The position numbers and the translations under genes were made by a program. Positions 1 to 64,000 of a DNA stretch of 64,000 bases are shown in pieces. Under the pieces are notes generated by a model. That model made no database searches and was not told where the DNA came from. It was given only the letters and a program-made list of their open reading frames with translations. Each line of letters starts with the position of its first letter. The stretch's first letter is position 1. Source of the DNA: Massospora cicadina (taxonomy: Eukaryota; Entomophthoromycota; Entomophthoromycetes; Entomophthorales; Entomophthoraceae); contig JAKSZP010007891.1 in NCBI GenBank assembly GCA_022478985.1, positions 310,001-374,000 of the forward strand, in the 5' to 3' direction.

Positions 1-492
1 CCAGTAATCTAATATTAGATCCATCACTGAGAAGTAGCGAGCTCCTCCTAAAAATCCAACACATTGTTGACTGAGGCAGGGGTACAAGACCTTATTAGTA
101 ATAAAGTTAATTTCCATTAGTCTATCGCCACCCAGTTGGTAATGTCCTTCTTTTTTATAATCAGATTGGGTGAAGTCCATGGACTCTTAGATGGTTCAAG
201 CATCCCTTGCTCCAGAAACTTATCAATTTCCTCGGTGACAACTTCTTCAGCTGCCCTAGATCTGCAGATTGGCTGAGAACTGATGGGGATGGTCCTCAGT
301 GTCCAATCAATGAACCCCCCAAGCACACCCTAAATTGTGGTCACTGAGGGCAAAAATCTCCTTATAATTCTTAAATAAAGCTATTGCTTGGTCTTTTTGC
401 TCTTCTGATAACCCTATTAAATTCTCCTGAAGTACCACTATCATTATGCCAGGCTGTGGCTTGACTGTTAAACCAAATTCATCCAGTGACAC
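1..492 (-). pseudogene. Gypsy A copy 1: reverse transcriptase N-terminal part, cut by window edge
   Basis: This is the start of a Ty3/Gypsy reverse transcriptase, read on the minus strand and leaving the window at base 1. Two frames carry it. One (about 117-326) has the lead-in with [11 protein letters not shown] followed by a lysine run, the usual 'SPWASPVVLVKKKDG' region. The other (1-116) has GGARYFSVMDL, the strand before the catalytic domain. The same order with fewer breaks is seen in the A copy 2 RT near 61.0-61.4 kb, which identifies the family. The catalytic YxDD lies outside the window. It is broken by frameshifts and has no usable start, so it is a dead element remnant. Confidence 0.85.
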
Positions 493-559
493 AAACGCGT
501 GAACCTGAAGGACCTAATCAACTGGGGTCAAATGTAAAATATGCCACTATTTGGTGCTG

Positions 560-1434
560 GTGAATTTGCATTGGTTTATCCTAAAGATTCGCTAACAAAA
601 CCTTGATCTCCCTATGGCCTGGGAGAATGATGTCTAGAGACATATGATGCACAAGCTGCATTTTATGATAGGGCCCAATGACCTCCCTATAGAGCCCAGA
701 TGGCACTTCCACCTCTAATTCAGTGCTCACTATGATTTTGTGTCTGGAAGGAATGGATATAGGCCCAGAAGCTCGGAGAGGTAGCCCTTGATATTTGTAT
801 ATCTGCTGGGGAAGGGGCCATGCCTTGGTTTTTAGTTAATGATAGCAAACTGGGATCACCCCATCACTATATGCAATAGAGATATGTCCCATGTGCACCA
901 GATGTTTTGGCACTCCACCTGAGATAAAGCAAATTGGGATCCGCTGCCTCTAAAATTTCAAAGTTCTCCACCATCATATCAACAACAGCCCTGAAGTGTT
1001 GCATGAGAAATAGTACATAAGAGGTCATAATTATTGTTTGGTAGCACTATTACTGGGGCTATCATGACCATTGACCCAAACTGCAAAGGTAGCGCACTGT
1101 ATGCTCCCTCTGAGACCGTGCTTTCCACTCCAGCGGTCCCATACACCATGCAATATTCTACATCAGGTGTTAGTATCAACATTACCACCACCTTAGTGGA
1201 AACTATGTTGACTGGGGTGCCCATATCTATTATAATACAAACTCTATTTTTTGCTACAAAAATGTCACAGTATGTACACTCAGAATAAGAAGAATATTGA
1301 CTGTTCAATATGTGAAAATTTATGTGATCTCTTTTACCAAGGAAAGTCATAATCTCCTCACTGACTTTGAGGTATTTCTTAAAAATAGTGACTACCAGAA
1401 GGGTAACGTTTACGCCTTTTAGGGGAATGTACAT
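560..1434 (-). pseudogene. Gypsy A copy 1: retropepsin-like protease region
   Basis: Minus-strand aspartic protease of the Gypsy polyprotein, which would cleave Gag-Pol. The frame at 979-1434 contains IIDMGTPVNIVS, a degraded form of the D-T-G active-site loop (T changed to M), then a conserved run ending LPNNNYDLL that matches LPNNHYDLL in A copy 2 (61.7-62.3 kb). Downstream to about 560 the homology continues in broken frames. The gag CCHC region follows on the right (minus-strand upstream), the normal Gypsy order. The altered active-site residue and several stops make it inactive. Confidence 0.8.
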
Positions 1435-2029
1435 CTGTGGCTAGATCTAGATTGTCTGAACAATCTTGGTCAAAAATTTGACATGCATACAGCTTCAGCT
1501 ACTCCTGAGGTCCTTCATTCGCCGTGGCCTTGGCTTGCGCCCATGTTAATAAATTCACTCCTCTAAAAAGTTGCTGGTATAAAAACCTGTCATCATATTG
1601 AGATACTTCCAAAGATATAATGCAATTGATTCAGGGGGGACATTTGGGATTGGGCTAGAGGAGGTAGAGAGTCCAATCTCTACTCCACTCCATCTTTTCC
1701 CTGATTGCATTGATCTTTTTTCATGTAGTGAACTTGACAGTTTAGGTAACCGCGGAAAAGGTGACTAAGGTAACTGCATTTAAAACAATTAACCCCATAG
1801 AATCTGAATCCTTGATTTTCATAAGAAGGGCCAGGCCAATAGTTTAATTGAGGACATTTGGTGTAATTAGTCTATTTCAGTAGTTGGGCTGCTGATGATT
1901 TTCATAAGCAGGGCTGACGCAGAAGTCAAACTGCTGATGGTAACTTGGCTGAGGGCAAGGCACATTTTATATAAAGCTGGTGTAACTAGGCGAAATTATA
2001 GCAAAGCAGGAGAATTCCACTGAATAAGT
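1435..2029 (-). pseudogene. Gypsy A copy 1: gag C-terminus with zinc knuckle
   Basis: Gag nucleocapsid end of the same minus-strand element. A CCHC knuckle is readable at 1,746-1,787 as CFKCSYLSHLFRGY, in which the last cysteine has become tyrosine. The intact counterpart in A copy 2 is at 62,839-62,880. The region stops at 2,029/2,049, where an unrelated 2.33 kb element is inserted, and gag resumes at 4,400. No continuous reading frame remains. Confidence 0.7.
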
Positions 2030-2049
2030 AGGTCCAGTGATGGCAGCAG

Positions 2050-3066
2050 TGTGTTTGTGGAAAATTAACCAGATGGATTCTTCCAATAATACCAGAATTA
2101 GGGGTGTCAGTTAGTTGGATGTGATTGCCAGCTAATCGCCTAGTTTGATATCAAAAGTTATAAAAATATCAATTCTTTTAGGTCTGGCAGATTCCTAGTT
2201 TGGCGCTGACTCCAACATAATGGGTGATTTTATAATTTCTTGCAGAAAGCAAATGTATTCTTATCAACCATCTGATGACAATTTTGCTGACTTGAATCTG
2301 AGTTTGGCAAATTTTATCCCTGTGCCAACTGGGATGAAAAATGGTTGTGAGATTTTCCGGTGGAAAGCCATAGTATTTATTCAATCATTTAATTATGAAA
2401 TTTGCTGCCTAATTTGGAGCACCAGCGACTTATGCCAAGGATTCTTAAAGTTATATTTATTTTAGTAAATTATATACAATCAATTAGCAACTCATATCGA
2501 GGATAGGTAAAATTAATCTAATATTTGGCGAATCAGATGAGTGGATTGGGAGGGAATCACTACCACAAATGACTGACAATTTATTGAAGTGCCATCTTAG
2601 ATGCCAAGGGGTTTCATAGGTGCAGTAGCCTATTTTAAAGTAGTCATTCTTCCCTCCAGATAAAGATCTCTCTATAGCCTTTATTTGTTTTAATTATTAG
2701 TAGATTAGTGTCTAGGTTAAGATAATTAGGGACTGGAGATCACTGAAGTTGACGTAAGGTGGCATTCCTGGAGTGGCCAACTAGCCACCAATGACAATGT
2801 GGTAACTGGCCATCAGCTCTGTGGGGTGCAGTGCGGGAGTACCTTGGCCACCCAGGATGGGGCAGGACTCGCTGGGGCACACCACTGACCCTAGGGCTAA
2901 GGTGAATTCATTGGTCTGCAGTGTTGGTGAGTTGGACACAGACTCATTGGGGGTTGGTATGCCTATAAAGGCAAAAAAGCAAAGGGTCAACCAGTCTTCA
3001 TTATGGTTGGCCCAGCACACTAGTGGAGCCCATGGTCAATTTCGTGACAGTGGTGCTCACTACTAG
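2050..3066 (+). repeat. Direct repeat copy 1 (LTR-like) of the nested element
   Basis: Aligns from end to end with 3,221-4,379: shared blocks include the run around 2,113-2,140 with 3,290-3,320, the CATCTGATGA block (about 2,269 and 3,449) and the block ending near 3,058. It begins with TGTG. The promoter-like part seen in copy 2 is degraded here (TTTTAAAG in place of TATAAATA) and the following AATAAAG has become GATAAAG. Confidence 0.8.
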
Positions 3067-3220
3067 GTGCTTTGGTAGTGGGCTTGCTTGAGTAGTTGGA
3101 GGACAGTTTAGGAGGTGGTGATAGCCAATGGTTCAGACCTGGCACTCCTTTGAGTGGGAGCTGGAGTATTATTGGACCACCATCAAGGTGGGTTGCACTG
3201 AAGGAATACTATCTGGTTAA

Positions 3221-4379
3221 GTGTGGGAGAATTTTGGAAAATTTACCATATGGATTATATCCAATAATATCAGAATTAGGTGTGTTGGTTAGTTGGGCGT
3301 GATTGCCAGCTAATCGCCTAGTTTGATATTATTTAATGTTATAAAAATAATTGTTTTAGGTTTGGCAGATTCCTAGTTCAGTACCAACTCCAACATCATG
3401 GGTGATTGTATGAATTTCTGGTGGAAAGCCGGTGTATACATATCAACCATCTGATGACGATTTTGCTGACTAGAATTTGAGTTCAGCGGAATCTTATCCC
3501 TGCACCAACTGCCATAAAAAATGATTGTGGGATTTTCCGGCAGAATTTGAAGTATTTATTCAATTGTTTAATTATGATTTCACTGCCTAATTTAAAGCAC
3601 TGGTGACTTATGCCAAGGATGCTCAAGTTATATTTATTTTATAAATTATATATGATCAACTGGCAACTCATGCCAAGGATAGGTCAAATTAATCTAATCT
3701 TTGGTGAATCAGATGAGCGTAATTGGGAGGGAATCACTACCAAAATGACCAATTATTTATTGAAGTGCCAGCTTAGATGGCTGAGGAGTTTCATAGACGC
3801 AGTAGCCTATAGTATAAATAGTCACTTTTTCCTCCAAATAAAGATTTCTCTATCACTCTTTTTTAATTGTTAGTAGAGTCAGCTAGGTTAAGATAAATAG
3901 GTACTGGAGATCCCTAAAGTTGGCTCAAGGTGGCACGCCTGAAGTGGCCTATGCTGCCAGCTCTTATACCTCAGCCCTTGAGGAACAGGTGGGAACCTGG
4001 CCAACCGGCCACAATTGAAAATATGCCAACTGTCTGTCAGCACTGTGGTGTGCAGCGCGGGAGTACCTTGGACATCCAAGATGGGGGCAGGACTCTCTGG
4101 GGCATGCCCAGATGGGTTGGTAAAGGTCTGGGTGGTGGGGCAGCGTGGGAGTGCCTTGTCTGAACAGGAAGGGGCAGGACTCGCTGGGGCACAATACAGA
4201 CCATGGGGCTAAGGTGAAGTCATTAGTCTGCTGCATTGGTGGGTTGGACGCAGACTCATAGGGGGTTGGTACACCTATGAAGGCGAAACATCAAAGGATC
4301 AACCTGTCTTCATACTGGTTGTCCTGGCACATTAGCAGAGCCCACAATCAATTTTGTGACAGTGTTTCCGCTCTGTATT
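3221..4379 (+). repeat. Direct repeat copy 2 (LTR-like) with TATA box and polyadenylation-like signal
   Basis: Second copy of the repeat. It carries TATAAATA at 3,813-3,820 and AATAAAG at 3,837-3,843, spaced as in the U3-R of an LTR read on the plus strand. It is longer than copy 1 mainly because a ~90-bp GC-richer module is tandemly duplicated (about 4,052-4,105 and 4,139-4,192; present once in copy 1 at about 2,829-2,880). The sequence between the two repeats (3,067-3,220) has no recognisable primer-binding or coding content. Confidence 0.75.
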
Positions 4380-4399
4380 AGGTGGAGTGAAGGTAGCGG

Positions 4400-5486
4400 A
4401 TAGATGGTAGAAAAACTATACAATTTTGAGCAGGGGGACGTTGTAATCCAGGATCAGGGTCATGACATTGTAAAGCTCACGGTAATACTTCACTGAGGAT
4501 GTCATTGCAATGCACACATTGGATTCTTTAAGAACGCCTGACTTGATTAACACATGGGCTTCCACCATAAAACGGTCAGCAAATGCAGTGAGGGTCTTAT
4601 TACGTTGGAACCCAATAATCAGAATTTTAGCCTTTTGTTTTGAGATTTTTTGCAGTATCCCCAAACAGATGCAGCACAGTATTCTTCACTTCTTGGTAGA
4701 TGACAGAGCTGCTTGGAAGATATTAGGTGACTTGATTAGCATTCCTGACATGTAAGGCAGATATTAACAGTTTAGCTTTATGCCAATCTAAAACGCCTTC
4801 TGCTGAAAGCTCAAAATATTTTAAAGTCATGGATATTCCCATTGCAATTGAATGGAGGCAGCTTCTCAATACAGACATACTCTTCTTGCTCATAACTGGG
4901 ATTCTTTGGGGCATACTGAGAATTGAGTCAAGACACATAAGCAGTTTCTCACTGGGGAGCTGGTCCAGCGGAGGAGGGTTGTCCACTGAGTCAGAGGTAG
5001 CGTGGGCCTCCTTGGTGGGCAGTACTGCCATCACTTAGGGGAATTTTCTTTCCAATTCATAACCATATCCAGAGCTTCCCACCTGGGTCTAGTAACTCAT
5101 TCCAGTGTCATATTTTCCATTCTACCTTTTCCTGAGCAGCACCTTGTTGCTCTTCCCCTTCTCATTAAGAGGACCGGGAGGCATCATCTAACTTTTGTTC
5201 TGCGCAATGCAGTCATTTAGTAGTGTCATCTATGAAGTTAGCAAGTTGCTTGTTTTATAACCCAAGAATTTGCATTTGACTATACGTGCTGTTAAGCTGG
5301 TTCATAACGTCGTTCCACTCCTGAATAAGCTCATCCTGCTTTTTGAGCACTGCGTATAAAGTAAGTTTAATTTCTGTTATTTGGATGGTGCAGTGTGTTG
5401 TGAAGATTCCCCTTTAAAGCAGACCTGATGGGACATGGCCGACAACTGGATATTTTTAAATTTTTTAGTGGTTGATCAATGGCCCC
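4400..5486 (-). pseudogene. Gypsy A copy 1: gag N-terminal and central part
   Basis: Minus-strand gag upstream of the nested insertion. Frames at 4,723-5,034 and 4,416-4,664 follow each other. The second has FQRNKTLTAFADRFMVEAHV, matching the A copy 2 gag near 63.29-63.36 kb, where a degraded FQHNETLTALADL can be read. The 5' LTR starts at 5,487, so little leader remains. Frameshifts near 4,700 break the ORF. Gag would have formed the particle shell. Confidence 0.7.
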
Positions 5487-6070
5487 TGTAGTGATTTTAA
5501 CTGTTATAATTTTGGGCGATACTGTTGGGATATGCCATAAGGGTTGCACAGATCAAACCCACTGAACAACAGGTGGATGATGTGAGGATCGTCAGTCATC
5601 TGAACAAATTAAAGATTAAATAAAAGTATGAAGCAATTTAGCTTCAACCACACAATATATTATTAATTATAATATAAGCAGAATCTTTCTGCTTTGCGCT
5701 CTCAATACTATTAACAACCTCCTTCTTTAATCGCCCCATCCCACTTATATATCAGCGATTTTGGACAATACTGCTCCCTTGGCTTAGATTATTCAGTTCT
5801 GCCGTATTCTCATTGGTTCTGGCAGGGTGTGGTATTCTTAAATTCTCTATAGCCTTAGTTTTAGTTGATCTAATTAATGTTCATTGAATGTTGACATCAC
5901 CTTATTGCCTTAGTAGGAGGCGTCTAATAATAACACTTTATAACACAATATCGCCTCATCTCAAGGCGCTTGAATAAGTATAACTAGTAATCATGGTTAG
6001 CAGATTTTTGCCAATCCGCCATAGTTATTCAAGGCTAATTGTCCAGTCATATCAGAATCATGATGCTATA
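5487..6070 (-). repeat. LTR of Gypsy A copy 1 (5' LTR, minus orientation)
   Basis: Shares its start (TGTAGT then a TGTTATAA block) with 58,370 and 63,793, and its far end (ATTGTCCAGTCATAT) with about 58,847-58,861. Other shared blocks are the CTCATTGGTTC run (about 5,810 and 58,686) and the AATATTGCCTCAT-type run (about 5,949 and 58,760). About 584 bp. The bases just outside the start (GGCCCC) are also shared with A copy 2, marking the LTR-to-leader junction. Confidence 0.85.
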
Positions 6071-8371
6071 TGGTTTGGATACAGACCCTTGCCCACAAAA
6101 AGCTTAGTTCACACTTTTAAGAATTCACTGTTGTGTGGGGCATGGTAAGCTTTGATAAAAGCACATACCAAGTTATTTTTCCTGGGTTAAAATTTTGCCA
6201 ATGATTACTGATTTGAGAAACTTTGAGCATGCTAATCAGATGGTCTCCTTTCTAATTTCACCTATTTTGGATACTCCAAACCATATAAGTTCCCCTGCTG
6301 TCCACCCCCGATTTTATCCTTTTTTTTGTTTTTTAGTATTAGATGGTCCCAACCCCCGATTTTATCCTTCCTGGTTTGATATACTCACTGTGCTGTCTCA
6401 AAAAAAAGAAGAAGATAAAGAAGAGATTTATATCCCTCTAAACCATTAAGAAAGGTGGAGATCTGAGTAAATTAAAGGAAGCCACTATAGCTTCATATCA
6501 TATCTCACTAGTAGCTCAAATTGAAGCAGATATTGAGAAAAATTAAGTATATGGGGAATTTCAGAGGTACAGCCTATATCTGATCCGTCAAGTACCAATG
6601 CAAATCCTTTATCAGATGTTTGGCAGCGGATATGGCCTAGCAGTTCTTAACTAAATCAAAATGGAACTGGATGCTCCTGTATTGAGCAACCAGTAACACT
6701 CGTTTAGTCACAAACCAAAATGAAATGAACTATACTATACTAACTTCATATTGTTGTTCATGTTGTAGATAGGCAGTGAAAATTGTATTATATGTCCTTA
6801 TGTTACTTAAGCAACTGGAAACTATATGGCCAGAAGTTGGTTCAAAGTATAGCTCTTCAAGTTGCTACATGGTCCCCATTATGAGCGCTTCTTTCATCTT
6901 TATAGCAAATCTTCCTAATCAGAGATTCTATGGTTTAAGCCACATGAACACAATATGTGGCCAGCTTCTCGTCTACACCAGAGTTTCTATATCCAATAGT
7001 CCTAGATTCAGCTGGTGGTATCACCTGTCCTTGAGTACAGACTAAGAACAGAACATGCTGGAGTTTACCACAAAGGCATACTCTGCAAAATTACTATGTT
7101 TTAAATCTGATAAAGGAAAGATGGTGGTTGCATAGGTAGAGTACTCCGCTTCAAATGCGTTTCCTGTCCTTTCTAATATGCCACAGATCTTGAAGCCTTA
7201 AAATCTGTGTTTGATGTGTAAATTGCCAATAATCTTCCAAAACACTTAAATTTGACCTAAACTTCCGGTTGATAGTTATTCTCATCAATAAAAAATTGCC
7301 CGTTGTACCCATACACGGCTCATTATGATCAATTTGCAAGGTATTGATTGACTACATGATGAAGGGATCACAATTAATTAACCTCCCATATCTCATATCC
7401 TGTGGAAATTTTAAGTAACTGAATAGAACATTGCAACCCTGTGTGGATGACAATCACCAGAATAATGTTGTTGCAATTTGAGGTTTTGATCAGCCATAGA
7501 ATATTGACTTTGGCCATAATCCCCTAATGACTATAGATCTCACCGCTACTCTGGTACTAATTATTGTTGTAGTATATTCTTCTAACCCTTTTAAGCCTAA
7601 ATCCCAGCATTTAATATTTCAGTATCTACTTTTCCATAAAATCTGCATACAGCAGAATGATTCACATTGATCCGCCGTCATATATTTTGCTAACTTTTCT
7701 AGGGTAAACGCAAGCATTTACTAAATTACAAATATGATCTGAATTTCTGGTGGATTAATTTGTATCAACTAATCAACTGGATAGCCAGTTCTTGAAAACC
7801 AGTTCTGTTCACAACAGTCATATTTACAAAAACGATTCTACAGGATCAGTTCAGAATAACTCTATCAAAAATTTACAAAATTGATCTCATCATATCTGTC
7901 CAAAATATCCCAGTCAATTGGAACCGTTAATCTACTACTAATGTTGAACAGATAATTGTCTAAAAACTAATGAGGCTGGACAGACCACATACAAAAAATT
8001 CCTGACCTTGGACAGTTGAACGCCATGTTACAGAGTGCTTAATCCACAGGCTATTAATTGACATGGAGGAAGAAAATCAAGAAGATTCAGGAGCTGAAAG
8101 GAAAACTGACTTTATATAGGCCAGGGTAAAAATTGGCTGGCCTTACACTGAAATAGGGAAGAAACGCAGAAACGCACACTATGACATTGCTAAGTTATGA
8201 AGGGCCATGGAATACCCTTTATGTCAGATCCCTTACGCTGGCAGTACACCCCAAGATTACATTACAATTAAAAGATTATTTAATAAAGGCATATTTATCT
8301 TGTGAGCTTTATCTTGTTTTTTAGTATATTGTCCTCATACAGTTTATCCTATTTTTAGTGCCGTTTTATCC
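6071..8371 (+). pseudogene. Chromovirus G: probable gag and protease remnant
   Basis: Plus-strand remnants upstream of a recognisable RT. A helical-looking stretch near 6,449-6,540 (KKGGDLSKLKEATIASYHIS) resembles a gag coil, but no knuckle or protease motif could be read with confidence. An open frame at 6,195-6,449 is kept open despite a 30-bp insertion plus target duplication (see 6,304-6,369). The assignment rests on position and weak composition. Much of 6,600-8,370 shows nothing I can name. Confidence 0.35.
6304..6369 (-). mobile_element. Ultra-short retro-insert (30 bp) with 18-bp target-site duplication
   Basis: ACCCCCGATTTTATCCTT occurs at 6,304-6,321 and again, identically, at 6,352-6,369. 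Between them lie 30 bp that read on the minus strand as TGGGACCATCTAATACTA followed by an A-rich tail. The same tail is found at 34,526-34,553 and 39,925-39,975, and more distantly at about 19,579-19,607. A perfect long TSD plus a terminal A tract is the signature of target-primed reverse transcription, here giving an extremely truncated copy. Confidence 0.9.
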
Positions 8372-8990
8372 GTGCAATCTATCTCAGTTGCAACCAAGTT
8401 TGCAACAAATGTCAGTGTCCCAAATTATACACCCTTTATTTTGAGACACTTTAAACCAAACATATCCAATTATAAGGTCTTCTATAACCTTGACCTGGAT
8501 AATGTATTTCATTATATATGGGTGAAGACTGGTTATGAATGTCTGACTGAAATCCATAATAGTATGGGATTTACTAGTTCAAATTCATGCAACTTAACTA
8601 GAAAAACGCGCCAGCTAAATCTAGGGCCTCATTGATGTCATTTGCGGAATCTCAGTAACCTATGCGATTGCCTATGTTAATGACATTTTAATCTACTCTT
8701 TTATTGCTGAGTAACATGCCAAGGATTTGGTAGCCGTGATTGCAGCCCTGAATAAGCCTAGCTTAGTTGCAAAGCCGTCTAAATGTGAGTTTATACAAGG
8801 ACAAAGTACAGTTCATGTGAAAATTGGTATGGAAAGATGGTCGTGCTATTGCGCCATAAAAGTTAATTCCATTTGCTCTTGGCTCACTCCTGTTATTCGG
8901 AAATAACTGCGCTTCTATTGAGTTTGTATCTTTTCTAAAAGTTTTTACCACACAACTCTGATTCTGCATCTCTCTTACACCATAACATGA
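8372..8990 (+). pseudogene. Chromovirus G: reverse transcriptase
   Basis: Plus-strand RT of a Ty3/Gypsy element. Around 8,668-8,800 the frame reads through a degraded catalytic strand (NDILIYSF, where YVDDILIFS is expected), then AKDLVAVIAALNK and KPSKCEF, the standard palm-to-thumb order. The same AALN/AALH spacing is seen in chromovirus D near 31.7 kb, so G and D belong to one lineage. The first catalytic Asp has become Asn and there are stops, so it is inactive. Confidence 0.75.
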
Positions 8991-9500
8991 TAAAGATTAC
9001 CATAAGTTTATACCAAAGAGTTCCAACAAGCTTTTTGAGCAACATATAGAGAGTTTTTATACAAATCCTGTTCTGAGACACGCTGAAAAAGATAAGCCTT
9101 TCATTGTGGCTTATGTCGCCTTTCTCTTGGTAGTTGGTGTCGTTCTGTTACAAGAACACAAAGTTTAAGTACATTCAGTAGCATACTACTCTAGGAATTT
9201 TATTATAAGTGAGCGCAATTGGGCCATATATGAAAAAAATTTTTAGTTGCCATTGGATGGTCATTGATGCATTGCCAGTATCTCTTACAAGGATCCCAGC
9301 ATAGTATAGTGGTGTGAACTGAACAAAAATTTCTCACTTTATACTGAATTTAGAAGTTGGCGTACATACAAGCAAGGCCTCATCAGGATCTCCTGAGCAT
9401 TTAACTTCAGGTATAAGTTTGTTAAAGGGTCCTCTTATTGTAAGAAATGTGAATCCCAAATCCCATTTGCCAGTGACACAGTCCTAAATTGGAGAGTTGC
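8991..9500 (+). pseudogene. Chromovirus G: RNase H
   Basis: Tether and RNase H following the RT. The frame shows a TNPVLRHAEKDKPFIVAY block (about 9,061-9,117; RNase H usually has F-x-V-x-T-D-A here), then VLLQEHK, VAYYSRNF and ERNWAIYEK, the conserved RNase H core of Gypsy elements that would remove the RNA template. The aspartate of the TDAS motif is not seen. Several stops interrupt it. Integrase is about 1.7 kb further right, further than usual. Confidence 0.8.
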
Positions 9501-11149
9501 TTCTATCCAATAAGGATAATGTGTAGATAACTTAAACTAAAATTGGCTATACCTGTTGGTTCAGCCCAATCATTTGAGGCATGATTGGTGAACCATCCTA
9601 ACCACTCTCTAGCACCAATGAAATTACCAAACACCACGTCCAATCCTCACCACCAGACCTCTAGATCAAGGTCTAATCCAATATGATCTCTACCACCTGG
9701 GTATTCATCAGGGCTCTGTCCACTGGGTCACTCTGGATCTATCATCCTTTGGCACCTGTCTGCGCTACAGCAAAGGTGCAGATTTGGTCCTGCCCCTTTG
9801 GACCACTCAGTTAAATTGGGGAATTTTTACTATGTGACTGACATAGAGCAAAGCTTCATAAAAGTGGGTGGTGCCTTAAGAGTGACACTCAAGGACCAAT
9901 GTAAAATAAAAAAGGATAACTTAAAAATAAGTTAAATTTAAACTCACTTTATTTTGGTGTCAACAGAGTAATAATCACAAGGTGAGGATCATCCTATCAA
10001 TCTCATATTGCAATCAGGAAATAAAATGACAGAGACTTAAATTATTTTTTAAAAATTTAAAATATTATCAATTATAATAATCACCAGGACGTTTGACAAC
10101 CTCAAATGTGCTGAATTAAAAACCAACCATGTGAAAATCATCTGGATCGACCAACTCTTTTGTATTTAACAGACTATGTTTTTATATCAATTTGTGATTT
10201 CTATAAGTTTTAGATATAAAAACATATGCGACGAGTTATTTCATCACGCTTATATTTTGCTAAGTATCCTTAGCTACAAACCCTCAATGAGGGCTTTTTG
10301 GATTTTACCAGATTAAGGTTTTACAGTATGCTCTGAAATTAGTCTTTAATTAGTCAGGTACGTTGATGTTAGATTACCTAGTTTTGATATGGTGATAATT
10401 TCCTAATTTAATTTGTTTGAGTTAGTTTTCCTTTTATTTGTTAATTGTGCTTAACTAATTATATGACAACTTTCTTGTAGTATTGGATGAATTACTAAAA
10501 GCTTTTCAGAATTCTGTAGTAAGTTCCAATTGAATCACAGGATGAATGCTACAATTGATGGCTACAATTTCATATGATTTTTTGGCAATTGGTGATAAGG
10601 ATGATTGAGAAAGAGCATTGATTTCTTTCTATAATTTAGATATCAATTTGTCCTTAAACAAAACATATGTTTTACTGCTTACTAGTTATACTAATATTGT
10701 GATAGTTTATTATAGGCTACAATTGCCTACATAATTTTTAAAGAAAACAGGGTTGCATTATTAGCTGAACCTTTATTGGCTCAGATAACGCTTCCTGTCA
10801 TTAAACAGGAAGCATTGATATTTATTTTTAGAAACCCCCACTAACCTGTTCAGTCGCCGCTTTTTAACATTGCCTAACCTCATATGCAACTCTGATTTAA
10901 TCATGGTTAATCCCAAGAAAATAATGTCACTTCCTCCCCAGACATTGCACCAGTAGCTCTGTTAAATTTAAAACTAAATCTCCAATCCACTCTGAAACAC
11001 TGATCCCCTTTAAAAGCATGCTGTTGAAAAAGGACAATTGCATCTGTTTGGATTTCCTCTTCTGAGGAGGCTTCTCTCCTAGAAGTTGTGTTGGCTTTGC
11101 AAATGGTAGAAAATACTGTTTAAAACTCATAACAAATTTACGCTGGCAA
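9501..11149. other. Unassigned spacer between G RNase H and integrase, likely inserted sequence
   Basis: Gypsy RNase H and integrase normally lie within a few hundred bases, so most of this 1.6 kb is probably an insertion. 9,560-9,850 is more GC-rich than its surroundings. There is a perfect 9-bp hairpin at 10,790-10,813 (GCTTCCTGT / ACAGGAAGC, 6-base loop). I found no convincing coding frame and no clear flanking duplication. Confidence 0.4.
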
Positions 11150-12110
11150 GGCCACATTTGGAATGTATTATCAAAAATGATATGGTAATCTATTTTTGCA
11201 ACAAGGTATGGGCTCCTTTTGGTCTGCATTCTCACAACATAAGGGATCGTCATAATCCTTCCACTATGTGACACCCTGGCGTATAAAGGAGAATCAACTT
11301 AAAACTCTATGAATGAATAGGACTCACTAAGGATATCCTGCTTTTATAGAACATATCTGACTTGTGCCCACTTTAAATATGACATAATAGGGTGAAATGG
11401 CCTCATCCACCCCTTGAAACAAGCAGAAAGCTCTTGGACTTCACTCTTAGTGGACTTCACCCTGAGTTTACTCACGCTAAAGGGTTTGAAGCCATTATTG
11501 ATATGGCTGACATATTCATAAATTAAGCCTAATTTTATCACCCTGATTAACATCAACTTCAGCTGAGCACACAAAACAGCTCTTTATCAACCATGTTTTC
11601 TTCATGTTTGGGTTCTCAGAAAGAGAATGTTAGTGAAGAGAAAATTAAACCCCAACATTCTGGTATGCATTATGTAAGATCTTGAAGATCAAACTTTGTA
11701 GGTTTCATCATACCACCCTCAATATGATGGCCTGACCAAAAGGACTAACTTGCCATAGAACGGTATCTTCAAGCTATGCCACCACTTCCAAAGATACTTT
11801 GGCCTTTGGCCTTCACCTGGCTCATTTCCTTACAACAATTTGCTACACACACATGAAGGTGTGCCCCAAGTTTAAAAATCTGTATTATATTTACTATTTT
11901 CAATTCAGCCATGGATTCAATGGGATTTCCCAGCAGCTGAAGATTTCACTGAACACTTAAATGAAATTATCAACAAGTTTAGAAGCAAATGACAAAATTT
12001 GACAAATAGATCAAAATATAATGCTGATAAGAAGTGGCGCTTGGCCCCAGCCTATCAAGTGGAAGAGTTGGCTATGATAACACCAAGACTTTGCACCTTA
12101 AGGTACCATG
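11150..12110 (+). pseudogene. Chromovirus G: integrase
   Basis: Plus-strand integrase spread over three frames. The HHCC zinc-finger start reads DRHNPSTM-stop-HPGV near 11,243-11,280, then a YLTC fragment at about 11,348. The catalytic core shows KGFEAIIDMADIF (about 11,482-11,520; 'KGFDAILVVVDRF' family pattern), FINHVFFMFGF, then SSYHPQYDGLTKRTN (11,705-11,750; 'AYHPQTDGQTERVN'). The C-terminal lead is DKKWRLAPAYQV near 12,028-12,063. The long minus-strand open frames over this stretch are shadows of it. Confidence 0.85.
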
Positions 12111-12480
12111 TCATATGTTAGCTAATAATAATGAAAAACCTTTCCCTTTTTATAAAGATTTGAACAATGGATCTTTTATATCGAATTTACTAAACAGTGC
12201 ATAAAATACAATTTCATGCTTTTTCTTTATCATCTTTTAAGGGAAACCCATCAGAATCAGAACCTAATTATAGTGGAGGATAATCATAAGTTTAAAGTTG
12301 AGAAATTTTCGTTCTTGGGGAACTAAATATAGCATACAATATTTGGTGTCCTGGAGAGGTTACCCAGCCTTCATAATAGCTGGGTGCCCACTAGGAATAA
12401 TGATAACTATCAGGAGTTAGTTACAAAATTCCATAAGACATACTTAAAATCATCAGCACTACCCACAATAGAGTTTTCTA
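12111..12480 (+). pseudogene. Chromovirus G: integrase tail and chromodomain
   Basis: After a stretch resembling the HPVFHVSLLK link (here HKIQFHAFSLSSFKGNPSE), two frames give a chromodomain: an acidic start EDNHKFKVEKF near 12,279-12,311, then YLVSWRGYP (about 12,340-12,366), then NSWVP and NYQELVTKFHKTY (to about 12,450). Aromatic cage positions Y and W are recognisable. Chromodomains of chromoviruses guide integration to marked chromatin. One frameshift divides the domain. Confidence 0.75.
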
Positions 12481-13604
12481 CCATAACGTCAACTAAGCTC
12501 TCAGTTCCACACAAGAACTATACCTTGGTAAAACTCCTGTAGAGGCAGTGAGCTTAGTCCTTTTAGGGAATAATGTAATCTAAGTTTACTAGCTTCAGAC
12601 ATAAAGCTAACAGAACCTTCAAACCCTTTAGAACCAAAAGAATACAAATCAAAGGGCAGCTATTGACCCAGCTTGAGATCTGAGGGCATACTGTAGATGA
12701 ACGGTGATTATATACTTTTTTCTGTTTAATTTACCACCTCACACCCAAATTCCAACCTTAAAACCTTTGTTATTATCTATCAGCAAATTTTAAGATGTAG
12801 AAATTAGAAAATTTCAATTTTTAAAATTTGAGATATATATAGGTACTGGTGCCAACAGTTACTTTCCCTTAAACAAAGGACTCACCAGAAAGACTACTAT
12901 TTCAAACACCTTAATAACCAGGGATTTCCTGAGTGATAAAAGCATACATATTATCAAAAATTTTGCTCAAGTAAAAAATTAACAACAGTAATCTATGAAG
13001 TTGACAAGTATTATTGGCATCAAAAAAGGAAATGATATTGAAAAAGATCTTAAAATTACAAAAATAAAGTAGATCAAAACTCAATTGTTGAATGCAATAT
13101 CAAAACACCCTACTTAGCCCCATTAAACTAATTCAAGATTATTATTGTTTCTATTTTGGATTTTGTAACTCGTCTATAATTCCTCCCCCTTGTCCAAATC
13201 TATAACCCAACACCTGATAATTGTTTTTGTTGTTTGTATTTTTCCCTAAACTATATCAGAACTTTATATTAAAAAACCACAGCGCTTAATATTCTTATAT
13301 AAAAAATGTGATTATTATTATAATAAATGTTTAAGAATACTCAAGGTTATTACTGGTTAACTCCAATTAATGAGAACTTTTAGGTGACACTTCCATCTAG
13401 ATTATTAAAGATAGAAAAAACATTACAGGGAACTCCTTTGTCACACACTTGCCTGGGTTAAAATATAAAACCTTTTGAATTTCACATGTCCCACTGACAT
13501 AAATTGGCGCTAAAATGTAGTATATTTGACATTATAGGAGATTAGCACCCACATTAACACGTTAGTTTTCTCGTAGTACATTTCCTAACAATGCCTACAC
13601 TGAC
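12481..13604. other. Unassigned, probable decayed 3' end or LTR of chromovirus G
   Basis: This sequence follows the chromodomain, where a 3' LTR is expected. I could not find a second copy of it in the window, nor a TG...CA frame with duplications, so the LTR is only inferred from position. Confidence 0.25.
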
Positions 13605-13745
13605 TAAGCTTATCAAGGTGGACAATTCTATATTTCAAAGTAGTGTTCATCCTGTATTCCTGGGTATTTCACCACTCAAACTAGTATCTTATATCTTTGA
13701 AGGATCACCCCTTATACAAGTACAGCTCGTTGAGCACTAAAGACT
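13605..13745 (+). pseudogene. Integrase C-terminal fragment of a second chromovirus
   Basis: A short plus-strand open stretch reads KVDNSIFQSSVHPVFLGIS followed by PLKL, the link between integrase and chromodomain in chromoviruses (family pattern 'IHPVFHVSLLKP'). Since G already has its own such link at about 12,200, this must come from a different copy. No chromodomain was recognised after it. Confidence 0.55.
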
Positions 13746-15899
13746 GCACCAATTGCAAAGAGCTCATCAAAGAGTTTTAACAAGTCAACCTAGTTGTTTT
13801 CGCCTCCCAAGTGTTCAGCTGCCATTTTAAGTACTAAACTTAACAATAATTACAAAAAATAACGCCTTGTCTAAAATACCTGATGGTGGTATGTACCCAG
13901 TCCTGTAATAAAAAGTAAACTTAATCTTGATGGATATTTTTCACCCTGTACAGAGCCCTTCATCCCTTTAGGTCAAATCAAAGGACTAAGCCCCATACCC
14001 ACCCCTAGGTGCAGAAGATGACTAGCGCATGTAGTGGACGTGCGCTGGGTCATGGCATTTCCCAACATGTATCATTTTCCATATCAATGCTTCCAACCCT
14101 TCATTCTTATAGATAAGAACAAATAGATATGCTAAGAGATCACCCAAACTGTCATGCCTTCTTTCACTCTCCTCTTTAGCAAAAATCAGGCTTCCTCATT
14201 CCTTTAGCGCGCTAAAGTAAAGAGAAGTTTTTAATTTAGCTCAATATTGGGTATTACAAACTATCTGAACCCAAAATAACATTATATATCGCTAAGATGC
14301 ATGAATTTGATTTCTAGCAAACTGTTTGCTTTAAGAGTACACATTAGGATCTATCATTAATAAAATGGAATTTTGACATATATACAAGGATCTCTTTTAT
14401 CGCATCAGCGTTTTAATTTGCTTGGAAGCGCCACCCACCAATTTGATGGATCATATAGCATTAATTCCTTATCCAAAAAGCCCCTAAATACCTTAGTAGC
14501 TTAAATGTAACCAGCCATTGAGCGTCCAACTATTTGTTTGTTCTGGCACGCGCTGTCCCCATATCCATCTCTTTCAGTATATAAAATGGCTTCCCTCAGT
14601 AGAATTAGTTACCAATTCTTTCTTTAGTATATTACTATAATACTTTTCAAAAAATATTTTCAAGTTATTTTCCATGGATACCTTCACACTTTTAATATAC
14701 TTCTAGTCCAGAAAGTCTCAAGGATGATGAATGCCATCCTGAAAACAAGCTGTACATAATTATTTTGTGCAGGATATATTCGTTTGATCCATCATTACAC
14801 TGGGGTGATCTCAATGCCAAATTAAATTTTTTGTACCAAAAATTACACTCGCTTTATTTTATGTCCATGTTAATTATAAGTTCCATAACTCAACAGAAAG
14901 AAATGGGGATATTCATCTACTCTGCCCCTAGCACACCTAGATCTTACACTTTCAGGCCGCATGGTTGCCCTATTACAAAACTTTAGTTTTATGGTGGGGC
15001 AATTGTACTCTTTTACATCATTACATGATCCATTACAACCACCATTTTCATACTTAAACATCATTTGGAAGGCTATAACTGAGGCTTTCTGGGCAAACCA
15101 CTGGAATTACTTGCTCTGATTGTAAGGTCAGTCTTCTCACACTTGGCCGCATCCCTGACAAGAGTAACCAAGATACCTCAAGCTTCAAACTCAATTGGAC
15201 TAATAAGACATCATTGAAATTGTAGTTCTCCTTATCTTAGGCAATAAAATTTTTTAAGCAATTTCGTTAATAAAAAAATTGACATGAGTTTAACAACATT
15301 TCATTTTAATACATGCTTACACTCACAAAGTAATTATGCTGTGCCAATATCATAAACCTAGCCATCTCTCTAGCAATGCCAAAACCCTTGTTATTAACAA
15401 AAAAATACACTGACAGAAGGTGTCTGAAAAAATTTGGCAAACAATAATATTCCACTTCTTCTAACCATCATTTAAATGATGCCTCACTAGAAATATCTAT
15501 AGAAGCCATATTATATATATGGCTTCCAGAGCCCTATATGGGTATTTGGCTTCAGAAAATAAATATGTTATTTTAGTTAAAAGCGCGTATGACTATGGAA
15601 TGATGAATAATCCCTAACAAACATTATGTGAATCATGTTGTATGATGTTAATCTTTTTTTATTAATCCAAGTATTTTAAGTCTATCTGCTCCATCTATTG
15701 GCTATTTTATTAAGTTAATACATGGCAATAATTTGTAAGTGCATATAGGTAAAAATCTATACAAAATCATATTCCTCATAGGTTTTCACACTATGTTCCA
15801 TATCTCCTTTAAAATCCCTCCTGGATGGCTTTGATCACTTTATCAATTGAATTTAAAATTGATAAAAAAGTTTTTTAAGTTCAACCGCCTTCACCTGCG
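13746..15899. other. Unassigned AT-rich stretch with a TATA-like site and one strong hairpin
   Basis: TATATAAAA lies at 14,578-14,586, followed by a pyrimidine-rich run as in an LTR U3-R border, but I found no partner LTR. A 10-bp perfect inverted repeat with a 5-base loop is at 15,502-15,526 (GAAGCCATAT / ATATGGCTTC). No coding region is supported. Confidence 0.3.
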
Positions 15900-17215
15900 C
15901 CAAACCTTGCTTTGCTGACTAGATAGACGCCTGCTGCCCCCTTGTGGGGTGGCGGTGCACTCCCTCCTGGCGTTTATTGGCCGCCACCAAAAGCCCCCAG
16001 GTTAGCCCAATTAGCCCCAAAATTATACTTGTTGCTACGTCCCTACATGAGACCTAGCATGGCACCTCACACGCACCCAGGCGGTGCTCATAAGTCCCTA
16101 GTTCTCCCTTGGTCCAACCAGCATTTTGGCCTTTGGGTTAAGTATTGGAACCTCTTTCCCTACACAAGCGCGGCCATCAGCAAATAGCAAAAATGGTGTA
16201 CAGACCCACCAGTTTTATTGATTTCTGTCCCTTTAAGAGATACTTTGATCTTGGCTTCTCATGTGAAGTCCGCGCTATGGCAGCAGCTTTGCTGCCTTTA
16301 ATTTATAAAAAGACACCAATACCAACCATATGAACTCACTTACCAGATGATGTCACACTGGTTGTCCAGTTCGCCAGCTTGCCTTCCCACCTCTCCCCAA
16401 ATGCCTCCGCCATGAGCTCACGGAGGGATTGGATGTCTATGGTGCCAACTATATGCTGCTTTTTTTGGTGCAAAATGGCGCCAATCGTCTCACACTTGGC
16501 TTTATGCATTTGCAATGATATTCCCCTTCTATTGTGACACCCGCCTCAAAATACCCCCACACCATGATCAGATCCACGCCTGATCATCCCTTCTGGGCAC
16601 ATTTTTAAAATGGCCACACCAGTTGCCCTGTGCACTTTACGCTCAATCATTCAAAGTGCAAGTGCCGTGCTTTTCGCCAAAGCATCCTCTGCTGATCCTC
16701 CAACTGGCATTACCCTTGCTTCTGATTCTACTAAATTTTTTGCTTGGGGATCTGTCCAACGTCCCCCACATAAGACCACTGTGGGCGCTGCTACCACTGC
16801 TCCGCCAGCCAATTTTTTGACTGCCCAACCCACTTATGAGCAGAAGACAGCTCATGTGCCAGTGAAATTGCAATGGTCCACTGTGAGCAGCCAATCAGAA
16901 GCTGTCACCCTACCAAATCCTATTGCTACCCCAGCGCTGGTTGTTTCCAATCCTTTTGAGGCTCTAAAATGGACTGATGACGCAAATCCCCCTACAAAAT
17001 TAATCCTGACTTTGAATGGTAAGAAATCTTTTACCCTACCCCAAATCTACTCCCTGCTGCTGTTTCCCTCCTCAAAGATGGTTTCCCAACTTACAAAACA
17101 ACTAATCAGAAAGCTTTCAAAGCAGATGCTGCCATACCAATTTCCTCCTAAGTCAAGCCCTCCACACGGTGATTGAGTCACTTTGCAAGGGCTTTCCTAA
17201 ACCTAACTTCCTTAT
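15900..17215 (+). pseudogene. Zinc-knuckle (ZK) gag-like ORF, copy 1
   Basis: First of three related plus-strand copies (others at 17,520 and 20,365). It opens with a tryptophan/glycine/proline-rich start near 15,940 (WGGGALPPGVYWPPP), continues with LWVKYWNLFPYTSAAIS (16,132-16,180; copies 2 and 3 have DKYGHLFPY and LWVKYRKLFPY), then FIDFCPFKRYFDLGFSCE. A knuckle is visible after a frameshift near 16,621-16,660 as CPVHFTLNHSKCKC, a C-x2-[H]-x4-H-x4-C pattern with the second ligand changed. The longest uninterrupted piece, 16,610-17,176, is 188 codons and probably reads partly out of frame. It resembles nucleic-acid-binding Gag/ORF1 of a retrotransposon; the exact family is unknown to me. 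No RT or endonuclease follows. Confidence 0.55.
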
Positions 17216-17519
17216 AGATTTCCAAAGTATGCCAAATTTGATACTGAAATATTAGCTTTTGCAGCTGGCTGCGCATGCATCAGTATGGAGAGATTTCTGC
17301 TCTACAACCTCAACAACCCCCAAACCTGCCAAACCATTAAATCCTTTACCTGTGTGCCTGACCAAATTACATTTTCTGAATTTCAACTCCTAATATGTTG
17401 AGGCAATGCACACCACTGGTCAAATTGGTGAGGAGAAATCCACCTTTTTCACCCTTTTTTCTTTCTGCTTGATCTCACTTTAAGTGAATTTTATAAGAAA
17501 AAGCATTTACTCTACCACC

Positions 17520-19346
17520 GCCGTCTGGCCACGCCCATTTCCCAAATAATGTCTGTGGATCCGCCGCCTGATGCTCCAATGTGGGGTAGCGGTGCTCCAC
17601 CACCTAGCATTTTATGACCTTCAGAGAATGCATTCACATGGGGTCAAATAGCCTGCCATCTTCTTCAGGCTGTTTTGTTCCCCCATGGGACTTACCACTC
17701 AACATGGCGCAAATCCTCCGTCAGCCCCCATTTTCTCGCCCTCCCTCATTCCAAAATTCAATTTTGCCTACTAGATAAATATGGGCATTTGTTCCCATAT
17801 ACCAACAAGGCAATTATTATAGTGGCCACCACTGCATATGTACCAGCTGGCTTTATCAATTTCAGCCAATTTAAGAGCTATTATGGCATAGGCTTCCAGA
17901 TAGAGGAGGACGCTGAAGCAGCGGCTTCAACTCCACTTATTTACAGAAACACTCCCATACCTAGTACCTGAACTCGTCTTCCTTCAAAACTTCATTTATG
18001 TGTTCTTTGCATCCCTCCCATCTCACCTCCCACCCCAGATATTATATTATCAATTGATGGTGGGCTTCTAGCTTATTGGACAAAGTCCAACCCTTTTTTC
18101 ACCATGCCTTCTGGTGCAGAGCGCATTGCTGCACCTTGTGCCACTGCCACCATAATCCCACACCACCCAGCCATAGCCCAACAAATCTCCCTATGCTTGT
18201 ATTGCAGTGGCGCCTAAGCATTCCTTTTGGGCTTGGGTGGATAATGGTCACCAAATTTGTCCCCTCTGTTTTGGACTTGATCATTCCAAAAAATCCTTCC
18301 CCCAAGCCACTTCCTCTGGTGTGGCTTCTGATCCATATTCAGCGGATTCCAGATGGGGCGTTTTGTTGCCCCCTCCCATTCAACATTCTCGTTCAATGGG
18401 ACAGAGTGGGAGTTTGGCCTCCACCAAATCATATGACCATTTTAACCCACTCAATTTCACCCATGCCAATCAGAGTCAGGCCTGGACCATAATTCACGCT
18501 AAAGCAGCCCATTTGACTCCTACCCATCCAAATTCTTCATCCACTATTCTTGTGAACCAAAAAATAGGGCTATTGGCCGAAAATGACGAATCAGGTAACA
18601 TTGTCACAAATGAGGAATCTATTGAACCTTTTGGCCATCTTGATTACGTTTAGGCAAAATTTCAATTCATATTTTGGAAAAAGCATCCCCCAAGCGATTC
18701 ACTTCAAAATCCAATGCCATCCCCTTCCAAAGTGACCATCAGATCACCTTAGCAGCAGTGGTCTCACTCCATTACCTAGACTTCCGCAAAGCAGTGACCC
18801 AATCAGTGGCTTAATTCATGAAGGGCTTAACATAATCAACTACCCCTCTGGTTTCCCTGAAGCAGCAGGGAGCGAAACTTCCAAATTTTATGATGATGCT
18901 GAAGACGCTATCATAAATGTTCTTAAACTAGTAGATTTTGACCCATCTACTAAAAGCAACTGAAAAACTATAATCACTTTTCCTAACTCCCCAAGGCCTG
19001 AATTAAAGCTGAACATCATGTTGCGGAATTAGTTGAAGCTGTCTTCCAAGCTGATTTTGAGGAAGGTAACCATTTTTTCACCCACATCCAATCCCACCAT
19101 GCTGATGCCTCAATTCTATGGCTCTCCACTTTTTCCATTACTACGACTTTGTGATTCTGTCATGAGCAACAAGACTGTGGAAGAGCTTCCCAACCCCCCT
19201 CACCCTATGCCATGATGGTTTGCGGTATCCTGCTCCCCACCTGGTTGGAGGTTTTGTTTTGGTTTTGTTCCGTTCATTTGTTTGTTCATTTTTTGCTCAT
19301 TGAGTATTGCTAATGTCCTTCCCTGGTTGATATATCAAATAATTTT
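17520..19346 (+). pseudogene. Zinc-knuckle (ZK) gag-like ORF, copy 2
   Basis: The start near 17,560 again reads PMWGSGAPPP. The frame at 17,675-17,971 carries DKYGHLFPYTNKAI and the conserved AGFINFSQFKSYYGIGFQ. The frame at 18,207-18,653 (148 codons) has FWAWVDNGHQICPLCFGLD followed by HSKKSF, a CCHC knuckle with the last Cys changed to Phe. A further block near 18,890-18,990 is acidic. After the coding part, a T/G-rich 3' segment (19,215-19,346) ending CTGGTTGATATATCAAATAA matches the end of copy 3. Likely an RNA-binding gag-like protein. Function beyond that is unknown. Confidence 0.6.
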
Positions 19347-19607
19347 TACACTTAAACCTCCACCTCTTTCTTCTCCTGCCACACGTTGCTAACGCGCCCA
19401 CCCCTTTTATCCACCTTTTTTCCGCACCTGAAGCTGTTGCACCAGATAAAATTCCCGCCCCCTCTTCCCCTTTTAGAATGGATGTTTAGTCTAATGCTGC
19501 GATCCATTCTAGAAAATTTTTCATCTATCCATACAATTGTTTAGCACCCCTTAAATAAAGATGCATGGAGGACCCCCGTTGGGTTGGGTACCAATACTAA
19601 AAAAATA
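19347..19607 (+). mobile_element. 3' tail of ZK copy 2, probable source of the ultra-short inserts
   Basis: Continues past the end shared with copy 3. It contains a perfect 10-bp stem (TAGAATGGAT at 19,474-19,483 with ATCCATTCTA at 19,502-19,511), then GATGCATGGAGGACCCCCGT and TTGGGTTGGGTACC, and ends in an A tract at about 19,601-19,607. The last ~45 bp align with the 51-bp insert at 39,925-39,975 and with the reverse complement of about 45,895-45,950. No flanking duplication was found for this copy, so its 5' boundary is unknown. Confidence 0.65.
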
Positions 19608-20346
19608 ATTCCTCTTGAGTTGACCACCATTAAAGTATTTTTTCCATTGTACACATAATCAATTATATACTCAAAATTATAAATTACTGTTCAGAGGCTA
19701 TGAAAATGTAATTAGCATTCCCTAAACATAAATTAAATAAAAGCCATATATCCACCAAACTAAGTAGCTTTCATAAAGTTTCTTCTGGTGTTTACATTAC
19801 AGTACCAGAGTCAAAATATTATACACCAAGGAGTTGCAACTATACAATGTTCCAAAGATGTGACATTTTTGATATAAAAGTCTGACAAAGAACAAGATTG
19901 AGGTTTCAGTAAATGACTCACCTGTGCAGTACCGTGCTTAAGACCCATGTATTACATGTGTTGCTAACTACTGGGTGTAGGGAACAATTTTAATCAACTA
20001 GAGCTTATACATGAATAACATAATAGGAAGATATGACATTGGATTTTATTTTTATTGTGTTTACATCAATTGTTTAAGTCCTAATCAGTTAGCTTGAGAG
20101 GAATTTCAATAATAACTCCTTAGTTTTAAGGGTTCAACTATTCCCTCACTGCCTAACTACTATAGACACAGGTCAGATATTGCTTCATGGATTCATAGTT
20201 ATTCATTAACAAAATAATAGACAATTTTACCTCTCTATTTTACTAAGAACAGCATAAAAATTTACTTCAACAATATGAGACCTTTCAAGTTATATAAGAT
20301 CTGGTTATTAAATCACTCTCAATCACTTGAGCAGCTTAGACAGTAC
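19608..20346. other. Unassigned AT-rich sequence between ZK copies
   Basis: No open frame, repeat partner or RNA-like fold was recognised. Its right end is the target site of ZK copy 3. Confidence 0.4.
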
Positions 20347-22302
20347 ATTACATGATAGCTTCAAACTTTTTTCTTCTCAGAGTACCTTTCAAGCAAATAT
20401 TTAATTAAGTAAAAAAGTAAAGTAAGTCTTCTAGCCTATGACTACCTTCCCCATTCACTTCCTGATGACCTCAGATTCTCTGCAGCTGCTCCTATGTGGG
20501 GCAGCGGCAAAACCCCACACAGCGTTTTCCATTTGGTGAGAAAACGTGCTCAGACTGGTTCATCCAGCCCCACCAAATCATTGGGTCAGTTCATTCCACC
20601 CAAGGATCTTTCCATCCACCTTGCACGTGCCCAGGCAATTCCTCTCAGCCCACTTGTTCTCCAATGCTCCCAGCTGCATTTCAGCCTTTGGGTCAAATAT
20701 AGGAAACTGTTCCCATATGCTGTGAAAGAAATTATTGACCTGGTCTAGGCAGTGATGCTGCCAGCCGGGTTTATAGATTTACACCCCTATGAAGGGCATT
20801 TTGATCTAGGTTTAACTTGTGAAGCTAATGCGCCACTGTTGCCACCTATCCTCTGTGTTTCCAAGGCACCTCTATACTAACAACGCGCACACAGCTCCCC
20901 ATGGACAACATTATGGTGGTTTAATTCGCAGGGTTTCCCACATACCTTCCCCTCATGTACTCCATCAGGAGTTGATGTTAGGTTTGGCCGCATATGGCTC
21001 CAAACCCATCTTAGTTTGTTGTCCCCAATGGGGCCACTCGCCTCACTGGGCCTTGGGCATTCGCCACAATTAGCCCAAATATAAACAAAATTTCTTTGTC
21101 AATACCCCCATGCCATCAATCCCTCTGCCCCCAACCACCCATTCTGGGCCTGCATCAAGGGTGGGTGGACCATCTGCCCATCCTGCTTTGAGTTAGATAA
21201 CTCAAAGCATAAATTTCCTTCTCTCAATGCCTCTTCCAGACCTGCGTTGTCTCCATCTGGCCCCCAATTGACCATACACCCTACTTCCTTTCCAGTATGA
21301 GGTACAATCTTTCCCCCATCCCCAAAGCCTTCTGCCACTGCAGTACCTGCAACTGACAATCAGCCTCCTCCTCATCCCAGTGCCACCTGCGCTTCAACCA
21401 ATCAGGAGACAGCTTGGACAACATTTTGATCCCACTCTATTCTTTAATCAACAGACAAAGCCATCAATTCACCAACATTAATTTTCTGTATAACTTGAAC
21501 CCATGTTCCTCATTGGTTGAAACTGATGAGGTGGTAAATTTTATTGAAGAAACGGATGTCCACATCAAAGAATCTATCCAAGTACAGCATTACGTTCAGT
21601 TCCCTCAGCATTTTTATGGCCTCATCTGGACGCCCATGTGTTCTGCACTATCCACCAGCTCGCCAAAGCAGCAGTTGATCACCCAGATAATACTGACATC
21701 CGCATTATTGCTGCCACATCAGTGGTAATACTACCCAAGGGTATCCTTCCTCCCATATTTGTCCTGACCCTGTCCCACAGGGCAAACATGACATCCTTAG
21801 CCTCTACAAATAAACTACTGCCACCTCCAGGAAAGTGGCTGTCACTTCACAGGACAAGCCAAAAGTCACCCGTGCCACTGCTGCTTTGTTATAACAGCTT
21901 CCTTCCATCCGCCTTCATGTGGAACAATGCTTATCCCAGTAGCAAAGTGCAATTTTTGATGCAGGTATTTACCTGGCCATCTGATCATCAGCAATCTCAA
22001 CCCACATTTCACTGATCACCCCAAACCATTGCTCTCCGCCTTAACCTGCACTCTTTCCTATGAGGAGGACTCCAATGCTGAGGATGAGCCCCCCAATCCC
22101 CCTTCCCCTTCTGATATGGCGGGATAAGCAGCTCGCCGGTGTTCCACCTGGTCAGTTGTTTTATCAAATTATTATGTGTCTTACCACTCGTTTAGGGCGT
22201 TTGGTTTGTGTTTTCAGTTCACTTGTTTGGTGTTTCTGTTTTGGTAATGTCTGTACCCTGGTCAGCTTACCTTGAATAATTTAAATTACATGATAGCTTC
22301 AA
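20347..22302 (+). mobile_element. ZK element copy 3 with perfect 18-bp target-site duplication
   Basis: ATTACATGATAGCTTCAA occurs at 20,347-20,364 and 22,285-22,302, bounding a 1,920-bp insert. The insert holds the third ZK ORF: PMWGSGKTPHSVF near 20,488, LWVKYRKLFPYAVKEII, AGFIDLHPYEGHFDLG, then CPSCFELDNSKHKF at about 21,152-21,200 (a knuckle with two ligands changed) and an acidic block near 21,510-21,600. It ends at the T/G-rich segment that corresponds to 19,215-19,346 of copy 2, without the 260-bp tail found there. The long TSD indicates target-primed insertion. No RT or endonuclease domain is inside, so this copy is non-autonomous. Confidence 0.8.
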
Positions 22303-24246
22303 CCCATCATAAGTAACAATTAAACGACTATCTTTGATCAATAAGCTCAAATAATTAAAGCATAAGGAAAAATCAAGTGAATGTAGAGATAATGTGATTT
22401 TACATGCACAATTGTAAAAGAGGCTACAAAAATTGTCTTACTAGCTTAAAATTTCACCATAAAGTAAAGATACAAAGATCAAAAAATTCTATAAACTAAT
22501 AATTAGATGAATTATAACATGATAAAACTTATAATCAATTGATTAATGTGAAAGGTGGCACTATAGATTGGGTACAGGGAGTGAGCTAATTCCACATCGA
22601 GGCTAGATATGTCATTGACACCACTTTAACTGAAGTTCAACTATCTGGGTTTGTTAAGGAGCTTATCCAGTTTATTAATCAGGAAATAAAAGTAACTGAT
22701 TGCACTTTAAATTTGATGTGGAAACTATCAACACCTTTCAAGAGGAGATAGGACGCATCAAAGCCAGACAGGATGCTCCTCATCAAACTAAAGAAACTTT
22801 AAAGGATGTATAATGTGAACCAGAAGATATTGATGACGTGCTTTGGGTTAGCAATGATCTTCAAAGACAATATGAGAACAATATAAATCATCAGATGACT
22901 GAAAGATGAGATCATAGGACTTAAAACATCTATCAATTGTCTATGACTTGAGCTTATGGTATTAAATCATTTGAACTAACAGTCAAGTCATGAGAAGACT
23001 GATCACTTATCTGGGACGGCGGATTGTAGCTGACATTTACTAAGGGCGCTGTCACAGTAACAAAATAACTACTTCTAGAAAGAGAACTAGATATCATGGA
23101 GATGAGCCTTTATAAAAATGTCTTTTCATGTTCTATCATGCCAATCAGCAATATATTATATCTGCATTGCAGTACTACTTCAACCGGCAGATAATTCAAC
23201 TTAAGGAAGAATTCACTATAATAAAAAAGAAACCCAGTATATCTTATTGGATTCTCTTAAAAGCTTCCACACTGGCCATGATTGGAAACATGCTCTAGCT
23301 CTTCTACTGTATCCATCCTATTTCTTATTCGTATAATGAGTATAGGAATTTAAAGCAATTATAAGCCATGTTCAAGATGATGATGCATTAGGAAGTATAT
23401 CTTTAAAGCAACACCCCTGATATATTGCTTAGATGGCCAAAGTTGCGACTTAATTATGCCTTGCATATCAGAGAATAATGAAATGTTGTTGATGTAGAAA
23501 GTTATGTAATTATAAAATTTGGTAATCCCAGAAGGGCCATTATAAAATCAGAAATAAAAACCATACAGGTCTTGAAAATAGAGAACATCACCAAATTCTT
23601 TAAATTCTTATACCATGAGGTGTATTTAATGAATAGTTATCTATCATGAGGTTCAAGGCTTGTTGAAAAAAATCAATGGCCATTTTGAAGATATATCGTG
23701 ATTCAAAATGGTAAAAAGTACAACCCTGACTAGAATAATACTATTAATTGTTTTTATTAAAGACATTATTAACTAATTAATAGTTGAGCATTAAATAATA
23801 TTTGTATTTATCTTTGGGTCACTCAATGTGGAAATATACAAAACTTTCACCAAGCTTTGTCAAGTTTATAATAATAAGAGCACATTAGGTATTATTATTA
23901 TAATAAGAAAAACTGTACCTTTATACATATTTCTTATAATATGATATAATTGCAAACCTAAAGGCCGTTATAAAGCTGATTGGCCAAAAATAAGTCCAAC
24001 GTGAATTACATAGTATCAACAATGATAATGAGAAACTTTAAAGGACAACTGGAAATAGTGGAGCGATACTCTATTACCAGTCATCACTCATTCACAATGA
24101 GACATTGATATGAAGGAACAATTGTGTCATAAATTTCCTTTACCAGATAACGTATATACTAATAGCAGCTTTAAGGTAATTTAGGGTCAGAACTCAAAAC
24201 ATAAGAAGATAAATTTAATGAGATTGTTTATAAGCCTTATGCTACC
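22303..24246 (+). pseudogene. Weak gag-like remnant
   Basis: A plus-strand open stretch near 22,738-22,890 gives FQEEIGRIKARQDAPHQT, a charged helical run. About 500 bp on, DDDALGSIS appears near 23,369-23,395, reminiscent of the central gag region of LTR elements. No knuckle or protease was found. The remainder up to the LTR at 24,247 shows nothing I can support. Confidence 0.25.
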
Positions 24247-25029
24247 CATTAAATCTGGCGCATAGGCGTCAATACCAACAGCACAGTTTGGTAAATGCAC
24301 AATTATCAATGTATTGTTTAAAGAAATTCCCTTAATTTATTTTAAACAAAGAACTTATTATTAAAAGAGGGTTTTTTTTTTAAAAAAAACTAATGGCCCA
24401 CCAAAGTAACAAATACCAACAGTTGCTCAGGTCTTGCGGTGGATACTTAAGTAGTAATTGGATTTCACATGCTTAATTGGGAAAATATTCCTCTCACCTT
24501 GAAGTCCCCTCCTGATGTACTACTCCAAATTCTCGTTCTCATTAGTGCAGATATTTGATAACTTTTTGACACCAATAAAATTTTGTAACAATAAGAAATA
24601 AATGAAAAACAGGGACGCTAAGGCTTTAGCCTCAAGATGGTCACATGATAACAAAATTAGACTTTGCTAACTGTGCCACTGCAATAGAAAAATAGAATAA
24701 TTATAAACCTATTGGAAAAAGGATAACCAAGCTCATAGACAAAATAACTGATAATATGATAAATTAATAGGTGGTACAAAAAACATGACAATAGTGAAAG
24801 GTAATCAATGTACCAGTCATTTAAAAGCACACCTGTGGGGACTAAGGATTTTTATAGTAATAAATAAAATATCATAAATGGAGGTGCAGAGGTGAACTAA
24901 TTGATAGTAAAGTAATATTACAGATCAACACCAGCTTTTCACCAATGTGGGTTAATTTAAGGCTCTATCTACTAAAATCAGAAAAATTGACTTTAATTAG
25001 GAGAATACTATTTAGATGGTTAATCATAT
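24247..25029 (-). repeat. Left (3') LTR of outer Gypsy C
   Basis: Related to 46,195-46,967: shared blocks include TGGCGC-TAGG near the start, ATGCACAATTATCAATGT with ACGCACAATTACAATGT, the CTTGCGG block (24,434 and 46,376), AAATGGAGGTGC with AGGTGAACTAATTGATAGTAAA (24,876-24,913 and 46,815-46,853) and the GGTTAATCA / GGTTGATCA end. About 783 bp against 773 bp. It also resembles the B2 LTRs, so B and C are sister families. Confidence 0.8.
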
Positions 25030-26700
25030 TAAATTTCAGTATTTCTCCACTTTGCCAAAATAATCAACGATTAAAAAATAAGCGGGAGATAGGCTGGATT
25101 AACATAAAGCTTAGGCTGTAAGTCCAAAGCCTTTCTGGTACTCCTTTAAGAACTTAGCATGCACTTGATAAAAAAGGTAGCTCTTAGTGGGATATTTCAG
25201 AATTTAGGACATCGTGGATGTCTTAACAATGATCTCAAAGGGTCTTTTCACATGTGCTCAGGTTAACTAGTCCATTCAAATCCAAGTTTGTCTTAATAAT
25301 TGAACAACGTCCTTTGAGCAAAGTTTGGTAAGGGCCATTGCACCTAATTATTATGTTAATGAACCATATTTATGAGCCAGTGCATCAGGATAAGGTTTGC
25401 TCTGTAGCTGAATTAAGGTCAGCTTTAGAGTTTACATATATATCAAGACTCATGTTTGATTCATACCAAGGGTATAAAGGATTAAAAGTTGCGGTTTGTT
25501 TCCCATAAAGTAACTCAGATGATTATTGACAAGTTGGCGAGTGATTAGCAATGTTCTAGGAAGAGCATGGAAGAGGGAAGAAACAGGTACCAGCTGGAAC
25601 ACTTATCTATGGTTAACTATTGCATGATCCCCACAAAAGCACCATATATCTTTTCCACAGTGACTTTGGTTTCTGTATGGTAATGGATAGAAAAAACCCC
25701 TTGAATGCTAATCAATTGCTAAGTTTGGGATTAAATGAGACGTAAAATTAGATCCTTTATCAGTTAGAATATACTTTGGGAAGCCATGCCAATAACTATA
25801 TTTTCTAAGATAAACTTAGTCATTGTCATAGTGCTCTTTAATTTTGATACTTTGGACTCCTTTCATTTAGTGAGGTTATCAATGGTCCTGATTATATTTT
25901 TATTAATCAAAAATGTTGGGTAATAGGTTCATAATGTTGAAAGAGATGGTGTGCCATGAAAAATGTTGTAAATTAAATGAAAGGATGTCGACTTCTTGTA
26001 GGATGCTTCAACATAACTATCTATGAATCAGATAGGTGTTACATGGATATCAGAAGGCATTTATCCCCAATAGCAGTGTTTTTATGGTTATGGTTTTTTA
26101 TTGCTCTGGCTCATTGCCTTATGGGCCGCAATAATAATTAATCTGCTCAGTAACACTGGAAAACAAAGATTTTGTTCATGATTATCTTAAATAGGCCTCC
26201 CACTATTAGCTAGGGTTTTACTCCCCATCTTTTTCTTTAATGTGTTAACATCATTGAGGTCGCTATCAAAATTATGAGTTAACTTTTCTAAATAGTTTAT
26301 TGCCCAGATCCGCCACTAAGGCCATGCTGGGAATACAAAAACCAGTCAGAGATTTGGTGTTCAACGCCAGTAAAGTGCTGATTTTGAGGTCATGGTCTGT
26401 AGTTTAAAAGCCCAATGTGCCAGCCACCCTTCCAGCTCCTTCAAAGTCTATATTATCACAGGGAGTCATTTTCAATTACCATTAAATAGGCACTCTGTTG
26501 ACAGACCCTGTTTGTATAAATTAATAGATGATTGCCAGATAATTTTTTTATACCTGTATAATTAAGATCATGCTCATCCAATATTTAGGTGCAGTAAGCC
26601 ACAAGGTGATTGATCCCCTAAGAATTAATTTGTGATAAATCGCCTTTACAATGGTGACTGAATCATATTTATAAATAACTTTTTGGCTCCTAAAGTTTGT
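25030..26700 (-). pseudogene. Gypsy C: integrase region (minus strand)
   Basis: Collinear with B2 at 38,500-39,800: both hold the block around 25,190-25,300 / 38,580-38,690 that in A copy 2 encodes the integrase C-terminal GPFEVIEKT segment (C reads DPLRSLL). Numerous stops and single-base shifts leave no frame over about 60 codons. Assignment is by synteny with B2 and A2 rather than by intact catalytic residues. Confidence 0.6.
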
Positions 26701-27600
26701 GTGCATATGTACTGATACTTTAATTAATAAAGTCAACTTCAGTTTGGTATTGACTCAAAATTTAAAGCCTTTGAAGAGGTGAAAATGGGCTTTACATTTA
26801 AACTGTTCTCTACAAGCTGAAAGTAGTTGCCAACCTATTTATGAGACACCTAAATGTCATGTAGGCTACACGACCACGTATTTTTAAATTGGCTTAATTT
26901 TCGTCATCTGGGACTGTAAGATAAGCTTGTAAATGTCAGAAACCAAATATTCTAATTTTACTTATTCTTAGCTGCATTTACTGGCTTAATCTCAAGATCA
27001 ATTTCTGCAAGATGGCAGAAAACTTAGTCCAAATAGTATAGCTGCTCAATAAAATTCCCAAAAACTTTCTAGATTATCATTTATTTTTATATCAAAAGGG
27101 TTTTTTAGATCGCCTAAAATGCTGTTCATGGCCCTTAAAAGGTTAATGGGGTTAAAAACACTAAGCATAATAATTGCTTGTAAAGGCCTGGTGTGTAATC
27201 GTGGCGCACTTCTCCTGTTCATCAACAACAGTTATATCTACCAATAGCCATGAATTAAATATATAGCTGAAAAGTTATTGACCAAAACCTAAGTGATCAA
27301 GTGCATCATCGTAGTATGGTATTGGATTTACATCTTTTTTGGTAATAATGATCAACTTTCATATAAATGATTACCACACAAAAAAATATTTTCCTGGTAA
27401 GCAACACTGGGAGGCCAAGGTCTCCTTATAGTCACCATCATTTCCTGTCAAACAAGCTGGTTTGTTTCCTTATTTTCTACATCACTAGCCACATATGAAC
27501 ATCTGATAGGATGCAGGCGAATTGAGAGACAATACCATTATCAGATTGGTGTAGCACGTCTTGTGAACAATTCAAAACAAATCCTTCTTTAGCAAATGTA
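26701..27600 (-). pseudogene. Gypsy C: RNase H/reverse transcriptase region (minus strand)
   Basis: The minus-strand frame at 27,046-27,228 contains INLLRAMNSILGDLK, matching the 'ATFQRAMDxVLxDLK' RT segment just before the catalytic loop. Upstream on the minus strand (27,300-27,480) the sequence aligns with the B2 RT lead-in (40,840-40,960), including the AACACTGGGGAGGC-type block. The YxDD loop itself was not readable. Confidence 0.65.
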
Positions 27601-28132
27601 GTATTATACTTTTTCTAAAAAGGGCCAACGCTTGGTCCTTCCCTTTTTCTGTTAAACTGGTGAATCTTTCATGTGGTACTAGAGTTTAATCAGACTACCA
27701 CATGTTGCTGTTAAGGCCCAGTTCTTTAGGTTTAGAAAAATTGTGGGCATTTTTACTTTGTTATTAGTATAAAATGATTAAAGCCAACAACCTGGTTTCG
27801 CTTAATCTGAGCAGGGTACAGATATAGATTGCTATAATACTTGGCTTTCGCCATGGTCTGGAAAGACAAAACCAGGCGCAGAGACAGGCTCTAAGTTAGA
27901 TTAACTGAACGGCACAAATATCTCACTGTATAAACTTTGAAGAATTATGTAAATTCATTCTGGTTCAAACTTAGCTTGTATGACCAAAAACGGTTAATCT
28001 AAGAATAGCTCTCAGCGGAATGTCCATGTTGTCAGGGTGAGAGCTGATTGAAGTAAGATTGGCCATACAAACAAGGATTACTAGGGCAAGGAAATATCCC
28101 AGAATGTAAAGGTCTCAGATGACTTAGAAACT
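27601..28132 (-). pseudogene. Gypsy C: protease-RT linker, broken by chromovirus D
   Basis: Aligns loosely with B2 41,150-41,480 (for example the CCATGGTCTGG / CCATGTTCTGG and ACAGGCTC / ACAGGTTC blocks). The homology stops at 28,132 where the D LTR begins. The rest of C is found from 36,617 on. Confidence 0.55.
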
Positions 28133-29403
28133 TGAAAGTGGGATGTTATAGGGGATTAATGAGGAGTAATTTGTTTAATAACATACCAAAAGCTCCCATA
28201 AAAAGCCAGAAAGCTGCAATGGGGCAATCGCGGGTCTTAATGGGGCAATCAACAAGGGCTGAAAAGGCAGAGAGCAACAATAACTCCAAGTTTTGCAGCT
28301 GTTAATTGCTATATAAGAATGGGCAAAGGCGTATAGGAATACAAATAAGGAAATTTGCAACAAATTGGTGAAGGTTTAATAAAGTATATAATAGTTACAG
28401 GTGTACATGGTGTAATGACTGGACTTTCAGGTGGAATCATTGATACAAAAACTGCTGACTCATTTACAGCTTGGAATGTCAATATATCAATGATATGTAC
28501 CAATCAATCCATGCTTTTATTGACTCTTTAAGATGGCGGCTTGCATTTCTGGATCATACTGTTAGACCAATTCAAGATGGGGGAGGTGGATTACATAAAG
28601 GCAAACTAAGAAAATATTGTTTTAGTACAGAAAAGCTTATAAGAGAGAATAAACTAATAAATTACCTTAAGAGTAATTGATTTATAGTAAATATTGGTGA
28701 GAATCAGAAGGAAACTTATGTGCTGGCCTGCGCCTTTGCCTCAGTGGGGAAGCCTATTGGGTAAAAAGTGAAGGGTTCATTCAGTTTGGTGGAGGCTCAT
28801 ATAAGTTTGGATCACGTCATAAATAACTTGATAGTGCGTGGTTTTGATCAAAGGGTAATCTAAGTAGATGCTACCAAGCTTGGATGATTCATTAGGATGG
28901 GTAAGCCAATGTCACCAGTTATGTAAGCATTCTTTCTATTGATAAAATTGATAAAGAAAATTTAGGGGCAAATGAGCGAGCCATAAGTTTGATCTTCAGT
29001 TTTGGCTGCTATAAATAAATCGTTATAAATTGCTGGGCATACTGGAACTTATATGGGGTGTTGAGCAGGGTAGGGCAATTCTATAGTATTGTTAATGACC
29101 AGACTTTGGTTAAAATGACCCTTAAATTTTCTAACGGAGGCCCCTAGACTAAATAATTCCCTGCAACCCTCTTCAATCATATTTTAACAAACTAGAAGAG
29201 TACTAGAAGACAGAGAAATAGAAACATTGGCAGCCAGGGCAGTAAACTATTGCATATCTGACATGTGAACTTGTTTTCTGATCTTGGAGAGTGGTACACT
29301 GGAGGCTTAGGCCCTTCCTTGCGCCTATGAGGAAATTGGTAACGATCCATATGGAGGGACTGATCGTCTGGACTTACATTATCCTTACTATTGGTATAGA
29401 TAC
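28133..29403 (-). repeat. Left (3') LTR of chromovirus D
   Basis: Long LTR of about 1.27 kb homologous to 34,692-36,616. Shared blocks: the start AGTGGGA, CAAGCCAGAAAGATGCAATG (with variants) at 28,203 and 34,758, TAGCTGTTGATTGTTATA with variants, ATCACGTCATAAA (28,813 and 36,028), GTAATCTAAGTAGATGCTA (28,855 and 36,070), GGAGGCCCCTAGACT (29,136 and 36,354) and the GGAGGCTT-GGCCCTT run. The right end is approximate. Confidence 0.85.
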
Positions 29404-29850
29404 ATTTTTTTGCCTGATACATGGGCGATAAAGTAAGTTTTGTGCCTCTCAGAGAGCTTGATGGCGAGTAGAGCTACGACTATTTAAGGGGGAAGGGGTT
29501 CCTTGTGTAGTAGACCGGGGACTTATACTTGCTTCTTACAGCTAACAGAGTCTTTTGCACTCACCAGCTGTTCTCATAAGAGTGATAGTTTTTCCAGGAA
29601 AACTGATACTGGACTGATAAGCGCACTCTTCTTAAAGCCAGATCACTTATACCTCTTCCTTTTGTGAATCATAACCCATGATAGGTATAGGTTATGTGGT
29701 CATGGGTCCATGAACGGAGATGACTGGGACTCTTGGAACAAAATGTGCTTTTTCCAAAGGGAGGTGAACTTGATATGTAAGGCGCCATTTACCAATTACT
29801 TTATCACTCAAAAAGGGTTTAAAAATTGCACTAGTTACAGGAAAGAACGT
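29404..29850 (-). pseudogene. Chromovirus D: chromodomain (minus strand)
   Basis: Reading leftwards from about 29,650, one frame gives RRVRLSVQYQFSWKNYHSYE, then NSW and VQKTLLAV, a clear chromodomain core (Y-x-V-x-W-K-x-Y ... E-x-S-W). Before it, from about 29,830, lies a proline-rich linker with PRVPVISVHGP. It ends a few dozen bases before the 3' LTR, the usual place. Broken by a frameshift at the start and a stop after NSW. Confidence 0.8.
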
Positions 29851-31180
29851 TCATGTTCAAGTGCCAGGTATCACACATGATAAGGAATCCTTCTTAAGCT
29901 TAGGGTCAGGGTGGCGTTTCCAGTCTGCGAACTTTAAGATATTCTAATGTTTTTGACATTTACTCTAATACAAGACTCTCAGTTTTATGTAAATGGGTAA
30001 AGCGCTCCTCTACAGTGGTAAATGTCAAAGTGAGGCAGGTGTTAATCTGAAAAAAGGGTTTGTATCTAAAACAGGCATTGAAAGGTGAAAATCAAGTAGA
30101 AGCATGTGGCGTTATTATAACAAATTGTGCCAGGGGTATATAATGTCTATGTGTCTATACTGGCGAAGACATAAGGTGATGTATCTCTCTAACGTTTGAT
30201 TATCCTCTCAGGTTGACCATCCAATTGAGTTTTATGGAGCTGGAAGGCAAGGTTTTATATGTAGGATGGTAAAAGATCTATTAATAAATCTGGAATTAAA
30301 TTAAGTCAAAGTTCACTTTCTATCTCCTGGAAAGACTAAACATAGAGAATACATTATCAAAAAAACAGGGATGCACTTTCTTTAGAAGTGATCATTGTGT
30401 TGCAAAGTATAAAGAGTGCAAACATGGTGAAACGGTCAATGACTATATGATCGCATTTTAACTTTCAGAGGGAGGCAACTCCATAATAAATCGATGTATT
30501 TGAGGTATAGGAACCCTGAGCCTGTTGCAATGGATGTAAGAGGCCTTTCTTTCCATATAGGCCTGATTTAGAGCATATAACTAAACAACTGAAGATATAC
30601 TAGGGACTTCTTACCATCTTGGCCAGTTATAAGTTCTTATAATCAATTAATTGCTCTTTTGAACCCAGAGTTACCCAAAATTGGGAATTATGGTGTTCTT
30701 AAATCACTTGATCGCGTAGTGTGGGTGGAACCCTAACTCTGTCCCAGAAGAAAAGTACCCTATCCTTGAGGGAATAGCGATTATGATTATGGGACTTGGT
30801 TTTAAGTCATTGTATAGTGAATTCTCCTACAAGGGGTCATCTGGTCGGTGAAAACAAGGTAAACGAGAGATGCTAATGAGGGCAACCTGGCAAAGTGAAC
30901 GGAGAGTGGGAACTGAATTAGGACTTGCAAGGCGGAATTAACTGTGGTGAGATAGGAATATCATTTATTATAGGGGTTACTGGCAGGTTTTACACTCAAA
31001 ATGTTTAAAAAGACATATAGACCCTTTTCTAACCCATACTTAAACCTAAGATTGCATAGATAAGAATAGTTACAGGCTTGACAGTAAAAACGCTTCTGGG
31101 TTACAAATAATGCATCAGATAAAAGTGGTTAGTTTGCACTATAATCTCATTCTGTGCCAACAGGAGAAGTAATTAAAAGT
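29851..31180 (-). pseudogene. Chromovirus D: integrase (minus strand)
   Basis: Integrase core in pieces. Near 30,460-30,560 the minus strand reads IATGSGFLYLKYIDLLWSCL, corresponding to the 'PWSSISMDFI' segment with the first catalytic Asp. Near 30,190-30,240 it reads TQLDGQPERIIKR, corresponding to 'YHPQTDGQTERVNR' with the last catalytic Glu. Spacing is consistent with one integrase. Frames are heavily shifted. Confidence 0.7.
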
Positions 31181-32357
31181 GAGTCAGTGCCCAAAACGGC
31201 TGCCAGCTCCTTGTCATAAATTGTTCAGCTTTGCACAGCAAATAAGAACTTTTTGGAAATTAAGCAACTATATGCTTAATTACATCAAACTCTTGCAGTA
31301 GTATTTCACATTTATAACTGAAGAAGCGTCACAAGTCACAATAAATGGCTTGTAAATTTATGCTTGCCTAATAACTAGTACTTAAAGAAGACTTTTGATA
31401 AGCTAAAATGTTTTTTGGCATTTGGATGTTTTCTTGTAAGATTTATTCTTTCAGTCATGGAATAGAGAGGGGTGCCGCAAGATGAGCAAGAGCGAGATAA
31501 AACTTCTTGAGAAAGATACCCATCTCAAGATAGCTTTAGTGCTGTTTCTAAGTACTTGGGGGCGGTCAGGACTGTATAGCTTCCGACCTACATGGAAAAC
31601 TGCATAGCCACCCTTCATATATAGTTTCCTGATAATGCTACCTCTATGCAAAAACTCTAATTTAGAGAGCTTCACAAAGCCATAGTATTGTGGAGGGCAG
31701 CTATTACTGCTTTCAAATCCTTTGCATTTTGCTCCCATGTGGGAGGAAGGTTAAGAATGTCATCAAAGTATTCAAACGCGCATGAGAATCAAAGATTGCC
31801 TAATTTATCACCAACGAGATGCCAAAATGACCTTGAGAACTTTCACCACAAAAGGCATCACTTTAAACTGAAAAGTCCCTTTTTTCCCAGATGGATTAAA
31901 GCCAATCTTTTCCCTGCTTAACTTTTACTTTATTAAAGAAATTCACCAGATTAAGCTTAGAGAAAACTTGCAACTTTGCAATCATCTAACAAATTGATTG
32001 TTGTAATGGAAGTGGTAGGTTCTAAACAACTACATTTACTACATGCCCATAATCAACGCAGGGCCTCAAGGATCTATTTTCCTTCTATGAAAAGAAATGA
32101 AGAAGCAATGGGTGAGTACATTTTAACAATATAACCCTTTGACAACATATCCTCCAGCCATATATTCAAAGCTTGTTCTTTTCCTAAGTGTAATGATATA
32201 AAGGGCAGTTACTTTGATTAGGTGTACTTTCAATTGAAATGCATTAAGTTACTTTAGATGAGGTGGGAACCTGGTAACGAAGCTTGTATTGAAAGCAAAA
32301 TTTTTATGAGGCAAGGAAGAAGGAGAAATCTGGAGGGTTATTCATGAGAAATGAGTG
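31181..32357 (-). pseudogene. Chromovirus D: reverse transcriptase and RNase H (minus strand)
   Basis: From right to left the minus strand gives SKGYIVKMYSPIASSF, SLRPCVDYGH (about 32,030-32,070), VNFFNKVKVKQGKDW, MPFVVKV, then DDILNLPPTWEQNAKDLKAV near 31,690-31,750, and finally IYDKELAAVL near 31,200 from RNase H. This is the standard chromovirus RT order; the CVDYR-type motif and a D-D pair of the catalytic loop are visible. A solo LTR has inserted immediately on the right. Stops and frameshifts are frequent. Confidence 0.8.
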
Positions 32358-32362
32358 GGAGG

Positions 32363-33849
32363 TGTTGGACAATTATAAGTCCGATTTTGTGAGAAAAAGT
32401 TTTGGATGATAATAATGATAGTATTGGCCAAAAAACCCTGGCCAGTTCTTGGTGGAACCCCTCAATTTTGGTAAATAAATTTCTAAATGTTTCTCAGCCA
32501 AATATTATGAGTTCAGATAGTTGAATTGCACCAACTTTGCAGCGAAATCAGGGGAGTCCATTGGAGGTTCCTCCCCAGCCCACTTCTAGTTAACTCCAAA
32601 CACCTAAGCGGAGACCACCCCTTTATATGCATGGAGGGGTCCCACAAGGTGAAACTATTTTCCCCACGGTGATTGGCTCAATTATTTTAAATCTTTGCCT
32701 CACAGACATGTTATACTTACTCTCAACCCTCCATTGGCTGTTCCGTTAAAGCAATCTGAGTTTTGAGAGCTCTAATAGGTCAAACACCCATTGTTGGACA
32801 ATTGCCCTCCTGGCTTAAATAAAAAGAATGTCTTGGGTCAAAATAGGCCAAAAAGGGGGAAATGTCAAACCTTACAAATTTGTGATGATGATATGAGAAC
32901 TCTTTATAATAGTAACGAATTTGTTGGACAAAAGACCCTGGTCATTTCTCAGTGGAACCCTGAAAATTAGTGTAAAACTTCTATGAATACTATAAGGGCA
33001 AATAGCACAAAATTGGGCAGCCAAATTGCCCTGACCACGCGGGGAACCCGGGGAGTCCATATATAGTTTCTCCTCAGGTTACTTCTAGTTCAAAGCAAAC
33101 ACCTAAGTGGGACCACCCTCATTTATAGGCTTGGCAGGGGTCCCCCAAGGTGCAATATTTTTATCTAATGGGATTGGCTGAAATATATTAAATTGCTACC
33201 CCGTGAGTACGTCTTGCCTAAAAATAACTCCCAATTCATTGTCACCCAAACTGAAGTGAGTTTTCCAAGATTTGATAGACAAATTTACATATTACCTAAT
33301 TTGGACCATATTAAGCTATTCCAAACTTACTATTGAATTCCCTTTGACCCTTGATACAGTTTAAATACTGGATGGTAAGATATCAAAAGGGTTCGTTTTC
33401 ACTCTCCTGGTGCCAACACTAAAAAACATATGAAACTAGTTTTTTTATTTATTAGTGTTTTTTATCCTTAATTTAAAAAATTGGTTGTGGAATCCATCAT
33501 TGACCAGCACCAGCGAGCAACCCTCAGCTGGATTCCAACACCCATATTTACTAAATAGGCTCAAAGCTAATAATAAATTTGATGCCTATCTTGGTCCAAG
33601 CCCCAATATAATTTAAATACTAAGCAATGAGATCATAACAGGGTTTGCTTCTTGACCCTTTAGTCACCAATAATAAAACATATAAAAATTTAATCATTTA
33701 TTTTAATTAATTTTTTGTATTTTAATTACAAGTGGTCATAGCCCCCTAATATTTACCTTGCAGTAGAGGTCCAACCTTATCTGCAAATATTTGTTGCAAT
33801 TCAGGTGTAAAAATGCACCGGCAAGCTAAAGAAAAGCCTGAATTCCAAC
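32363..33849 (+). repeat. Outer E-family solo LTR in chromovirus D, 5-bp TSD, itself split by another solo LTR
   Basis: Starts TGTTGGAC and ends TTCCAACA. It is flanked by GGAGG at 32,358-32,362 and 33,850-33,854. After removing the inner LTR (32,792-33,540) and its duplication it is about 733 bp and matches 49,706-50,451, including TCAGTGGAACCC-type, CAGGGGAGT and AACCACC/GACCACCC-type blocks and the CACCAGCGAGC-type end. No internal sequence of E is present, so it is a solo LTR formed by LTR-LTR recombination. Confidence 0.92.
32792..33540 (+). repeat. Inner E-family solo LTR, 5-bp TSD
   Basis: TGTTGGAC...TTCCAACA, 749 bp, flanked by CCCAT at 32,787-32,791 and 33,541-33,545. It interrupts the outer LTR inside its AAACACCCATATTT block, which is uninterrupted in the E LTR near 50,131. 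A TATA-like TTTATAGG lies at about 33,123. Same orientation as the outer copy. Confidence 0.93.
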
Positions 33850-33854
33850 AGGAG

Positions 33855-34691
33855 GTAAGATGGAACTCATAGAGGTCTCAGGTGGGAATATGTCGTTTTG
33901 TGGTAAATCCTTTACTGAGCTCATCGTTGGTAGAGAGGGAATTTGGTTCAATTTGATGTTCATCTGGTGATGACGCCACCAAAACACACTTATAATGATA
34001 AAGTATAAGAATAAGGAACAGCTGAAAAGTAATTGCAGATACAGAAGAAATGAACAAATTTTGCACTGATGCTGAACAGGATGACACTTCATGGGTGAGA
34101 GGATGCGCTTAATATTAAAGGGCAGCTCCTGTGTCTCAAATCTAAGGCTTGTCGATTCTAATGTACATATAAAGCTGGCTGGTACTGTGCACTGGAAACC
34201 CTGCACATAACTCAAATGACCCAGAACGGAAGGTAATGTGAAACATGTGATATTCTTGATTTTCAGTGATGAAGAAGAAAGTGAAAGAGTAGCGTGAGTG
34301 GAAGAAGGTAAAGATGTAATGACTTATTGTTAACTGAAAAATGCGCTTGCATATTCTAAGAATATTTTTTTGCTCTACCTGATTTAATAATATTGTACTA
34401 TTATAAATTAAATTCCAGTGCTTTCTATAAGGAGAAGGAGTTAAGGTTTGAAAGTACATGGGGATTCCTAACAACTACATAGGCGAAAGCCTCGCTAAAG
34501 TTCAGAGAGAAGAGAAGAGAGCTTTTTTTTTAGTACTAGATGGTCCCAACCCAAAGAGAAGAGAGCTTTGATTTGATGGAAGTTTTATTTTTCATAGTGA
34601 GAGAAGATTGAAAGGAGTCTAGATATACAAACTAAGTGTACTGGTGTTCTTTATATTACCTGAATCTAAATGCTCAGCTAGCCTATACTCT
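33855..34691 (-). pseudogene. Chromovirus D: gag/protease side (minus strand)
   Basis: Minus-strand frames at 33,826-34,215 and 34,142-34,474 (the first overlapping the solo LTR end) fill the place between the RT and the 5' LTR. No knuckle or DSG/DTG motif could be read. Assignment is by position within D only. It carries the 28-bp insert at 34,526. Confidence 0.4.
34510..34569 (-). mobile_element. Ultra-short retro-insert (28 bp) with 16-bp target-site duplication
   Basis: AAGAGAAGAGAGCTTT is present identically at 34,510-34,525 and 34,554-34,569. The 28 bp between read on the minus strand TGGGTTGGGACCATCTAGTA followed by CT and an A tract. Identical in its last 20 non-A bases to the insert at 39,925-39,975. 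Perfect TSD indicates a recent insertion by comparison with the decayed host element D. Confidence 0.92.
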
Positions 34692-36616
34692 TGTTAGTGG
34701 GAAATCCTTAGGGGTTAAATGATGAGTAAATATATTGAATAACATTCCAGGGGCCCACACAACAAGCCAGAAAGATGCAATGAAGACAACTATGGGCCTT
34801 ATTGGGAAACACCCGCGTGAGAGAGAGGAAGGAAGAGCGCCAACCCTTCCAAGGTTTGTAGCTGTTGATTGTTATACAAGAATGGATCAAATGTGTATAG
34901 GAATATAGATCATCTGGATTATGCCAAATTTGTTGTGGATTGGTGTAGTATATTATTTACAGGTTATTAGGCATGTGTGAGAAGTATACTGGCTCTCCAA
35001 TGAAAGAACATCAGCAGATTAAAGTAAAACACCTTATAAGGTCCTAAAAAATTATTACTAATATGTAAATTTAAGAAAACCTCACCAAGGAGGTAAACCG
35101 CAAGGGCTTCAAAAGTAGCCTTGAATAGTTAAATATATAAAATGCCCTTTATCTATATAAGAGATACAAACAACTGAGAAACTTGTCAGAGATAAATGTA
35201 TTCTAAGGAAAAATGGGAGGATGGGCTTGTATCATCTTGCTAAGTCTTGGAATTGATCTTAACCAATAACATAATGCTACCATAAATTATAGTCCTATAG
35301 ATTAATTGGTGTAAACTTGAGCTATGAAAACCAACTGAGACTTATCTTTTTTGTATAGTCTTAAACTTTGTTAATGATCCAGACCGCGCTTGGAAATCAA
35401 AGTTAACGACTCATTATCATTAAAACTATAACAGGTAATTTTAGTATTGATAATGTAACATATGGAACTGCATCATGTAATATTTGTGGATTGACCTGGG
35501 ATTGCTTGTTTTGACCCAGAGTTGATCAACAGTATATTAGATGTCAGGGATGGCGATCAATTTGACGCCCTTGGCCCTCTGAATATCCTCTTATTCCTAT
35601 GAATTACTCCAAAAACTATTTCATGTGACATAATAGCGTGTAAAATTTATTTTAGGTGGGACTAGTGGCTTTTAATCTTGAGAACTCATTTACAGAACGG
35701 ATTGACAAAGGATTAATGAATTTAAACATGCAATTCCTAATTTTTATTCACTCTTTGTAAATGGTGACTTATATTCAGGTTATTACTGTTAAAACAATGA
35801 AATTTGTGAAAGCAGATTTCACATAGGCAAACTAGGAAGTGATTGGTTTGATAAAGAAAATCTGAAGGAGAGAGTAAGCCGCAACCTACCCTAAAGGGGT
35901 GGTTTTTAGCGGGAAAAAGGGATATTCAGGAGGTAGCTTATGCATTGTCATGCTCCTTAACCTCTGTGGAAAATAGTAATTGGGTAATATATGAAGATTG
36001 CAGTCAGTTAGATAGGTTTTATCGATTTAGATCACGTCATAAAGCTGATAGCTCATACTCTGTATTTAAAGAGTAATCTAAGTAGATGCTATCTATCTTG
36101 GATGAATTATCCCAATGGGGATTTGCCTTTGACACTAGCTTTAGAAGAATATGTTTTATTGTGTAATTGATTAACAAATATAGGGGACATACTGATCAAT
36201 TTGCAAGTTTGGTCTACTATCTGGCTTATTATCAATAAACTAATGCAACACCAGAATCTTAGGAATTGTATGGGAAGTTGGATGGGGTTAAGCATATTCT
36301 TGAGTAAATAAAGTGACCAGACCTTGGTTGGAATGAGCTTTAAGGTCCCACCGGAGGCCCCTAGACTGGACTATCCCTTCACACCCCTTAAATTATATGG
36401 AACAAAAATGAAGAGGAATTTGGGGTAGAAAGGTCTGACTCTTAGGAGCTAGGGAAGTAACACATTACTCATATACCATGTGAGCTAGTTTATTAATCTG
36501 TGAGAGGGAGTACATTGGAGGCTTGGGCCCTTTCTTAACCCATGAGGGTATTTGTCCAGAGCATATTGAAGGTTCGATCATCTAACTTACAACTATGTTA
36601 TATAGCATGAATAGCA
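34692..36616 (-). repeat. Right (5') LTR of chromovirus D
   Basis: Homologous to 28,133-29,403 but about 650 bp longer. The extra length lies around 35,000-35,650, where homology to the left LTR is lost, so a further unidentified insertion probably sits there. The end near 36,616 (GAATAGCA) is approximate. Confidence 0.75.
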
Positions 36617-37647
36617 ATTTCCAGGTACTTCCACAAAAATTATGATAACTAATAAGAAATAAGTCAACTTTAAACGCTAGGTAAATATATCCTGATTCCA
36701 GTGCGCCAGCTCCTCTTCCTTCCAAACGTAAAACTGGGAAGAATTTGGGCATTATTTTTAACCCAAACAGCTTTGGCTATACAAATTCACATAAAAAATG
36801 TCCCATTAAGAAGTCTTATTTATATAGTGTAAAACAATAACCGAGTTATAACTATAAGTGAGCCAAATCTCAGTGGCTACACTATCAGATTTTAAAATAT
36901 CATCATCTGTGGCACTGCGGTACCATATAACTATAAGCAATTAATTTCTGAAATGAAAAAACTTTATAAAGTTATAGGGGGACAATATCAACTAGTGCCT
37001 TCACTGTTCTTGATAGCTCATACTTGACAGTAATTGACTTGTAAATTGATAAATTCAATCAGAATGTAGGATTCAGACACTTTGATTAATTTGACATCCA
37101 GAGTGTCATCTATGCTTAAAGTTGTATGTGAGTCTTTATATAAGAGTGAGAAAGATTGTCTTAAAGTCTAATAGGTATGACCACGTGGACCCCATTTTCA
37201 AAAGCAAGAAAGATCTGATATGAACCTCTTACATTTTTAAATGCTGGATGTAACTCTTCTGCCATATTTTTTACAGCTTCAATTTTTAGAGGTGACATAG
37301 TGATAACAGCAATTATTTAACTGTGATTACTGGAGCAGAAACTGGTGGCAAAGCGCCATAAATTCTGATTGACGTTTGTTATTTGTTGAAGGAATGTCAA
37401 ATTTGTTACATTCTTGGATTATATAAAGAGGTTTTCAAGTAAAGTATTCACAGTTATATTCCACCTCTACTTTTCCCAAATCCACACCAACTTATTGATA
37501 CACATATTGTACTATATACTTAAACTTAACAGAGCATTGAATTGTATAGTGCCCTAAATGGGTTTGTTATGTGACAAGTTATATGAATGACACAAAATTT
37601 TTTTAAATTAAGGCTGGCATGGCTTAGTCAATTCTTGTTTTGCTTAG
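36617..37647 (-). pseudogene. Gypsy C: protease/gag part between nested elements D and B2
   Basis: Internal C sequence resumes here. Together with 25,030-28,132 and 44,714-46,194 it restores about 5.6 kb of interior, close to the 5.5 kb of B2. I could not read a DSG or CCHC motif in it; the assignment is from length and position. Confidence 0.45.
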
Positions 37648-38419
37648 TGTTGAGATTGCACCAAGGCATCATATCTCAGATGCATAGGTAAAAATGCTAA
37701 CCAAAACAGATGCTGTTTGAGACAGAAAATTGGGTAAACTTGACTAATTTAAACCCACTTTCAAGAATTAGTTTTCTGTTAGTAATAATATGAGGGTACA
37801 TTGTTTTCTTTAATACTGCCAATGACTCTGGTGCTCACTATACTAGACATAATAGTAGACATAAGATTAGCGACTTACAAAAAACTCTTACAGATCTCAA
37901 CTCACTAAGATATGCTTACGCTATCAGCTTTATTGTTGGCGCATTTATTGGTTGCTAAGAAGCACGTAAACCTTGTAAATTACTGGCGTAATATATAAAT
38001 CAGACCAGGAAAATGAGTGAATAGGGCTCAGAGAACAAAACTTAAGAGCAATATTCCAGTTGCAATTGAATTATGCCATATGCAATTAAAATTACTGGTG
38101 GGTGGCCATAATATTTATAGAGTACCCTGTTACCAAAGTTTTACGCTGATGCAGGGAAAAATAGCATATTGACGCTGAAGTAACATAGGAGGCAATCCAG
38201 AAATTAAAGCCACAACACCGGTGGTCATATATATATGGGAGAAATAAATTTGTTGGCTGGGATTAGAATTTGATTAATAGTAAATTGGGAAGTGACCAAC
38301 TCCATATAGAAAACGTAAGCTGCGCACCCTGCCAATTACAAAAAGGAATCAAAGCATCTATCTAAAGATTAGATAACTATAAAATTAGTTAGAAATATAA
38401 ACTTATGGTTAGTCAAACA
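37648..38419 (-). repeat. Left (3') LTR of Gypsy B2
   Basis: TGTTGAGATTG...TCAAACA, 772 bp, clearly homologous along its length to 43,927-44,713: GATGCATAGGT/GATGCACAGGT, CTGTTTGAGGCA-type, TGACTCTGG-GTTCACTATACTA, CGCTGA-GC-GGG, GAAGTAACATAGGAGGCAAT (38,178-38,197 and 44,471-44,490), AAGTGACCAACT. No matching TSD is visible at its outer ends. Confidence 0.92.
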
Positions 38420-39620
38420 GATTAAAATATATTTCCCCACTTGAATAAACATCAGTAACAAATATGAGTGCGTGTTGGGTAAACTATTGAGTGCTTGGGG
38501 CTTCAAGGGCAAAATGTGTATAGTATGTTTTATAAAACTTAGCGTGCATGCGATTGATAAGGTGAACCTTAGTCAATCCCCAGAGTGTAGGCATCTGTAG
38601 AAGTCTTCTCTATAATCTCGAAGGTCATTTCTCATGTGTGCACTAGCTTGCTAGTCCTTTTAAAGCCATAATTATCATAATACCAGGACAATTCCCTTAC
38701 TCCAAAATAGGTAAGATCTAGAAGTCTTCATTATTGCATACACTGGCCTTTAAATTTTGAGACAGTGCGTTGGAGTTGGCAGAGCTCTATTGCTGAATAA
38801 AATTATATATAAGCTTATTAAGGTATTGGCTAAGACTCATGCTCTATTCTTTAACACAAGAGTATAAAAGTGAGGGCAGCGCGAGATAATTTTGATGAAG
38901 TAAGGCGAATGGGGAGTGCCCCATGACTGAGTGATACACGATGATGTATGCAAATATGGTGGAAGGCAGGAAAAGATCTAATTGCACGCTTTTGCTGTGA
39001 CCAGCTTACATAAAGTCCCAACCAACATACAATTCACTCGCCTGATGGTGCTGTTGGTCTCAGAATAGTAGGGGTTAGATAACACCCCTCTTATCCCCAT
39101 TAAATTATTAAGGTTAGTGATCATTGGTATGTAAAGTTAGTCCTATTATTCGTTAGAATAAACTGGGGGCAAACATGCCTATAAGTTATATTTTTGCAAA
39201 ATAATCTTAGTGGTGGTCATTGCGCCCAGGTCCTTAGCTGCTTTAGCCTCTAACCACTTGGTATGATGATCAATAACTATGATGATATATTTAATTTGCT
39301 GGATTTAGTGGCCAAGGGACTTATTATGTTAATTGAGATAGTGTGCCAAGCAAAACTGAGCTTAACCAATTGTTAAGGAGTGGCCTCTTAGAGGGAGCTT
39401 CCGCTTGACACTCTTGGAAGCAGCTGAGAGTCTTATTAATATCAAAAGATATGGAATACTATAATAGTGAGATTGTGTTTTCAAGCATTTACTTATAACT
39501 GCCATGCCTGTCACCTTATGCACTGTGTCAATCAAATATGTCCATTCATTGGGCTTAGAAATTTTAAAAGGTTGTTCATTAACGATTTTAAGCAGTTTCT
39601 CATTATCCACAATGAGTATT
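38420..39620 (-). pseudogene. Gypsy B2: integrase (minus strand)
   Basis: Reading leftwards, the frame at 39,362-39,610 holds the HHCC-finger side, followed at about 39,245-39,365 by LVKLSFAWHTISINIISPLA, which matches LVKPHFAWHTISLDVVSPLP of A copy 2 at 59,690-59,770 (the first catalytic Asp is Asn here). CPQFILTNN near 39,160-39,185 is the second catalytic region, with Asp changed. The C-terminal segment runs to about 38,520. Inactive. Confidence 0.75.
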
Positions 39621-40260
39621 CTGCATCATTTTTATTTAGCATGCTTTGAACCTTATCAGGTCCATTTTTGTATTGATGAGTCACCATCTTCTCAAACTTT
39701 TCCTTGGTGCAATCAGCCCGTAAGGCCATGATGGGCATGTGGGAGAGTCCATTGGCGTTTAGATGCTAAACGTTGGTCTATTGTTAATTCCAAAACCAAA
39801 TGCATTTAATTTTAAGGACCAACGGGACAACCGTCCTTCAGGCTCCTTAAATTTTGTATCCAGGCAGTGAGGCATGGTCTGTTACCACAGTGAAATGAAC
39901 GCCATGGATATAGACCTGAAATTGTAACATCGATGAATCCCCCCTTGGGTTGGGACCATCTAGTACTAAAAAAAAGATATAGACCTGAAATTGCTTGCAA
40001 GCATAAATAACAGCTAGTTTTTCTTTTTGGTAACAGTATAATTCTTCTTGTATATGCCCAGTGTCCTGCTGCAATAAGAAATGGGGTGTTCTCCCCCTCA
40101 TTATTGAGCTGAGATAACACCTCCACTATGGCAATGAGGGATGCACCCATCTGAAGAATCAACAGTTTATCAAAGATTGGATATATTAGTATTAACGCTT
40201 GGGTTAGGCAAAGCCATAAATTATCAAAGGCGAGCTGTCAGTTTACTGTCCATTTGAATG
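39621..40260 (-). pseudogene. Gypsy B2: RNase H, carrying an in-frame retro-insert
   Basis: Frame 39,847-40,101 reads YCYQKEKLAVIYACKQFQVY, then insert-derived residues, then HGVHFTVVTDHASL. The last part and the K-LAVIYA core match RNase H in A copy 2 (ECLAVIYAYKKF...TDHDSL). The 51-bp insert plus 18-bp duplication adds exactly 23 codons, so the frame stays open. The catalytic Asp of TDAS is outside the open part. Confidence 0.8.
39907..39993 (+). mobile_element. Short retro-insert (51 bp) with 18-bp target-site duplication
   Basis: GATATAGACCTGAAATTG occurs at 39,907-39,924 and 39,976-39,993. The 51-bp insert begins TAACATCGATGAATCCCCCC, continues TTGGGTTGGGACCATCTAG and ends with eight A. 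It aligns over its whole length with the tail at about 19,562-19,607, linking the short inserts to ZK copy 2. Plus orientation, antisense to the B2 polyprotein. Confidence 0.93.
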
Positions 40261-41150
40261 GAACTCCAGTCTTGAGGAGGTGAAATAATGGCTCACCTAT
40301 TTTGCTAAAGTTTTTCACAAACCGGCGATAATAGCCAACCATCTAAAAATACCTGAATATCATGCTTGTTATATGGTTATGCCATTTTTTGCTAGCCTCA
40401 ATCTTAGTGTTCTGGGTTAAAAGCCTCGTTTGTCAATGACAAACCCCAGATAATCAAGTTGTCCACAGAAGAAATTACACTTATGGGTTGATTTTCAGAT
40501 CAGCCTTGGACAAGTGGCAGAAAACTTCCTCTAGATGCTGAAGATGCTCCATGAATTTTCTGGAAATACATTTATGTCGTCCAGATACAATAAGACACAG
40601 TAACTTTAAACCCCTAATATGCTATCCAATGTGCACTGAAATGTTGCCAGAATATTACATATCCCCTGTGGCATCCTAGTAGGTTGGTAAAGACCCTAAG
40701 CAGTAATTATTGCAAACTCCTCCTGTTCCTCTATTGGCAGCTCAATCAAACAATATCCAGAAATTAAACCCTTAGTGGAAAAAATTGTTCGCCGTTTAAA
40801 AAATCTAGAGCATAATAAATTTAAGGTAGCAGATAATTTTTTGTAATAAAAATTAGGTATTCTGAGATCTATTACCACTATGATGGATCCATTTTCTTTT
40901 TGATAACCAACACTGGGGAGGCACAAGGACGCCTGAAGGTCACTAACACCCCCTGTTGCATGAGTTGATTGATTTCATGGTTAAAGACTTAATCCACTTA
41001 TTCAAACGCCTAAAAGGACGAAGGCAACTAGGAGAATAATTTCCAATATCAATCTGATGTAACACATCGTGTGCACACCCCAAATTAAGATCATATTTCA
41101 TAAAATAATACTATACTTATCAAAATAAAGCAGAGATTATTTCTTTGTCC
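40261..41150 (-). pseudogene. Gypsy B2: reverse transcriptase with intact YLDD (minus strand)
   Basis: The minus-strand frame at 40,696-40,926 shows KENGSIIVVIDLRIP, then LISGYCLIELPIEEQEEFAI, matching 'DLVSGYWQIELPAAEQGKCAI' in A copy 2. The catalytic loop at 40,576-40,587 reads YLDD, unchanged, within LLYLDDINVF. Despite stops elsewhere this is the only RT in the window whose active-site loop I could read as wild type. Confidence 0.85.
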
Positions 41151-41499
41151 TTATCCACTTAGAGAGATGTTCCCTTGGTACCAGTGAAAATGCCCATTGG
41201 CACTCATTGCCAGATAGCCCAAGTTCATCCAGATTTACAAAATTATGGATATTAGATACCTCTTCAACTGATAAAAAATAATTATAAAATCGACTATTTG
41301 GTGTTTCTTAATTTTCACAGAATAAGGATACAGATTAGCTAACAGCACCTTGATTTTGCCATGTTCTGGTAGGGTAAACCCATGCTCAGTGACAGGTTCC
41401 AAATAGGAAAGACCAAATGGGTGACTAGCTCGCCATATAATCCCTGAGGCACACTAGTAATTTTGGTCCTACTAGGACTTGCTGACCTGGAGGAATGTT

Positions 41500-42060
41500 T
41501 AGGTTGCATTTACTTCGTAAGGGAATGGCCTTAGATTCTACGATCTGACTCTTTAACTGCTAGTTACAGCCATGAAGCCATTGATATACAATTGGCACTA
41601 TATCATTATTAAGAACAAGGTAAACAAACTCTTTTTTTGTCTGTTGGGGCCTAGTCCTTCTTGTTATAAAATAGTAGAATAGTTTGTCCTAACAACTCAA
41701 GTGTATCTTCTTTAATTCAGTTTTACTCCATAATCCCTTATAAAATGAGGTGTCAATTGAAAAGTCATAATTGTGGTTAGAGAAAAAATAGCAGGAGCAG
41801 AGATTATTAAGGACCAAAACACAACGGTAATGCACTGTACGCTCCTTTAGAATTTGTGGTCTGAGGGCTGGTGGTACCATAGATTTTGCTTGATCTATGT
41901 CCAGCGCAATCCCCAATTTCATCACCAGTCAAGTGGACATAATATTTATCGGTGCACCACTGTCTATAATAGCCTGGATTTTAAGTTTATTTATAGAGAT
42001 ATTAATATAGAAAATTCTGATAAATACTCATCTGCAGAATGTTGAGCATGATTAGCCGCA
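41500..42060 (-). pseudogene. Gypsy B2: retropepsin-like protease (minus strand)
   Basis: IIDSGAPINIMST lies at about 41,930-41,970, with the DSG triad at 41,956-41,964 intact, followed after a stop by LVMKLGIALDIDQA (frame 41,689-41,925). A copy 2 has IIDTGVSINIVSS in the same place. The expected glycine-flap region was not readable. Confidence 0.8.
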
Positions 42061-43926
42061 GTATCCACTTGATCTATATAAATTGGAAAGTGTTTACCTA
42101 ATTGTGGTCTAGAGGCCTTTAAAATAGCGATAGGTATTTCCACTTGGACCTCTTCCAATTTGGGGATATCCTCAGAAAACCCCAGAAGATCCTTTTGCTC
42201 TAATTGCAAGGCATAAGGATTCACTACATCTTTCTGTGACAATTTGGCGTCACAATTTTTTAGGGAGCATTTAATAACTGCGACTCTATCATCCACTAAA
42301 TTTGGTGGAACCACCTGAGGTAGATCATCCTTGGTAGAAGCGGGCTCAGTGGAATGTAGTTTTAGGGATTTGTGCTTACTCAGGATTTTTATAGCAGCGG
42401 CAGAAGTAGAAAATCCCGATTCTACTCCTCCTTGACTTTTCCTAAGTCTCCTTCATAAACAGGGATCACCAAATGAACTTTGGGTTTAGCAACCAGCTTA
42501 GGACAGTGTTTGGCATATCGCCCCAGGTTTTACAAATAGAACAGATAATTTGCCTACTATTAAGTCTTTTAAACAGAGGGCCATAAAGGCTGAGGTAATT
42601 CTTTCTTCTAGGATATGTCCTAGGTGAGGGTCACAAGGCTCCTGATCACAATTGTTAGGTGCTTCAAAAGTTGCAGCACATCAGCGGAGATAATTTAACA
42701 GATGGGTAACATCATTCTCCTCATTCAAAACTAATATCAAATCCTGATACAACTCTTTTAGGGCTCACAGGCATGACAGAGAAGATCTGGGAATCAAAAT
42801 CATTTACGCATTAGCCCCAGATAGCTCTGCACCTCCAGTAAAAAAAGTTCGGCAAAAACTTTTAAAGTTTCATATTTTTTAAAAGAGTTATTAAGGAATA
42901 CCATTTTCTAAGTGTCATCCTTTCTGCACCGCTAAATCTTTTCATAAGAAGGTACTTAGCGTTATGGTAGGATATTCCAGCCTTCTATAATTTAGAAATA
43001 ACTAATTCCTAACTTTTTAGAGTCCATCAAGTTCATCACTACCGCCAACTTAGCAGCTTTGGATGCTCCATCCATGGTAATCTTAAAGAGATTAAAATTC
43101 GTGCACGTTTGCATTATATAGAACTTTGGTAAATTACAGGGTTATCTTATAAAATGAGGTCCATGGCTGCAGAGCCTAAGGGCCTATCTGTCTCTCCTTG
43201 ATTTTCAAAAATGGATTGATGAGTAGGGGTAGTGACACAACGTTGAGCACCTTATTATCAGGATGCATGAAACCAACAATCAAAATGGATAGGATAACAA
43301 CAGGAAAATTACATGTAATTCATGCCTCATCACCCTCCCTATCAGATTCTGGTAAATGAGTTTCTGGAGCATCTTGACTTTGGCGGAAATTGTTTAGATC
43401 CTGATAAATCTTCCACTTATATTGATTCATCAACTCAAAAGAAAACGTGGCGTTCCGCCTGCCACACAATTTTCATATTAACGATCATTTTATTAGCAAC
43501 GAAAAAGCTGATTTCAAGGTGATGTTCTCATTCACTAGACTTGAAGGTTTGTCGCTGAGTTGTTAATTCCCTACATAAGAAATCAAGTTCCTGATAGAAC
43601 TCATTAACAGAGTGCACAGTTCCAGTCATATTCTCATCTAGGCCTTTGGGAAGAGTTAATGAGCTTCTGTAACTTTTAGTAATTTCTTTACTTGTCACTC
43701 ATGGCCTGAAATGATATCAGCCATGAGGTCAACGTGAACATTCATATCAGCTCATACTTGCTGAATCTCAGCAGAATAATTTTGCAGGGCCTCATGGCCA
43801 ACCACTACTGCATTGGAGGGTTGCACTACCTCTGCCATGAGATAGTACTCAACTAAATACTTAGAACTCATACTTTAAAAATTAAATTTTCTGGGAGACG
43901 AGGTGGCTCCTGTAATGAGAACCGCT
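42061..43926 (-). pseudogene. Gypsy B2: gag with degraded zinc knuckle (minus strand)
   Basis: The frame at 41,991-42,314 covers the gag-protease link. Near 42,500-42,540, across a frameshift, CSICKTWGRYAKHC gives a C-x2-C-x4-[R]-x4-C knuckle with His lost. Further right, several short frames and LTR-proximal leader up to 43,926. An acidic and helical N-terminal gag is likely but not read continuously. Confidence 0.6.
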
Positions 43927-44713
43927 TGTTGAGATTGGAGCTTAGGCGTCATATTTCAGATGCACAGGTCAAAATCTAATCAAAGCAGATACTGTTTGAG
44001 GCATCAACCAAAGAAAAAACTTAGCCAAATAAATCTTAGTTTCAGGAATAGGGATTTCATCAATAATAATATTAGTAATAATAGAGTACATTCTAGCATC
44101 TACTAGTGTCAGTGACTCTGGGGTTCACTATACTATAATTAATAGTAGACAAAGACTATTACTTAAGAAAAGTGACTCCCTTACAGATTTTGAATCACTC
44201 AGATATGCTCTCACTATCAGCGTTCTTATTGGTGCGTTTCTTAGTTACTAAACAGCACTTAAGCTTAGTTAGCTACTCATGTAATACCCAGATTATACCA
44301 CGCAAATGAGTGATAAGGGATCAGGGCATTTCCAACATGAGATCAATATACAAAGTGTAACTGAATTACTCCAGATACATTCAAATCTACTGGCAGTTGG
44401 CTTTAATAACTATAGTAGACCTTATTACCAATCTTTTACGCTGACGCGGGGTAAAATTCCATATTGATTCTGAAGTAACATAGGAGGCAATCCATCAAAT
44501 GAAGCCACATCATCAGTGGTCTATAATGCAAGGGATTGAGAAATGCATCAGTGAAGATTAGGATTTGATTAAAAGTATTTTGGTAAGTGACCAACTACAT
44601 ATAAAGTTAAGGGCTGCGCATCCTACCAATTACTAAACTCAGATTAAATCCTATATCTAAAGAGCAGTTAGATATAAAATTAAAAAAATATAAACTAATG
44701 GCTGGTCAAACCA
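43927..44713 (-). repeat. Right (5') LTR of Gypsy B2
   Basis: 787 bp, partner of 37,648-38,419. TG start and TCAAACCA end (the left copy ends TCAAACA). The bases immediately left (leader side on the minus strand) do not begin with TGG, so no standard tRNA primer-binding site is apparent. Confidence 0.92.
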
Positions 44714-46194
44714 ATTTTAACAGAAATAGAGAACCTTTGAATATCTTCCAACTTCCAACTACTTTTATTAGACGCCTCAAAATTGACTGCGCTTTTCCAA
44801 AGATTAATAAGTCATAATGTGATATATATTTTTTTCTTTGTCAAGCACCAGGAATAATAATATTTATAACTCATTATATGTCTCACATGCATGGTGAAGA
44901 GCAATCTGGGCGTCAAAGCTATTCAATACATTGCTCCATTAAACCTGAATCTCAAGTAAAATAGTTTAGCAAAATCTGCAACAAATTCAACCTTAGGGAA
45001 GAGAAAATAAAAGATTGATTTTTAATTTCCATTTATTTCTCAGTCATTTCTAGCGCAATAAGTCCTTTAAATTTGTGGTTATAATACTGACTTCACTTAA
45101 ATATTGCATAACCTCATTTAGACTTTTAGCGTGAAGGGAATTAATATGGTTGTCAGTTTAGAATTCTTGGGTGAAATCTCCATCTTATCTCTGACAAGGC
45201 GTTAGTTTTGTATACATTTCTATTTCTGACCATCTTGGGTAAGTTGATTGGATCAACAAGGAATAAACATCCATTTTTTAAGGCCATGAAGGCTGCGATT
45301 TTCAATCAAACTTCTTAGTTATCTGAATGCAGTACATATAAAAAGGACTTTTTCCACAGGAGGAGCATAAGTTGAGGTACCATGTGTAGGGCGATTGAGG
45401 CCGCTGATATAACGAGAAAGGGCGAGGAAGATGGAAGAGAAGGAAATTACTAGTTGAGAGCACCAGATTAGCAGTAGGATCAAAAATAACTGTATTTGAG
45501 ACAATGGTAAGCATCATAAGCAAGTAGCGACCAACCAGCGTCTCATTGTTTTCAGTATCATATGTTTAAATAGTATTATATTAGGTATCAATACCGTTTG
45601 TTTGAAGAGTGAACAATGAAAAAACATAGTAGTGTTATTGCAGTTATTTGTAAACTCCTTGCAGGTTGGTTGAACAAGCTAGAAATTTGCAGCGTTCAAT
45701 AATAAATCTTTATTCAAACTGCTTAATACTCACAGTTGAAAGAAAAAATTGAACTTTTATCTCTTAGTTTCTTGCCTTTATGCAGAAAATAGGTTATTTT
45801 GGTATTAGATAATCCTGTCTTAGTCAGTATTAGATCAAATAACTTAAGCTAAAGCTTAATTAATAGCAATAAGACTGCATTGGTATACAAAAGTATTTTT
45901 AACACTAGTGGTGCCCAACCCAAAGGGGGAGCCTCTATGCATCTAAACAGCATTATCCTTTTCTAATAAAAAAACATGGCAATGTAATATATAAATCATA
46001 AAGTGACCAATGTGGCTGTTTACCTTTTCAATAAGCTGATAAAATATGGACTATAAGAATTTCTGATCCTGTGGGTTGGCCTTTTCAGCATTGTTAAAAC
46101 ACTTTAGATCAGCACAGAAAAAAGGATATATATCATTAATTATAAAAGTAGTTGGTGTTCAGGGTTGCTAAAAATCCCTTCAGTGAGCACCGAA
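44714..46194 (-). pseudogene. Gypsy C: gag and leader (minus strand)
   Basis: The last part of C's interior, between B2 and C's 5' LTR. Small minus-strand frames at 45,302-45,523 are of uncertain meaning. No knuckle was found. It contains a ZK-tail-like segment at about 45,895-45,950. Confidence 0.4.
45895..45950 (-). mobile_element. ZK-tail fragment, minus orientation, diverged
   Basis: The reverse complement reads GATGCATAGAGG then CTCCCCCTTTGGGTTGGGCA and CCACTAGTGTTAAAAA, matching the tail at about 19,562-19,607. It lacks a convincing target-site duplication, so it is older than the three short inserts or was moved otherwise. Confidence 0.7.
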
Positions 46195-46967
46195 TGATAG
46201 AACTGGCGCTTAGGTGTTAGGTTTCAACTTCACTGGCTGGTAAACGCACAATTACAATGTGTTGTTTGGACAGTGAGCTTAAAAAATTGCTCACAAAAAT
46301 TACATCATAAATTAGATTTTTATAAAGTAAACTAAAGGACATCATAGTATTGAATAATCACAGTGGCTTAGGGACTTGCGGCGGGTAGCCTTGGTAATCT
46401 TACGCTTTCAGAACTACCAAAACATAATTTATGTTACAAGGCAGACTCTCAATTATAAACTACTCTAAATCTCCTATTTATAAGGTACATGTATTGTTAA
46501 TTTGATAGCACTGAGGAATTATGGTACAGTATCATAATGTTTGGAAAAGAAAAGGAGACTAAGCCTTTTATTTGGAGTAATATACATAATAGGTGTAATT
46601 AGACTATGATAAATAAAACAATATCAAATGGTAAATTATAAAAAGCAACTTATTATTGTTGATTATACGTCAGTGCAGGGGCAATGTAACTGACAATAAA
46701 ATATATATTGGGTGATTTGTTACTATTTCTTATGGTGACGTAATCAATGTTTTAGTGATTCACGAGTTAAACTGGTAGGAAATAGGGTTTGATTGTACTT
46801 AATAATTACTGAAAAATGGAGGTGCTGAAGCGAGGTAATCAATAGTAAATTGATATTGCATATTGACACCAGGGTAGCGACAATTTAGGTGAATTATAGC
46901 CTAAGTCTACATTTAAAAAGTATAAAATAAGTAGATATAATATATGTTTATAAGGTTGATCAGACCA
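46195..46967 (-). repeat. Right (5') LTR of outer Gypsy C
   Basis: Partner of 24,247-25,029. Begins TGATAGAACTGGCGCTTAGG and ends near GATCAGACCA. Same layout as the B2 LTR but clearly diverged from it. The pair is 22 kb apart because of nested elements. Confidence 0.8.
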
Positions 46968-47785
46968 AATTGCAACATTACTCAACTTTATAAATGCGGA
47001 TTTTTGAGAAACTAATGAGACAGACGACCTACCCCTACTGGAATATGCTAAGGTGTCATTACCTTTAGGAACTAGTATTTTTTATCTTATGTTGGGGAAA
47101 AAATATGACCATGATTGTTCAAGTTTATGGCAAAAGTAGTCTTACAGTAGAGTAAAGACCAATTGCTTTTCTGGTTGAACCTTTATAAAATATGCAATAA
47201 GATTTTTGGCTTAGAGTATAACAGATGTGGTGCTCCTAAAATGTGAGTAAGCCATTTTGTGAAAAAACTAACGGTGTTCCTAATGTGGCTCAATGTCAAA
47301 GGTAAGATACTGCTGAGACTGTAAGCAATGTTAAAAAAGGGTTATAATGCCTAAAATTGAGCTCAGATAACTTTTTTAGTGAACACAGTTTTGTTCCGTC
47401 TAAAAACAACACTTTTTAAATTGCTCTAGGTTCTTTAATTCTTTGTACTTTTATTAACTATGAGGTAGATACTTAAAGATTATTAGTTGGACGTTACCCC
47501 TGTACTACTTTGTTAAGATAAGGATCCACCCACTAGATATGTTAGTCTAATCAAGCAAATCAAACTTATAAAGTGATATCCATTAATTTTAACAAACCAA
47601 CCATTGTATTTAACCTCATCATTCATCTATCACTGATCCTAAGGGTATTGCACTGCACGTCAATAATTTATGGCTAAAGATTGTACAATTGGGTTTAACC
47701 AATCGTTAAAAAGTTGACTCAAGGTTCAGAAATCTGAATCTCAAATCAAAACACTTTTTAGGCTATTTTTCAGTTTATGCAGAAC
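46968..47785. other. Unassigned AT-rich sequence
   Basis: No coding frame, repeat partner or RNA fold was recognised here. Its right end borders the hairpin cluster. Confidence 0.4.
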
Positions 47786-47793
47786 CTAGCGCT

Positions 47794-47966
47794 GGGCTGT
47801 GCCCCTAATAAACTATTCTTTATGCTCTTAAGGGCCTAAAGAATAGTGAGTGAAGGGCTCCCCGGAAGGACAACCTTAAAAGGTCAGTCCTGCGCAATTC
47901 TGAACTTAGTTCAGAATTATTTTTCATTTCCTACTCTGTGGGTCTCTCTGGTGGCCTCAGGCCGCC
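47794..47966. repeat. Cluster of five stem-loops (possible structured RNA or structured 3' UTR)
   Basis: In order: GGGC-TGT-GCCC (47,794-47,804); a perfect 11-bp stem ACTATTCTTTA / TAAAGAATAGT (47,812-47,822 with 47,837-47,847); a two-part stem AGGAC/GTCCT enclosing ACCTT/AAGGT (about 47,867-47,891); a perfect 10-bp stem AATTCTGAAC / GTTCAGAATT with a 3-base loop (47,896-47,918); and GGTGGCC / GGCCGCC (47,950-47,966, one G-T pair). Such an unbroken series is unlike the neighbouring sequence. A matching family or conserved fold is not known to me. Confidence 0.55.
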
Positions 47967-48420
47967 CTTGCCGTGTCTTACCTGCTATCATGTGGCAAAC
48001 CTAGTTTTTGTGCCTAAACAAAAATGTTGGCTCTGGGCGTCAAAAGAAGGGGCTGAATCCTCTGGGGTTATTTTAATCCACTTGATTTTATTCCTTGTGT
48101 TACTTGTGATGCCATATATTATATTAGGATTTAGATTTGTTAGCATGCTATTTAATTAATAAAGAATTAAGGCTGAAATTGGGGCTGAAATCCTCATTTA
48201 CTTGTGTCATCTTTTCTCATTTTTAAATTTCCCTAGATCTGAGATTGAATTGGTGAGTATGATGAGTCAAAATAATTACCTTGAGGGAATTTCATATCAG
48301 ACAATCTTTTGGCATCCATCCGCCAATGCTAAGGCAGGATGGCGGTCTAAAACTGGGACATTTTTGATCGTTACACACTGGGCTTTGAAGCTCTAGAACT
48401 ATGATATGAACATTAAGCAC
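47967..48420. other. Unassigned; open frame with a hydrophobic end, doubtful
   Basis: A plus-strand frame (47,938-48,159) starts only from GTG and ends in a hydrophobic run (VILIHLILFLVLLVMPYIIL). With no ATG, no homology and AT-rich codons that favour hydrophobic residues, it is not supported as a gene. Gypsy E sequence starts to be recognisable after about 48,400. Confidence 0.25.
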
Positions 48421-49705
48421 TGAGTCAGGACGAGCTGCATGAATGTCAATAGGTTAACTCAGTTTACAGTCCTTCACTTAGATAATAGTAAAGCGGAGAG
48501 GCTACATGACCTCCTAATGACCTCTGACACTTGGGAGGATGAGGATGAAACCATCCAGAAGATGTTAGCTCGACACTCCCATAACATTAAGGGGGAGAAT
48601 GGGAAACTATACAAAAAAGTAGGGGCGAACTGGTTGCCCTACCTCTGACCATATGAGCTATTACCTGTCATTATGGAGTCTCATGCCATCATAGGGCATA
48701 GCGGAGTGCAGAAAACCTATGAGTTGGTGAAAGAACGCTATTACTGGGAGGGAGTCATGGAGACCATCAAAGTCATGGATGCCTTTTGACATGTAAAAAG
48801 AAATCCAGCTTCAAAACCAGGTATTAATATCAACCTACCACTCTTCAACAGCCTCTCACACAATAAGCCTAGATGTGGTTGGCCCTCTACCCCAAACTAC
48901 GGGTGGAAATTGATATATATTGATAGGGATTGATCACTTTATCAAAAGGTTTAAGGTTGTGGCTCTTTCAGCTCAGACGTCCAAAGCCACTGCCACCTTT
49001 CTCCATCAAAGTTTTTTTCTGGCATGGTTGCCCCAAGTTCTTTTCTGTGACAATGGAAAAACATTACCTCCTGAGTAGTGAAGATCCTTGCTACCTCCAT
49101 GGGCACGCAACAGCTCTTTTCTGTCCCCTATAACCACTCAACCAATTATACCATGGAAAGATCCATTGGGACCCTGGTCTCTATATTATGTAAATTGGCC
49201 ATTTCTGACTTCCTTCAGTGGGATCTATACTTATCAAGTGCCCTCATGGCCTACCGTATTAGTTACCACCAAATCCTTAAGATGTCCCCTTTCCATGTGC
49301 TGTATGGATGGGAACCTGGAGTGCTGGCATTATTAGCCAATTATTCTTTCTGATAGGACTGACCCTGAGTAAGCCATGAAGAAGTTGGCCCAGCACATTA
49401 TTAAGTTACAATAAGAGGCTATGTCTAATTTGGCCAAAACTGTCACAAAAGAGGGTCAAGATGAATAATGAGCTCCAGTCCCCTCTACCTTCCTTCCAAG
49501 TATCCAACTTGGTGCTGTACCTTATAATTGTATCACTCCTAGAGAGGATAAGCTCAGGTCTATTTGGGAAGGACCTTTTGTAGTCACTTACAGGCGAGGG
49601 GATGCGTACTCCATCAAATCCCTTGCTACAGGCGTTACTGTCAACTGAGTTCATGGATGGTTCTTTGTGGCCTTATTCTCCCCCTAACACTCTTGAAGGA
49701 GGTGA
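48421..49705 (+). pseudogene. Gypsy E: integrase and C-terminal region
   Basis: Plus strand. The HHCC finger reads SHAIIGHSGVQKTYELVKER (about 48,680-48,740), with the two cysteines degraded. The catalytic triad is visible: D in LDVVGPLP (48,872-48,874), D in FCDNGK (49,049-49,051) and E in MERSIGTL (49,156-49,158). The second D and the E are 107 nt apart, one base short of the DX35E spacing, so a single deletion broke the core. The tail runs to GAAGGAGGTGA, a purine-rich tract just before the LTR at 49,706. RT and upstream parts of E are absent. Confidence 0.85.
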
Positions 49706-50451
49706 CGTTGGACTATTACAAGTCCAATATTGCACTAAGAGTGACTTTGGGTTTCAATATAGATAAATTAGCTAAAAAACACTGTTCAATTCTCAGTGGA
49801 ACCCCACAAATTGGGGTAATACTATTGCCCCTACTTTTCATCTAAATAACCCCAAGGCTAGTAGTAATTTTACACTGAATCTGTGGCAAAATCAGGGGAG
49901 TTGTTCTGAGGGTCCTTCCCATCCTTTTACTAGCTTAGTTCAACCACCTGTGCCGCGACCACCCCCTTTTATAGTCCTGAAGGGGGTCTCTTCAGGTGCA
50001 AATATTTTCCCGCCCAATGATTGGGTAAAATATCTTAAATCCTTGACTCAAGGATTATTCCTACCTTCTGGAGAACCTCCATTGGTCATTACATCAAAGG
50101 GAGGTGAGCTTTGAGAGCTCATATAGTTCAAACACCCATATTTCCTAATCAGGCTCAAGGCTAATAATGATTTTACGCCCATCTCGCTTTGGACCTAGAT
50201 TTACTCTAAATAATAAGCAGCGAAATTGTAATCGTGGTTGTTTTTGATCCCCTCATGGCAACTTAATAGAAAACATATAAAAACTCAATCTTTACTATAA
50301 TTACAGATTTATTGATTTTAGTTATTAGCGTTTTACAATCCCCCTAAATTTTTTATTCCGTCAGTAGAGAATATTACTTTTCTTGCAGAAACATTGTTGG
50401 AATTTAGGTGCAAAACGCACCAGCGAGCCTATTAAAAGCCTAAAATCAACA
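49706..50451 (+). repeat. E-family LTR (746 bp)
   Basis: Begins CGTTGGAC (TGTTGGAC in the solo copies) and ends ATCAACA. It matches the two solo LTRs at 32.4-33.8 kb. TATA-like TTTTATAG at about 49,967. It is the 3' LTR of the E fragment on its left, while a different gag sequence starts directly to its right. Confidence 0.85.
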
Positions 50452-51300
50452 GTTATAAAGAATGGCTTCAAGGTCAAGATCATGACTACCCAATTTCAGA
50501 AGAATGAGACCATCTCTGATTTTGCCAACTGATTCTATCTCAAGGCTCAGGTGTTACAAGTGACAAAAGTGAAGGTCAATTTTGATGTGAAGATTGCCCT
50601 CCATAATGCTTCTGAGGACTACCTTGAGTAAATTAATCACTGCTGCTGGTGATGTTCAAGGAGTTGGACACCCCCTCTTTAATTGAGAATTAAAAATGGT
50701 ACAATATTACTTATTTAGGAATATTGTTATAACCCAGAAAATCCAATCTGATCAACGCTCAGGTAACATTAAAAGCGCAACAGGAGTAGGTATCCCTGAT
50801 GCAAAATTCCTGTCCTTGATCCAAAGCTAATAAACCAACTTATTAAATCTGCAACTTCAAGAGCCACTACTCAGAAGCCTGTCTAAAAATCGGCCTAGCA
50901 TAAAATATTGGCCTCCTCTACAGAAAATGTGGATCAAGGAAAATACAGCTGGCAATAGAGGAGAGATATTATATTGCCATGTGACAGACTAATCAATCTT
51001 AAGGCACAAAGAAGTTGCTATCAAAGTTTACTCCCACTCTCAAGTGACAGCTCTTTAAATTATTTTTAGCCATAACTCTGAGCCAGTGCGCTGCTTTGGA
51101 AAATGAAGGTTGAGAAATTACCTTTAAACCATATGCCATGCAACTCGTGGAGCAATCTTGTTTTGTAGAAGCAGAGGAATCTAATGAGCTGTCCCCTTAG
51201 AAGGGGCCAAGAAGGACTAGCCCTTGGAGACATTCCATATACATTTTCCAGAGGTTGACAGAAAGTCAAGACCATGTTTTACAAGTTGAAGCTTCACCTA
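50452..51300 (+). pseudogene. Gypsy F: gag remnant
   Basis: Just after the E LTR a plus-strand frame reads TTQFQKNETISDFAN and FYLKAQVLQVTKVKVNFDVK (about 50,485-50,600), like the central capsid of Gypsy gag. Gag begins mid-domain with no leader, so either F is truncated or the E LTR cut into it. No knuckle was recognised. Confidence 0.55.
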
Positions 51301-52330
51301 TACTTTCATTAAACTCAAAAATAAACTAATTTTATCATCACACATATGTCTATATTCTTGTTAAGTATATTTAAGTTCAAGAAATATTTGATACTGTTAC
51401 TTTGTTAGATGTAATCTCATGTCATTTTTCAAAGTAACTTTAGATTGCATCAGACGCGGCCCATCAACAACAGTTTGTATTATCAGGTCCTGAGAGTACT
51501 ATTAGTGAAGAGCTTAAAGTGCTTTACCCCTATATATTTATTTCCCTACAATTCAGTTATCTAGCTGTCATATTTTCTAGTTGCAATTATCAGTTTTTGA
51601 TTAGTACCATCTTCTTAAGAACTATAGAGCTGTCCTTAATTATAAAGACAATGCTTTTAAACTTCTTGTCCAATTGCTTACTTTACACTACTCAAGTAAA
51701 GAAAATTTTCACTTACTAACTGCGAAAATTTTATTTATAAAAATTACACTGATGTGGTACTTCCCATCCGTTACCAGAAAGTTTGGCATTGTAGTTGGTT
51801 CCCTCCCATTAGATCTCTTAAGGTCAGAGTAATTTATTACAAGCAGTCAATAGATGCGAATTATCCCTGAAATAACATTGGTTGTCAGCATTGAGTTATC
51901 CCTAGACCTATTGGAAAGATTATTGGTAGACATCTACCCCCATGGAAATGATCACAGATTGACCCAACGAATCTACAGGATTTATCACTTTAGCATTGAG
52001 AGATTTGCGTCCTTTCTGGCCAAAATAAACTACTCAGAAAATTACAATGTAGAAAAATCATAAAATTGCCTACCTCCACCTTTACCCCAAGATGAAATTC
52101 AAATTGACAAAGCTTTTGGATCAATTTTATAGTTTTGGTTGTTTATATTAGATTCAAATGTTTTTTATCATTTATCAGGGAGTTATGTGAGTTATCATAA
52201 GAGTAATAGGATAAAGCCATTTCACTACTGTAAAAAATGTTCTTAGATTATTGCCACTATTAGCTATAATATGTGGTCTGCTAAAGGGATTCAACATTAT
52301 AATAACACCTGCAATGCCAGGCCTATATGT
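51301..52330. other. Unassigned interior of Gypsy F
   Basis: Expected place of protease. The open frame at 51,854-52,063 gave no recognisable motif, and no D-[ST]-G loop was found. Confidence 0.3.
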
Positions 52331-53150
52331 TTCAGGCTATATAATGAAGTAGAGCTAGTGATTATGTTGTGTAAAATGAGCTTGACCAGCTTCTGCTGCA
52401 AGGAATAATCCCCTTCCATAGTCCATGGGCTAACCCTGTACTTATCACCAAGAAGAAGGACAGTTCTAACTATATGGTGATTGATTGTCAATCATATAAA
52501 ATCATCAAAATAGATTCTTACCCTTTGTTGCAAATAGACAATTCTCTTGACCAACTAGGAGGTGCCAAATACTTTACTGCACTAGATCAAATAAGCGGCT
52601 GTTGGAAAATCGATCTCCTGATGAGGAACAGGAGAAAAGTGCGATTATCACCTCTTAAGGGCTATAACTAATGACCTGTATGACCTAGGTCTTTGTAATA
52701 TGCCTGCCACTTCTTAACGAGCTATGGAAGCTAACCTAGGCGACCTATATTTAAGCTTCATTTTAGTATATCTCATTATTTTTTTGTGTTTTTGCACACT
52801 TTCTCTCAACATCTGTCCCACTTAAAGAGCTTTTTAGATAGCTAAGGCTCATTTAAAAAATCAAACCAAGAAAGTATACATTATTTAATACCAAATGAAG
52901 TGCTTAGGCCACATTCTTGACACACAAGGGATAAAACTGCAACCACAAAAATCTTTATGCCAATATTAGCATGAAAAGTCCTGAAAGTAAAAAAGATGTA
53001 TGGGTAACCCTGGAAATGGTAGTATTTTCATCGCCTCATTCAAGTTCTAGCTCAGTTATTTGAACCTATGTATCATTAGTTAAGAAGTGATGTGGCCTTT
53101 AAATGGTCTGCAGTGTAAAAAGACTCCTTTAAAAAGTTACTTGTGACTTA
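52331..53150 (+). pseudogene. Gypsy F: reverse transcriptase
   Basis: Plus strand, frame 52,474-52,671 with neighbours: FHSPWANPVLITKKKD (about 52,414-52,460), MVIDCQSYKIIKIDSYPLLQ, then LDQLGGAKYFTALDQISGCW, the conserved Gypsy RT run. After a frameshift, NMPATS-RAM (52,696 on) and GDLYLSFILVYL; the catalytic DD is lost. A KCLGHILDTQGIKLQP stretch near 52,890-52,940 is the RT connection. Confidence 0.85.
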
Positions 53151-53600
53151 AATCAAGCGCTCATCCTTTGTAACCCAGACTTTGACCAACTATTTATCAT
53201 TCAATCTGATGCTTCATTAGCAGTCATTTTAATGAAATCATCCCAAAGCAATTATCATGGAGAGGAACATCTGATTGCTTTATGTAGCCATTCCCCCAAT
53301 AAACCTGAAAGGAACTACATATTATAAAATTCAAATGTTTGGCCAGCATTTTCACTTGCAAACAATTCCGTTTATACTTGCATGGATCAAGTTTCAGGTT
53401 TGCCCAAACATGATTCGCTATAATGGCTTTACAACCTTAGAAAAGCTGAAGGGCGGTTGGCAAGTTGGACTTCTAAACCTCAGGAACACAACTATGAAAT
53501 CACACATTAACTCAGATTCAATCTATCATAATGCCAATGGTCTCTCAGACTTCCCATTATATCAGCGTTGTCCCCTAAACTGACCAGCTATTTGAGAATA
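53151..53600 (+). pseudogene. Gypsy F: RNase H
   Basis: FDQLFIIQSDASLAVI at about 53,180-53,228 holds the first catalytic Asp (QSDAS, Asp at 53,208-53,210). Then ALCSHSPNKPERNY and SKPQEHNYEITH follow, matching the RNase H end of A copy 2. Broken by several frameshifts. Confidence 0.75.
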
Positions 53601-53689
53601 GAAAGCTCACCAGTAAATATTTACAACATTTTACCATTTGAAAAACTCCATATTACTTTATTTAGACCATTGAGCTTAAAATGATATTT

Positions 53690-54600
53690 TTATAAAAATT
53701 GGAAGGGATGGCCAAAGATGTTTATATCCTACTTCTTCCAAATGGCCCGTAATAACTATGCAAGTCCATCATATTGTTGGTCACGATGGGTTTACCAATA
53801 CTATAAGGAAGATATAACAGAGTCATTACTGGGAGTCTATGAGGCTCTATATTCAGGACATCTTGATGAAGTGTCAATAATGTCAATCTCAGTAACCCTC
53901 TAAAGCCTCCACTACCTATCAGCTCGTCAACCCTAACTGGGCTTAGCATACTATCTCTGTTAATGTTATTGGACCTTTAACAATAAGAACCATTAACCAC
54001 CAATACATCATTGTAACTAACGGCCACTTGGCTAAGTGGATCAAAGCTAAACCCATTCATAATACTGGTGCGGTTACTAATGCTAAATTATCATAAGGGA
54101 CATTATCCTTCAACATGGGTGTCCCCAAGTTATACTTACTGTTAACTCCACCAACTTTATGTTCAGAATAAACTTCCAAACGCAATTAACTCATAGTAAT
54201 TTGAGGAGTACTGGCTGCTCCCTATCACATTAAGACTAATGGTACTTTAGAAAGGGCAAATGGGACTTTGGAACAGATATTACGTAAATTTTCCACTGTG
54301 TCCCCTTTGCAATGGACCCTTTAAATAGGGCCACCATTTTTGCCTAAAATATTGTGCGCCATGGCACCATTGGGTTCTCGCCCTTCCAACTATCCATGGT
54401 TAAAACCTTCCTTGCCTCTCCTACTGAATTCTATCATATAAGATGAAGAAGGAGTTTAACCTGAGGAAACTTAGATTAATTAGTTAGGGCACTAATTAAA
54501 ATTCAAAATGAAGACTATAGAGCGGCTATGACTCACATAATCAACCAACAAGCCCAAAATGACGTTTGCTGAGGTAATTACATCAGTTTAAGGAGAGTGA
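53690..54600 (+). pseudogene. Gypsy F: integrase
   Basis: A VNVIGPLTIRTINHQYIIVT stretch near 53,962-54,020 is the first catalytic region (Asp lost). PYHIKTNGTLERANGTLEQI, 54,220-54,279, carries the catalytic Glu (54,250-54,252) in the conserved 'YHPQTNGQVER' setting, followed by LRKFSTVSPLQW. The downstream part to about 54,600 is the C-terminal tail. Confidence 0.85.
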
Positions 54601-54801
54601 TCAAATATTTACTGCAATAAATATGGTTTTAAATGACCTTAAAAGATGGCCGCTCTATGGAAATGACCATATTTAAATTTAAAATGGTCTATTTCAACGT
54701 TTATCCCATCAAGCACTTGTCCAACAGGAGGACCATTATACCAGGTTCATGCAAAATTCTTGAGACCCTACCATTATCATCACCCCCTTTGTCATGGATA
54801 A

Positions 54802-55131
54802 AACTATGACTGGTGTAATTGGCCATTTTTCAACCATTACAACAGGTTTAAACAACCGCAAACTGGTGGAGGTACAGGTGACCAGCCCACCGCAGATGGG
54901 GGTGATCAAGGCCCTTTTATAGGTGAAGGCGAGCTAAGAATTTTTCAGTCAAGTCAGCGTGACATCATGAGCAATAATTTTCAAAGAACAAGAGATGGCG
55001 TCATGTATATTTTTTTAGCCCTAGAGAGTCAAAAAATTTATATTATGATGACAATGACGCCTCCAAAATTCCATATGAAAAGTGACCCTTTTATACCTTT
55101 GGGGTCCAAAAAGTTTGCAATCCGCCAATAA
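54802..55131 (+). other. Open frame of 109 codons without a start at its head, unknown
   Basis: Bounded by TAA at 54,799-54,801 and TAA at 55,129-55,131. It begins NYDWCNWPFFNHYNRF, has a Gly/Asp/Gln-rich stretch (GGGTGDQPTADGGDQGPF) and then a basic C-terminal half. The first ATG is about half way, so it cannot be a complete ORF by itself. It follows Gypsy F integrase and may be a degraded C-terminal or LTR-proximal segment, or a fragment of another element. I do not recognise it. Confidence 0.35.
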
Positions 55132-57349
55132 AAAAATGATAAGCACACTGAATTACGCTGATGAAACTAGCCATGGATTGAAAACAAATATTACCCAATC
55201 TAGTTATCAGTCAATTTCAAGAGCGCTTGAAACCATGATGTGAGGTGCATCACACGAGCACCATCACTCAGACCCAAAGTCAAAAAGTAGATTACTTTTT
55301 TGATAATCAATCAATATTGGAGAAGAGCACAATGGTCAGCACTCAGAAGTGGGGCCTAGTACAAAAGACCCTGAAAATCCAAGTTCAGGGGTAACCACTG
55401 TGAGACATACCTCACTTTTAGAGTAATTAGCTCAAATGGAATAAAATACTAAAGCAGCAGTTAAAATATAATTGAATATAAAATCCTGAAAAAATCCTCA
55501 TATTGATGCCCCTAAATCTTAAATATTTTAAAATATTCTATTCATTTTATAACTTGAAAAACTCCCTGAAGTATAAAACTTTGTTTTATTTTTAATGAAA
55601 ACCTTTTTACAGAATCTTAAGTTTATCCTTTTGTTTGCACTTTTATTTTATAAAGAGTACTAATAACTAGTAAACAATCTGGGATTGACTAATTTAGAAG
55701 AAGGCACTTTCTGTTGAGGATAACTTGAGGATGATAACGCCAAGGAATAGGTTTGAAATTTTTCAGTTGAGTCCTGAGGGCCAACGTGCATCAATATTAA
55801 AAGAGTGTCAAGAATTTCACTATGGGTGCGGACAGTTCAACCAAGTATTTGATGCTACAATAGGTAGCATCAAATGAGGATTTTCTAGAGAGAGCGATTG
55901 TGATGTTAGTGAAGGTTGTCTGGTGCCTAATCTGCGCAGAGTAAACCCCTTAAGCAGCAAGTCAGCCTCTAAAGTTAGGTGAGCCAAGGTTGGCGAGTTG
56001 ACTCCCTCTAAAGAGAGCTAACCAAAGTGTGATTTATGTCAATGGGAGATATGTGCTGTCAAGTTATTGACTTTAACCCATGCAATCAAATATTTCAGCT
56101 CTTCCAATTAAGTCTTTATAAAATGTTTACTAAAAACCAATTGTTGTCTTATCCTTGAGTCCAATTTTCCCTTTAAACTCCTAAACCTTCCAGAATTGTC
56201 ACGTGCCTGCTATTAACTTTAATGATCCATTTCTCTATCATTGAGTACAATTGTACTCATTACACCCATAGTACTTACTGATGATTAATCTCTAATCGGG
56301 ATGTACTTGTTTTGAAGCTGATGAATTGAGTATATATTTATTTTAATCCAATAAAATATACCTTTTACCAAAATTTGGTTGTATTTTTGAAATCTCTACT
56401 TGGAAGTAGATCAGACTATACTGAGGAATTACAGAAAGAAGACCTCTAAAGCTGACAAAGGATAAGTAAGAAAATCAAGTGAGCTCCAAGTGGGGATTAT
56501 TAACTGTTCAGCAGTGTGTGTGACCGCGCATTATAATGGTCAACTAACAACAAGCAGTGACAGTTTTATGTAATTAACAAGATATCTATCACATTTAGCA
56601 ATACTATGAAAGTTGATAAAGGTAGATGTTGAAATCTGGCGTACATTGGCTTTTATAAATGGCACAGACTCTCTTTAAATTTTGGTACCTTTTTATGATA
56701 ATATTTTACCATATAAATAGTTTTAGTAATAATATTATTGAAAAATATCTTATTTTATATTTAGCTCCTATAAATACTGTAACCTTGAATTTAGCCCCAA
56801 GTTTACTAAAATTCACTATTTGTTATATTCCAGCGTAAATATTTACTATAATCTTAGGTGTACTCTTTGGAAGAGTCAAATTCTTATACTTGTTAATATG
56901 ACAACTTCCAATGTAATAAACTTAGACTGAAGCTTTCCAATTGTTACTGCCAGTGTTGTCTACCTTATAACAAAAAACTCAAAATTTAACTTGACTTGTC
57001 AAATTTGAATCTTAATATCATATCCTTAAATAAACCTATGATCTTCTAAAAAAATCTTTGATGTTCAGCAAATTGAATTATGAAATCAGGTAACTATTTT
57101 CTTTGATGTACTCAGTTACTAAAAAAGGGTTTCAGGCAATGCTAACATTTTGCTGAGATGATTAGAAATTTTTAAGGTTGCACAATCATCAGAGTTAAAC
57201 CAACCAGAACATTTTTACTGATTTTGATATAAAATTGAAAGCAGCAAATTTCTTTAACGGTGGATAGTCATCTTTTGGTACTAATAGATAGCTTTTAGTT
57301 ATTAAAAATATTGATAATGCAGCGGTGAATATTTATGATTTTTTAGTAA
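55132..57349. other. Unassigned AT-rich region with a strong hairpin
   Basis: Expected to hold F's 3' LTR, but no partner was found. The only clear structure is a perfect 12-bp inverted repeat with a 5-base loop at 55,847-55,875 (ATTTGATGCTAC / GTAGCATCAAAT). No coding frame is supported. Confidence 0.35.
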
Positions 57350-57668
57350 TAAGTTAGATAAATATTTAAATTTTAAATTTTATCAAGGTGGGCTTTCCTG
57401 GGGATGATACCACACCAATAAGGGGAAGTGAAGAATATGGGAAAGGAGGATAAATCCTGTAAAACTACCATGTGCAGCTTTTGATAGGCCAGGAACTCCA
57501 TGGACCGCCTTTGCTATTTGCTATCTTGGTTTGGGGCATTAGTGTGAAACGCCAACACAGTCATTTCAAACCCTACCCAAAGTTCATTACTGGGATCAAA
57601 CTCAGGGAGGCAGTGGCAGAGGGTTATACTCTACTACTGGGGTATCTTCCCTAAGTTAGAGAAATATT
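57350..57668 (-). mobile_element. tRNA-derived SINE with 17-bp target-site duplications
   Basis: TAAGTTAGATAAATATT (57,350-57,366) and TAAGTTAGAGAAATATT (57,652-57,668) differ at one base and enclose 285 bp. On the minus strand the insert starts GGGAAGATACCCCAGTAGTA, with GAGTATAACC next, a tRNA-like A box, followed by GAGTTTGATCCCAG (57,590-57,603), a B box. The spacing fits a pol III internal promoter. A tRNA-unrelated body follows and ends in an A/T-rich tail next to the left duplication. This is the usual SINE plan. The parent tRNA could not be named. Confidence 0.85.
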
Positions 57669-58369
57669 AGTGATATAGTTTCCATTTTGTTTCTTTATGA
57701 TTGGTCAACCTCAAAGTTGCAAAAGTGGGTTGACCTTAAGCAATTAAAAAGATTAATACTTTGCCATATGCTTAATTTTGAACCCCCTCTCAGCTGGTAG
57801 CAGGTATCACTCCAGTAGTCTAAACCTTGCAATAAAATTCTATAACTAACTCACAACTTTTACTTTATTATAGTATAACTAATAAAAATTCTAGATGTTT
57901 AGCCTGTTAGTCAAAAACTGGGTGTAGTTGCGCACACCTGTAACCACAAGCTAAGGTGGTGTAAAAATGCTGTAACAGGTTCAAAAACCTGTTTTGGCTA
58001 GGAAAAACATAATTTTCTCCATCCCCTCTTATCTTTAATTGATTAAATAATGATATGGAGTTAAAAAGGAAGATTTAATGATTGTCATACAGGGTGGTTC
58101 CTGCTACTGCTGAATCTTTTTAAGAAAAAAGAAGCCTGGCAGTTAAAACTGCTTCCACCCTAGTGCAGGTTTTGAGTTCAAAACTTGTTCCTACTAGAAA
58201 AATTCTCAGTGTATAATTGTCCCAAGGTCAACCCACCTCAAAATTTTTATTTTTAACTAATAAAAATGATACTCTAAGAATCCAAAGATCTATATATTCA
58301 TAATAAATCTCTAAAGTTTACAGATAATTTTTTTCTGATTGAAATTTTCTGCAAAAAATGTTATATTAC
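57669..58369 (+). repeat. Dimeric tRNA-like repeat unit
   Basis: Two tRNA-like modules in tandem. Module 1 (about 57,918-58,003) has a perfect 5-bp D-arm-like stem GGTGT/ACACC (57,921-57,938) and a T-arm-like AACAGGTT-CAAA-AACCTGTT (57,974-57,993). Module 2 (about 58,132-58,200) has CTGGCAGTTAAAACTG and GAGTTCAAAAC (58,174-58,184). Each is followed by a similar CTAG-AAAAA stretch. The inverted motif GTGGGTTGACCTT / AAGGTCAACCCAC lies at 57,727 and 58,226. It is probably a dimeric SINE; no target duplication was found. Confidence 0.5.
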
Positions 58370-58875
58370 TGTAGTTGTTATAAAATTGGTGTTTGTGTTG
58401 AGATACGCCATAATCAATATTGTGCAGGGTTCAACCCACTGAGCAATAGGACTAATGATATGAAAATTGTTGCCCTTGAAACAACAGAAATAAACTTTAT
58501 TAATAATATGGTACTCTTGCCCCACTATACTTCTTTATTTATTATAATAAACACAGCTGATCCTCGCTGTTTTGCCTGCTTTAAACTATTAAAAACCTTC
58601 TTTTCTTGATTGTCTCATCTCGCTTGTATCATAGTGAATTTAGATGATACCACTTTTATGGCTTAGTAATTTACTTCGCAGTATCTCATTGGTTCCTCCA
58701 ATTCTTCCTTCATTATTTTCTCAATCACCTAATTTGAGGCGATTTCCCTAACAACCCAATATTGCCTCATTTTGAGGCGCTCAAATTATCATAACTCATA
58801 TCAACCTCAGCGGATGCCATCCATTCCGCCATAACAACTTAGGGATTATTGTCCAGTCATATTTAAATAGTGACA
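58370..58875 (-). repeat. Left (3') LTR of Gypsy A copy 2
   Basis: TGTAGT...TGACA, 506 bp. Its first 200 bp match 63,793-64,000 closely, for example GAAACAACAGAAATAAACTT (58,478 and 63,910) and TTATTATAATAAACACAG (58,537 and 63,971). The rest matches 5,487-6,070. On the minus strand a purine-rich tract (AAGGTGGGTAA) lies just outside its inner end. Confidence 0.92.
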
Positions 58876-60140
58876 TTACCCACCTTGACTGGACGATGAG
58901 GCTCCTATTGCTTATATTCCCAGAGGAACTTTTCATGCACTCATTTGATGACCCAACCACTAGCAGGGTCCTTGATAGTGTATGCATCTATACCTGTCTT
59001 CTCAATGACTTCAAATGGCCCAATCCAGATACTGGCCAGCTTGTGTTTCTGACTGAACCCATGTTGACCATGAAATAGGACCATGTATTCATCTTTGAAC
59101 TGTGCAAAGCCACTTTGCTATATCTTATCGGCAGCCAGCTTTTGATTTTCTTGGCTAAGCTGAACAAGTATGTTTCAGTTTGTAATTTAATCAGCGTATT
59201 CATTAGGATGGTCAAATAGCGTTGTGGATCCATTCCGCCAGTGTACTCTACACAGGCATACAGAAGTGCAGGATGAGCGGGGTGCCATCCATAAAGCAAT
59301 TGGAATGGGCTTTTCCCCGTGGAAGAATGGTAACTAATGTTGTAGGCAAACACTGCAGTAGAAAGGGGGTACTCCAATTGGAGGGCCTATCAGTAACCAA
59401 CTTCCAGAGAATGTTCACCAGGGTCCCATTAACCCATTCATCCATTCCGTTGGTCTTGGGGTGATATGGAGTTGTTAGAACCCCATGAATGGCCATCATT
59501 TCGTTGAGTATGGGGAAGTATGTGAGAGGTAAAATTAGCGCCGTTGTTGGTAAGGATAAACTGTGGGCAGCTGTGATGCTGAATGATGTATTCCATTACA
59601 AACTAAGACACAGTAGCCACGCCCAGATCATGAATGGCCAGTGCCTCAACCTACCTGGTCAAGTGGTCAATTTCCACCAGGATATACTTGGACTGGTTAG
59701 CTCCCGTTGGCAGAGGGCTGACTACATCAAGGGAAATTGTATGCCAAGCAAAGTGCGGCTTTACTAACCGATATGAGGTCTTCCGATGAAATGGCTTTTC
59801 CACTTGGCACTGGTGACAGGAGGAGATAGTATCAAGCACATTGAAGTTCATGCTTTCCCAGTAATACCAAGGTCACAATAATTCCAATGTCTTGCGCACA
59901 CCACCATGCCCATCTGCTCTAAATGCACTCATGATAATGTTAGGCCACATTGAGGGTCACAGAAAGTTCACTGAGAATCACCAGTCCGCTTGTACAACTC
60001 ACCATTTTGCTGGAAAGTATTGGCTTGCAATCCATCCAACGCCTTGATGACTTGGGGTGGCTCATTATTGTACTATCCGCTGAGCATCTTGTCATACATA
60101 ACATCGCTCAGATCCGCTGTAACTGCAATAGTTGGTAGCC
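58876..60140 (-). pseudogene. Gypsy A copy 2: integrase (minus strand)
   Basis: Frames from right to left: CHQCQVEKPFHRKTSYRLVK and FAWHTISLDVVSPLPTGANQ (59,651-59,851), giving the CC part of the finger and the first catalytic Asp in SLDVVSP. Then the 59,248-59,499 frame has YHPKTNGMDEWVNGTLVNIL, the third catalytic region (Glu lies in EW). The 58,988-59,377 frame covers PFQLLYGWHP and the C-terminal part, and GPFEVIEKTG follows near 58,990-59,030. Frameshifts separate these pieces. Confidence 0.9.
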
Positions 60141-60560
60141 TTAACAAGTAATCAGCATTCAGGTGTTATGCTCCTGGTCGGTGAAGGATCTTGAAGTTGT
60201 AAGCCTGTAGTTTATGGGCCCATCATGCTAGCTGGCCTTCAGACTCCTTAAGGTTCTGCAGCCAGCGTAACGAGTCATGATCTGTTACAATTTTAAACTT
60301 TACACCATGCAAATATACTCGGAATTTCTTGTATGCATAAATTACTGCTAAGCACTCCCGCTCAGTGACAGTATAATTTCATTCATGGCTATTCAGACTT
60401 TGACTGAAATATGCCACTGGGTGCTCCTCCCCTCCTCATCATCTTGAGACAGAACTGCCTCACAGCGGAAAGAGATGCATCCATCTGTACAATAAATTCC
60501 TTTTCAAAATTTGGGTAATGTAGCACTGACACCTTGATCAATGCTATTCAAAGAGTATCA
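60141..60560 (-). pseudogene. Gypsy A copy 2: RNase H (minus strand)
   Basis: Minus-strand reading shows EFIVQMDASLSAV (Asp of TDAS kept, near 60,490), EEHPVAYFSQSLNSHE, then TERECLAVIYAYKKFRVYLH and FKIVTDHDSLRWL, the complete RNase H motif order. A couple of stops and shifts interrupt it. It is the best preserved RNase H here. Confidence 0.9.
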
Positions 60561-61460
60561 AAGAAGCTTTGACAGTGTTTCGTCCATGAAAATGTGGCAT
60601 CCTTTTTTAATAACTCAAACAATGGACCTCAAATACAACTAAAGTTAGGTAAGAAGCAGCGATAGTAGCCAACCATCCATAAAAATACTTGTATATCCCG
60701 TTTACTGCTTGGTGTAGTCATTTTCCAGAGGGCCTCCACCTTACTGGTTGAGGCCTCAGCCCTGTTGCATCAACTACAAACCCAAGGTACTCTAGCTGAT
60801 CCTTGTAAAGTGGCATTTCCAGGGTTTGATTTTGATGTTGGCCTCAGCCAACCGGCGGAATACCTCTTCCAAATGGCTAAGGTGCTCAGAAAATGTGCGG
60901 GAGAAAACGTTGATGTTGTCAAGGTATACAAGAATGCATGACAGCTTCAAGTTGTTAAGGATAGTGTCCATTGCCGTTGGAAAGTAGCTGGGGCATTACA
61001 CAGCCCTTGAGGCATACGTGTCAGCTGAAAAAGCCCTTTTGACGTGATAATGGCGCATTTTCCTTGTTCCGCCGCAGGTAACTCAATCTGCCAATAGCCA
61101 GATACTAAATCCATTGCAGAAAAGTAACGAGCTCCCCCCAACTGGTCCAATGCATCATCAATTCATGGCAAAGGGTATGAGTCCTTTTTTGTAATTCTGT
61201 TGAGCTTGTGGTAGTCTATTACCTGGTTAGTACCATCCTTCTTTTTGACAATTAGAGCAGGGGAAGCCCATGGGCTCTTCGATGGTTCAAGCTTTCCTTG
61301 CTCCAACAATTTATTGATTTCTGCTGTGAAAACTTCTTCAGCTGCATTAGATCAGCGGATTGGCTGAGATCTAATGAGGGATGATCCCCAGTGTCCACTT
61401 GATGGATCACTCCTCAGGCGCACCCCAAATCATGATCATCACCAGCAAAGATCTCTTTAT
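60561..61460 (-). pseudogene. Gypsy A copy 2: reverse transcriptase (minus strand), YLDN
   Basis: The frame at 60,947-61,150 reads LGGARYFSAMDLVSGYWQIE, then AIITSKGLFQ and MPQGLCNAPATFQR. After a frameshift the catalytic loop at 60,915-60,926 is YLDN, with the second Asp lost, in VYLDNINVFSRTF. Upstream are [11 protein letters not shown] and KKKDGTN. Otherwise the RT is near full length, so the element died or was inactivated relatively recently compared with others here. Confidence 0.9.
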
Positions 61461-62335
61461 ATTTTTGGAATAAGGCTTCCGCTTGATCCTTCTGATCTTC
61501 TGTTAACCCCATTAAATTTTCACGCGGTACAGCTGCCATTACGCCAGGCTGTGTTTTGACGGCAGACTGAATTCATCCAGTGAACCAAACTTATGAATCC
61601 TAAGGACCTCCTCAACTGGAATGAAATGGAGGAATGCAACTACTTGGTGTCAGCATATTTGCACTGGTTTACCCTGAAGATTCGCTACCAAGACCTTGAT
61701 TTCCCCATGCCCCAGAAGTATAATGCCAGGGGCCACGTGGGGCTTGAGCCATGATTGTTGATAGGGCAAATGTCCTCCCCATATAGCCCAGCAGGCACTT
61801 CCACCTCTACCTCAGTGCTTATGATTGCTTGGTGTCCGGAGGGAGTATATATATGGCCAGCATCCCTAAGCGTTAGCCCTTGATATTCATAAATTTGGGT
61901 AGGAAGGGCCCAGGTCTTGCCTTTTAATCGATGATAGCAAACTGAAACCACCCCATCACCATATGCAAGATTAACGTAACTCATATGTACAGGATCCTTT
62001 GGCATTATGCCGGAAGTGAAGTATATTGGGATCCGCTGCCCCAGAATTTCAAATGTCTCTTCTGTCATATCAATAACAGCTCCAAAGTGACGCATAAAAG
62101 TGGTACCAAATAACAGGTCATAATGATTGTTTGGTAACACTATAGCTAGGGCTACAATGACAATTGACCCAAACTGCAAGTGTAGCACGCTGTATGCCCC
62201 TTCATAGACTGTGCTTTCTGAGCCTGCGGTCTCATACACCATACGATGCTCTACATCAGGCTTTAATGCTAACTTTGACACCAACTTTGAGGACACTATG
62301 TTGATTGAAACACCTGTATCAATTATTGCGCGAAC
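61461..62335 (-). pseudogene. Gypsy A copy 2: protease and linker (minus strand)
   Basis: The frame at 61,685-62,296 is 203 codons, the longest uninterrupted Gypsy frame in the window. The active-site loop IIDTGVSINIVSS lies just upstream; D-T-G is encoded at 62,312-62,320. LPNNHYDLLFGTTFMRHFGA follows, the second conserved part of retropepsins (LLG/ILG-type strand). One in-frame stop near 62,336 separates it from gag. Confidence 0.88.
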
Positions 62336-63792
62336 TTAGGTTTTTGCTACAACAGTGTCACAGTAAGTAAGATCAGAGTAAAATGCATCTGATTGTTTTA
62401 AAACATGGACATTTAACTGATCTCTTTTTCCAAGGAAGCTCATAATACCCTTCCCCACTTTAAAGTATTCTTCAACAATAGCGTCCACAGGGAGGGCTGC
62501 GTTTACCCCTTTTAAAAGGAGCGCATCAGATAATGGATCTGGTTCATTGGTAGGAAGGTAATCAAACAATTGGCATGCATACAGTTTTGGGTGCTCCTGG
62601 GAGCCTGCTTCTGCCATGTCCATGAATTGCATTTGTGTCTGCACATTTACCCCTCCAACTAGCTTCTGGTATAGAAAATCGTCATCATACCAGGAAACAT
62701 CCTCTTGCTGTGCAGGAATAGGTTCAGATGGGACGTTTTGAGTCAGAATAGCGGAGTTAGAGAGTCTCATTTCTACTCCGCTCTGACTTTTCCCTGATTA
62801 TACTGCTCCCATGGTAGGTACTGAACCCGAAGATTATGACAACTCCTAGCCAGGTGCCCAGGGCGACCACACGAAAAGCAATTAACCCTATGAGACCTTC
62901 ATCCTTGAGAGTTGTAAGATGGGCCACCCAAAAAGGTAGACTGGTATTGAATATTGTAACCAGGCCCATTCTGGTAGGTGAACTGCTGTTGGCAACTTGG
63001 TTGGAAACGAGGCTTGTGATGATAATAAGGCTAGGGAATGCCAACTGGGCGCTAAACAGGGAGGGATGATTCCTCCAAATAATCAAGGTTAACAGCGGAG
63101 GAGATAGGGTTCCACTCTATACTGGGTGGAGAGAAGGTAGCAGATAACTGAAGTAGAATTTGAACAAGTGTAAGCAAAGGTACGTCAACCTCTAAATATG
63201 GATCCAAAGCATTAAAAAGCTCTCAGTATGGTTTCACACAAAGGTCAACAATATGCTTATGTCACATTCAGTTAAAACTCCTGCCATTTAACACATGGGC
63301 TTCTGCTGAGAATAGATCAGCAAGTGCAGTGAGGGTCTCGTTATGTTGAAACCCAATGGTAAAAAAACTCAGCCTTCCATTGCGCCATTTTTGAAGTTCC
63401 TCCAAACAACCTCAGCACAGTATCCTTCACCTTTTTTTATAGGTAACAGAACTGTTGGGAAGATAGAAAGTACTTGGTCAGCGCTTCCAACATCCAAAGT
63501 AGACATTAGTAATTTGGCTTTAGGCCGATCTGAAGCTCCTTATACTGCAAACTCAAATCATTTTAAGAATCCATGGATGTTTCCATCGCAGTCAAACGGA
63601 GGCGGCTTGTCAATACAACATTCTTGCAGAAACTCCTTTTCCATTTAATCACAGCGTCTAGAGCAAGCTTGAGATCTGCATATTCAACAGTTGCAGTGTA
63701 TTGAGATGATTTCTAAGTAAAGCAAGCCGGATATAACATTACTAGCAACTGAGGAACGCTTATCAGTCTATGTGATTGATCATTGGGCCCCC
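62336..63792 (-). pseudogene. Gypsy A copy 2: gag with intact zinc knuckle (minus strand)
   Basis: The frame at 62,336-62,770 is the gag-protease link. A complete CCHC knuckle, CFSCGRPGHLARSC, lies at 62,839-62,880 with all four ligands. Further right, gag continues in broken frames (FQHNETLTALADL near 63,290-63,355). The leader and LTR follow at 63,793. It would bind and package genomic RNA. Confidence 0.85.
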
Positions 63793-64000
63793 TGTAGTGA
63801 GCACCACTGTTATAAAATTGGCTTTTGTGTTGAGATACGCTGTAATCAATATTGCGCAGGGTTCGACCCACTGAGAAATAGGACCAATGATGTGAGGATT
63901 GTTGCCCTTGAAACAACAGAAATAAACTTTATTATAAATATGGTAATCTTGTCCTACTATACTTCTTAATTTATTATAATAAACACAGTTGATCCTCGCT
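63793..64000 (-). repeat. Right (5') LTR of Gypsy A copy 2, cut by window edge
   Basis: First 208 bp of the LTR, matching 58,370-58,560. The base run next to it (GGGCCCCC, then TGTAGT) resembles GGCCCC-TGTAGT at 5,481-5,492. Read on the minus strand the leader begins GGGGGCCC, not TGG. Confidence 0.92.

Follow-up and report, generated by a model that had tools for sequence, protein, structure and literature searches.

The cause of 5' loss from LINE copies is an old question. Truncated LINE members are described in part of PMC3747384 as having various truncation points and lengths of 100 to 1,000 bp, and stringent-type LINEs are reported to need a 3' stem-loop for retrotransposition (passages of PMC5135761 and PMC3747384); from the same passages, both 5'-truncated LINE copies and LINE 3' stem-loops are already known. 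Two other kinds of retroposed sequence are relevant here. MINE chimeras of the WEIRD-MGL LINE of Magnaporthe grisea consist of LINE 3' ends joined to other RNA and are accompanied by short direct repeats (PMC2104539, in part), and the tailless retropseudogenes of mammals are small retroposed pieces of RNA attributed to L1-type machinery (PMC3747384, in part). The genome of Massospora cicadina carries a substantial share of L1 LINEs (6.3%), unlike the genomes of its relatives (PMC11105155, in part). Here, we describe an L1-like LINE of this genome whose insertions are dominated by pieces of 13 to 48 nt with two preferred ends, a spectrum that a limited search of the open-licence literature did not return.

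We analyzed a 64,000-nucleotide stretch of this genome (the window). A preliminary description had reported a perfect 18-bp duplication around a 30-bp A-tailed insert, and both are exact: the 18-mers at 6304-6321 and 6352-6369 are identical and spaced by 30 bp, and the insert, read on the minus strand, terminates in AAAAAACAAAAAA. The core of this insert was found twice more in the window, both times A-tailed and between perfect direct repeats.

6304..6321, minus strand: target-site duplication of copy 1 (18 bp; the 3' copy in element orientation)
6322..6351, minus strand: copy 1, a 30-bp insert made of a 17-nt LINE 3' end (TGGGACCATCTAATACT) and then an A-rich tail
6352..6369, minus strand: target-site duplication of copy 1 (18 bp; the 5' copy in element orientation)
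6195..6449, plus strand: 84-codon open frame across copy 1, judged to be due to chance
34510..34525, minus strand: target-site duplication of copy 2 (16 bp)
34526..34553, minus strand: copy 2, a 28-bp insert made of a LINE 3' end and then an A tail
34554..34569, minus strand: target-site duplication of copy 2 (16 bp)
39907..39924, plus strand: target-site duplication of copy 3 (18 bp)
39925..39975, plus strand: copy 3, a 51-bp insert with first bases TAACATCGATG (AATAAA-edge class) and an A8 tail
39976..39993, plus strand: target-site duplication of copy 3 (18 bp)
39812..40237, minus strand: decayed Ty3-type RNase H region that holds copy 3
45895..45944, minus strand: 3' end of an old-subfamily LINE, classed as short from its start position, near AGATGCAT
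19558..19604, plus strand: related older LINE 3' end with AAATAAA directly upstream

A shorter word, TCTARTACTAAAA, has its only window sites in copies 1, 2, and 3. When the window was scanned for an A tail combined with a duplication, three inserts were returned, all with the core; the same scan of 12 dinucleotide shuffles gave two matches in total, with best scores of 11 and 12. Peptides translated from the core yielded no candidate in the protein database, the core had no matches in viral and bacterial/archaeal contig collections, and it was not found in the literature searched. Pfam searches of ten window frames returned just two sub-threshold matches, both on one frame.

The preliminary description also drew attention to the plus-strand frame at 6195-6449, which insertion and duplication together leave open. 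This frame does run uninterrupted through copy 1, with TTG as its first codon, and it has no Pfam match at an E value of ≤1. Among 71 duplication-bounded copies from the genome, the length of insert plus duplication modulo 3 was 0, 1, and 2 in 22, 25, and 24 cases, so the frame is kept no more often than by chance. The open frame is a coincidence with a 1-in-3 chance, and a meaning for it is rejected.

The source of the core was sought in the 1,469,884,898-base assembly (16,968 contigs). Four of the first 27 copies extend far upstream of the core and are 95 to 98% identical to one another; three do so across all of the 1.5 kb retrieved, and the fourth does so for about 500 nt. In locus L102, for which we retrieved 5 kb upstream of the core, an endonuclease domain (PF03372, 40.6 bits against a cut-off of 24.5) and a reverse transcriptase domain (PF00078, 99.3 bits) are preceded by a frame without a Pfam match in which a zinc-knuckle-like motif was seen by eye. 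The C-terminal frame at another locus, L002, has a zf-RVT match slightly under the curated cut-off. Among solved structures, the best matches of the reverse transcriptase frame were 8c8j_A and human L1 ORF2p (chains at E values of about 1e-34). Because long copies with endonuclease and reverse transcriptase end in the same core, the core is, by its sequence, the 3' end of a LINE, and it is L1-like by best matches. Two overlapping frames that precede the endonuclease (L102:134-2658) have long peptide stretches in common, and the 5' part of the LINE seems to contain a direct repeat. The proteins of this young LINE had no match at an E value of ≤1e-3 in the window, including its C-rich stretch at 16 to 22 kb.

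We counted words of the LINE 3' end across the genome on both strands, with the following results.

TCTAGTACTAAAA: 37,178 (reversed control, 169)
CATCTAGTACTAAAA: 34,069 (reversed control, 6)
ACCATCTAGTACTAAAA, the 13-nt core plus AAAA: 30,632 (reversed control, 0)
TGGGACCATCTARTACT, the exact 17-mer core: 17,990 (reversed control, 0)
GGGT plus the 17-mer core: 10,567
ACATCGATGAATCCCC: 6,720
TTCAATAAACATCGATGAATCCCC: 2,013
A 24-mer about 240 nt from the LINE end: 2,781

Counts drop as the words extend in the 5' direction and then level off at 2,013, with 2,781 still present at about -240 nt; the steps are approximate, as the words are not equally long and do not tolerate LINE variants to the same extent, and the TCAGG variant (12 of 100 sampled copies) escapes the GGGT word. 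Reversed-pattern controls were 0 for all words of at least 16 bases.

To within this approximation, the counts agree with the lengths of individual copies: most are shorter than 21 nt, a second drop falls at the AATAAA edge, and none occurs between about 50 and 240 nt. Our main sample comprised 100 listed copies of the 17,990 with the exact 17-nt core; it came from the first 14 contigs and required an exact core, and is thus neither random nor age neutral. LINE length was determined for each copy by alignment to a long copy, with 300 nt compared. At most 48 nt of LINE was present in 81 copies, none ended at 49 to 280 nt, and the remaining 19 had at least about 280 nt, with 16 reaching the 300-nt limit of the comparison. 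By start position, 52 copies had 17 to 33 nt (51 of them ≤29 nt), 29 belonged to the AATAAA-edge class, and 19 were long. Since 19 of 100 17-mer copies are long and the words farther upstream number 2,013 to 2,781 against 30,632, we extrapolate that about nine insertions in ten are ≤48 nt.

These short pieces are bounded by duplications. A close duplication with a score of at least 11 was found at 71 of the 81 short copies (45 of 52 in the shortest class and 26 of 29 in the edge class) and at none of the 19 long copies, for which the search reached just 300 nt upstream. With swapped flanks, scores of at least 11 arose in 0.1% of 1976 trials, and scores of at least 13 in none. The duplications at the 71 copies are 12 to 24 bp long, mostly 15 to 18 bp, with a mode of 17. 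A tails and duplications of this kind are hallmarks of target-primed insertion, and the sites fit nicking at T-rich/A-rich positions: A at +1 in 92%, A at +2 in 86%, and T at -2 in 62% of the 71 copies, the leading As being partly ambiguous with the tail. Ten short copies lack a close duplication. Six of them have imperfect or low-complexity repeats by eye, and two (L033 and L083, of 81 short copies) have no convincing duplication. In the other two, L077 and L082, whose cores lie about 100 bases from one end of the locus, perfect 18-bp repeats farther out enclose the LINE tail plus 74 and 99 nt of other sequence, and these two copies are possible template-jump chimeras. The extra sequence is A/G rich in the 74-nt case and unrelated in the 99-nt case, and neither matches the LINE sequence fetched.

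In a second sample, of 20 copies with at least 21 nt, 4 were long, 10 were of the AATAAA-edge class, and 6 were otherwise short, with duplications at 14 of the 16 short ones. At 20 loci with the 13-nt core but not the 17-nt core, 17 had duplications (swapped flanks, 0 of 380), and the bodies were 12 to 16 nt in 13 of those 17. A core-free scan covered 264 kb, made up of the window and twenty 10-kb stretches (L009 included) that had been picked for holding the core. It returned 16 A-tailed, duplication-bounded inserts of ≤60 bp, of which 15 have the core and the sixteenth is an opposite-strand reading of a core insert; its rules were stricter, and copy 2 of the window was missed. The genome-wide search and the length measurements proposed in the preliminary description have thus borne out its expectation of many short, duplication-bounded copies, and neither a larger simple repeat nor a lack of other copies, the two outcomes it had set against its reading, was found.

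Two loci show the target before insertion, and the two kinds of empty site are independent by the sequences compared. At copy 3, the RNase H relatives P0017 and P0018 read ACKQF(Q/R)VYIH unbroken, and the window frame has 23 additional residues at QFQVYI, or 69 bp, exactly the length of the copy 3 insert plus its duplication. The two sequences score weakly against the whole database (E values of 0.09 and 0.33), but a pairwise comparison with P0017 gives a clear match (4e-11). At L022, the adjacent repeat unit, 1.29 kb away, carries an unbroken target that differs at one base close to the site. The surrounding locus (L022:1-10000) is a diverged tandem array with a spacing of about 0.5 to 1.3 kb, with the short LINE insertion in one unit and none in its neighbor.

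These results bear on the idea that the short pieces are long LINE copies that later lost their middle, or an effect of chance or simple repeats. Internal loss does occur: L029 is a long LINE copy with a junction inside the LINE, where GGTCTGCACTA is joined to GGCGTAATTC in its 3' part. However, the short inserts are directly flanked by duplications at dozens of sites, each in a different target, shuffles and swapped flanks yield almost none, the empty site of copy 3 is exact to the residue, and the reversed-pattern controls are zero for the longer words. We regard this explanation as practically negligible.

The end positions are not spread along the element; in the main sample, they form two clusters. 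The tail of the LINE has the sequence ...TTCAATAAACATCGATGAATCCCCCCTTGGGTTGGGACCATCTAGTACT-An, in which the C run varies in length, and its predicted fold is GAUG-AA-UCCC...GGGA-C-CAUC. Ends at 13 to 24 nt sit in the inner GC stem, the bulge, and the loop of this predicted hairpin. Ends of the edge class lie at about 39 to 43 nt, beside AATAAA and a few nucleotides past the predicted stem-loop. This class was selected by a CATCG-like word, and L087 (33 nt) is the sole other copy of the 100 at 30 to 48 nt. In all 29 edge copies, C(A/T)T is preceded by A; 20 of them have one templated base, and all ten edge copies of the second sample begin ACAT. The edge end is therefore at the last A of AATAAA. 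A minor third end falls at the start of the C run, at 28 to 29 nt (L017, L073, L099, L110, and L113). The very early template loss proposed in the preliminary description is supported by these data, with the refinement that the loss clusters in the predicted 3' hairpin and at AATAAA rather than being spread along the RNA.

An older subfamily allows a comparison. The word GGGTTGGGCACCACTAGTGTT occurs 96 times in the genome and once in the window. Of 20 old-subfamily copies that we read, 16 extend upstream alike, mostly as ...AAATAAAGATG..., and 4 (L133, L137, L141, and L142) start at about (A)GATGCG, the equivalent spot relative to AATAAA. Three of these four have repeats (14 bp, 17 bp with two mismatches, and 12 bp), and swapped flanks in this subfamily reached a score of 12 once in 380 trials. 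Short copies are thus a minority in the old subfamily (4 of 20) versus 16 of 20 comparable copies in the young family, and L131 and L135 of the old subfamily, with apparent lengths of 143 and 201 nt, go against a strict two-checkpoint rule. The inner stem is GUGG/CCAC in the old subfamily versus GAUG/CAUC in the young one, in a similar arrangement, and a longer outer stem is predicted. The predicted inner fold is alike in the two subfamilies with stem bases changed, and the predicted energies (-8.9 versus a shuffle mean of -6.2 with an sd of 2.5, and -16.2 versus -12.1 with an sd of 2.8) lie 1 to 1.5 sd below shuffles, for few sequences.

No duplication was recognised at the flanks of the old-subfamily 3' end at 45895-45944 in the window. 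The related end at 19558-19604 is, judged by its upstream sequence, probably not a short copy, because it retains the upstream AAATAAA as longer old copies do; an initial assignment of both ends as short copies was dropped for that reason. Near 19558-19604 ends a region (16500-22000) that is strongly C rich on the plus strand and has long frames without a Pfam match; it may be an old LINE. Other window repeats are diverged (12-1706 versus 61102-62799, 71% identical; 2055-2778 versus 3232-3949, 82% identical). One of them contains the gag-protease frame of a Ty3-type element, with 16 protein matches, all from Entomophthora muscae, the best-scoring at 49% identity. Separately, inserts of 364 bp (window 57876-58267) and 285 bp (L011 6336-6620) are flanked by 14-bp repeats and have a common 27-nt 3' end, ATTGTCCCMAGGTCARCCCACCTCAAA. 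The L011 insert has motifs that we take to be like the A and B boxes of tRNA genes, and the two inserts are probably members of an ordinary-length, tRNA-derived SINE family.

Could the AATAAA-edge copies be a SINE of their own? A separate SINE-like gene might give a 42-nt RNA that the LINE copies, the long LINE having just the tail in common with it, and edge copies do begin at one common point, as SINEs would. Against this, the LINE variants TTGGG, TCAGG, and TCGGG make up similar shares of the long and the edge copies (13 of 19 versus 22 of 29, 5 versus 6, and 1 versus 1, respectively), Rfam and tRNA scans of the window gave no match, and in the second subfamily the piece ends within LINE sequence at an equal edge. 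A SINE has an RNA gene or promoter of its own and a body distinct from the LINE, and the short pieces are LINE sequence with LINE variants. We consider a separate gene very unlikely.

A stronger competitor is a short template: the LINE RNA would already have been reduced, by cutting or trimming, to a 3' piece that starts at the AAUAAA edge and is shielded by bound LINE protein or 3'-processing factors. This piece would be copied to its end, with hairpin stops as a second, separate loss. Such an account would explain why the second end is precise to a single nucleotide and located past the hairpin, why it usually carries no further templated base, and why an equal edge recurs in the older subfamily; the larger class, ending in the hairpin at about 13 to 24 nt, is left unexplained by it. 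We view a short template as a real possibility that is, on balance, improbable.

Our preferred reading, which we consider probable, is target-primed insertion by an L1-like LINE in which reverse transcription mostly ends early, at two checkpoints. The LINE endonuclease would nick the target, and copying would start at the 3' end of the A-tailed LINE RNA. In about nine of ten cases, copying would halt at 13 to 48 nt, and the stub would nonetheless be integrated as a full insertion, flanked by a duplication that is mostly 15 to 18 bp long. The first exit would lie inside the predicted 3' stem-loop, at about 13 to 24 nt, where the hairpin may stop the enzyme. The second would lie at the 3' edge of the AAUAAA hexamer, at about 39 to 43 nt, where the enzyme may meet either a second barrier (a bound 3'-processing factor or the LINE protein's own footprint) or the end of its template; once past this point, copies would seldom stop soon after.

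A more specific form of early exit, to which we are inclined only tentatively and which falls a little short of probable, is an abortive mode that resembles abortive initiation of transcription. While it still holds on to the 3' stem-loop and the poly(A)-signal region of its RNA, the enzyme would have to escape two checkpoints, the second set by AAUAAA or its binder, before it could copy processively, and most attempts would fail. Several points count against our preferred reading of early exit. On the predicted fold, the enzyme passes the lower stem before halting, unlike the classical stop at the base of a stem; the predicted stability of the hairpin is not unusual compared with shuffles; and the one-nucleotide-sharp edge end beyond the hairpin fits a short template at least as well as a barrier.

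The 5' loss in this LINE falls mainly at defined RNA features and is recorded in very many natural insertions, for which enzyme drop-off, RNA structure, bound proteins, and short templates make separable predictions. The insertions are clean and add roughly 30 to 70 bp in all. Mutations of this kind would probably escape repeat annotation, and they keep or break reading frames randomly. If the abortive mode is true, the dominant product of the element would be a tag of 13 to 48 nt with a 15- to 18-bp duplication, present in tens of thousands of copies in this one genome.

Among known systems, the tailless retropseudogenes differ in that they originate from truncated tRNA-related RNAs and have no poly(A), whereas the pieces described here are LINE 3' ends with A tails. 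MINE chimeras may have counterparts in L077 and L082; however, MINEs are long and dependent on template switching, and most of the pieces here are plain LINE tails. As in the stringent LINEs (R2, ZfL2, Tad1, and the algal and maize L1 elements), an internally bulged stem-loop is predicted close to the 3' end of this element, but here the predicted stem-loop region coincides with stopping positions. The element also resembles 5'-truncated LINEs of the L1 clade in mammals and plants, with which it has in common an A tail, long duplications, a common 3' end, 5' loss, and an L1-type endonuclease and reverse transcriptase; unlike those, 81 of 100 sampled copies here are ≤48 nt and stop at two preferred ends.
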